From positions 1-39,881 of the forward strand of contig JAFXCH010000035.1 of the NCBI GenBank assembly GCA_017516485.1: a DNA stretch of 39,881 bases, given 5' to 3'. The translations under genes and the position numbers were made by a program. Shown in pieces: positions 1-39,881 of the stretch. Numbering within the stretch: position 1 is the first letter of the stretch; every line of letters begins with the position of its first letter. Below the pieces are notes generated by a model. It searched no databases, was not told the origin of the DNA, and saw only the letters and a list, made by a program, of their open reading frames with translations. This DNA is from Clostridia bacterium (GTDB taxonomy: Bacteria > Bacillota > Clostridia > Oscillospirales > Acutalibacteraceae).

Positions 1-42
1 AAAAAATCCGAACGTGTCACCTGAAATGACAAAGTTCGGATT
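1..42 (-). terminator. Rho-independent terminator after the tRNA pair
   Basis: Read on the minus strand, a 9-bp stem (positions 34-42 with 5-13) encloses a smaller GTCA/TGAC hairpin and is followed by six T at positions 6-1. It lies just downstream of tRNA-Tyr in the direction of tRNA transcription. Confidence 0.85.
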
Positions 43-51
43 ATTTGTGTT

Positions 52-136
<85 letters not shown>

Positions 137-164
137 ATATTGACTTTTCTCAATAAAAAAGCGT

Positions 165-240
165 TGGAGCTGGTGGACGGACTCGAACCCCCGACCTGCT
201 GATTACAAATCAGCTGCTCTACCAACTGAGCTACACCAGC
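165..240 (-). tRNA. tRNA-Thr (anticodon TGT)
   Basis: This is a 76-nt cloverleaf on the minus strand. The acceptor stem GCTGGTG pairs with CACCAGC, CCA is encoded at 167-165, and the anticodon TGT is at 207-205 in loop TTTGTAA. It is the first gene of the two-tRNA transcript that starts at the promoter at 258-286. Confidence 0.97.
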
Positions 241-257
241 GAACTTAACGCTCGACT

Positions 258-286
258 AATATACCACGAATAAACAAATAAGTCAA
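258..286 (-). promoter_or_regulatory. Sigma-A promoter for the tRNA pair
   Basis: On the minus strand, -35 TTGACT (286-281) and -10 TATATT (263-258) are separated by exactly 17 nt. The -10 box ends 17 nt before the first base of tRNA-Thr, as expected for a stable-RNA promoter. Confidence 0.85.
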
Positions 287-366
287 GAGTATTTTTCAAA
301 AAAACCGAAAAATTTTTGCTTTTATTTTGTTTTAATATAAAAAATCTGTATTTAAGGGCTTTTAAG

Positions 367-395
367 TTGAAAATTCAGGCATATTTTGATAGAAT
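367..395 (+). promoter_or_regulatory. Sigma-A promoter for the rhamnosidase-EutH operon
   Basis: -35 TTGAAA (367-372) and -10 TAGAAT (390-395) have 17-nt spacing. The predicted transcript would start near 402, about 28 nt before the ATG at 430, leaving room only for a ribosome binding site. No obvious operator palindrome was seen. Confidence 0.6.
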
Positions 396-429
396 TAATA
401 TAAGATTTCTTAAAAAAGGGGTAATAAAA

Positions 430-2532
430 ATGCTGTGTGAAAAATGGATATGGTTGCCTGAGGGTAAATATCCCGACAGGCAGTGTTGCTGTTACAGCGA
501 CCTTGGCGATGACAATAGCGGTATTTTTACTGTTGCAGAGTTTAAGAGGGAATACGCTTACGGAAAAAGGATTGCTTCGGCAAAACTGAGATTCAGCGCA
601 GACACAGCGTTTCAGCTTTATATAAACGGTGAGTTTTATGCTACGGGTCCCGCTTCGGTAGGCGGTGACTTTCTCGGCAACGAAAAGCCGAGGAACTATT
701 ATTACGCGTATGAAACCGAAATTAATCCTGATTCCGATGTGCTTGAGTTTTTCGCAAGGGTCAGGATGAAACCTGACAGAGGCTTTGAATTTTCCAAGGG
801 ACACGGCGGATTTATGCTTGCTGCAGAAATCAGGTTTGCCGACGGTACAAAGACCGTAATAAATACTGATAATTCGTGGCTTGTGCGTTTTAACGGGTCT
901 TATACGCAGTCGCGTAAGTTTGATTCGACAGTAGTACCCGACGAATATGTAAATGCCGAGGAGATATTTAACCTCTGGCATACCGAAACTGCTCCGATTC
1001 CTGTTTGCACCGAAAGCAAAATGAGCACTAAAATTACACTGGCTCCCGGTGAAAAGAAAACCGTTACCTTTGAGCTTGACAAAATATATGCAGGCTATGT
1101 TTTTGCAAAGGCCGATGCATCCGTAATGGCTGAAATAATCTGCCGTGAAACTACGGAAAGCGGTTCGTCTGAGTCTGTCAACTTTGTAGGTGCAGGCGAA
1201 TACAGAAGCTTTTATATGCACAGTGCAGGTGAGATGATTGCTGAAATTGAATGTGGTGATGATAGTGGCTGTGAGTTTGAATTCGGATTTATTACAAGCT
1301 GTTACCCCGTAGAGAAAGAAGCTGTTATATATACAAACGATGCGGCACTAAATCAGGTGCTTGACACCTGCCGACATACTCTTAAAGTCTGCCGTCAGAC
1401 ACTTCACCTTGATAGCCCGAAGCACTGCGAGCCGCTTGCCTGTACGGGCGACTACTATATTGAAAGCCTTATGACTGTATTTTCATTCGGCGATATGCGC
1501 CTTGCAGAGTTTGACCTGCTCCGTACGGCAGAGCTTATACGCAACAACGGCGGCAGAATGTTCCATACAACCTACAGCCTTATCTGGGTTAGGATGCTGC
1601 TCGATGTTTATAAGCTTACGGGCAACAAAGAGCTGCTCAAAAAATGCGAGGATGCACTGATTATGCTGCTCGGACTGTTTGAAACATATATCGGTGATAC
1701 TCAGCTTATCGAAACTTCGCCCGATTTTATGTTTGTGGACTGGATTTATATTGATGAAATATCAATGCATCATCCGCCTAAGGCACTTGGTCAGACCTGC
1801 CTTAATCTTTACTATTTTGCGGCACTCGGTGCGGCTGCTGAAATTTACAGTATTCTCGGTGAATCAGCTATGACTGAGGATTGCCTTAAAAAGAGAGACA
1901 CTTTGCGCTTTGCAATTAATTCACAGCTTTTCGACAGTGAAAAAGGAATGTATTTTGAAGGCCTTAACACACCGAGCGAGGGCGATTTCAGCGACTGGAA
2001 ATGGATGGTTGCAAACGTTGAAAAGAGATATTATCTGAAGCAGTCAAATATTCTTGCCGCATATGTCGGAATTTGTGACAGAGAAACTGCAAGAGTTATA
2101 ATACATAAAATTATGAGCGACGAAATACCCGGTGACTATCAGCCGTATTTTGCGCACTATCTGCTCGAAGCAATTTACTCAAACGGCTTGCGTGATGAGT
2201 ATACACTCAAGGTGCTGGAGCGTTGGAAGGTTCCCGTTGCCGAATGTCCGAAAGGGCTTGTTGAGGGCTTTATTGCACCCGAGCCGACTTACAGCTTTGA
2301 CCATTCTCACGCATGGGGCGGCACTCCGCTCTGGTCACTGCCCAAGGCTTTGACAGGATTTGAGATGATTAAACCTGCATTTGAAGAGGTTGCTTTTTCA
2401 CCGAGCCTGCTTGGCCTTGAGCACGCAAAAGTAGAGATGCCGACACCTTATGGTGATATAACAGTAGAAATGAAGCAGGGTAGTGAGCCCGTAATTACAT
2501 CACCCGAAGAAATTACTATCAGGAGAAAATAA
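430..2532 (+). CDS. GH78-type alpha-L-rhamnosidase (six-hairpin fold)
   Basis: The 700-residue product resembles bacterial alpha-L-rhamnosidases, which release terminal rhamnose from pectin (RG-I) fragments or glycosides. It has an N-terminal beta-sandwich part (about 1-300), a helical (alpha/alpha)6 catalytic part and a C-terminal beta domain starting near the HAWGG segment at about 625. The catalytic-loop motif at about 327-341 reads LDSPKHCEPLACTGD. The usual acidic positions (D328, E334, D341) are kept, but the R-D-E-R-L-G-W core common in the family is altered. No signal peptide is present, so it probably acts in the cytoplasm on imported oligosaccharides. The start at 430 was chosen because AAAAAAGGGG lies 8 nt upstream; an in-frame ATG at 316 lies upstream of the promoter. 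It overlaps the next gene by one base. Substrate is inferred from family only. Confidence 0.82.
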   Translation: MLCEKWIWLPEGKYPDRQCCCYSDLGDDNSGIFTVAEFKREYAYGKRIASAKLRFSADTAFQLYINGEFYATGPASVGGDFLGNEKPRNYYYAYETEINPDSDVLEFFARVRMKPDRGFEFSKGHGGFMLAAEIRFADGTKTVINTDNSWLVRFNGSYTQSRKFDSTVVPDEYVNAEEIFNLWHTETAPIPVCTESKMSTKITLAPGEKKTVTFELDKIYAGYVFAKADASVMAEIICRETTESGSSESVNFVGAGEYRSFYMHSAGEMIAEIECGDDSGCEFEFGFITSCYPVEKEAVIYTNDAALNQVLDTCRHTLKVCRQTLHLDSPKHCEPLACTGDYYIESLMTVFSFGDMRLAEFDLLRTAELIRNNGGRMFHTTYSLIWVRMLLDVYKLTGNKELLKKCEDALIMLLGLFETYIGDTQLIETSPDFMFVDWIYIDEISMHHPPKALGQTCLNLYYFAALGAAAEIYSILGESAMTEDCLKKRDTLRFAINSQLFDSEKGMYFEGLNTPSEGDFSDWKWMVANVEKRYYLKQSNILAAYVGICDRETARVIIHKIMSDEIPGDYQPYFAHYLLEAIYSNGLRDEYTLKVLERWKVPVAECPKGLVEGFIAPEPTYSFDHSHAWGGTPLWSLPKALTGFEMIKPAFEEVAFSPSLLGLEHAKVEMPTPYGDITVEMKQGSEPVITSPEEITIRRK

Positions 2533-3626
2533 TGGATATTTTACAGTGGATATTTGCAGTGTTTGCAATTATCGGTGCGGTTGACAGAATAATCGGCAAC
2601 AAGTTCAAACTCGGTGAAGAATTTGAAAAAGGTATAGTGGCTTCGGGTACGCTGTCACTCGCTATGGTTGGTATGATATGTATTGCACCCTCTGTTGCAA
2701 AACTGTTAGAGCCCGTGTTTGCGCCTGTGTCGGCGGCTACGGGCATTGATATGTCATTTATCGGCAGTTTTATTGCAAACGATATGGGCGGTGCGGCAAT
2801 CTCGTCAGCACTTGCCGGCGACGAAATCCTCGGCGGCTTCAACGGCCTTGTCGTTGCTTCAATGCTTGGTGCAACAGTTTGCTTTACAGTGCCGGTAGCT
2901 CTTAAAATGATTAAAAAAGAGTACCACAAGGATGTGCTCAGCGGTATCCTCTGCGGTATTGCTACTATGCCGGTAGGCTGTATCGTGTCGGGACTTATGC
3001 TTGGTGTAGGTTTTGGTAAGCTGATGCTGAATCTCCTGCCCGTGCTTATAGTTGCGGTTATAACCTGCATAGGTCTTGTTCTGAAGCCCGACCTTTGCCG
3101 TAAGATTTTCGGACTTATAGGCAGCTTTGTTATGGTTGTAATTACCGTCGGTCTTGCCGCAGGTATTTTCAGCCACCTTACGGGTAAGACCCTGATTCCT
3201 TATATGAGCCCTGTTAAGGATGCGTTTGCAATCGTTGCCGATGTTGCGATTATTCTTGCAGGCGTATTCCCGCTGATTAAGGTTATATCACTGATTTTCG
3301 GCAAGATTTTTGCCGCTGCAGGCAAGAAAATCGGTGTTGATGAAACTTCGGTGCTTGGTTTTATATCTTCACTCGCAAACAGCATACCTACCTTTGAAAT
3401 GGCGGAAAAAATGAACGCAAAGGGAAGAATGATGAATATGGCTTTTGCCGTATCAGCTTCATTCGTTTTCGGCGACCACCTTGCTTTTACGATGTCGTTT
3501 GATAAGCGATTCTTATGGGCGGTTATCGCAGGCAAGCTGATAAGCGGTGTTTGTGCCATAGTTGCGGCTGTGTTTATGTACAATCTTACATATAAAAATC
3601 AAAATAAAAGAGGTGCACTACAATGA
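2532..3626 (+). CDS. EutH-family permease (ethanolamine-type transporter)
   Basis: This 364-residue, very hydrophobic protein has about ten membrane segments and matches the EutH family along its length: GAVDRIIG near the N terminus, LSLAMVGM at about 42-49, the ANDMGG segment near 83-88, and the FAVSASFVFGDHLAF segment near 310-325. EutH proteins move ethanolamine into cells and normally sit among eut microcompartment genes. None are seen here. Instead the gene is translationally coupled by 1 nt to a rhamnosidase upstream and by 4 nt to a secreted beta-helix protein downstream. The AGGAGA site (2521-2526) lies inside the upstream gene. The family is clear. The substrate is not; the neighbours suggest a pectin-derived solute or a role unlike classical ethanolamine use. 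Confidence 0.88.
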   Translation: MDILQWIFAVFAIIGAVDRIIGNKFKLGEEFEKGIVASGTLSLAMVGMICIAPSVAKLLEPVFAPVSAATGIDMSFIGSFIANDMGGAAISSALAGDEILGGFNGLVVASMLGATVCFTVPVALKMIKKEYHKDVLSGILCGIATMPVGCIVSGLMLGVGFGKLMLNLLPVLIVAVITCIGLVLKPDLCRKIFGLIGSFVMVVITVGLAAGIFSHLTGKTLIPYMSPVKDAFAIVADVAIILAGVFPLIKVISLIFGKIFAAAGKKIGVDETSVLGFISSLANSIPTFEMAEKMNAKGRMMNMAFAVSASFVFGDHLAFTMSFDKRFLWAVIAGKLISGVCAIVAAVFMYNLTYKNQNKRGALQ

Positions 3627-4840
3627 AAAAATTTGTTAAATTCGCGGCTGCTGTGCTTGCTGTTACTATTGTTGCGGTAACTGCACTCAGCATTTTCGGA
3701 CATGGCGGTGAGGATTATTCCTTCAGCTACGGTGAATATTACAATGAAATAGCTGCGATGGAAAACGATTTTGAATCAGCGATTGAGGTTGCAGAGCAGG
3801 CGGCTGCTTCGCCAGTAAATGTCGGTGCAACCTCGGCACTCGGTTATGTTATAGTTACCGACTATTTGCCGAATGACGGCAAGACAGACGTTGCGGATGC
3901 TTTGCAGGCCGTGATTGATGCAAATCCGAACCGTACAATATATTTTCCCGACGGTATATACCTAATCAGCAAGCCTATTTGCACACCTGCAGACCCGAGG
4001 AAGAGTGTTGACCTTCAACTTTCAAACTATGCTGTAATCCGTGCTGCCGAGAATTGGTCAAGCGATGAGGCAATGATACGCCTTGGCGGTAAGGATGCGG
4101 CAAACGATACTCATACCCCGGGCAGTAACTATTCTCTGACAGGCGGAATTATTGATGGCTCGGGTAAAGCGAACGGAATAAGCATTGATTCCGGCAGAGA
4201 AACTATGATACAAAAGGTTTCGATAAAGCATACCCCCATCGGTATCCACGTCAAATACGGAGCCAACAGCTCTTCGTCGGATGCGGATATAAGTGATATA
4301 AATATCATTGGTACGGGCGGCACGGATTCAATAGGAATCTTTGTAGAGGGCTTTGATAATACATTTACAAATATACGTATCGGTAATGTATTTACGGGCG
4401 TTTATCTCAAGTCGTGTGCAAATTCACTTCGTAACATTCATCCGCTTTATTACTCAGATTATACGGATTATGAGAACAGCTGCGGTTTCCTTGATGAAGG
4501 CGGCAATAATGTATACGATTTCTGCTACAGTGACCAGTTCTGTATTGCGTTCCGTATTGTCGGCACAAGGTCAAGCATATATGATAATTGCTTCTGCTTC
4601 TGGTATTCAGCGGCAGGCGGCAGAGAGATAGCTTTTGAAACAGACGGCAAGTTCAACTCGGTTGTAACTAACTTCCGCACAGGATTCAGAGGTGACACGA
4701 AAAACTCTGTGCTTGTTGTCGGTGAGGCAGGCGGCTACGGTGTGTTTGATAATCTGCTTACGGGAAGTGTTTCTGATATTACACATAATTTGTATAAAAA
4801 AGAAGGACTTATATGGATGATCAGGAGTATATTTATCTGA
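3623..4840 (+). CDS. Secreted pectate-lyase-3-like right-handed beta-helix protein
   Basis: The 405-residue product starts with MKKFVKF and a hydrophobic stretch (about residues 7-25), a signal peptide or membrane anchor, so it should act outside the membrane. At about 80-120 it has the pattern of the Pectate_lyase_3 fold (TDYLPNDGKTD, a helix, then IYFPDGIYLIS). Short beta-rung repeats such as GIIDGSG, ISDINIIGTGG and FTNIRIGNVFTGVYLKS follow. Such domains cut or bind pectin and other polysaccharides, but no catalytic residue can be assigned with confidence. It overlaps EutH by 4 nt (ATGA), with an AGGTG site 7 nt upstream. It is the last gene of the operon and converges on rplL across a shared terminator. 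Confidence 0.72.
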   Translation: MKKFVKFAAAVLAVTIVAVTALSIFGHGGEDYSFSYGEYYNEIAAMENDFESAIEVAEQAAASPVNVGATSALGYVIVTDYLPNDGKTDVADALQAVIDANPNRTIYFPDGIYLISKPICTPADPRKSVDLQLSNYAVIRAAENWSSDEAMIRLGGKDAANDTHTPGSNYSLTGGIIDGSGKANGISIDSGRETMIQKVSIKHTPIGIHVKYGANSSSSDADISDINIIGTGGTDSIGIFVEGFDNTFTNIRIGNVFTGVYLKSCANSLRNIHPLYYSDYTDYENSCGFLDEGGNNVYDFCYSDQFCIAFRIVGTRSSIYDNCFCFWYSAAGGREIAFETDGKFNSVVTNFRTGFRGDTKNSVLVVGEAGGYGVFDNLLTGSVSDITHNLYKKEGLIWMIRSIFI

Positions 4841-4892
4841 GTAAAACGATGTGTTTTCAATGTTATATATGAATAATATATACAGCGAAAAG

Positions 4893-4927
4893 AAAAAAGA
4901 GCGGACTCTTGCGAGTTCGCTCTTTTT
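4893..4927. terminator. Bidirectional terminator between beta-helix gene and rplL
   Basis: The 11-bp stem AGAGCGGACTC with GAGTTCGCTCT (one G-T pair) has a TTGC loop. It carries an A-run before and a T-run after, so it can end transcription from both sides. It closes both convergent operons and shows that the ribosomal operon ends after rplL. Confidence 0.9.
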
Positions 4928-4945
4928 ATGTTGATTGAAATTAAC

Positions 4946-5317
4946 TTACTTAAGCTCAACCTTTGCGCCGACTTCTTCAAGCTTAGCCTTGATAGCCTCA
5001 GCGTCGTCCTTAGAAACAGCTTCCTTAACAGCCTTGGGAGCACCGTCAACAACTGCCTTTGCCTCTGCAAGACCAAGACCTGTTACCTCACGGACAACCT
5101 TGATAACCTTGATCTTCTCTGCGCCAACCTCTGCAAGGATAACGTCGAACTCTGTCTTCTCTTCTGCTGCTGCAGCTGCCTCTGTGGGAGCTGCTACTGC
5201 AACTGCTGCTGCAGCGGATACGCCGAACTCTTCCTCAACAGCGTGTACAAGCTCGGAGAGCTCGAGAACTGTGAGGCCCTTAAGTGTTTCAATGATAGAA
5301 GTAATCTTCTCTGACAT
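4946..5317 (-). CDS. rplL: Ribosomal protein bL12 (L7/L12)
   Basis: The 123-residue product has the N-terminal dimerisation part ([22 protein letters not shown]), an Ala-rich hinge at about 38-55 ([18 protein letters not shown]) and the conserved C-terminal domain ([27 protein letters not shown]). It forms the ribosomal stalk that recruits translation GTPases. The start at 5317 follows a GGAGG site 8 nt upstream; an in-frame upstream Met is not needed. It lies 54 nt after rplJ and is covered by the L10 leader. In most bacteria rpoB follows; here a terminator follows. Confidence 0.98.
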
Positions 5318-5371
5318 GGTAATAACCTCCGTTAACAAATTTAATAAATAGTTTTTAGTGTTTTTTACAGA

Positions 5372-5896
5372 TTAAGCTTCTGCGGGAGCTTCCTCAGCGG
5401 GAGCACCGTCCTTATCGACGATAGCCTGAATAGCACGTGCGAAAGCTGAGATGGGAGCATTGAAAGCGTTGCAAACTGTAGCAAGAAGGATCTCTCTGCT
5501 GGGAAGTTTTGCAAGGCTGTCAATCTTGTCGAGGCTGATGATCTCTTTATCGAGATAACCGCTCTTAACCTCGAAAGTCTTGCTTGTGCTTGCATACTTG
5601 GAAAGGATGCGAGCTGCTGCAACATAGTCATCAGCACTTGTTGCGAGAGCAGTTGTACCGTTGAGAACTTCCTCGGGGATAGCAATCTCAGCTTCCTGAG
5701 CTGCGAGCTTGAGGAGTGTATTCTTAACAACTGTGTACTTAACGTTAGCCTCTCTGAGTTCCTTACGGAGCTTGGTGTCGTCAGCAACGGAAATACCGCT
5801 GTAGTTAACGATAACACCTGCACAAGAATTCTTAAGTTCTTCGGCGAGTGCAGCGACTGCCTGCTTCTTTTGTTCAAGAACTGCTGCGCTTGGCAT
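5372..5896 (-). CDS. rplJ: Ribosomal protein uL10
   Basis: This is a 174-residue L10 protein: PSAAVLEQKKQAVAAL at the N terminus, the VNYSGISVADDTKLRKELR segment, and a C-terminal helix rich in Ala and Glu that holds L7/L12 dimers. L10 also binds its own leader RNA in this family. The start at 5896 was chosen for the GGAGGTG site 8 nt upstream; the longer in-frame ATG at 5944 lies inside the attenuator hairpin and is not credible. Confidence 0.98.
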   Translation of the reverse strand: MPSAAVLEQKKQAVAALAEELKNSCAGVIVNYSGISVADDTKLRKELREANVKYTVVKNTLLKLAAQEAEIAIPEEVLNGTTALATSADDYVAAARILSKYASTSKTFEVKSGYLDKEIISLDKIDSLAKLPSREILLATVCNAFNAPISAFARAIQAIVDKDGAPAEEAPAEA

Positions 5897-5924
5897 TGTG
5901 GATTCACCTCCGAAAAATATAAAT

Positions 5925-6062
5925 ATCAAAAAAGCTCTGCCCACCGATTGGAGGACAGAGCTGCAGAAAACAACAGAAAAATTGTTTTGTTAGCTTCATC
6001 CTCGGCAGGTGGTGTGAAACCTTTATGCAGTTTAACTGCGCCTGCTGTCTTTGGAACAGCTT
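5925..6062 (-). promoter_or_regulatory. Ribosomal protein L10 leader RNA
   Basis: The 200-nt gap between rplA and rplJ carries, on the minus strand, the hallmark of the L10 leader: a GACAGCAGG segment (about 6047-6039) pairing with CCTGCCGAGG (about 6012-6003), whose asymmetric G/A-rich side forms the L10-binding kink-turn. Next comes a spacer, then a terminator hairpin at 5961-5928. When free L10 binds, the leader is expected to favour termination, which balances L10/L12 with rRNA. The class is well known (Rfam L10_leader); the ends given are approximate. Confidence 0.88.
5928..5961 (-). terminator. Attenuator in the L10 leader
   Basis: The stem GCTCTG (5961-5956) pairs with CAGAGC (5939-5934) around an inner CCTCC/GGTGGG pairing. 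Six T follow at 5933-5928. It sits 32 nt before the rplJ start codon and is the regulated terminator of the leader. Confidence 0.85.
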
Positions 6063-6108
6063 GACTATAATATCATATAGTCAACACTTTGTCAAGTGTT
6101 TTTTTAAA

Positions 6109-6801
6109 TTAACCAACCTTTGTGGGGTTGATACGGATGCCGGGGCCCATTGTTGAAGCAACAACGCAGGAACGGATGTACTGACCCTTTGTTGCAGCGG
6201 GCTTAGCCTTAATAACAGCGTCGAGAAGTGTGTTGAAGTTTTCAGCAAGCTTCTCTGTGCCGAATGATGCCTTACCGATGGGGCAGTGCATAATGTTTGT
6301 CTTGTCGAGTCTGTACTCGATCTTACCTGCCTTAGCTTCTTCAACAGCCTTAGCAACGTCGGGTGTAACAGTACCTGCCTTGGGGCTGGGCATAAGACCA
6401 CGGGGACCAAGGACCTTACCGAGACGACCAACGAGACCCATCATGTTGGGAGCTGCGATACAAACGTCAAAATCCATGAAGCCTTCGCCCTGGATTCTTG
6501 CAACGAGATCTTCTGCACCGACGATCTCTGCACCTGCAGCTGCAGCTGCGTCTGCGTCTGCACCCTTTGCGAATACAGCAACGCGAACGCTCTTACCTGT
6601 ACCGTTGGGAAGAACTACAGCACCTCTGACCTGCTGGTCAGCGTGACGTGAGTCAACACCGAGACGGATGTGTACTTCGACTGTTTCGTCGAACTTAGCT
6701 GTTGCTGACTTGATAGCGAGCTCAAGAGCCTCTTCGGGATCGTAGAGCTTTGCTCTGTCAACAAGCTTTGCGCTTTCAATATACTTTTTACCGTGTTTCA
6801 T
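6109..6801 (-). CDS. rplA: Ribosomal protein uL1
   Basis: The 230-residue length and sequence are typical of L1 ([20 protein letters not shown] at the start; [21 protein letters not shown], the family signature, at about 125-145). L1 forms the stalk near the ribosomal E site and in many bacteria represses its own operon by binding the rplK-rplA mRNA. It starts 19 nt after rplK, with a GGGAGG site 8 nt before the ATG. Confidence 0.99.
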
Positions 6802-6820
6802 TATTCAAACCTCCCGAGCA

Positions 6821-7246
6821 TTAATCAACGACAGTGACGCCCATGCTGCGAGCTGTACCAGCTATCATGCTCATAGCTGTTTCGATTGTTGCAGCGTTAA
6901 GGTCGGGCATCTTCTGCTCGGCGATTTTTCTGATCTGTTCTGATGTGATTGTTGCAACCTTTGTCTTGTTCGGAACACCCGAACCGCTCTCGATACCGCA
7001 AGCCTTCTTGATAAGAACAGCAGCGGGGGGAGTCTTGGTTACGAAGCTGAATGTGTGATCAGCGTAAACAGTGATAACGACAGGGATGATAAGACCCATA
7101 TCGTTCTTTGTCCTCTCGTTGAACTCCTTGGTGAAAGACATGATGTTAAGACCATGCTGACCAAGTGCGGGACCAACGGGCGGAGCCGGTGTTGCTTTAC
7201 CGGCGGGGATCTGCAGCTTTACAAAGCCGACTACCTTCTGAGCCAT
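6821..7246 (-). CDS. rplK: Ribosomal protein uL11
   Basis: The 141-residue product is a standard L11 ([28 protein letters not shown] at the N terminus; the RNA-binding C-terminal domain includes [25 protein letters not shown]). It binds the GTPase-associated centre of 23S rRNA and is the sensor for RelA-type stringent response. It has a GGAGGTG site 8 nt upstream. Its 5' region holds a structured leader. Confidence 0.99.
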
Positions 7247-7358
7247 TAGTTTGCACCTCCAAAATTGTGGTTGAGCGGAGCACTAAGAAAGATTTTGCTC
7301 CTCCCACGGGACCGAAGCCCCATAACACGGGTAATAACCCGATATTACCGAAAATAAA
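7247..7358 (-). promoter_or_regulatory. Structured rplK leader, probable L1-binding site
   Basis: The 112-nt nusG-rplK gap folds on the minus strand into three hairpins. The first is GGTAATA/TATTACC (7349-7330). The second is GGG/CCC with a tight CTTCGG-type loop (about 7320-7309). The third is a longer stem, GTGG...CCAC (7307-7267), enclosing GGAGC/GCTCC with an unpaired GA on the 5' side. A GTGGGAGGAGC helix with an asymmetric bulge before rplK resembles the rRNA site bound by L1, which regulates the L11 operon in many bacteria. The folds are read from the sequence; the ligand is inferred. Confidence 0.55.
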
Positions 7359-7919
7359 TTAGTCTGTGACAGGCTCGACCTGATCAAGCTCAAGCTCGAC
7401 AAGAGTCTCTCTGCCAAAGAAAGCGGAAACAGTAACCTTGACCATATTGTTTTCAAGGTCGATTTCCTGTACTACGCCGCTGAAGCCGTCCATAATGCCG
7501 TCCATAATGTTGACTGTGTCGCCAACCTCATAGCTGACCTCGATGGAGCGCTTTTCAACGCCGAGTTTGAGAACTTCCTCTTCCTTAAGCGGAACAGGTT
7601 TGCTCTCGGGGCCGACAAATCCCGTTACACCACGGGTGTTGCGGATAACATACCAGGTTTCGTCACTCATCTTGGGCTGGTCATCCTCGTCATAATTAAT
7701 GGCGAGCTTGACAAGCACATAACCGGGGAAGAGCTTACGCTCAACCTCGCGAGTGCTCTGGTCCTCACGTATCTCAGTGACGATTTCTGTCGGAATGGAT
7801 ACATCGAGGATGCTTTCCTGCATGCTGCGGTTTTCGACGATTTTACGGATACTGTCGGCTACTTTGTTTTCATATCCTGAATAGGTATGGATAGCATACC
7901 ATTTTGCATCATCAGCCAT
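7359..7919 (-). CDS. nusG: Transcription elongation/antitermination factor NusG
   Basis: The 186-residue product has the NGN domain (AKWYAIHTYSGYENKVADSI, then KLFPGYVLVKL at about 63-73 and TRGVTGFVG near 95-103). A C-terminal KOW domain follows at about 130-180 (VGDTVNIMDGIMDGFSGVVQEID). NusG binds RNA polymerase and links it to the ribosome or Rho. The gene starts 18 nt after secE, with GGAGG 6 nt before the ATG, in the classic secE-nusG pair. Confidence 0.98.
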   Translation of the reverse strand: MADDAKWYAIHTYSGYENKVADSIRKIVENRSMQESILDVSIPTEIVTEIREDQSTREVERKLFPGYVLVKLAINYDEDDQPKMSDETWYVIRNTRGVTGFVGPESKPVPLKEEEVLKLGVEKRSIEVSYEVGDTVNIMDGIMDGFSGVVQEIDLENNMVKVTVSAFFGRETLVELELDQVEPVTD

Positions 7920-7937
7920 TGTTATCCTCCGGTAAGC

Positions 7938-8384
7938 TTACTGTGCAACAGTTGTTGCAGGAGCAGCTGTTGTTGCTTCAGCATCAGCCTGTGTTGTGGT
8001 TGCTGCTGTAGAAGCAGGAGTTGTGGGCTTGACTGCTGAGTTTGCTGTTGTGGAAACTTCGCCTGTGACAGCCTCGGTTGTTGCTTTGGGTTCAATTGCA
8101 AGGAGAGCATTGAGACCCTCTGATGCACCCCAGTCAAAAAGCCAGATCGGCACGCCGACGACAAGGACTACTATAAGAACGATACCTGTGTTCTTAAGAA
8201 CAGTTTTGCCGTTGGGCCAAACTATCTTCTTGTTTTCACCCTTAAGGTCTTTGAAGAACTTTGCAATAGCTTTTGCTATACGAACGATTATGTTCGGCTT
8301 GCCGTCCTTCTTAGCGGACTTCTTTGAGGCTTTTTCGGCATCGGCAACCTTTTTTGCTGCCTCGGAGTTCTGATCCTTTGCCAT
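7938..8384 (-). CDS. secE: Preprotein translocase subunit SecE with Thr/Ala-rich tail
   Basis: SecE clamps SecY in the Sec channel. The family core is present: an amphipathic segment with FFKDLKGENKKIVWPNGKT (about 42-60) and one membrane helix (NTGIVLIVVLVVGVPIWLF, about 64-83). Gram-positive SecE is usually 60-80 residues. This one has 148, because of a charged Ala/Lys-rich N-terminal lead and a C-terminal tail of about 60 residues dominated by Thr, Ala and Val (for example TTPASTAATTTQADAEATT). By topology the tail should face outside. The identity is firm from context (rpmG-secE-nusG) and the core; the tail function is unknown. Confidence 0.93.
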   Translation of the reverse strand: MAKDQNSEAAKKVADAEKASKKSAKKDGKPNIIVRIAKAIAKFFKDLKGENKKIVWPNGKTVLKNTGIVLIVVLVVGVPIWLFDWGASEGLNALLAIEPKATTEAVTGEVSTTANSAVKPTTPASTAATTTQADAEATTAAPATTVAQ

Positions 8385-8400
8385 TTTTTTAACCTCCCGC

Positions 8401-8562
8401 TTATTTTGTTTCTTTGTGGAGTGTGTGTTTCTTGCAGAATCTGCAGTACTTGTTCATCTCCAGCTTTTCAGGTGTGTTTTTCTTGTTTTTCATTGTGTTG
8501 TAGTTGCGCTGTTTGCACTCAGTGCAGGAGAGAGTAACTTTTACTCTTGCGTCTCCGGCCAT
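8401..8562 (-). CDS. rpmG: Ribosomal protein bL33, zinc-binding form
   Basis: This 53-codon gene encodes [20 protein letters not shown] and continues to [15 protein letters not shown]. Two CxxC pairs (C13/C16 and C40/C43) mark the zinc-binding type of L33. It has a GGAGG site upstream of the ATG at 8562 and lies 16 nt before secE, the usual gene order in Firmicutes. It is the first gene of the operon. Confidence 0.96.
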
Positions 8563-8641
8563 AATTCGGCACCTCCATTTTTAAAATTGCCTCCCTCAAA
8601 AGAAGGGTACAAAAAAATAACCCTCTTACAGAGGTACAGCG

Positions 8642-8671
8642 AGTATACCACAAATAAGAGGGTCAGGTCAA
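8642..8671 (-). promoter_or_regulatory. Sigma-A promoter for rpmG-secE-nusG-rplKAJL
   Basis: On the minus strand, -35 TTGACC (8671-8666) and -10 TATACT (8647-8642) are separated by 18 nt. The predicted leader is about 75 nt. It carries a CCTCTGTAAGAGG hairpin (about 8632-8620), which is not followed by a strong U-run in the right place for a terminator. Confidence 0.75.
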
Positions 8672-8939
8672 GCATTTTTTGATTTTTTTATCTGTTTTGG
8701 AATGTTGCACAATATGTAGTGTATCAATGGGCAGAGCCTCATACACAACTGTCAAAAAGCACACAAATCATACAGGTTTTATTGAAATACAATGTCATCG
8801 GGCTGTTCGATAGCGGATAAGCTTTGCTTAAAAGTCGATGCAGAGTGTATGTTTAAGCGGAGTTATTATACCATATTTTTGAAATTGTGCAAACTCAATA
8901 TTATATTGTTTATATTTTTATTAAAATATGTATAAAAAC
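8672..8939 (-). promoter_or_regulatory. Intergenic region with a second minus-strand promoter
   Basis: No gene is seen in this stretch. On the minus strand, -35 TTGCAC (8892-8887) and -10 TATAAT (8870-8865) with 16-nt spacing form a good promoter about 220 bp upstream of the rpmG promoter. It could give a long leader for the ribosomal operon or a small RNA of up to about 180 nt. A CATACAC/GTGTATG complementarity (about 8849-8843 with 8746-8740) would close such an RNA. No clear terminator precedes 8671. Confidence 0.45.
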
Positions 8940-8968
8940 TTGACACGGACAATAAAAAGTTATAATAT
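8940..8968 (+). promoter_or_regulatory. Sigma-A promoter for rny
   Basis: A perfect -35 TTGACA (8940-8945) is followed by TATAAT at 15 nt (8961-8966), overlapping TAATAT at 17 nt (8963-8968). An inverted repeat ACACTA-TG-TAGTGT (8969-8982) lies directly at the expected start site and could be an operator. Confidence 0.7.
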
Positions 8969-8989
8969 ACACTATGTAGTGTGTAAATG

Positions 8990-9013
8990 TAGGTGTATAT
9001 GCTTCTACACCTA
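8990..9013 (+). other. Hairpin in the rny leader
   Basis: TAGGTGTA (8990-8997) and TACACCTA (9006-9013) form a perfect 8-bp stem with an 8-nt loop, about 15 nt into the predicted rny transcript. No U-run follows, so it is not a terminator. It may protect or regulate the mRNA of this RNase; that role is a guess. Confidence 0.5.
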
Positions 9014-9135
9014 TTTGCAGTACTATTCGCGGCGAAACACAAGCTGATATTTACTGCTTTCTCCGTGATTTATGCTTTATAATTTTTTATTCATTTGTTT
9101 GAAAATTTTTTGTTAAGGAGGTGCAAATTCAAAAA

Positions 9136-10692
9136 ATGATAAAAATAGGTTTAGCAATCGCATTGATTGTTGCTGCCGCAGTTGTAGCAGGCGTTATCTG
9201 CTTCATTCTCGGCGGTTTACATAGGCGTAAAGTTGCCGAAGCTGAAATCGGCTCGGCAAGCCAGGAGGCAGAGCGCATAATCAACAACGCTATTGCCCAG
9301 GCTGAATCCAAAAAGAAAGAAGCAATTCTTGAAGCAAAGGATGCTATCCACAAAGAGCGTACAGCTACCGAGCAGGAGCTGAGAGAAAGACGCTCCGAGG
9401 TTCAGAAGCAGGAAAGAAGAATCATGCAGCGTGAAGAGCTGCTTGACAAGAAGTCTGACAACCTCGAAAAGAAGGATGAGATACTCAGCGGAAAAATCAA
9501 GGCTGCAGATGCAAAGCTCGAAGAAATCGAGGCTATCAAGCGCAGTCAGTTTGAAATGCTTGAGCGAATCTCAAATTACACCAAAGAGCAGGCAAGAGAT
9601 TACCTTCTCAAATCACTTGAGGACGACCTTGCAAGAGAAAAGGCTCTCAAGCTCCTTGAGTACGAGCAGTCACTCCGCGAAGAGTCCGACGCAATGGCTC
9701 GTGAGGTCGTTGCAACTGCAATACAGCGTTGCGCTGCAGAGCAGGTATCCGAGGCTACCGTTTCTGTTGTAGCCCTGCCCAATGATGAGATGAAGGGCAG
9801 AATTATCGGCCGTGAGGGTCGTAATATCCGTACACTCGAAACAATTACAGGTGTTGACCTTATTATCGACGATACACCCGAAGCAATCACACTTTCATGC
9901 TTCGATCCCGTTCGCCGTGAAGAGGCAAGACTTACACTCGAAAAGCTTATTTCCGACGGCAGAATTCATCCCGCTCGTATTGAAGAGATGCACGATAAGG
10001 CTGTTAAAGAGGTTGAGCACTCAGTCAAGCAGGCAGGTGAGAGAGCTGTTCTCGATGCAGGTCTCAACGGTATTCATCCCGAGCTTGTCAAGATTCTCGG
10101 CCGCCTGAAGTACCGTACCAGCTACGGTCAGAACGTACTTGACCATTCACTTGAGGTTTCTTATATTGCAGGTCTTATGGCTGCCGAAATCGGTGCAGAC
10201 GTCAAGCTTGCAAAGCGTGCAGGTCTTCTTCACGATATCGGTAAGGCACTCGACCATTCTCTCGACGGCTCTCATATCGAGCTTGGTGTTGAGTACGCAC
10301 GTAAGTATAAGGAAAACGAAAAAGTTATTCACGCTATTCATGCCCACCACGGTGATGTTGAGGCTAAGACTGTTGTCGCTTGCCTTGTTCAGGCTGCCGA
10401 TGCTATCTCTGCCGCACGTCCCGGCGCACGCCGTGAAAACGTTCAGAACTATATCAAGCGTCTTGAGAAGCTTGAGGAAATTTCAAAATCATTCGAGGGT
10501 GTTGAGAATTCCTTTGCAATTCAGGCAGGCCGTGAGGTTCGTATCATGGTTAAGCCCGATGTCATTTCAGACGACAAGATGGTTCTTCTCGCACGCGATA
10601 TTGTCAAGAAGATTGAAGAGGAGCTTGAGTATCCCGGTCAGATCAAGGTCAATATCATCCGCGAAAACCGAGCAACCGACTACGCAAAATAA
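9136..10692 (+). CDS. rny: Ribonuclease Y
   Basis: The 518-residue endoribonuclease starts RNA decay in Firmicutes and is anchored to the membrane. It has one N-terminal membrane helix (about 4-25), a long charged coiled coil (about 30-190), a KH domain with the [15 protein letters not shown] motif (about 220-235), and an HD domain with [12 protein letters not shown], the His-Asp pair being at about 366-367. The family's usual length is 510-520. The start at 9136 is the first ATG, although the AAGGAGG site at 9115-9121 is 14 nt away. The GTG at 9121 is part of that site and cannot be the start. The gene stands alone between its own promoter and a strong terminator. Confidence 0.97.
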
Positions 10693-10699
10693 ACAGATT

Positions 10700-10740
10700 A
10701 CGGGATGTATCCTTTCGATACATCCCGTTTTTATTTTGTT
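10700..10740 (+). terminator. Terminator after rny
   Basis: ACGGGATGTATC (10700-10711) pairs with GATACATCCCGT (10717-10728) around a CTTTC loop, followed by a T-rich run. The 12-bp perfect stem is one of the strongest in the window. Confidence 0.93.
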
Positions 10741-10999
10741 TTTTTGTCCGCTGTTTTCAATTGTGAATTACGCATTATCGCCTTGATTTACAGGCTTTGA
10801 AATGCTATACTATATTAATGTATTAATTATTATAAGAAAAAAAGCATTGTTTCTGTCTGCCGATTTGTCAAAACTCAAAAAAGATGTATAACTGTCGATT
10901 AAATTGGCTGTCAGCTATTGCAAAAAACAGTTGTTATATATTATAATATATTATTATAGTTATTTTTAAAATCTTTTATATCCGAAAGGAAGTATTATA
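10741..10999 (+). promoter_or_regulatory. purF upstream region with two candidate promoters
   Basis: No gene is seen. Candidate P1 has TTGATT (10783-10788), 17 nt, TATACT (10806-10811). Candidate P2 has TTGCAA (10918-10923), 18 nt, TATAAT (10942-10947), in a very AT-rich tract, giving a leader of about 46 nt before purF. I looked for the conserved loops of a purine riboswitch and did not find them, so purine control of purF would have to be by another means. Confidence 0.55.
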
Positions 11000-12361
11000 A
11001 TGCACGAGGAATGTGGAGTATTTGCTCTTTACGGAAACGGTTTTGTTGAAAACCCTGCCGAATACGCTTACCTTGCTCTTTACGCAATGCAGCACAGAGG
11101 ACAGCAGAGCTGCGGTATTGCGGTAAGCAACAGCGGTGTTATCGAATGTACAAAAGGAATGGGCCTTGCTGCCGATGTCTTTGATGAAGAGAAGCTCGAA
11201 AAGCTCAAGGGCGAGAATGTTATTGCTCACGCTCTTTACTCAACTGCAAAGGCTTCTAATATTCAGGGTGCACAGCCCTTTGTAATGCGCTACGGTAAGG
11301 GTCGTCTTGCACTTGCTCATAACGGCAGTCTTGTCAATTCCGATGAGCTTCGCCGTGAACTTTCAATGACGGGTGCTATGTTCCGTTCCAACTCCGATGC
11401 CGAAATAATGGCTCAGCTTATTGCTAAAGAGCGCCTTTTCACTCACAGTGTTGAGGAAGCTGTCAAAAATGCTATGAGCAAGTTTAAGGGTGCATATTCT
11501 TTTGTAGTAATGAGTCCGCGTAAAATTGTTGCAGTGCGTGACCCGTTCGGTTTCCGTCCTCTTACGGTAGGTATTACCAAAGAGGGTTGTTACGTTGTGG
11601 TTTCCGAAACCTGTGCACTCAATGCACTTGGTGCGGAGTTTGTACGCGATGTAAATCCGGGTGAAATCATTGTTATTGATGACGAAGGTATGAGGACATA
11701 CTATCAGAAGGAGAACTGCAAGAGAAGAATCTGTATTTTTGAATACATCTACTTTGCAAGACCCGACAGTGTTATGGACGGCGTATCGATTCACGGTTCC
11801 CGTATTCAGGCAGGCCGTCTGCTTGCACGTCAGCATCCTGTTGATGCCGATATCGTAATCGGTGTGCCCGATTCAGGTCTTGATGCGGCTATAGGCTATG
11901 CGCGTGAGAGCGGTATCGAGTACGGTATGGGCTTTGTGCGTAACAATTATGTAGGCAGAACATTTATCAAGCCTACTCAGGAGCAGAGAGCTTCTTCGGT
12001 CAGCATCAAACTCAACGTGCTCAGTGAAACAATTAAGGGCAAAAAGGTTGTTATGGTTGATGACTCTATCGTAAGAGGCACTACCTGTGCAGAGATAATT
12101 CACTTGCTTAAGAGTGCAGGTGCAAAAGAAGTTCACGTAAGAATTTCTTCGCCGACACTTCACTATCCCTGCCTTTACGGTACGGATATTCCGACCCGTG
12201 AGGAGCTTACATCAAACCACCATACGGTTGATGAGCTTTGTGAGCTTATCGGTGCCGATACTCTCGGTTTCCTCGATAAGGATTCACTCGGCGAGCTTAT
12301 AGGTGCGTGCGAAAAGACATATTGCGATGCCTGCTTCACAGGTGACTATCCCGAAAAATAA
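11000..12361 (+). CDS. purF: Amidophosphoribosyltransferase
   Basis: The enzyme makes phosphoribosylamine from PRPP and glutamine, the first step of purine synthesis. The 453-residue protein begins MHEECGVF; removal of the first residues would expose Cys5, the glutaminase nucleophile. The N-terminal half is the Ntn-type glutaminase (QHRGQQSCG, NGSLVN, SNSDAE). The C-terminal half is the phosphoribosyltransferase with the PRPP loop VVMVDDSIVRGTT at about 350-362. Four Cys in the expected places (in RRICIFEY, LHYPCLYG and CDAC) match the Bacillus-type enzyme with a 4Fe-4S cluster. No other pur gene is adjacent. A GAAAGGAAG site precedes the ATG. Confidence 0.97.
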   Translation: MHEECGVFALYGNGFVENPAEYAYLALYAMQHRGQQSCGIAVSNSGVIECTKGMGLAADVFDEEKLEKLKGENVIAHALYSTAKASNIQGAQPFVMRYGKGRLALAHNGSLVNSDELRRELSMTGAMFRSNSDAEIMAQLIAKERLFTHSVEEAVKNAMSKFKGAYSFVVMSPRKIVAVRDPFGFRPLTVGITKEGCYVVVSETCALNALGAEFVRDVNPGEIIVIDDEGMRTYYQKENCKRRICIFEYIYFARPDSVMDGVSIHGSRIQAGRLLARQHPVDADIVIGVPDSGLDAAIGYARESGIEYGMGFVRNNYVGRTFIKPTQEQRASSVSIKLNVLSETIKGKKVVMVDDSIVRGTTCAEIIHLLKSAGAKEVHVRISSPTLHYPCLYGTDIPTREELTSNHHTVDELCELIGADTLGFLDKDSLGELIGACEKTYCDACFTGDYPEK

Positions 12362-12370
12362 TTAAGAGAG

Positions 12371-12859
12371 TTGGATAAGAAATTGAAATCAATTCTTAAG
12401 AAACTTATAAACAAAGAAACGATAACATATCTTGTTTTCGGCGTGCTGACTACCGTTGTCAACTTTGTTGTTTTTGAGGCTTGCGACAGAGTGTTTGAAA
12501 AAACGGTATCAGTTGACCTGACATTGCTTACAAACGTAATTGCCTGGGTTGCTTCCGTTGCTTTTGCGTATGTTACAAACAAGCTCTTTGTATTTGAGAG
12601 CAAGAGCTGGAAGGGCAGCGTGCTTAAAGTGGAGATTCCTTCGTTTGTAGGTGCGCGTGTGTTTTCACTCGGTGTTGAGTCGCTGGGTCTGCTTGTATTC
12701 GTAAAATGGCTCGGTTTCGACAGGTTTGCGCTTAATTTGCCGTTGAACATTACAGTCGGCGGTAAGCTGCTTGTCAAAATCGGTCTTGCCGTAATAGTAG
12801 TTGTTATGAATTACGTTTTCAGCAAGTTTATCATATTCAAAAAAGGTGAAAAGGAATGA
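12371..12859 (+). CDS. GtrA-family membrane protein
   Basis: The roughly 160-residue product has four membrane segments and the GtrA pattern: TYLVFGVLTTVVNFVVFE near the start, NVIAWVASVAFAYVTNKLFVF in the middle, and VVVMNYVFSKFIIF at the end. GtrA proteins are thought to flip undecaprenyl-linked sugars or to support cell-surface glycosylation. There is no ATG near the N terminus. TTG at 12371 or, with better distance from the GAGAG at 12366-12370, TTG at 12383 is the likely start. It follows purF by 9 nt and overlaps the next gene by 4 nt (ATGA). Confidence 0.85.
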   Translation: MDKKLKSILKKLINKETITYLVFGVLTTVVNFVVFEACDRVFEKTVSVDLTLLTNVIAWVASVAFAYVTNKLFVFESKSWKGSVLKVEIPSFVGARVFSLGVESLGLLVFVKWLGFDRFALNLPLNITVGGKLLVKIGLAVIVVVMNYVFSKFIIFKKGEKE

Positions 12860-13626
12860 GATTTATGTTTAAAAGAATAGTTGCTCTTCTTTGTGTTGCG
12901 GTTATGATTCTTTCATTTGCCGGCTGTAAAGGCGAAAATAAATTTGCGGGTCGTTTTGTTGCAGGTGCGGCGCTTTCCGTTAACCCTGTAGACAGCGTTA
13001 TTGCAAAAGAGGTTGCCGCAAAGTATGAAATGACAACAATCACTTCTTTTGCAGGTAAAGACTACAAAACCTTTGAATACAACGGAAAAAAAGTGCTTGC
13101 CCGTATAGAGACAAGCGGCAATGTACGTATACTTTATGAGTATCCTCTTGACACTGAAATTGTTTACGATATGGAATCAACAAAGAGAAGCGGCGGCTAT
13201 CTCTATTTCACAAAGCGTGACAAGGGCGCACCCTATGCTTCACTTTGTTCAATCTATATCGCCTCTGCTTCACCCATACAGAATGTGATTGCAGATACAC
13301 CTTGCAGTAATATTGTGCTTCTCGATACCAAGCCTTCTTCGGATAAATATGCATACGGAGTTATTGCTTGTGCCGATAAGATTAAGGTGCTTAACCTTGC
13401 GAACGGCAGCTCTGTCGATTATACTCCGGATAATATCAAGCAGTTTCTTGATATGGGTGACAAATTCTTTGGCACTACAGAAGACGGCGGCTATGTAGAA
13501 ACAAAGCTTGAACCGCTTGATAAAGACCACATTATGGTAAACATAATAGAAAAAGATAAGGCTGAAGAAACCGTCAACGAATGGAATTTTACATTTAATC
13601 CCGCAAACGGTGTAGCAAGCAACTAA
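12856..13626 (+). CDS. Predicted lipoprotein of unknown function
   Basis: The 256-residue protein has a signal peptide ending in the lipobox LSFAGC, with Cys24 as the lipidation site, so it is probably attached to the outer face of the membrane. The rest is beta-rich with repeated short strands (VRILYEYPLDTEIVYDM, GGYLYFTKRD, NIVLLDTK, IKVLNLANGSSVDY), reminiscent of a propeller-like or DUF5050-like arrangement, but no family was recognised. The start may be 12856 (overlapping the gtrA stop) or ATG 12865, which has AAGGA 8 nt upstream. It sits between gtrA and an mreB paralogue, which hints at a cell-envelope role. Confidence 0.75.
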   Translation: MRFMFKRIVALLCVAVMILSFAGCKGENKFAGRFVAGAALSVNPVDSVIAKEVAAKYEMTTITSFAGKDYKTFEYNGKKVLARIETSGNVRILYEYPLDTEIVYDMESTKRSGGYLYFTKRDKGAPYASLCSIYIASASPIQNVIADTPCSNIVLLDTKPSSDKYAYGVIACADKIKVLNLANGSSVDYTPDNIKQFLDMGDKFFGTTEDGGYVETKLEPLDKDHIMVNIIEKDKAEETVNEWNFTFNPANGVASN

Positions 13627-13662
13627 AATATATTAACTTTGTTTTTTCGGAGGTGAAACGGT

Positions 13663-16223
<2,561 letters not shown>

Positions 16224-16263
16224 TAAATCAGTGTAAATAACTATGAAATAAGGGGGCGGCACC

Positions 16264-17571
16264 TTGAAAAAAAGCATAGTTTTTTTGAAACAGCAAAAGG
16301 GTAAGTGGCTCTGGGCAGTTGTGGCTGTTTTATTCTGCGCACTTCTTCAGGAGTATGTTTTTCCCTTCGTGTTGGTAATTGCCTGCTTTAAGCTTGTCAG
16401 CCTGAAAAAAATATCTTTTTCATGGCTTGGTGTACCTGCTGTATTTCTGCTCAGCTTTGCCGCGTGGCAGGCTGTCGGTCTGATTTACACAGGCTCCTTT
16501 GTATCGGGCCTTGCAAGTATCGGTATATGGTTGGGTGCGTTTTTTGCCTTTCTGATGATTAACTCAGCCGTAGATTCTGCGGTGAAGCTTGATGCCGTTA
16601 TGTTTGCAGGCGCTATCAGCGGCGGTGTTGCCGGCGGAATCGGTGTTATGCAGATGGTGCTCTACCATTATGGTGAGCTTATTCATCCGTCACTTAAATA
16701 TTTTTTCAACCCTTTCTGGCATTCTATAGACAATTTTGTTGCCGATATTGCAATAAATCATCTGTTGCCCGGCTTTATAAGGCAACATATTCAGCGTACT
16801 GAGTTTATTGCAATCATTACCCGTGCGAGCGGCACATTTACAAACCCCGTTATGTTTGCGGTGTTCCTTACGATGATGCTGCCTCTTGCATTTTACTGTA
16901 TGTTTTATCTCAACGGTAAGGGTAAGAAGTTTATCGGCTTTGTCTGCGCAGTTCTTATTGCAGGCGGTATAGCCGCATCGTATTCACGCGGTCCGTATCT
17001 GGCTATTGCGGCAGTGTTTGTTGTGCTGCTGTTTTACGGCGGTAAGCGTGCACTTGCCCTGATAGGAGTCGGTGCTGTCGGTATTGCAGGTGTTGCGGTT
17101 TTTGCAAGCGGTGTGTTCAAACGCCTTCTGACGCTTTTCAGTGCAAAGGATATTTCCGTAAATACACGCTCACAAATCTGGAAGGCTTGCTTTGAAATGC
17201 TTGATGGACACCTGGTATTCGGCTACGGTACCGGTGTTAACAACGTGCGTGAGCAGCTTCACGGAACCTACGGTATCGAGCAGCCGCACGCACACAATAT
17301 TTTACTTCAGATTACACTCGAAAACGGTATAATCGGCCTACTTATTTTTATCGGTTCTTTTATCGCTTTCGGTATTACGATGATAATGCTTATGCGCCGA
17401 GGCAAAAAAGCCCGCGGTATTGCAGTAACACTTACAGCGTGCCTGGTTGCTTTCTGTGCCTGCGGTATGACTGACCACCTTCTCTACGGTCTCAAGCCCG
17501 TATGTTATATGATGATGCTGTTTGGTATGGGTGCTGCGGCGTTAAGGGTTTATAAACCCAAGAGTGAATGA
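16264..17571 (+). CDS. O-antigen ligase-like (Wzy_C) polytopic membrane protein
   Basis: The 435-residue protein has about ten or eleven membrane segments. Features of the O-antigen ligase/polymerase family are visible: an Arg in the central loop (IAASYSRGPYLAIAAVFV, about 238-255) and an extracytoplasmic part with NTRSQIWKACFEMLDGHLVFGYGTGVNN, then HAHNILLQITLENGIIGLLIF at about 340-360. Such proteins polymerise or transfer lipid-linked glycans, for example capsule or teichoic-type polymers. The start is TTG at 16264 after AAGGGGG. With gtrA upstream it points to surface glycan building. Confidence 0.85.
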   Translation: MKKSIVFLKQQKGKWLWAVVAVLFCALLQEYVFPFVLVIACFKLVSLKKISFSWLGVPAVFLLSFAAWQAVGLIYTGSFVSGLASIGIWLGAFFAFLMINSAVDSAVKLDAVMFAGAISGGVAGGIGVMQMVLYHYGELIHPSLKYFFNPFWHSIDNFVADIAINHLLPGFIRQHIQRTEFIAIITRASGTFTNPVMFAVFLTMMLPLAFYCMFYLNGKGKKFIGFVCAVLIAGGIAASYSRGPYLAIAAVFVVLLFYGGKRALALIGVGAVGIAGVAVFASGVFKRLLTLFSAKDISVNTRSQIWKACFEMLDGHLVFGYGTGVNNVREQLHGTYGIEQPHAHNILLQITLENGIIGLLIFIGSFIAFGITMIMLMRRGKKARGIAVTLTACLVAFCACGMTDHLLYGLKPVCYMMMLFGMGAAALRVYKPKSE

Positions 17572-17589
17572 TAAAAAGAGGTTTAAAGA

Positions 17590-19794
17590 TTGATTGACGA
17601 AGAGATTGAAATAGCCGGCATAGTTGAAGATGTTTCGGTGCATATAGACGAGACGGGCTTTACCGTGCTGGAGCTTAGCTGTGATGACGAGTTTATCACG
17701 GTTGTCGGTGTGTTGCCCGAGGTTGCAGTCGGCGAAAAGCTGACGGTAAGAGGCAATTACGATACACACCCTCTCTACGGCAGACAGCTCAAGGCAAAGT
17801 CTTTCGTGCGTTCTCTTCCGTCAAGTGCACAGGACCTTTACAAGTATCTCTCTGCAGGCACTGTCAAGGGTATTGGCCCTGCGACTGCACAGAAGATTGT
17901 TGACGAATTCGGCGAGGATGCTTTTGATGTTCTCGAAAACCATCCGGAAAAGTTAAGCAAAATAAAAGGTATTTCAAGGCAGAAGGCAAACTCAATATGT
18001 GAGGAATTTGCAAAGCAGTTTGCCGTAAGGCAGACTCTCATAGCCCTTGAAAAATTCGGTATGACGGCGAGAGAGAGCCTGAATGCATATAAAATTTTCG
18101 GCTTTAATGCTACCGAAATAATAAAGAATAATCCGTATGTGCTTTGCTCTGAGGGAATAGGCGTCAATTTTGAGCGTGCGGATGCAATTGCATCTGCACT
18201 GCCTGAAATGCCTGAGCAGATGTACCGCATACGCGCAGGTATATTACATGTGCTTCGTCATAACCTCGGCAACGGTCACACCTGCTGTCCCAGAGATAAA
18301 ATTGCCTTGCCTGCAACCGAGCTTCTCGGCGTTGAAGAGAGTATACTTCAGCAGGCTACGGATGCACTTATAAAAGATAAACAGCTTATCAGCGAAGATC
18401 TTGACGGTAAGGAATTTCTGTTCCTGCCGCATATTCACCGCAGTGAGAGAAGTGCCGCAAGGCGTATAAAGGTGCTATGTTCGTTTCCGCCTGCAGGCAA
18501 ACCTACACTTCTGCAGGATATTGAGGATATCGAGCGTGAGCTTTGCATAATATATGAGCAAAAACAGAAAAATGCAATCATTACCGCAGTTGAAAAAGGC
18601 GTGCTGATTCTTACGGGCGGCCCCGGTACGGGTAAGACAACTACTATAAACGGTATGATTTCACTTTTTAAAAAAGACAGACTCCGTATCGCACTTGCCG
18701 CACCTACGGGCAGAGCGGCAAAGCGTATGAGTGAGATTACGGGTATGGAGGCGAAAACCATACACCGTCTGCTTGAGGTTGAGTGGGACGATGAAGATAA
18801 TCAGCGTTTCACACGCAACGAACGCAATCCGATTGAAGCAGACGTGCTTATTGTCGATGAGCTTTCAATGCTTGATATAACGCTGTTTGCAAGTCTGCTC
18901 GATGCGTTGCCTCTGGGGTGCAGGCTGATTATGGTGGGCGATTCCGACCAGCTTCCGCCTGTCGGTGCAGGTAACGTGCTGCACGATATGATTGAGAGCG
19001 GAATGTTGCCTGTGGTTGAGCTTAAAGAGGTCTTCCGTCAGGCACAGCGAAGCCTGATTGTTACAAACGCACATAAAATAGTCGCAGGCGAAAATCCCGA
19101 CCTTACACGCAGGGACAGTGATTTCTTCTTCTTGCCACGCAGGGTTGCCGCTCAGGCGGCAGAAACGGTATGTGACCTTTGTGCCAACCGTCTGCCTAAG
19201 GCCTACGGCTATTCACCTATAAATGATATTCAGGTGCTTTGCCCGTCAAGGCGAGGTGAAATGGGCACCTACAGCCTCAATCGCCGTCTGCAGGAGGCGA
19301 TAAATCCGCCCAACAGACGCAAGAATGAGGTTACGGTCGGAATGTTCCGTTTCCGCGAGGGCGACAAGGTTATGCATATTAAAAATAACTACGACATTAT
19401 GTGGAAAAAGCCAGACGGTGAAGAGGGCAGCGGAGTATTCAACGGCGATATAGGAATAATAGAATCTATACGTCCCGACGGCGTTGCAAAAATTGTATTC
19501 GATGATGGCAGAATGTGCAGCTATTTTCCTGACACTATGCGTGAGCTTGAGCTTGCCTATGCCGTTACGGTGCACAAGAGTCAGGGTAATGAGTTTGAGG
19601 CGGTCATAATGCCCGTACTCAATACGCCTGAGCTTTTAAGCTACCGTAATCTGCTTTACACTGCAGTTACCAGAGCGAAGAAGTTGATGGTAATTGTCGG
19701 CAGTGAAGAGCAGGTTTACCGTATGGGACGAAACGATAAAAAAGCAAGGCGCTATTCGGCGCTGAAAGTTTTTCTTCTGGAGGATAACCGATGA
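17590..19794 (+). CDS. recD2: RecD2-family 5'-3' DNA helicase
   Basis: The 734-residue protein matches RecD2, the stand-alone RecD-like helicase used in DNA repair and replication fork upkeep. It has an N-terminal OB-like part, tandem helix-hairpin-helix motifs (GIGPATAQKIVDEFG near 92-106 and LSKIKGISRQKA near 121-132), Walker A GGPGTGKTTT at 343-352, Walker B VLIVDELSML at about 419-428, GDSDQLPPVG, and a C-terminal UvrD-like part ending in AYAVTVHKSQGNEFEAV and RNLLYTAVTRAKK. The start is TTG at 17590, 7 nt after AAGAGG. It overlaps the following gene by 4 nt. Confidence 0.96.
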   Translation: MIDEEIEIAGIVEDVSVHIDETGFTVLELSCDDEFITVVGVLPEVAVGEKLTVRGNYDTHPLYGRQLKAKSFVRSLPSSAQDLYKYLSAGTVKGIGPATAQKIVDEFGEDAFDVLENHPEKLSKIKGISRQKANSICEEFAKQFAVRQTLIALEKFGMTARESLNAYKIFGFNATEIIKNNPYVLCSEGIGVNFERADAIASALPEMPEQMYRIRAGILHVLRHNLGNGHTCCPRDKIALPATELLGVEESILQQATDALIKDKQLISEDLDGKEFLFLPHIHRSERSAARRIKVLCSFPPAGKPTLLQDIEDIERELCIIYEQKQKNAIITAVEKGVLILTGGPGTGKTTTINGMISLFKKDRLRIALAAPTGRAAKRMSEITGMEAKTIHRLLEVEWDDEDNQRFTRNERNPIEADVLIVDELSMLDITLFASLLDALPLGCRLIMVGDSDQLPPVGAGNVLHDMIESGMLPVVELKEVFRQAQRSLIVTNAHKIVAGENPDLTRRDSDFFFLPRRVAAQAAETVCDLCANRLPKAYGYSPINDIQVLCPSRRGEMGTYSLNRRLQEAINPPNRRKNEVTVGMFRFREGDKVMHIKNNYDIMWKKPDGEEGSGVFNGDIGIIESIRPDGVAKIVFDDGRMCSYFPDTMRELELAYAVTVHKSQGNEFEAVIMPVLNTPELLSYRNLLYTAVTRAKKLMVIVGSEEQVYRMGRNDKKARRYSALKVFLLEDNR

Positions 19795-20336
19795 CTGAAA
19801 ATTTTACTTTTGATGACGGTATTGAACCGGGCGGACTTCGTTCACGCAACGAGATAAAATTGCTTGTCTGCTACCTGCTTTCAGGTGTTGACGAGAAAAT
19901 TACACGCAGTCAGCTCTGCGAAATATCTCTTGATAAAGGTCTTGCAAATTATTTTGAGGTCAATCAGGCTGTCAGTGACCTGATAGAAAACGGTGCGGTT
20001 GTGTCCGATTTTATTGAGTGTGAAGAATACCTGAGTGTTACCGAAAAAGGTCGCTCATCATCTAAAATGCTCGAAAGTCAGCTTCCGCGTTCCGTGCGTG
20101 AGAAGGCAATCAATGCCGCGATAAAAATGCTCACCCTTGCAAAGCGTAAGCGTGAAAACAAGGTTGAGGTTGAAAAGCTTGCTGACGGCGGCTATCACGT
20201 AACCTTCTCTATGGAAGAAATGATGAAGCTGACAATCTATGTTGCAGATGAAATGCAGGTTGAAACCGTCAAGAATAATTTTTATGAAGACCCGATAAAG
20301 CTCTATTCGGGTATTATCGCTTCCCTTACAGTGTAA
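19791..20336 (+). CDS. DUF4364 family protein
   Basis: The 181-residue soluble protein begins with MTENFTFDDGIEPGGLRSRNEIKLLVCYLL, the pattern of DUF4364 proteins common in Clostridia. The N-terminal 90 residues look like a winged helix (SQLCEISLDKGLANYFEVNQAVSDLIENGAVV, then EYLSVTEKGR), so DNA binding is possible. The C-terminal half (about 100-180) is a mixed alpha/beta part with no recognised motif. The 4-nt ATGA overlap with recD2 and an AGGA site in the end of recD2 suggest coupled translation. It ends the nine-kilobase run that starts at purF; the hairpin-array repeat begins at the base after its stop codon. Confidence 0.83.
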   Translation: MTENFTFDDGIEPGGLRSRNEIKLLVCYLLSGVDEKITRSQLCEISLDKGLANYFEVNQAVSDLIENGAVVSDFIECEEYLSVTEKGRSSSKMLESQLPRSVREKAINAAIKMLTLAKRKRENKVEVEKLADGGYHVTFSMEEMMKLTIYVADEMQVETVKNNFYEDPIKLYSGIIASLTV

Positions 20337-20584
20337 TGAATCGATTTATCGATTCAAATCATTGAGCGAAGCGAAAAATCATGGCTGAAAGCCAAATCAT
20401 GCGATAGCAAATCATAAAACACAAAGACAATGGCAGTCGATTTCCTCGGTGCCATAAGCTTTCCTGTGCGTATCAATTTTATTGAGATATTAAAAATATG
20501 ATTTGCCTTACGGCGTGATTTGATTTCTTTGAAATCATGATTTGCAAAATAAATTTTGCATGATTTGTGTTTTCAAAACACATT
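20337..20584. repeat. Hairpin-array element, copy 1 (AAATCAT/ATGATTT arms)
   Basis: This fills the DUF4364-araB gap. A palindrome opens the element (20337-20356). Four AAATCAT heptamers follow at 20356, 20376, 20394 and 20409, separated by mini-hairpins such as GGCT-GAA-AGCC. An 80-nt central segment with a CCTCGGTGCC box (20419-20497) comes next. The right arm has heptamers ATGATTT at 20498, GTGATTT at 20515, and ATGATTT at 20537 and 20560. They are separated by GCC-TTAC-GGC, GATTTC-TTT-GAAATC, GCAAAAT-AA-ATTTTGC and then GTGTTTT-C-AAAACAC. The two arms are complementary. No transposase is present. The araB leader (20585-20639) shows no convincing promoter. Confidence 0.8.
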
Positions 20585-20639
20585 TTATATTACAGGTAAT
20601 AAACTCAAAGTATTTTATAAAACGAAAGGCTGATGAAAA

Positions 20640-22304
20640 ATGGCAAAGTATACTATAGGTCTTGATTACGGCACACTTTCAGGTCGCGCACTTATTGTCA
20701 ATGTTGAAACAGGCGAGGAGCTTGCAAGCAGCGTTTACGAGTATCCTCATGCAGTTATGGATGAGAAGCTCCCTTGCGGCAAAAAGCTCGGTCAGGACTG
20801 GGCACTTCAGCATCCGCAGGATTACATAGATGTTCTGAGCATCACAATCCCCGATGTTATAAAGAAGAGTGGTGTTGATGCAGCCGATATTATCGGTGTT
20901 GGTATCGATTTTACTGCTTGTACAGTGCTTCCCTCAACAAAAAGCGGTACTCCGCTCTGCTTCCTTGATGAGTACAAGTCAGAGCCGCACGCATATGTAA
21001 AGCTCTGGAAGCATCACGCCGCACAGGCTCACGCAACAAAGCTCAACGATATCGCTATCGAAATGGGTGAGGAGTGGCTCGAAAACTACGGTGGTAAGAT
21101 TTCTTCCGAGTGGGCAATTCCGAAGCTCTGGCAGATTCTCGACGAAGCTCCCGAAATTTATGAGAAGGCAGAGCGTTTCATTGAGGCTACAGACTGGGTT
21201 GTATGGCAGCTTACAGGCGTTGAAACACGCAACTCCTGCTGTGCAGGCTACAAGGCTATGTGGAATAAGACAACGGGCTATCCCTCAAACGAATTCTTCA
21301 AGGCTCTTGACCCCAGGATGGAAAACGTAATTGACGAGAAATTCGGCAGAGAAGTTCTTGCAAGCGGTAAATGTGCAGGCTACATCACCGAGGAAGCTGC
21401 AAAGCTTACAGGCCTTAAACCCGGCACTGCTGTTGCCGCAGGTATTATTGATGCTCATATTTTTGTACCTGCTGTCGGTGTATCAAAGCCCGGTGAGATG
21501 GTTGCGATTATCGGTACTTCTACCTGCCATATGATGATGTCTGATGTTGAGAAAAAGGTTAAGGGCATCTGCGGTGTCGTTGCAGACGGTATTATGCCGG
21601 GCCTTTACGGCTACGAAGCAGGTCAGAGCTGTGTCGGCGACCACTTCGGTTGGTTTATCGATAACTGTCTGCCTGCAAGCTACTATGAGGAAGCAAAGGA
21701 GAAGGGTATCAATATCCACAAGCTCCTCCGCTCCAAGTGCGAGGCACAGAAGCCCGGTGCAAGCGGTCTTGTTGCACTCGACTGGTGGAACGGCAACCGT
21801 TCAATCCTTGTTGACGTTGACCTTACCGGTATGATCGTCGGTATGACACTCCGCACAAAGCCCGAAGAGATTTACCGTGCACTTATCGAGGCAACGGCAT
21901 ACGGCACAAGAATGATTATTGAAAATTACCGTGAGCAGGGTGTTGAGGTCAATTCCTTCTACGCTGCAGGCGGTATCTCACAGAAAGACCCGATGACAAT
22001 GCAGATTTATGCAGATATCATCAAGATGCCTATCAAGATTGCAGGCTCCGACCAGGGCGGTGCACTCGGCTCAGCTATCTTCGGTGCAGTTGCTGCAGGC
22101 AGTGAGAAGGGCGGCTATGACGATGCTTTCTATGCCGCAAGCATTATGGGTAAGGTCAAGGATGTTGTTTACGAGCCCATCAAGGAAAATTCCGATATTT
22201 ACGATAAGCTCTATGCAGAGTACAAGATTCTTCATGATTACTTCGGTCAGGGCGGTAACGACGTTATGAAGCGTCTTAAGGCAATCAAGGGCGAGAATGA
22301 ATAA
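20640..22304 (+). CDS. araB: L-ribulokinase
   Basis: The 554-residue FGGY-family kinase phosphorylates L-ribulose to L-ribulose 5-phosphate in arabinose breakdown. The AraB-type N terminus is [17 protein letters not shown]. The substrate region includes [13 protein letters not shown] and the [10 protein letters not shown] segment. The C-terminal ATPase half has [12 protein letters not shown] and the signature [21 protein letters not shown], ending in a Gly-rich [15 protein letters not shown]. Length matches the family (about 550-560). A GAAAGGC site precedes the ATG. araA and araD are not in the window, although a GH51 arabinofuranosidase is encoded 4.4 kb upstream. Confidence 0.95.
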
Positions 22305-22308
22305 TTCT

Positions 22309-22328
22309 GAATTAGGAATTAGGAATTA
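22309..22328 (+). repeat. Short tandem repeat GAATTAG
   Basis: Three near-perfect copies of a 7-nt unit (GAATTAG, GAATTAG, GAATTA) lie between the araB stop codon and the ribosome site of the next gene. Similar AATTAGGAATTA tracts are scattered between genes in many Clostridia. No function can be assigned. Confidence 0.7.
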
Positions 22329-22343
22329 AAGGAGGCAGGGAGC

Positions 22344-23090
22344 TTGAAGAGTGACCGACAAAGAATATATCTTATTGATGAAATAAGAGGTCTGTCAATA
22401 ATACTTATGGTGTTTTACCATGCCTTCTTTATGCTCGGTTATTTTTTTGAGATAGAGTTTCTTGCAAAAGCACAGGTCTTTTTTGAGCCTCTTCAGCCGT
22501 TTTTTGCCTGCCTGTTTATATTTATTTCGGGTATATCGTCAAACCTTTCTCGAAGCAATTTCAAACGCGGTATAAGGCTGCTCGGAATTGCGCTCGGATT
22601 CACTCTGGTTACGGCGGTTATATTACCGAAGTTTGGCATAACGGGTGCAGAAATTTATTTTGGTGTGCTTCATCTGCTGAGCGTGTCAATGCTTATGTAC
22701 GCTCTGCTCAAAAAGCCGCTTTCAAAGGTGCCGACAACCGTTGGCGTTATTGGTATGCTGTTGCTTTTTGCGTTAACTTATCCGATACAGGACGGTAAGC
22801 TGCTTTGGTATGACCTGCCGCGTGAGATTTACGATATGGAGTGGCTGGCTCCGCTCGGTTTCCCGTCCTACGGCTTTTATTCGGCTGATTATTTTCCTGT
22901 TTTACCGTTTATATTTATGTTTTTTGCCGGTACATTTTTCGGCAGGCTTGCCGAAAAAAACGCACTGCCGCAGTCGTGGTATGTGTCCCGTTGCCGTCCT
23001 TTGGCTGCGGTAGGTAAAAAAACATTGATAATTTATATAGTACATTGGCCGATTATATTCTTAATAGGCTTGATAATCTCAAATTTTTAA
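22344..23090 (+). CDS. DUF1624 / HGSNAT-like membrane acyltransferase domain protein
   Basis: The 248-residue protein has about seven membrane segments. Its N terminus (QRIYLIDEIRGLSIILMVFYHAFFML) has the Asp-Arg-Gly and the conserved His of the heparan-alpha-glucosaminide N-acetyltransferase catalytic family (DUF1624). ISGISSNLSRSNFKRGIRLLG and the final KKTLIIYIVHWPIIF also fit. Relatives move acetyl groups across membranes onto sugars, though many bacterial members are untested. The start is TTG at 22344, 7 nt after a perfect AAAGGAGG. It follows araB by 39 nt. Confidence 0.82.
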   Translation: MKSDRQRIYLIDEIRGLSIILMVFYHAFFMLGYFFEIEFLAKAQVFFEPLQPFFACLFIFISGISSNLSRSNFKRGIRLLGIALGFTLVTAVILPKFGITGAEIYFGVLHLLSVSMLMYALLKKPLSKVPTTVGVIGMLLLFALTYPIQDGKLLWYDLPREIYDMEWLAPLGFPSYGFYSADYFPVLPFIFMFFAGTFFGRLAEKNALPQSWYVSRCRPLAAVGKKTLIIYIVHWPIIFLIGLIISNF

Positions 23091-23098
23091 TGTATAAT
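23070..23098 (+). promoter_or_regulatory. Sigma-A promoter for zapA-U32 operon
   Basis: -35 TTGATA (23070-23075) and -10 TATAAT (23093-23098) are separated by 17 nt. The -35 lies inside the end of the DUF1624 gene. The transcript would start about 50 nt before zapA. Confidence 0.75.
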
Positions 23099-23155
23099 AG
23101 ATGCGATGTAAAGCAATTTTATTTTTCTTAAAATAAAAAGTAAGGGTGACTTATT

Positions 23156-23500
23156 ATGGAAAAAAACAGAGTAAGACTTAATATCTGCGGTGCAGATTAC
23201 ACAATCACAACAGAGGATGATCCCAAGTACGTAATGGCTCTCGGCGATGAGCTCGACGCAGCTCTTACAAAGACTCTTCGCGAGAACAACCGTCTTTCTG
23301 TTACTCAGGCTGCAATTCTTGCTGCTCTCGAGTATGCAGATATGTACAAGAAGGCTGAAGTCAGTGCAGACAATCTCCGCGGCCAGATCAAAGAGTATCT
23401 TGAGGATTCCGCACGCTCCAAGATGGATGCAGAGATCGCAAAGCGCGAAGTAGAAAGACTTACAAGGGAGCTTCAGAATGCTCAGGCAAAACTCGGTTGA
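23156..23500 (+). CDS. zapA: Cell division protein ZapA
   Basis: The 114-residue protein has the ZapA globular head (RVRLNICGADYTITTEDDPKYVMALGDELDAALTK) followed by a long C-terminal coiled coil (about 65-112). ZapA bundles FtsZ filaments at the division site. An AAGGGTGAC site precedes the ATG. Its last 23 bp overlap the start of the U32 peptidase gene in another frame. Confidence 0.93.
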   Translation: MEKNRVRLNICGADYTITTEDDPKYVMALGDELDAALTKTLRENNRLSVTQAAILAALEYADMYKKAEVSADNLRGQIKEYLEDSARSKMDAEIAKREVERLTRELQNAQAKLG

Positions 23501-25538
23501 GGTATTAGCTCCTGCCGGTACATATGAAGCTGTCGAGGCGGCTGTGCGCTGTGGCGCAGATGCTGTTTACCTTGGCGGCAAAATGCTGAATGCCCGCCGT
23601 AATGCGGGCAATTTCAGTTTTGAGGAGCTGAAAGCGGCTGTGGAGTATTGCCACGCCCGCGGTACAAAAGTTTATCTTACGCTTAATACGCTCGCTACCG
23701 ATGCTGAAATAAGAAATGATGTTCAGTGTGCGGTGCGTGATGCGTGTCAGGCAGGTGTCGACGCCCTTATCATTCAGGATGCGGGCGTGCTTCGCATTGC
23801 AAAGCTGTGTGCACCCACTATGCCGCTTCACGCATCAACCCAGATGTCGGTGCATACCCTCGCAGGTGTAAAGCAGCTTGCCGAAATGGGCTTTACAAGG
23901 GCTGTGCTTGCAAGAGAGCTGTCGCTTGATGAAATTGAATATATAGTTAAAAATTCGCCGATTGAGATTGAGGTGTTTGTCCACGGTGCACTGTGTATGT
24001 GCGTTTCGGGTCAGTGCCTTATGAGTGCTATGCTCGGTTCACGCAGTGCAAACAGAGGCCTTTGTGCACAGCCTTGCCGCCTGCCTTTTGCGGCGCAGGG
24101 CGGTACGGGCAATGACCTGAGTCTCAAGGATTTGTCAGCTGTCGACTATATCGGCAGACTTGTCGAAATCGGCGTAAAATCGCTTAAAATAGAGGGCAGA
24201 ATGAAACGCCCGGAATATGTCGCTGCATCGGTTACTGCGTGTAAAAAGGCGGTTAACGGCGAAAATGATGCGTCTTTGCGTGAACAGCTTCGTGGTGTGT
24301 TTTCACGCTCGGGCTTTACGCACGGTTACCTGACCGGTGAGCTCGGCAGAGATATGTTCGGTATCCGCCGTAAGGATGATGTTACTGCGGCTGCACCTGT
24401 GCTCAAGGAGCTTGCCCACCTTTACGAAAAAGAAACACCCCGTGTCGTCGTCGATTTTATGTTCTGTGCATATGAGGGTGAAACGGCAAGCCTTTCTGCA
24501 AAGGCAGGCGGTAAGAGTGCTTTTGTGCTCGGCGAAGTCGAGGCACAGCCTGCACTTAATGTTCCGTTGACAGAGGAAAAAGTGCGTCAGCAGCTCGAAA
24601 AATGTGGCGGTACACCCTTCTTTGTAAACAGTATAGAGGTTGATATTGACGAGAATATAAGCCTGCCTTTGTCAAGTGTAAACGCACTTCGCAGAGCAGC
24701 TTTCGACAAACTTTACGAAGAGTTGAAAAGCCCTTACAAGCATAGTTTTAAGCCTGTGAATGTGGAAAACTGTGTGAAAAAAGCGAAAAACCCCGTGTTT
24801 TTCGCACGTTTTTCCAAGCTGGAGCAGGCAAAACCGCTTTGTGGAAATGTGAAAAGGATAATTTTACCACTTGCCGAAGCGGCCAAAATTGACCCCAAAA
24901 ATGCTGAAAAAACAGTCGCAGAAATACCGAGAGTATTTTTCGGAAAAGAGGATGCAGTGCTCAAAAAGCTTTGCGAGCTGAAAGAAAAAGGGATTGGCAC
25001 TGCGGCGTGCTCGACGCTCGATGCGGTATACCTTGCAAAGCAGGCAGGTATGGAGATTATGCTCAGCCACGGCAGCAACGTTTTTAATTCAATGAGTGTG
25101 AAGGAGATGAGCGAACTCGGTGCAAAAATGATAGTGCTTTCACCCGAAATGACACTGCTTCAGGCATCGCGTGCGGGCAGTGAAGCCGCAATCGGTTTGA
25201 TAGTATACGGCAGACTTCCGCTTATGATTACACGCAATTGCCCGATTAAAAACGGCAAGAATTGTGCGGATTGCGGCGGTAAGAGTGTGCTCACCGACAG
25301 ACTCGGAGTCGAATTCCCTGTAGTGTGCGAAAACGGCTATTCGCAGGTGCTTAATTCCAGACCGATTTATATGGCAGACAGACTGGATGAAACTGACTTT
25401 GTCGATTTCAATCTGCTGTGGTTTACAAACGAAAGCCCGGAAGAGTGCAAGACTGTGCTCGACAAATATGTGAGCGGTGCACCTGCCCCCGACACTAAGG
25501 ACTTTACACGCGGACTTTATTACAGAGGCGTGGAATAA
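23478..25538 (+). CDS. U32-family peptidase / RNA hydroxylase-like protein with DUF3656
   Basis: The 686-residue protein has the U32 barrel (VLAPAGTYEAVEAAVRCGADAVYLGG at 10-35) and the U32 signature at about 164-185 (EVFVHGALCMCVSGQCLMS), followed by RGLCAQPCR. IKSLKIEGRMKRPEYVA lies near 232-248. The remainder matches the DUF3656 part and a second half with Cys residues in NCPIKNGKNCADCGG. Characterised relatives such as RlhA hydroxylate 23S rRNA and may bind Fe-S clusters; others were first called collagenases. ATG 23478 is supported by AAGGGAG 7 nt upstream, inside zapA. Confidence 0.92.
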   Translation: MLRQNSVEVLAPAGTYEAVEAAVRCGADAVYLGGKMLNARRNAGNFSFEELKAAVEYCHARGTKVYLTLNTLATDAEIRNDVQCAVRDACQAGVDALIIQDAGVLRIAKLCAPTMPLHASTQMSVHTLAGVKQLAEMGFTRAVLARELSLDEIEYIVKNSPIEIEVFVHGALCMCVSGQCLMSAMLGSRSANRGLCAQPCRLPFAAQGGTGNDLSLKDLSAVDYIGRLVEIGVKSLKIEGRMKRPEYVAASVTACKKAVNGENDASLREQLRGVFSRSGFTHGYLTGELGRDMFGIRRKDDVTAAAPVLKELAHLYEKETPRVVVDFMFCAYEGETASLSAKAGGKSAFVLGEVEAQPALNVPLTEEKVRQQLEKCGGTPFFVNSIEVDIDENISLPLSSVNALRRAAFDKLYEELKSPYKHSFKPVNVENCVKKAKNPVFFARFSKLEQAKPLCGNVKRIILPLAEAAKIDPKNAEKTVAEIPRVFFGKEDAVLKKLCELKEKGIGTAACSTLDAVYLAKQAGMEIMLSHGSNVFNSMSVKEMSELGAKMIVLSPEMTLLQASRAGSEAAIGLIVYGRLPLMITRNCPIKNGKNCADCGGKSVLTDRLGVEFPVVCENGYSQVLNSRPIYMADRLDETDFVDFNLLWFTNESPEECKTVLDKYVSGAPAPDTKDFTRGLYYRGVE

Positions 25539-25541
25539 GGC

Positions 25542-25570
25542 TTGTTTTTAAAGGTAGTCTGTGATAAAAT
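25542..25570 (+). promoter_or_regulatory. Candidate promoter upstream of hairpin-array copy 2
   Basis: TTGTTT (25542-25547) and TAAAAT (25565-25570) have 17-nt spacing. If active, the repeat element at 25593-25775 would be transcribed as part of the leader of the DUF896 gene. Confidence 0.45.
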
Positions 25571-25592
25571 AATTACAGTTTCTCGAAAAGAT

Positions 25593-25775
25593 AATGAATT
25601 GATTTTAATCAATTCAAATCATGGAGTGTAAGCGAGAAATCATGGCTGTAAGCCAATTCATGCGAAGCAAATCATTTTTTATTTTATTTTATGATTTGCC
25701 TTACGGCATGATTTGAATTTTAAAAAATCATGATTTGCAAAAAAAGTTTTGCATGATTTGCGATAAGTCGCATTT
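25593..25775. repeat. Hairpin-array element, copy 2
   Basis: It has the same architecture as the copy at 20337. An opening palindrome TGAATTGA...TCAATTCA is followed by heptamers AAATCAT, AAATCAT, AATTCAT and AAATCAT, then a 15-nt T/A-rich joint and four ATGATTT. The heptamers are separated by mini-hairpins including GGCT-GTA-AGCC, GCC-TTAC-GGC, GCAAAA...TTTTGC and GCGA-TAAG-TCGC. Here the two arms meet directly and the CCTCGGTGCC-containing segment lies outside, next to the DUF896 start. Differences from copy 1 fall in loops or change both sides of a stem. Confidence 0.8.
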
Positions 25776-25865
25776 GTTGAGGCGTTAAAACGGAAAGACA
25801 GAGGATAAGACTTCCCTCGGTGCCTCAATGTCAAATAGAAAATCAATTTATCTGAGGTATTAAAA
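25776..25865 (+). promoter_or_regulatory. DUF896 gene leader with conserved CCTCGGTGCC box
   Basis: The stretch from 25791 to 25867 is clearly related to 20419-20497 inside hairpin-array copy 1. Shared words in order are AAAGACA, CCTCGGTGCC, ATCAATTT, GAG and TATTAAAAAT. Here the end of the segment supplies the GAGG ribosome site and the ATG of the DUF896 gene. TTGAGGC (about 25776-25782) can pair with GCCTCAA (25822-25828), which would enclose the middle of the segment. Confidence 0.5.
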
Positions 25866-26078
25866 ATGGAACAGTGGGAGTATGACAGAATAAGTGAGCT
25901 TACACGCATTGCCCGTGAGCGTGAGCTTACACCTGAAGAGCAGGAAGAAAGAGCAATCCTGCGCAGAAAATATATCGACAGCTTTAAGCTCAGCCTTACC
26001 TCACAGCTTGACGTGACATATATTGTTGACGAAAAGGGCAACAAAACAAAGGTCGAGCGTAAGGGTAAGAAGAAATAA
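25866..26078 (+). CDS. DUF896 (UPF0291) family small protein
   Basis: The 70-residue protein has the DUF896 pattern: RISELTRIARERELTPEEQEERAILRRKYIDSFKLSLTSQLDVTYIVDEKGN, two helices joined by a short turn and then a basic tail (KTKVERKGKKK). It resembles B. subtilis YnzC, whose gene is in an SOS operon and whose function is unknown. No LexA-like box is visible here. It has a GAGG site 8 nt before the ATG and is preceded by the repeat element and its leader. Confidence 0.9.
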   Translation: MEQWEYDRISELTRIARERELTPEEQEERAILRRKYIDSFKLSLTSQLDVTYIVDEKGNKTKVERKGKKK

Positions 26079-26111
26079 AAGGAATAAATTTACACTGAGA
26101 GGTGCTTTATT

Positions 26112-26966
26112 ATGTATAATTTTTCAATCGGCGTAATCATCGATTCATTCCGACTTCCGATTAAGGATGCAGTCAAGAAGGCTGCTGAGGTCGGTGCACA
26201 GGGTATCCAGGTTTACTCAACAAGAGGTGAAATGGCTCCCGAGAATCTTGATGCTGCAGCACGTGCAGAGTTCAAGAAGCTTGTTGAAGGCAACGGCCTT
26301 GTTATTTCCGCTCTCTGTGGTGACCTTGGTGGCGGCGGATTCAGCTTCGCAGACAGAAATCCCGAGAAGATTGAGAAGTCAAAGAGAATTCTCGACCTTG
26401 CAAAAGAGCTTGGTACAAATGTTGTTACAACACATATCGGTGTTGTTCCCGAGGACGTAAACCACGACAGATATAAGGTTATGCAGGAGGCTTGCTATGA
26501 GCTTTCACGCTATGCCGACGAAATCGGTGCACATTTCGCAATCGAAACAGGCCCCGAAACATCTGCAGTGCTCAAGACATTCCTTGATTCACTCGGCTCA
26601 ACAGGTGTCGGTGTCAACCTTGACCCCGCTAACCTTGTAATGGTTACAGGTGACGACCCCGTAGGTGCAGTTTACAACCTTCAGAAGTATATCGTACATA
26701 CACACGCAAAAGACGGCGTTCAGAATTTTGTTGAAGACCCCGAAATCGTTTACGGACTTAAGAAGAGACCCGTTGATGTTATCGTTACAGGCGATTCTTT
26801 TGACGAAGTACCTCTTGGCGAAGGCAGCGTTCCGTGGGAAGGTTACCTCAAGGCACTTGACGATATCGGTTATAATGGCTTCCTTACAATCGAGCGTGAG
26901 GTCGGCGATAACCCCGAGGCAGATATCCGTAAGGCAGTATCTTTCCTGGAGGGACTTATCAGATAA
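26112..26966 (+). CDS. Sugar phosphate isomerase/epimerase (AP-endonuclease-2-like TIM barrel)
   Basis: The 284-residue TIM barrel starts NFSIGVIIDSFRLPIKDAVKKAAEVGAQGIQVYS. Probable metal ligands are visible in HFAIETGPET, VNLDPANL, IVHTHAKDG and LTIEREVGDN, the usual Glu/Asp/His/Glu set of this family. Members act on sugars or inositols (IolE, UlaE, tagatose or psicose epimerase types), and the exact substrate cannot be read. An AGAGGTG site lies upstream. It overlaps the next isomerase by one base (TAATG), so the two are probably partners in one pathway; nearby AraB and GH51 suggest pentose use, but this is inference. Confidence 0.87.
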   Translation: MYNFSIGVIIDSFRLPIKDAVKKAAEVGAQGIQVYSTRGEMAPENLDAAARAEFKKLVEGNGLVISALCGDLGGGGFSFADRNPEKIEKSKRILDLAKELGTNVVTTHIGVVPEDVNHDRYKVMQEACYELSRYADEIGAHFAIETGPETSAVLKTFLDSLGSTGVGVNLDPANLVMVTGDDPVGAVYNLQKYIVHTHAKDGVQNFVEDPEIVYGLKKRPVDVIVTGDSFDEVPLGEGSVPWEGYLKALDDIGYNGFLTIEREVGDNPEADIRKAVSFLEGLIR

Positions 26967-27826
26967 TGAAATTCTCAGTCAGTTCATACAGCTTTCAGCG
27001 CCTGCTCAACAGCGGCAAGTATACACAGCTTGACCTTATAAACGTTGCAAAGGAAATGGGCTTTGACGGTATCGAGTTTATCGACCTTATGCCGACTGAC
27101 GGTATGAGCGACCTTGAGTATGCCAAAGTTCTCCGTGATGCGGCAGAAAAAGCAGGTATAGAGATTGTAGCTTATACAATCGGTGCAGACTTCCTCAGTG
27201 AAAACGGTTGGGAAGCTGAAGCCCAAAGACTTTTCACGCAGGTTGACGTTGCCGAAGCACTTGGTGCAAAGCTTATGCGTCACGATGCTACAGGCGGATT
27301 TAAGGGTGAGGATGCAAAGTACAAGAGCTTTGACAGTGCATTGCCGATTCTGGCTGACGGTTGCCGTAAGGTGACAGAGTATGCAGCACAGAAAGGCATC
27401 GCCACAATGGTTGAAAATCACGGCTATTTCTGTCAGGATGCCGTAAGAGTTGAGAAGCTTGTGAATAAAGTTGCTCACCCTAATTTCGGCCTTCTTGTCG
27501 ATATGGGTAACTTTATGTGTGCTGATGATGAGCCTGCAAAGGCTGTCGGTACGGTTGCAAAGTATGCAAAGCATGTGCACGCAAAGGATTTCCATAAGAA
27601 GAGCGGTAACGGCCCGAATCCCGGTGACGGATTTTTCCGTACACGCGGCGGCGATTATCTTCGCGGTGCGGTTGTCGGCCACGGTGATGTGCCTGTTTAC
27701 CAGTGCGTTCAGACTCTTAAACGAAGCGGTTACGACGGATATGTAACTATCGAGTTTGAGGGTGTTGAAGACAACGAGTGGGCAATTAAAACAGGCCTCG
27801 CAAACCTGAAAAAATACGCTGAATAA
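26966..27826 (+). CDS. Sugar phosphate isomerase/epimerase, second of pair
   Basis: The 286-residue TIM barrel is of the same broad family as its neighbour but only distantly similar to it (MKFSVSSYSFQRLL, MGFDGIEFIDLMP). Likely metal ligands lie in MVENHGYF, LVDMGNF, HVHAKDFHKKSG and VTIEFEGVED. The GGAGG site lies inside the end of the upstream gene (about 26949-26953). A strong terminator 12 nt downstream ends the operon. The substrate is unknown; relatives include hydroxypyruvate isomerase-like and inosose-type enzymes. Confidence 0.87.
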   Translation: MKFSVSSYSFQRLLNSGKYTQLDLINVAKEMGFDGIEFIDLMPTDGMSDLEYAKVLRDAAEKAGIEIVAYTIGADFLSENGWEAEAQRLFTQVDVAEALGAKLMRHDATGGFKGEDAKYKSFDSALPILADGCRKVTEYAAQKGIATMVENHGYFCQDAVRVEKLVNKVAHPNFGLLVDMGNFMCADDEPAKAVGTVAKYAKHVHAKDFHKKSGNGPNPGDGFFRTRGGDYLRGAVVGHGDVPVYQCVQTLKRSGYDGYVTIEFEGVEDNEWAIKTGLANLKKYAE

Positions 27827-27837
27827 AACAGTAAATA

Positions 27838-27879
27838 AAAAAATCAGTGGTTACTCGTTTGAGTAATCACTGATTTTTT
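27838..27879 (+). terminator. Terminator after the isomerase pair
   Basis: The 14-nt arms ATCAGTGGTTACTC (27843-27856) and GAGTAATCACTGAT (27861-27874) pair with one G-T, have a GTTT loop and are flanked by A-run and T-run. It can also work for the convergent GH3-family gene that ends at 27913. Confidence 0.93.
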
Positions 27880-27912
27880 GTTAAATATCAGATAGAATCA
27901 ACTTTTGTTGAA

Positions 27913-29655
27913 TCAGTCGTCTTTGTGTGCGTTATAGAAATCGATTGTTTCAGAACTTTCTGTAAGAACATGAGAGAAGAAGAATTCCTCACGGGGCTTG
28001 CTGTTGATAACCGTTACGGGCTTGATCTGGTTGAGAACAACACCCTGTGCACGAAGATTCTCTCTGTAATCCCAGTAAGTGTTGGGCTTGAGGAGAAGAA
28101 TTTCGGGACGGCCGAGCATACCCCAACGGATATACTTGAAGTATTTCTCGTTAACTTCCTTGAGCTCATCGTGAAGAACATCAATCATTTCCTGGCGTTT
28201 CTCTTCTGTAATGTCGCCCTTAAGCTCTGTCATCATGCAGTAGCGGGGCGGATTTGTAGAGAAGTCGGGATAGAAGCTGTAGCCGACAAACTCAGTGCCT
28301 GTTCTTTCAAATGTCTTCTTTGCTGCATGGTCAACCATAGCAGTAGAAGTTTTTTCGTTGGCAACATTCATACTCAGGTTCTTTCTGTAAAGGAACTCGA
28401 TAACGGGAGTATCGTTGTACATTCTTGTAACCTGAACAATATCTTCCATACGGTATCTGTAAAGACCTGAGGAGTTGGTAACAACAAGCTCGTACTTTTC
28501 GCCAACCTTGACCTCGTTGAGAAGGAGGGTCTTGGGCGGTACGCTCTCATCCTCTTCGATGTCGTCATTTACAGGAATAAACTCGAAGAAAATGCCGTAG
28601 GGGATAAGCACGCTGTCGTGAACGTTAAGCTCTGTGGGCATTGCAAAGAAGCCTTCAGCAGCTGCATAACCCATATTGTGAATCGGAATATCTTCACCGA
28701 TTGAACGACGAAGTTTCTCGACATAAACCTTGAGGTTGGAGCCGACCATACCGTAAGCGTATGTGAGACCGGGCCATATTCTGGGAGCAATGGGAGTATC
28801 AAAGCCCTTGCGGAACTCGTTGCGGAGGAATTCAGCTCTTTCGGGGTTGGGCTTGAGCTTCTTTTCGTACTCTGCACGGTGCTCGGGTGTTATTTTAACA
28901 TTCGGGTTGATTGTGCCGTGTTCGATATCGTCACAAATCATTTCCCAGTTTTCTTCGAGGTAATCGAACATTGTTGTAACAAGTGTGATAACAACAGAGC
29001 CGATGTAGGTAACCTTTGCCTCCTGAAGAGCAAAACGAAGCTGAAGGTAAGAGGTATCAAGCAGCTCTTCGTGCTCGGGGTAGAGGAGAGAAAGGGGAGA
29101 TGTACAGAAGAACTTTGTGATGGGCTTGAGGTAAGTCAGCGGAACCTGACCTGCACCGTTGCACATCTTGCCGTCTTCAAGTTTGTGACCTGTAAGGATA
29201 AGAACTATCGGGCCGAGCTGTGCAGGCATCTTCTTACCCATCTTCTCCTTAAGGTGACGGGCTGTAACGGAAGTTGTACAGGAGAAGCCTATACACTGCA
29301 TATTCCAGATGTCAAAGATTGACTTGGGCAGAATCTTCGGCTTGCCGACACTGCCTGATGATGAGCAGTAGCGGACGTTGTAGCCCTTGTACATAATATT
29401 CTTTTCTTTGTTGAGAATCATACGGTCTACGAGCGGATCGTAGTCAGCGTAGGTTGTAAGCGGAACCTTTGAGCGGAAATCATCCATACTGTGAATGTCA
29501 GCAAAATTAAACTTCTTGCCGAGCTCACAGTTTTTGTTCTTGCGGATAATTCTTTTGAGGAGTTTTTCCTGGTCCTGCATGGGCTTCTTTGTGCTGCGCT
29601 CGATTTTATTGAGTGTAACATTACCAATCAGGATACCGATATCCGAAAAAGCCAT
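27913..29655 (-). CDS. GH3-family (plant auxin-conjugase-like) acyl-adenylating enzyme
   Basis: The 580-residue protein matches the GH3 family of the ANL superfamily, best known from plants, where members join jasmonate or auxin to amino acids through an acyl-AMP. Visible motifs are the phosphate loop SSSGSVGKPK at about 98-107, the AYGMVGSNL segment and the family hallmark LVVTNSSGLYRYRMEDIVQV near 405-425. In this organism it presumably activates a carboxylic acid with ATP; substrate and amine acceptor are unknown. The start at 29655 was chosen for AAGGAAG 7 nt upstream; the in-frame ATG at 29724 has no such site. It is single-gene, with its own leader hairpin. Confidence 0.88.
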   Translation of the reverse strand: MAFSDIGILIGNVTLNKIERSTKKPMQDQEKLLKRIIRKNKNCELGKKFNFADIHSMDDFRSKVPLTTYADYDPLVDRMILNKEKNIMYKGYNVRYCSSSGSVGKPKILPKSIFDIWNMQCIGFSCTTSVTARHLKEKMGKKMPAQLGPIVLILTGHKLEDGKMCNGAGQVPLTYLKPITKFFCTSPLSLLYPEHEELLDTSYLQLRFALQEAKVTYIGSVVITLVTTMFDYLEENWEMICDDIEHGTINPNVKITPEHRAEYEKKLKPNPERAEFLRNEFRKGFDTPIAPRIWPGLTYAYGMVGSNLKVYVEKLRRSIGEDIPIHNMGYAAAEGFFAMPTELNVHDSVLIPYGIFFEFIPVNDDIEEDESVPPKTLLLNEVKVGEKYELVVTNSSGLYRYRMEDIVQVTRMYNDTPVIEFLYRKNLSMNVANEKTSTAMVDHAAKKTFERTGTEFVGYSFYPDFSTNPPRYCMMTELKGDITEEKRQEMIDVLHDELKEVNEKYFKYIRWGMLGRPEILLLKPNTYWDYRENLRAQGVVLNQIKPVTVINSKPREEFFFSHVLTESSETIDFYNAHKDD

Positions 29656-29688
29656 AGTGCACTTCCTTCTTGTAAAATAGATTTTCTG

Positions 29689-29716
29689 AAATATATCAGC
29701 ATAAGCCGATATATTT
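29689..29716 (-). other. Leader hairpin of the GH3-family gene
   Basis: On the minus strand AAATATATCGGC pairs with GCTGATATATTT (12 bp, one G-U) around a TTAT loop, 34 nt before the start codon. A -10 box TATAAT is at 29738-29733, but no good -35 is seen. The near-perfect symmetry could equally be a protein-binding operator just downstream of the start of transcription. Confidence 0.5.
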
Positions 29717-29824
29717 TGACTCATACCCTAATATTATATCATATTTCAAAAAAATATATTTCCTAAAAAGAAAAATAAAAACGAAAATGAACGGAAAATG
29801 AACAAATATATTACAATTAGGTAA

Positions 29825-29859
29825 CAAAAAACCGATGCACCTTAAAGTACATCGGTTTT
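29825..29859 (-). terminator. Terminator after the zinc-ribbon protein gene
   Basis: On the minus strand AAAACCGATG pairs with CATCGGTTTT around an inner TAC/GTG pairing, ending in six T at 29830-29825. It lies 38 nt after the stop codon at 29898. Confidence 0.88.
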
Positions 29860-29897
29860 GCGTCAAAGAAATCTGATTGGATTTTTACGGTTACAGT

Positions 29898-31169
29898 TTA
29901 TCTCTTTTCGTACTCGTAAACTGTTTTTGCGTATATTTCTCCGTCAGAGTAGGAAATTTCTTCTTCAAGTAAGCCGTTTTCGTTGTAGTTGGCTTCTTTT
30001 GTCAATTCTTTGTCTGCATCAAAAGTCTTTTCATAGGTTATTTTTTTGCCTTTGAAGCCGTATTCGCAGAAGCCGATTGATTCGTCATCTTCGTCAAATA
30101 CTTCGAGTGTGATGCTGTCGTCTTCCTCTTCGTCTACTTCTGCGTATCTTACTTTTTCTCCGTCTTCATACCATGTTATAGAGGTAGGTACATTGTTCTT
30201 GTTGCGTTCATAGACGGTTTTATAGCTTTCGTCATAGTCATCATAGTTGTATTCAATGACTGACTCGATTAAGTAACCTGCTTTATTGTATTCATTTGTT
30301 GTGCTGTATGTCAGCTCGAAATCATCGTCCTCATCTTCGCGCTCATAGTCCTTTTGCTCGATGAGATTGATGCCGTCATAAATAAAAATTGACCTGCTGT
30401 ATGTATCTTCGATTTCAGTTACACTGTAGCCGTCATCATTGATGTAACAGTGGTATTTCTTGTTTAATTCACCGTCGGTTTTTGTTGTTACGGTGAACTC
30501 ATCTTTGCTTTCGTATACGACTTCGATTGTTTGTTTTTCACCGTCATCGCTTTTTTTGCTGCCCTTACCGACCTGCTTGCCGTCCTCTTTTTCGTACTCA
30601 ATATCGATTGAATAGCTTTCGTCTTCGGTTTCTTCTTTGAGGCTGATGATTTTGTTATCATCATCAAGCTCAAATACAATTGAGTCATCCTCGTATGTTG
30701 CTTCAAGAGGGAACATAAACTTGCCGTAAAGAACCATCTTGTATGTTGAATCGATTTCGCCGTCTTCATCATAAGAATACTGTGTCATTGTGCTCATATA
30801 GTACTTTTTGTTGCCGAACATAAAGAATGCGCCTACAGCAATGGCTGCTGCAACGATAACAGCAATAATGGGTACAATGATTTTTGCTTTCTTGCCCTTT
30901 TTCTTGGCAGGTGCAGGAGCGTTATCTGCAGCAGGAGCATAACTGAATGCTTCGGGTGCAGGTGAATAGACAGGTGTAACAGGCTCCAGAACAACGGGTG
31001 CAACAGGCTCCTGAACAACAGGTGCAACAGGTTCCAGAACAACGGGTGCAACAGGCTCCTGAACAACGGGTGCAACAGGTTCCTGAACAACGGGTGCAAC
31101 GGGTGCTCCGCAGGTGGTACAGAACTTACTGCCGTCGTTTAATTGACTTCCGCATTTTTGACAGAACAT
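29898..31169 (-). CDS. Zinc-ribbon membrane protein with PVAPVVQE repeats and acidic repeat domain
   Basis: The 423-residue protein starts with a zinc ribbon, MFCQKCGSQLNDGSKFCTTCG (C3, C6, C17, C20). Five exact-length PVAPVVQE/PVAPVVLE octamers follow (23-62), then a Pro/Ala stretch, a basic patch and one membrane helix (KIIVPIIAVIVAAAIAVGAFFMF, about 93-115). The large C-terminal part is very acidic and strand-rich, with YD-like repeats (for example NEYNKAGYLIESVIEYNYDDYD and ANYNENGLLEEEISYSDG). The zinc ribbon should be inside and the repeats outside. ATG 31169 was chosen for its AAGGAGG site. Architecture is clear; function is unknown. Confidence 0.82.
   Translation of the reverse strand: MFCQKCGSQLNDGSKFCTTCGAPVAPVVQEPVAPVVQEPVAPVVLEPVAPVVQEPVAPVVLEPVTPVYSPAPEAFSYAPAADNAPAPAKKKGKKAKIIVPIIAVIVAAAIAVGAFFMFGNKKYYMSTMTQYSYDEDGEIDSTYKMVLYGKFMFPLEATYEDDSIVFELDDDNKIISLKEETEDESYSIDIEYEKEDGKQVGKGSKKSDDGEKQTIEVVYESKDEFTVTTKTDGELNKKYHCYINDDGYSVTEIEDTYSRSIFIYDGINLIEQKDYEREDEDDDFELTYSTTNEYNKAGYLIESVIEYNYDDYDESYKTVYERNKNNVPTSITWYEDGEKVRYAEVDEEEDDSITLEVFDEDDESIGFCEYGFKGKKITYEKTFDADKELTKEANYNENGLLEEEISYSDGEIYAKTVYEYEKR
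30984..31103 (-). repeat. 24-bp in-frame tandem repeat (five units)
   Basis: Five consecutive 24-bp units encode PVAPVVQE or PVAPVVLE within the zinc-ribbon protein. The units are nearly identical at DNA level, so copy number is probably variable between strains. A sixth, degenerate unit (PVTPVYSP) follows. Confidence 0.9.
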
Positions 31170-31202
31170 ATCAATATCCTCCTTGAATATTGCTTTTTCA
31201 TT

Positions 31203-31231
31203 ATTGTACTTTATTTGTGCGATTTTGTCAA
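31203..31231 (-). promoter_or_regulatory. Sigma-A promoter for the zinc-ribbon protein gene
   Basis: On the minus strand a perfect -35 TTGACA (31231-31226) and -10 TACAAT (31208-31203) are 17 nt apart, giving a leader of about 28 nt. Confidence 0.85.
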
Positions 31232-31266
31232 ATAAACAGGAAAATAAAAAGTCACAACTACGGGTA

Positions 31267-31300
31267 TAAAAAATACCGGGCATCCGTACGGATACCCGGC
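31267..31300 (-). terminator. Terminator after gdhA
   Basis: On the minus strand GCCGGGTATCCG pairs with CGGATGCCCGGT, followed by a T-rich run at 31273-31267. It lies 10 nt after the gdhA stop codon. Confidence 0.88.
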
Positions 31301-31310
31301 TGAATTTTAT

Positions 31311-32654
31311 TTAGATAAGGCCCTGTGCCATCATAGCGTCGGCAACCTTCTGGAAGCCTGCGATGTTTGCACCTGCAACAAGGTCGTAACCGAAGCCGTA
31401 AGCTTCAGCTGCTGCTGCAGAGGAATCGTGGATGTTCTTCATAATCTGCTTGAGCTTTGAGTCAACCTCTTCTGCTGTCCAGCTGTAACGCATTGAGTTC
31501 TGGCTCATTTCAAGTGCAGATGTTGCAACGCCACCTGCGTTTACTGCCTTTGAGGGAGCAACTGCCTTGCAGTTTTCCTTGAGGTACTCGAGAGCATCGT
31601 TTGTTGTGGGCATATTTGCAACCTCGATGTAGTAGGGTACACCGTTTGCAACAAGCTTCTCAGCCTCAGCCATATTGATTTCGTTCTGAGTTGCGCAGGG
31701 CATTGCGATGTCAACCTTAACGCCCCAGGGCTTCTCGCCTGCGTGGAATTCAGCACCGAACTTGTCAGCATAATCCTGAACCTTGTCACGGCCTGAAGCA
31801 CGCATCTCAAGCATATATTCAATCTTCTCGTCTGTGTTTATACCGTCTGCATCGTAAACGTAGCCGTCGGGACCGGAGATTGTAACAACCTTACCGCCGA
31901 GCTCAGCAATCTTCTTTGCAGCGCCCCATGCAACGTTACCGAAGCCGGAGAGAGCAACAGTCTTGCCCTTGATGTCTTCGCCGAAGTGCTTGAGCATCTC
32001 TACTGCGTAGTATGTTGCGCCAAAGCCTGTAGCCTCGGGACGGATAAGAGAGCCGCCGTAGGAGAGACCCTTACCTGTGAGAACACCGTTCTCAAATACG
32101 CCCTTGATACGCTTGTACTGGCCGTAGAGGTAGCCGATTTCTCTGCCGCCTACACCGATATCGCCTGCAGGAACGTCAATGTCGGGACCGATGTGTCTGT
32201 AAAGCTCTGTCATGAAAGCCTGGCAGAAACGCATAATCTCTGCATCGCTCTTGCCTCTGGGGTCGAAGTCGGAGCCGCCCTTTGCGCCGCCGATGGGAAG
32301 ACCTGTAAGGCTGTTCTTGAAGGTCTGCTCGAAGCCGAGGAACTTCATAATACCGCTGTATACGGAAGGATGGAAGCGAAGGCCGCCCTTGTAGGGGCCG
32401 ATAGCGCCGTTAAACTGTACACGGTAGCCTGTGTTTACGTTTACCTTGCCGCTGTCGTCAACCCAAGTTACGCGGAATGTGATCATTCTTTCGGGCTCGA
32501 CCATTCTCTCGAGGAGTGAGTACTTCTCATACTCGGGGTGATTATCGATAACGGGCTTGAGTGATGTGAGAACCTCTGTTACGGTCTGTACGAACTCGGG
32601 CTCGTTTGCGTGCTTTGCAGCAACGTCTGCTATTACTCTGTCTACATAGTTCAT
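31311..32654 (-). CDS. gdhA: Glutamate dehydrogenase, hexameric, probably NADP-dependent
   Basis: The 447-residue enzyme joins ammonium to 2-oxoglutarate to make glutamate. The catalytic region GGLRFHPSV...LPIGGAKGGSDFDP carries the conserved lysines, and VPAGDIGVGGREIGYLYGQYKR is typical of the roughly 450-residue small hexameric class. The nucleotide-binding fold begins at VALSGFGNVAWGAA (about 230). NADP rather than NAD use is inferred from the class. A GGAGA site precedes the ATG. It is divergent from glutamine synthetase glnN across about 460 bp, pairing the two ammonium-assimilation enzymes. Confidence 0.97.
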   Translation of the reverse strand: MNYVDRVIADVAAKHANEPEFVQTVTEVLTSLKPVIDNHPEYEKYSLLERMVEPERMITFRVTWVDDSGKVNVNTGYRVQFNGAIGPYKGGLRFHPSVYSGIMKFLGFEQTFKNSLTGLPIGGAKGGSDFDPRGKSDAEIMRFCQAFMTELYRHIGPDIDVPAGDIGVGGREIGYLYGQYKRIKGVFENGVLTGKGLSYGGSLIRPEATGFGATYYAVEMLKHFGEDIKGKTVALSGFGNVAWGAAKKIAELGGKVVTISGPDGYVYDADGINTDEKIEYMLEMRASGRDKVQDYADKFGAEFHAGEKPWGVKVDIAMPCATQNEINMAEAEKLVANGVPYYIEVANMPTTNDALEYLKENCKAVAPSKAVNAGGVATSALEMSQNSMRYSWTAEEVDSKLKQIMKNIHDSSAAAAEAYGFGYDLVAGANIAGFQKVADAMMAQGLI

Positions 32655-32710
32655 GGTACATTTCTCCGTTAAATAAGATTTGCGAGTTTATATATAACGC
32701 AATGTAAGAA

Positions 32711-32739
32711 ATTATAATGCGGCTTGCAAAAAAATGCAA
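32711..32739 (-). promoter_or_regulatory. gdhA promoter
   Basis: On the minus strand -35 TTGCAT (32739-32734) and a perfect -10 TATAAT (32716-32711) have 17-nt spacing. The -35 and spacer are covered by an inverted repeat CTTGCA-N6-TGCAAG (32723-32740), so a regulator binding there would compete with RNA polymerase. Confidence 0.75.
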
Positions 32740-32879
32740 GATTTTTTTTGAGAAATTTCATTTTTATTTCATTTTTGGTGAAAAAGAAAGGTTTTCACAC
32801 CTAAAATATGCAAGATGTGTGCAAAATGTGCAAGAAAAATTACATAGCCCAAAACAATTTTGCAAGTTTTCTTGCAAAA
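32723..32879. promoter_or_regulatory. TGCAAG motif cluster between gdhA and glnN
   Basis: Within about 157 bp are six exact TGCAAG/CTTGCA sites: 32723 (reverse), 32735, 32809, 32829, 32861 and 32871 (reverse), plus a TGCAAA at 32820. The last two form a perfect 9-bp inverted repeat TTTTGCAAG-TTTT-CTTGCAAAA. The sites at 32809, 32820 and 32829 are direct repeats spaced about one helical turn. The pattern looks like operator sites for a regulator of nitrogen assimilation. It does not match the GlnR/TnrA consensus TGTNA-N7-TNACA. The rest of the gap (32880-33040) is AT-rich, with one weak GGCG...CGCC stem at about 33000-33024. Confidence 0.55.
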
Positions 32880-33040
32880 GCATAATGCTATGCAATATTG
32901 AAAAACGGGTATTTTCAGTCGGTGCGTCTGAAAGCAAATAACGGAAGATAAAATGCAATTAATATATTATATAAAAATACCAAAACCTTAACATACAAGG
33001 CGGCTTTTGCTTGTATATACGCCGAAATTTTTATATTTAA

Positions 33041-33069
33041 TTGAAATACATTCTGCTTTGTGATAAAAT
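33041..33069 (+). promoter_or_regulatory. glnN promoter
   Basis: TTGAAA (33041-33046) and TAAAAT (33064-33069) are 17 nt apart, predicting a transcript start near 33076 and a short leader before the ATG at 33118. Confidence 0.65.
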
Positions 33070-33117
33070 TGCAGATGTATTTTTATGCTACTTGAAAGAA
33101 AGGTACGGTGCTTTCTT

Positions 33118-35211
33118 ATGCTGAAGGATGTCCCAGAAATATTCGGCAGCCTTGTGTTTAATGACGACGTTATGAGTGCACGTCTGCCAAGGGATATTTA
33201 CAAATCACTTCACAAAACTATTGAAGAGGGTAAAAGCCTTGATATCACGGTTGCAAACGCTGTTGCTGCCGCTATGAAGGACTGGGCACTTGAAAAGGGT
33301 GCAACCCATTACACACACTGGTTTCAGCCTCTTACGGGCATTACTGCCGAGAAACACGACAGCTTTCTTGAGCCTCAGGGTGACGGCAAGGTAATAATGG
33401 AGTTTTCCGGTAAAGCTCTTATCAAGGGTGAGCCCGACGCATCTTCATTCCCTTCGGGCGGCCTGCGCGAAACCTTTGAAGCCCGCGGCTATACTGCTTG
33501 GGACCCCACATCATACGCATTTATCAAGGATGACTCACTGTGTATTCCTACTATTTTCTGTTCTTTCGGCGGTGAGGTGCTCGACAAAAAGACTCCTCTG
33601 CTCCGTTCAATGGAGGTAATAGATGCAAAGGCAACCCGCCTGCTCAGGCTTATGGGTGATGACCAGGTTACTCGTGTAAACTCCACCGTAGGTCCCGAGC
33701 AGGAATACTTCCTTGTTGACAAAAATCTTTACAAAAAGCGTCGCGACCTTGTTGTAACAGGCCGTACACTCTTTGGTGCAAAGCCGCCCAAGGGTCAGGA
33801 GCTTGACGACCACTATTTCGGTGTAATCAAGCCCAGAATCAAGGCGTTTATGCAGGAGCTTAACGAAGAGCTCTGGAAGCTCGGTGTTTATGCAAAGACC
33901 GAGCATAACGAGGCGGCACCTGCTCAGCACGAGCTTGCTCCCGTTTTCACTACCACAAATATTGCGGCTGACCAGAATCAGCTTACAATGGAGATAATGA
34001 AAAAGGTTGCCGACCGTCACGGTCTTGCCTGCCTGCTTCACGAGAAACCCTTTGCAGGTGTTAACGGCAGCGGTAAGCACAACAACTGGTCACTCTCCAC
34101 AAACTACGGTAAAAACCTTTTCAGCCCCGGCAAAAAGCCGCAGGATAACAAAACTTTCCTCGTTTGCCTTTGTGCAGTGCTTGAGGCTGTTGACCGCAGT
34201 CAGGACCTTCTGCGTATTGCTTCCGCTTCCGCAGGTAATGACCACCGTCTCGGTGCGGCAGAAGCTCCGCCTGCAATTATGTCAACCTTCCTTGGGGATG
34301 AATTGACTGAAATTCTCGACGCTATTGAGCGTGGCGAGCACGGCGAAAACAAAAAGGCAGAGAAGGTTGTTACCGGTGTTGAGGTACTGCCCGACTTCAA
34401 GAAGGACACTACCGACCGCAACCGTACTTCGCCTATTGCTTTTACAGGTAATAAGTTTGAGTTCCGTATGCTCGGCTCATCTTTCTCTATTGCCGATATA
34501 AATACCGTAATAAACACTGCTGTTGCAGATTCGTTTGAACGACTTGCTGACAGACTTGAAGCAACAGACGATATTGAAGCTGAGCTTGATAAGTGGATGT
34601 CAGAGACAGTTACTGCTCATAAGAGAATTATTTTCAACGGCAACAACTATACTCAGGAATGGATTGATGAAGCTCACCGCAGAGGCCTTTATGAGCTTAA
34701 GACTACTGCTGATGCAGTGCCGCTTTTCGTAAGTGAAAAGAACATTGAGCTGTTTACAAAGCATAAGATTTTCACAAAGAGCGAAATTGCTTCGCGTTGT
34801 GAGATTATGCTTGACAGCTACAGCAAGGTGCTTCACATCGAAGGCCTTACAATGATTGAAATGGCACGCAAGGAGATTCTTCCTGCAGTTATCACTTATA
34901 CAAATGAGGTTGCTCAGAGCGTTAAGCTCAGACAGGATATCGGTGTTTGCTCTGAAAACGATGCTACGCTCAGGCTTTGCAAGAAGCTTACAAAGCTTAC
35001 CGATGATCTCTACAGCAAAACAAAAGAGCTTGACAGTGCGGTTATCGGTCTTGAGCGTATCAGCAACAGCCTTGAGGCTTCCGCATACTGCCGTGATGTA
35101 CTTCTGCCGGCTATGAATTCACTCCGTGCAATTGCAGACGAGCTTGAAACAATCGTTGCAGAAAAGCACTGGCCCTATCCCTCATACAGCGAGCTGTTGT
35201 TTAATGTATAA
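33118..35211 (+). CDS. glnN: Glutamine synthetase type III
   Basis: The 697-residue enzyme makes glutamine from glutamate, ammonium and ATP. It is clearly the large GSIII class: [21 protein letters not shown] at the start, [14 protein letters not shown] and [23 protein letters not shown]. The active-site segments [13 protein letters not shown] and [18 protein letters not shown] are present, with [10 protein letters not shown] for ATP/glutamate binding. GSIII proteins are about 700 residues. ATG 33118 fits family N termini and the promoter position; an in-frame ATG at 33085 has no ribosome site. The nearest site, AGAAAGG, is about 14 nt upstream, which is long. It is transcribed away from gdhA. 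Confidence 0.96.
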
Positions 35212-35217
35212 TTTAAA

Positions 35218-35256
35218 ATACGGAGATGTACAAAGTGTGCATCTCCGTATTTTTTT
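35218..35256 (+). terminator. Terminator after glnN
   Basis: ATACGGAGATG (35218-35228) pairs with CATCTCCGTAT (35240-35250), followed by six T. The stem starts 7 nt after the glnN stop codon. Confidence 0.93.
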
Positions 35257-35267
35257 CAGCAAATAAA

Positions 35268-35295
35268 ATGACACTTTCAAAAATGAAAGTGTCAT
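35268..35295 (-). terminator. Terminator after jag
   Basis: ATGACACTTTC and GAAAGTGTCAT form a perfect 11-bp stem with a short A/T loop. On the minus strand it is followed by TTTTATTTG, so it ends the rpmH-jag operon; its other side is also T-rich. Confidence 0.88.
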
Positions 35296-35301
35296 AATTT
35301 T

Positions 35302-36267
35302 TTATTCTTCTGTTGTTGCTATGGGCTTTTTTGGCTCGATTTTGCCGTAACGGCTTGCGTTGGAGATATCGGAACGGGGGCTGCGTGCAGGCTGCTGGGG
35401 AGCAGACTGAGCGGAGCTGCTTCTGTTGCCGCCGCGGTTACCTCTGTTGTAGCCGCCCTTGCCGCCTCTGTTGTTGTAACGGCGGTCGGGATTTGTAGGC
35501 TTTACACCTTCTGCAAGTGTGATAACTACCTTACGCTCGCTGTCTGAACCGACTGAGTGAGACTCAACACCTTCAATTTCCTGAATTGTGGTGTGGATGA
35601 TTCTGCGCTCGTAGGGGTTCATGGGGTCAAGCACTGCGTTTCTGCCGTTGCGGAGTACCTTTGCAGCGTTGCGCTTTGCAAGCTCACGGAGTGTCTCAGC
35701 ACGCTTCTCGCGGTAGTTGCCGATGTTGATTGATACACGCTTGTAGTTTTCCTTGCCTTTATTCATATAAAGACGAACAAGGTACTGGATTGCGTCGAGT
35801 GTTTCGCCGCGTCTGCCGATTACTACTCCGTAATCTTCGCCGCAGTCAAGCTCGATTGCGATGCCTTCCTCTTCCTCTGCGAAGGAAACTTCACACTCGG
35901 TGATGCCGAGACCCTTGAGGATGGAGCGGATGTAAGCCTTTGTGCCCTCGAATGCTTCGGGGGTTGCAACGGGCTTCTTTACGGGAGCAGGCTTTGCTGC
36001 TGCAGGAGCCTTGGAAGCGGGCTTTTCAGCCTTCTTCTCTTTTGCAGGTTTAGCTGCAGGTTTTGCTGCGGGCTGCTCGTCGGGGATTTCGTAGAATGCT
36101 TTTACTTTTGCGGGGGTTTCTTTACCGAATAAGCCGAATGCCTTCTTCTTGGGCATTTCGACAACTGTAAACTGAACATCTGCTTCAAACGGTGCGTTGA
36201 GCTGTACAGAAGCGTTTTCACGCGCTTCATCGACCGTTTTGCCGATGCCGATTGCTTCCTTAATCAA
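35302..36267 (-). CDS. jag: RNA-binding protein Jag/KhpB (SpoIIIJ-associated) with RG-rich tail
   Basis: The 321-residue protein has a Jag_N domain (1-60: AIGIGKTVDEARENASVQL, KKKAFGLFGK), an Ala/Lys/Pro-rich linker (about 62-105), a KH domain with GxxG loop GVVIGRRGETLDAIQYLV (about 148-165), and an R3H domain (about 190-250: ERRIIHTTIQEIEGVESHSVGSDSERKVVI). Most family members end soon after R3H. This one adds about 65 residues with an RGG-rich stretch (RYNNRGGKGGYNRGNRGGNR). KhpB binds RNA and affects cell division in Firmicutes. The start is TTG at 36267 after AAGGTGG. It is 21 nt after yidC, the standard gene order. Confidence 0.95.
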   Translation of the reverse strand: MIKEAIGIGKTVDEARENASVQLNAPFEADVQFTVVEMPKKKAFGLFGKETPAKVKAFYEIPDEQPAAKPAAKPAKEKKAEKPASKAPAAAKPAPVKKPVATPEAFEGTKAYIRSILKGLGITECEVSFAEEEEGIAIELDCGEDYGVVIGRRGETLDAIQYLVRLYMNKGKENYKRVSINIGNYREKRAETLRELAKRNAAKVLRNGRNAVLDPMNPYERRIIHTTIQEIEGVESHSVGSDSERKVVITLAEGVKPTNPDRRYNNRGGKGGYNRGNRGGNRSSSAQSAPQQPARSPRSDISNASRYGKIEPKKPIATTEE

Positions 36268-36288
36268 ATTGTTGTACCACCTTAAGTG

Positions 36289-37260
36289 TTATTTTTCTTC
36301 GTTCTTCTTACGCTCTGCAATAATCTTTGTGTTGTTTTCTTTTGAGCGGCGCTGTATGGTTTCTTCTACCATTGTGCGTGCAATTACTTTTTCGGGGCTG
36401 AAGAAATGACCGACAAGTAATGTCTGAATAAATGAATAGATGTTGTTGATAATCCAGTAAATACCGACAGCTGCAGGGAACATTGTTGTCATCCAAGCAG
36501 AGAAAAGGGGCATACCGAATGTCATACAACCTGTCATAGCCATATTTGAGCCTGCAGGATTGTTACGCTTTGAGCGCATCTGTGTGATGAGTGATGTAAG
36601 CATTGATGTGAGGAAAGAGAGAATAGGAATGAGAATAAGAAGATTTAATCCGAACTTCGGGGTTTCTGCAAGGTTAATACCGAAGAATGTGAGCTGTGTG
36701 TCACCGAAATTGTGAATCTGCTCAGCAATATCGCCTATATCTGTACCTTTTTTAATAAGGTGTTCTTCAATCTTTCCGATGTGTTCAACTATCTGAATTT
36801 CAGCCTGATAATCGTTAACTTTTACACCGATTGCGGTGAGAGCTTCTTTACAAATAGCAATTGTTTCTTTGGGTAATTTGATAATGTAGGTGAGCGGCTT
36901 ATAAACTGCACCGTAGAGACCGATAATGATGGGAAACTGTATGAGGAGAGGGAGGCAACCCTGATTCATCGGGTTGAAGCCTTCGCGCTGATAGAGCGCC
37001 TGCTGCTCTTGCTGAATTTTCTGCTGAGCATTTTTGTCGTTTTTATATCTCTCCTGAATTCTGCGGAGCTTAGGTTGGAGTCTTGCCTGCCTTGCTGAGC
37101 TTTTCTGCTGCTTGATTGAGCTGGGAAGAAGAATGACTTTGAAGACAAGAGCGAAAAGGGCAATAGCTACGAAATAGCTGCCTGCATTAAAGAATATATC
37201 AACAAAACCATAAAACTGACCTAACAGCCAACCAAACGGTACAGCGAGTATGTCTCTCAT
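36289..37260 (-). CDS. yidC: YidC/Oxa1 membrane protein insertase
   Basis: The 323-residue insertase places proteins in the membrane with or without Sec. It has the YidC core: a first membrane helix, [26 protein letters not shown], then [25 protein letters not shown] and the C-terminal [20 protein letters not shown]. The conserved hydrophilic-groove Arg would lie in the first core helix region ([14 protein letters not shown] has Lys there instead). No lipobox is seen at the N terminus, unlike SpoIIIJ-type proteins. An insert of about 75 residues (around 140-210) follows the core helix 2. It overlaps yidD by 4 nt. Confidence 0.95.
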
Positions 37261-37496
37261 TGGTTATCCTCCGTGTGGTTTTTCTTTTCGGGTACCGGGT
37301 CGTACCCACCGGGGAACAAAACATTGCACCTCAAAAGCCGGCGTATTGCCAGCAGACCGCCGTAAAACAAGCCATGCACCTCTATAGCTTCTATAGCGTA
37401 CTGCGAACAGGTAGGATAGAAACGGCACATAGGCGGCTTGTGCGGCGAGATTTTTTTGCGGTAAAAGCGGATTAACCGAAGTACAGCCTTTTTCAT
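37257..37496 (-). CDS. yidD: Membrane protein insertion efficiency factor YidD
   Basis: The 79-residue protein has the invariant YidD sequence [19 protein letters not shown], then [15 protein letters not shown]. It starts with an amphipathic, basic helix ([17 protein letters not shown]) and aids YidC-dependent insertion at the inner face of the membrane. It overlaps rnpA by 4 nt and yidC by 4 nt. Confidence 0.97.
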
Positions 37497-37834
37497 TGGT
37501 GAATTACACCCGCCTGCTTCAAATGGTTGAAAATTATTGTTTCAAGCTGAGTGCTTTTGAGGTATTTTGTTTTGTTTCTTGCGACAAAAACGATGTCCCA
37601 CTTGCCTTCTACCTGAGGCAGAACTGCACGGAACGCCGCCCTTATCACTCTGCGGGAGCGGTTGCGTTCAACTGCGTTGCCGATCTTTTTACTTGTAGTA
37701 ATTCCGACACGACAAATGCCCGCACTGCTCTTTGCTACGTAAGTTACCAGTGCAGGACTTGTGTAGACCTTGCCGCGACCGTATGTGCGGCGAAAGTCCG
37801 TATTCCGATTGAGTGAAGTAATAGTTGAAGCCAT
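37493..37834 (-). CDS. rnpA: Ribonuclease P protein component
   Basis: The 113-residue basic protein has the RnpA signature [21 protein letters not shown] at about 46-66. It joins the RNase P RNA to process tRNA 5' ends. An AAGGCG site precedes the ATG at 37834. It lies 29 nt after rpmH, as in nearly all bacteria. Confidence 0.97.
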
Positions 37835-37863
37835 AACCGTTCGCCTTGGGCTCTTACACGAAC

Positions 37864-37998
37864 TTAGTAAGAGAGCTGCTTTCTGCCCTTTGCTCTGCGG
37901 CGGGCGAGAACCTTGCGGCCGTTTCTGTCCGCCATTCTCTTGCGGAAGCCGTGCTCCATTTTGCGATGACGCTTCTTGGGCTGATAAGTTCTTTTCAT
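37864..37998 (-). CDS. rpmH: Ribosomal protein bL34
   Basis: This 44-codon gene encodes [20 protein letters not shown] and ends GRKQLSY, a textbook L34. A GGAGG site lies 9 nt before the ATG at 37998. It is the first gene of the rpmH-rnpA-yidD-yidC-jag operon. In many genomes this operon sits beside dnaA and oriC; here it does not. Confidence 0.98.
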
Positions 37999-38090
37999 TC
38001 TAACATAACCTCCATTCAAGGTGTGATTTGTGTCCTAAGCGGAAAAAAGCATATTGGGCTTATACCCCACTTTAGACCTTACAAGGTGCT

Positions 38091-38120
38091 ATTATATAAC
38101 AAAAATGCCCCTGATGTCAA
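38091..38120 (-). promoter_or_regulatory. Sigma-A promoter for rpmH operon
   Basis: On the minus strand a perfect -35 TTGACA (38120-38115) and a perfect -10 TATAAT (38096-38091) are 18 nt apart. The leader is about 85 nt. Confidence 0.88.
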
Positions 38121-38220
38121 CCTTTTTTTATATTAAGGCACATCTTGCGATTGAAATTTGCTCTATACACAATATGGGGCAGGAAGTGAGATATAAAATG
38201 CAGTTTGCAAGGCTTTGTGC

Positions 38221-38249
38221 TTGTGTTTTGGTGTATTATATGTTATTAT
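38221..38249 (+). promoter_or_regulatory. Candidate promoter for the small membrane protein and radC
   Basis: TTGTGT (38221-38226) and TATTAT (38244-38249) have 17-nt spacing. Other overlapping choices exist in this AT-rich tract, so the exact boxes are uncertain. No DnaA boxes (TTATCCACA) were found in 38000-38280. Confidence 0.4.
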
Positions 38250-38279
38250 AAATAATACCGAATTGATCGGAGGAACAAA

Positions 38280-38537
38280 ATGACAAAACAAATACGAAAC
38301 AAAGTAGTTACCGTTATCGCAGTACTGCTTATGGCAGTTGCCGCTTTTCTGACAGTTCTGCTTTTTGTAATTGATGACGAGCCTGACAAAAAGTCCGATA
38401 CCAAGACTTCGACGACTTCTGCGGCAGAAGAGCATGAAACAAGCGACAGCCCATCCACAACGTTTGCTCCTGCAAAATATCTCTGGGAGTACGGGCCGGA
38501 TGACTCCAAGTTTGAGAAGCCTTCCAAGTTGAAGTGA
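38280..38537 (+). CDS. Small single-pass membrane protein, hypothetical
   Basis: The 85-residue product has a basic N terminus (MTKQIRNK), one membrane helix (VVTVIAVLLMAVAAFLTVLLFVI, about 9-31) and a hydrophilic Thr/Ser/Glu-rich tail (DTKTSTTSAAEEHETSDSPSTT) ending in a short Trp/Tyr-containing segment. No family was recognised. A GGAGG site 5 nt before the ATG and the immediate overlap with radC support expression. The tail should be outside the cell if the helix is an anchor or uncleaved signal. Confidence 0.7.
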   Translation: MTKQIRNKVVTVIAVLLMAVAAFLTVLLFVIDDEPDKKSDTKTSTTSAAEEHETSDSPSTTFAPAKYLWEYGPDDSKFEKPSKLK

Positions 38538-38548
38538 GCGGTGCGGAT

Positions 38549-39277
38549 ATGAATAAAGATAATAAATCAAATGTGCATGCGGGGCACAGAGAGCGAGTGC
38601 GTGAAAAATATCTCAAGGGCGGACTCGATAGCTTTGCTGACCACGAGGTGCTTGAGCTGTTGCTTTTTTATGCCAACCCGAGAGGCGATACAAACCCTAT
38701 TGCACACGAGTTGATAAGAAAGTTCGGCTCTGTTTCGCAGGTGTTTGATGCAAGTTATGATGACCTGATTACTGTAAAGGGTGTAGGTGAAGCGGCGGCA
38801 ACGCTTATTACTCTTATGCCCGGTATATTCAGGCGTTATTCGCAGGATAAGGCAGATTCTGTAAAAATTATCAATAATACAGCTGCTGCGGCAGATTTTC
38901 TTCTGCCCAGATTTGTCGGTGTGAATAACGAGCGTGTAGGTTTGCTGTTCCTTGATGTCAAAGGCAGAGTCAAAAACTTTGTTTTTGTTTCCGAGGAGTC
39001 ACTCAGGTTTGCCCATATAGATATGAGGCGTGTCGCACAGCTTGCACTGCAAAATAATGCGGACAGCTTAATAGTGGCACATAATCATCCCGACGGAATT
39101 GCTGCACCGTCACGCAGTGATATTGAAACGACAAAGTTGCTTATTAATGCGCTGGGAGTCATAAATATCCGTGTTGCCGACCATATAATAATCAGCGATA
39201 AAGAGTATTTCTCAATGGCGGCAAATCCGAAATTTGCGCCTATGTTTATAACGAGAATTTCAATCGGTAACAATTGA
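38549..39277 (+). CDS. radC: RadC-family JAB/MPN protein (UPF0758)
   Basis: The 242-residue protein has the RadC layout: an N-terminal helical part with RERVREKYLKGGLDSFADHEVLELLLFYA, a helix-hairpin-helix (LITVKGVGEAAATLI, about 78-92), and a JAMM metalloprotease-like domain with the zinc motif AHNHPDG...PSRSD near 176-190 and an upstream Glu in LFLDVKGRV. Despite the name, RadC's role in repair is doubtful. The start may be ATG 38549 or GTG 38534, which overlaps the previous stop by 4 nt; neither has a strong ribosome site. Confidence 0.92.
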   Translation: MNKDNKSNVHAGHRERVREKYLKGGLDSFADHEVLELLLFYANPRGDTNPIAHELIRKFGSVSQVFDASYDDLITVKGVGEAAATLITLMPGIFRRYSQDKADSVKIINNTAAAADFLLPRFVGVNNERVGLLFLDVKGRVKNFVFVSEESLRFAHIDMRRVAQLALQNNADSLIVAHNHPDGIAAPSRSDIETTKLLINALGVINIRVADHIIISDKEYFSMAANPKFAPMFITRISIGNN

Positions 39278-39288
39278 ATACGATTTAG

Positions 39289-39325
39289 AAATAAAGCGGA
39301 GAAAAAAGTCTCTGCTTTATTTTAT
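39289..39325 (+). terminator. Terminator after radC
   Basis: AAATAAAGCGGAGA pairs with TCTCTGCTTTATTT (one G-T) around AAAAAG, with T/A-rich sequence following. It lies 12 nt after the radC stop codon. Confidence 0.8.
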
Positions 39326-39373
39326 TACATTATATATAAATGCAACTAAAAGTATTGGATGAAATAAAATAAC

Positions 39374-39406
39374 AGGTCAGTTTCCGTAAAAAGAAGCTGA
39401 CCTGCT
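39374..39406. terminator. Hairpin, possible terminator for the right-edge minus-strand gene
   Basis: CAGGTCAGTTTC (39374-39385) pairs with GAAGCTGACCTG (about 39393-39404), with an A-rich loop. On the minus strand the sequence after it is TTATTTTATTTC. It would end a minus-strand transcript that has run through the 93-bp repeats. Confidence 0.55.
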
Positions 39407-39422
39407 TTGCTTTATAACTTAC

Positions 39423-39672
39423 CTCGTTTTATCGATGATGATGCATATATGCACTTAATTGAGGTATTTGGTGTGTGCTTCGCACCGTCACCTTGCTTTG
39501 AGGCATATACTTTATCTCGTTTTATCGATGTTAAATAGTATATGCACTTAATTGAGGTATTTGGTGTGTGCTTCGCACCGTCACCTTGCTTTGAGGCATA
39601 TACTTTATCTCGTTTTATCAATGATGAGTAGTATATGCACTTCATTGAGGTGTTTAGTGTGCGTTTCGCACC
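39423..39672. repeat. 93-bp tandem repeat, about 2.7 units
   Basis: CTCGTTTTATC begins units at 39423, 39516 and 39609, an exact 93-bp period. The core from TATATGCACTTAATTGAGG to TTTGAGGCATATA is identical in units 1 and 2 and diverged in the truncated unit 3. Each full unit has TATATGC and GCATATA as ends of an inverted repeat and an inner GTGC-TTC-GCAC hairpin. Unit 3 stops exactly at the stop codon of the minus-strand gene at 39673. No gene is credible in 39278-39672. Confidence 0.9.
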
Positions 39673-39881
39673 TTATTCGCCCTTCATTTCAAGGAGCTTG
39701 ACTTTACCGTCATAGGAATCCTGGCTGACCTTGATTGAATCAAAGATAGCTGCCTTGATATCGTCCTCAGTAGCACCGAGCTCTTCGGAGTACTTGCGGT
39801 CGATAAAGAGGTTGATGGCCATAATATCTGCAAGTCCGTCAACGTCAATACCGCTTTCGATACCCTTCTCAGCGTATTCCT
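39673..39881 (-). CDS. C-terminal end of an unidentified protein (partial)
   Basis: An open frame enters from the right edge and ends with TAA at 39675-39673. The visible 68 residues start EYAEKGIESGIDVDGLADIM and end SYDGKVKLLEMKGE. They are acidic and helical, with ADIMAINLFIDRKYSEELGATEDDIKAAIFDSI in the middle. Codon use and composition look like a real gene of this genome. I do not recognise the family from this fragment. The 93-bp repeats begin directly after its stop codon. Confidence 0.75.
   Translation of the reverse strand, partial: EYAEKGIESGIDVDGLADIMAINLFIDRKYSEELGATEDDIKAAIFDSIKVSQDSYDGKVKLLEMKGE

Follow-up and report, generated by a model that had tools for sequence, protein, structure and literature searches.

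Between two genes on a contig of a Clostridia bacterium (JAFXCH010000035.1) lies a 248-bp element that occupies positions 20337–20584 of the window, i.e., the whole 39,881-nt stretch of DNA that was analyzed; the genome is labeled G000 in what follows. The upstream gene is a DUF4364 gene (19791–20336, + strand; PF14277, E = 4.1e-41). The downstream gene encodes an FGGY-family sugar kinase (20640–22304, + strand; PF02782, E = 2e-43) and had been called araB in an earlier note on this DNA. The element is a single copy of a dispersed modular intergenic repeat with the organization L-(C)n-R. The two arms, L and R, are inverted relative to each other, and each holds four mini-hairpins with AAATCAT/ATGATTT linkers between them. 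Specifically, the left arm L (20337–20415, + strand, as are all element features given here), which we aligned among 40 arms, has mini-hairpins at 20337–20356, 20363–20375, 20383–20393, and 20401–20408, and AAATCAT follows each of them (linkers 1 to 4, at 20356–20362, 20376–20382, 20394–20400, and 20409–20415). The central module C (20416–20496, 81 bp) contains no linkers and is present in zero to four copies at other loci. In the right arm R (20497–20584), each ATGATTT-type linker is followed by a mini-hairpin. Linkers 5, 7, and 8 read ATGATTT (20498–20504, 20537–20543, and 20560–20566), linker 6 reads GTGATTT, with one change (20515–20521), and the mini-hairpins lie at 20505–20514, 20522–20536, 20544–20559, and 20567–20581. 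A further AAATCAT, at 20532, falls within a hairpin stem. The heptamer array and its positions are as the earlier note had given them. That note overlooked module C as a separate unit, 30 more genomic loci, and a second copy in the window at 25595–25760, which has no C (n = 0) and whose left arm (25595–25675, + strand) and right arm (25690–25760, + strand, an extent set by the reach of BLAST) were found by BLAST. Elsewhere in the window are a ribosomal protein L10 leader (5919–6072, − strand, 71.7 bits) and two tRNA genes (55–136 and 168–240, − strand).

Both the heptamer and the folding depart from chance. AAATCAT occurs at 26 sites on the two strands of the window, compared to 9.9 (sd 3.2) expected; none of 100 shuffles reaches 26, and 16 of the 26 sites fall in the 20337–20584 element and the second copy. 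The fold of 20337–20600 beats all 200 shuffles, with z = −4.8 as DNA and −3.9 as RNA. The suggestion that the spacers are themselves short hairpins holds for the right arm, where DNA folding gives four of four hairpins, and for three of four in the left. Folded alone as DNA, the right arm beats all 200 shuffles (z about −4), while the left arm is unremarkable, being equaled by 10 to 12 of 200 shuffles. The left-arm hairpin missing from the fold, GAGCGAAGCGA, has two Watson–Crick pairs plus tandem G.A pairs.

The repeat is abundant in its own genome. BLAST of the element against G000 returned 78 pieces up to E = 10, and the pieces with E < 1e-5 were merged by hand. The result is at least 32 element loci, two of them in the window; the figure is a lower bound in that scoring covered 40 of 54 first-look candidates. 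Searched with a covariance model built from 29 left arms, the genome gives matches at 31 places at E ≤ 0.01. Several of these matches are right arms on the opposite strand; thus, the two arms are related as inverted copies. The C module measures approximately 80 bp and occurs zero to four times per copy. Over the 32 loci, n = 0 at nine (among them the window copy at 25595 and loci on contigs C12, C14, C24, C41, and C49), n = 1 at 11, n = 2 at two (C9:54761 and one on C19), and n = 4 at one (C9:16902); nine loci are partial or rearranged, such as L-R-C-C-C on contig C54. The first 79 kb of contig C9, 3.6% of the genome, hold 17 of the 32 loci, where about 1.2 would be expected, with ordinary genes between them. 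The same 79 kb hold 14 of the 19 loci with C, and all nine n = 0 loci lie elsewhere. Arms fall inside mechanically called ORFs of at least 100 aa in 0 of 53 cases in this genus and in 23 of 198 cases in named loci. The earlier note had listed as contrary outcomes an absence of further copies, or copies lacking periodicity and pairing. We find instead many periodic copies with covarying hairpins, in this genome and in related ones.

Linkers, stems, and loops are conserved in different ways. Among arms found by BLAST, agreement with the majority base averages 0.98 in linkers; in stems it is 0.89 (L) and 0.92 (R), and in loops 0.66 and 0.68. Linkers are kept as sequence, stems are kept more as complementarity, and loops vary freely. 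The covariation check proposed in the earlier note bears this out, with the reservation that the aligned copies are related, that some rows are orthologous, and that the shuffles ignore copy relatedness. Within the genus, compensatory double changes affect 15 of 21 pairs in L arms (49 cells, at most 22 in 500 shuffles) and eight of 24 pairs in R arms (30 cells, at most 16 in shuffles). Extra pair types in R arms show no excess (12 versus a shuffle mean of 12.1). A pair-counting tool run on the 29 L arms scores 10 of 20 pairs and 25 cells, a level reached by none of 500 shuffles, and sliding controls give zero or one pair; two of the four L helices are only 75–79% paired in these arms. In the second stem, tandem G.A pairs replace two T-A pairs in 15 or 16 of 40 rows, and at the window locus the first hairpin of the sister genome G003 shows a compensatory change from T-A to C-G.

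The same contrast is seen beyond G000. In genome G078, 41 spacers comprise 33 different hairpins and 93% have a stem of at least 3 bp, while 51 of the 55 linkers detected there read NATGAATTG, a figure to be taken with the fact that the detection pattern fixes most of the linker; CATAAATTG linkers are also seen by eye. Across named loci, 323 of 354 distinct spacers form at least three pairs, compared to 19% of shuffled spacers. This count draws on 117 of 125 loci. Specifically, seven plain tandem repeats (L080, L117, L121, L124, L131, L184, and L189) are left out of the array linker counts, and these seven plus L171 are left out of the spacer folding, loop-type, flank, rung-pairing, ORF, and linker-letter counts. 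With all 125 loci the count is 327 of 373, so omitting the eight tandem-repeat loci raises the folded fraction. Linker starts lie 14–29 nt apart without helical phasing, and even distances are favored, as expected if hairpins have 3-nt loops and lengthen one base pair at a time.

The repeat belongs to a wider Clostridia class in which each arm strings mini-hairpins together with a 7-nt linker of fixed sequence between them. A DNA query matches 11 genomes, G000 included, in a comparison with 97 relatives, and 15 of 147 genomes from the order have a match to the left-arm covariance model. A three-linker pattern occurs in 20 of 295 sampled genomes of the order and in 19 of 291 of the class, both figures including G000; among 249 genomes sampled from the phylum, few of them class members, it occurs in G000 only. 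The reversed control pattern appears zero times among the matches listed. In a named species collection, the pattern marks at least 115 stretches, and, among the matches listed, 68 of 80 are titled Clostridia, Clostridiales, or Oscillospiraceae and come mostly from rumen or gut samples. Congeners differ from none to tens of pattern matches (8 + 11 in G078 versus 0 in G200; 18 + 22 in G085 versus 0 in G061). Ten viral contigs carry the pattern, eight of which, L182 among them, hold arrays by linker count, with L184 and L189 set aside as plain tandem repeats. Phage and plasmid collections gave no match to one canonical element sequence.

Arm number and order vary within the class. Exactly four plus four linkers are found in 51 of 83 paired elements having at least three linkers per arm; single-arm, tandem-arm, and five-plus-five forms also occur in named loci. 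Distant copies have the reversed arm order, [ATGAWTTG-hairpin]x4, spacer, [hairpin-CAAWTCAT]x4. These forms bear on a proposal of the earlier note, namely that the two arms pair into a ladder of 7-bp rungs at four-way junctions. Such a ladder is plausible as a model. Given that single arms, tandem arms, and both arm orders exist, it would not be obligatory. A rung-pairing test, which reads the A/T state of near-invariant linkers in only ten variable 4+4 elements, gives 28 of 40 agreements compared to 24.0 (sd 2.8), and 261 of 2000 shuffles score as high.

Other linker families share the plan. The second, with linker ATATCGA/GCGATAT, is found at L205–L211 in G481, at L056, and in gaps of the sister genomes G003 and G001 that match C9:59585 and C9:61004. 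Its pattern is present in 7 of 196 genomes of the class, with 58 + 48 matches in G481. The third, with linker GTGAAGTT/AACTTCAC, is found at L236, L240 (G446), and L097. Both differ from the AAATCAT family in linker sequence, and both have a fixed linker of 7–9 nt, variable mini-hairpins, and arms in both directions. In two G446 contigs, a GTGAAGTT ladder lies behind the same left end as a ATGAATTG ladder.

Orthologous gaps reveal turnover. We compared the flanks of 19 copies with the sister genomes G001 and G003, and most gaps were read. In G003, the window copy, the copy at 25595, C9:16902, and C9:67956 occupy the same place in the same orientation, as does C9:1334 judged by gap length only; C9:3979 is seen there by its right arm only. 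In G001, C9:16902 is in the same place and orientation, and the window copy is reduced to a remnant of R. Two copies have the opposite orientation in the same gap: C9:33895 in G003, with nearly identical left arms, and C9:76763 in G001. Absent or remnant in both sisters are C9:12804 and C9:13123 (L1 remnant in G003), along with C9:54761 and C9:57826; C9:33895, C9:67956, C9:70838, C9:74126, and C9:78791 are absent or remnant in G001. C9:63842 is a 64-bp remnant in G000 and whole in both sisters. The comparison gave no placement for C9:73101. At C9:59585 and C9:61004, G000 holds AAATCAT elements, and the same gaps of G001 and G003 hold the ATATCGA/GCGATAT family. Internal changes run from linker to linker: G003 lacks two units of C9:16902 and one of the 25595 copy. 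The number of C modules at C9:16902 is four in G000, three in G003, and one in G001. By eye, element ends read AATG...CATT, and a flanking repeat of approximately 20 bp is present at C9:67956; no target duplication was found at the other compared loci.

The loops speak to whether DNA or RNA is the folded molecule. Loops of three or four bases close 304 of 323 folded spacers. GNA triloops form very stable DNA mini-hairpins, and about half of the loops (157 of 323) belong to DNA-stable types: 81 GNA, 60 GNNA, and 16 CNNG. Another 158 fall outside these types, and eight are of the reverse form, TNC or TNNC. On the CAAWTCAT strand of paired elements, GNA plus GNNA loops outnumber TNC plus TNNC loops by 44:3 in left arms (85 folded spacers) and by 34:1 in right arms (77), and no UUCG loop was counted. 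GNA and GNNA loops likewise exceed their reverse forms in the ATATCGA and GTGAAGTT families. Such mirroring between inverted arms is what one would expect if each arm were recognized on its own strand, or if both arms descended from one. Moreover, G.T (32) and A.C (25) oppositions are balanced over 337 spacers (p = 0.43); thus no strand is favored, unlike the case of one RNA. Mirrored loop types and this balance favor DNA over one RNA.

Those results weigh on a rival, a host-functional structured RNA; the earlier note had listed a structured RNA among its options. The notion is that the element would be co-transcribed with the upstream gene and that its hairpins would shield the end of the mRNA, cause transcription attenuation, or serve as a protein-binding site. 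Strong folding and covarying stems suit this idea, as do the 31 of 60 GNNA loops that are also GNRA. The elements are intergenic, and divergent gaps are mildly depleted for them (17 of 132 versus 100 of 444 background gaps, p = 0.019). Passages of PMC3049150 and PMC8266576 describe BOX and REP copies that can affect co-transcribed genes. Against an RNA, the mirrored GNA-type loops mean that one transcript has them in one arm only, and elements sit in either orientation relative to neighboring genes. A search of the element against Rfam 15 gave no covariance-model match up to E = 1, and five other loci returned only a sub-threshold SurA match (24.7 bits versus 100), more than 1 kb from the element in L083. 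Consistent with the earlier remark that the array is unlike ordinary terminator or REP hairpins, no intrinsic terminator (GC stem plus T-run) was found at the element on the + strand, and one weak site was found on the − strand. We regard a structured RNA as unlikely.

The best supported of the options in the earlier note is a mobile one. We propose, with a probability of about one half, that the repeat is a DNA element, non-autonomous and either mobile or recombining, and that it is active in single-stranded or extruded form. Its hairpins, many of them capped by very DNA-stable loops, would fold out and so draw the linkers together regardless of how long each hairpin is. An enzyme supplied in trans could then recognize each folded arm on the strand to which it belongs, in the way that inverted REP pairs are read. 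Recombination from linker to linker would remove or add hairpin units and C modules. In this manner, the element would be maintained as a fold plus a linker, and copied at times. As in MITEs, there are multiple short non-coding copies with inverted ends. No transposase sharing the element ends was seen in the loci read, and the search yielded no mobilizing gene for the element.

Mutational templating could also preserve the complementarity of the stems, and gene conversion the linkers, with no enzyme involved; conserved linkers could equally reflect host function. In its full form, this alternative holds that the repeat is a neutral relic in which template switching in quasi-palindromes keeps the stems and gene conversion keeps the linkers, with no movement or selection now. 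The linker-to-linker unit losses and the changes in C number at orthologous loci agree with it, and the crowding of loci at the start of C9 is what local recombination would give. However, many stems are just 3 bp (15 of 41 in G078), which is short for known quasi-palindrome correction, and strand-biased loop types are not expected under neutrality. In addition, near-identical copies with unrelated flanks exist in G446/G419 and in G481, which implies copying. We regard a neutral relic as unlikely.

Whether the mobile element we propose is a REP or REPIN proper, mobilized by the genome's RAYT (TnpA-REP), can be judged from tags and enzymes. Inverted hairpin arms are REPIN-like, and a tetranucleotide is conserved 5′ of each hairpin: over 301 linkers, the letters beside the hairpin are TCAT in 280 and TCAC in 21. 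G000 also has four weak matches to the Y1 transposase domain (C14:71722, C14:11234, C24:31901, and C21:47697), and two of these loci (L248 and L257) we take to be RAYT-like from their motifs. On the other hand, no GTAG or CGTC tag stands at the hairpins, and GTAG and CGTC occur three times and twice, respectively, anywhere in the arms. A search of 14 genomes found Y1 domains in 10 but, at E ≤ 0.001, none in G085, G263, or G419 (the last only 79% complete), all of which bear elements, and an array is nearby at one of 13 Y1 loci inspected. With no match at that cutoff in three element-bearing genomes and no array at 12 of the 13 Y1 loci, a Y1 transposase is inconsistent as the mover, and a REP or REPIN proper is very unlikely. 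One of the two RAYT-like loci lies approximately 1.1 kb from an array. We give equally little credence to a chromosome-organizing DNA site (for a nucleoid protein, gyrase, or recombination) read via its linkers, for although linkers are more conserved than stems and loci cluster regionally, linker starts are unphased, pattern counts swing from none to tens between congeners, and two sites hold another linker family in the sister species.

The comparator and DNA-loop literature, consulted as passages of PMC3049150, PMC5090098, PMC3733652, PMC8266576, and PMC3116915, places the proposed mobile element among known repeats. According to PMC3049150, in the portions used, BOX of Streptococcus pneumoniae is a dispersed, strongly folded boxA-(boxB)n-boxC repeat, with n differing between orthologous copies, and is held to be parasitic and slow to move. 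The likeness, which concerns organization and not sequence, is in the two distinct end modules and the variable number of central modules (n = 0, 1, 2, 4 in G000). Unlike BOX as described there, our element has arms that are four-hairpin chains with one repeated 7-nt linker and variable stems, belongs to another bacterial lineage, and lacks a consistent target duplication. Passages of PMC3116915 and PMC8266576 portray REPIN/BIME elements as inverted hairpin-bearing ends around a spacer, extragenic and with compensatory changes, for which folding in single-stranded DNA has been proposed. Our element likewise has an inverted pair of hairpin-bearing ends with compensatory changes. In those accounts, however, a REP consists of one conserved palindrome, carries a GTAG tag, and comes with a RAYT, whereas the element has four hairpins per arm, variable stems, and exchangeable linkers, with neither a GTAG/CGTC tag nor a consistent RAYT link. 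The GTAG- and CGTC-tagged palindromic repeats treated in parts of PMC3733652 have short stems, many loops of 2–4 bases, and sub-families with complementary stem changes; they resemble the element in stems, loops, and stem changes and differ in tag and palindrome. The terms Clostridi, Ruminococc, Faecalibacterium, and Firmicutes are absent from the main text of that paper. A literature search for such linker–hairpin arrays, judged by titles, found no description. Given the BOX-like plan, the REPIN-like ends, and the absence of the REP tag and RAYT link, we place the element among small interspersed structured repeats.

We speculate, more tentatively, that these repeats are a mobile DNA class of their own in gut Clostridia, one defined by a short linker that recurs between hairpins of changing sequence. 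A putative enzyme would read the folded single strand, and linker types (AAATCAT, ATATCGA, GTGAAGTT) could mark families that displace one another at shared chromosomal sites. Small interspersed repeats are extended here to a class scattered over Clostridia whose stems change in sequence and whose structure persists. One strand has an excess of loop types that DNA melting studies have described, and the repeat thus offers a natural setting in which to ask whether selection acts on folded single-stranded DNA in chromosomes. Furthermore, linker plus mini-hairpin provides a search signature that ordinary sequence search misses.

A variant of the plan exists in G446/G419, where a near-identical 322-bp element has its ladder set between two further hairpins (L212–L228). 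By eye, its flanks are complementary host terminator arms in five of eight two-flank copies, and weakly so in the other three; three pairs of contig-end halves also have terminator-arm flanks. These elements sit inside host intrinsic terminators, at the loop, so that the two arms of the stem are separated. Terminator-loop targeting was considered as a property of the class and rejected: complementary flanks, defined as 7 bp or more within 8 nt of the element ends, are present in 0 of 42 paired elements of named loci, compared to 7.4% of shuffled pairs, so such targeting is not general to the class. Finally, genuine-looking arrays occur in MAG records titled outside Clostridia, as Synergistes (L079) and as a planctomycete (L108), perhaps through mislabeled bins or transfer.
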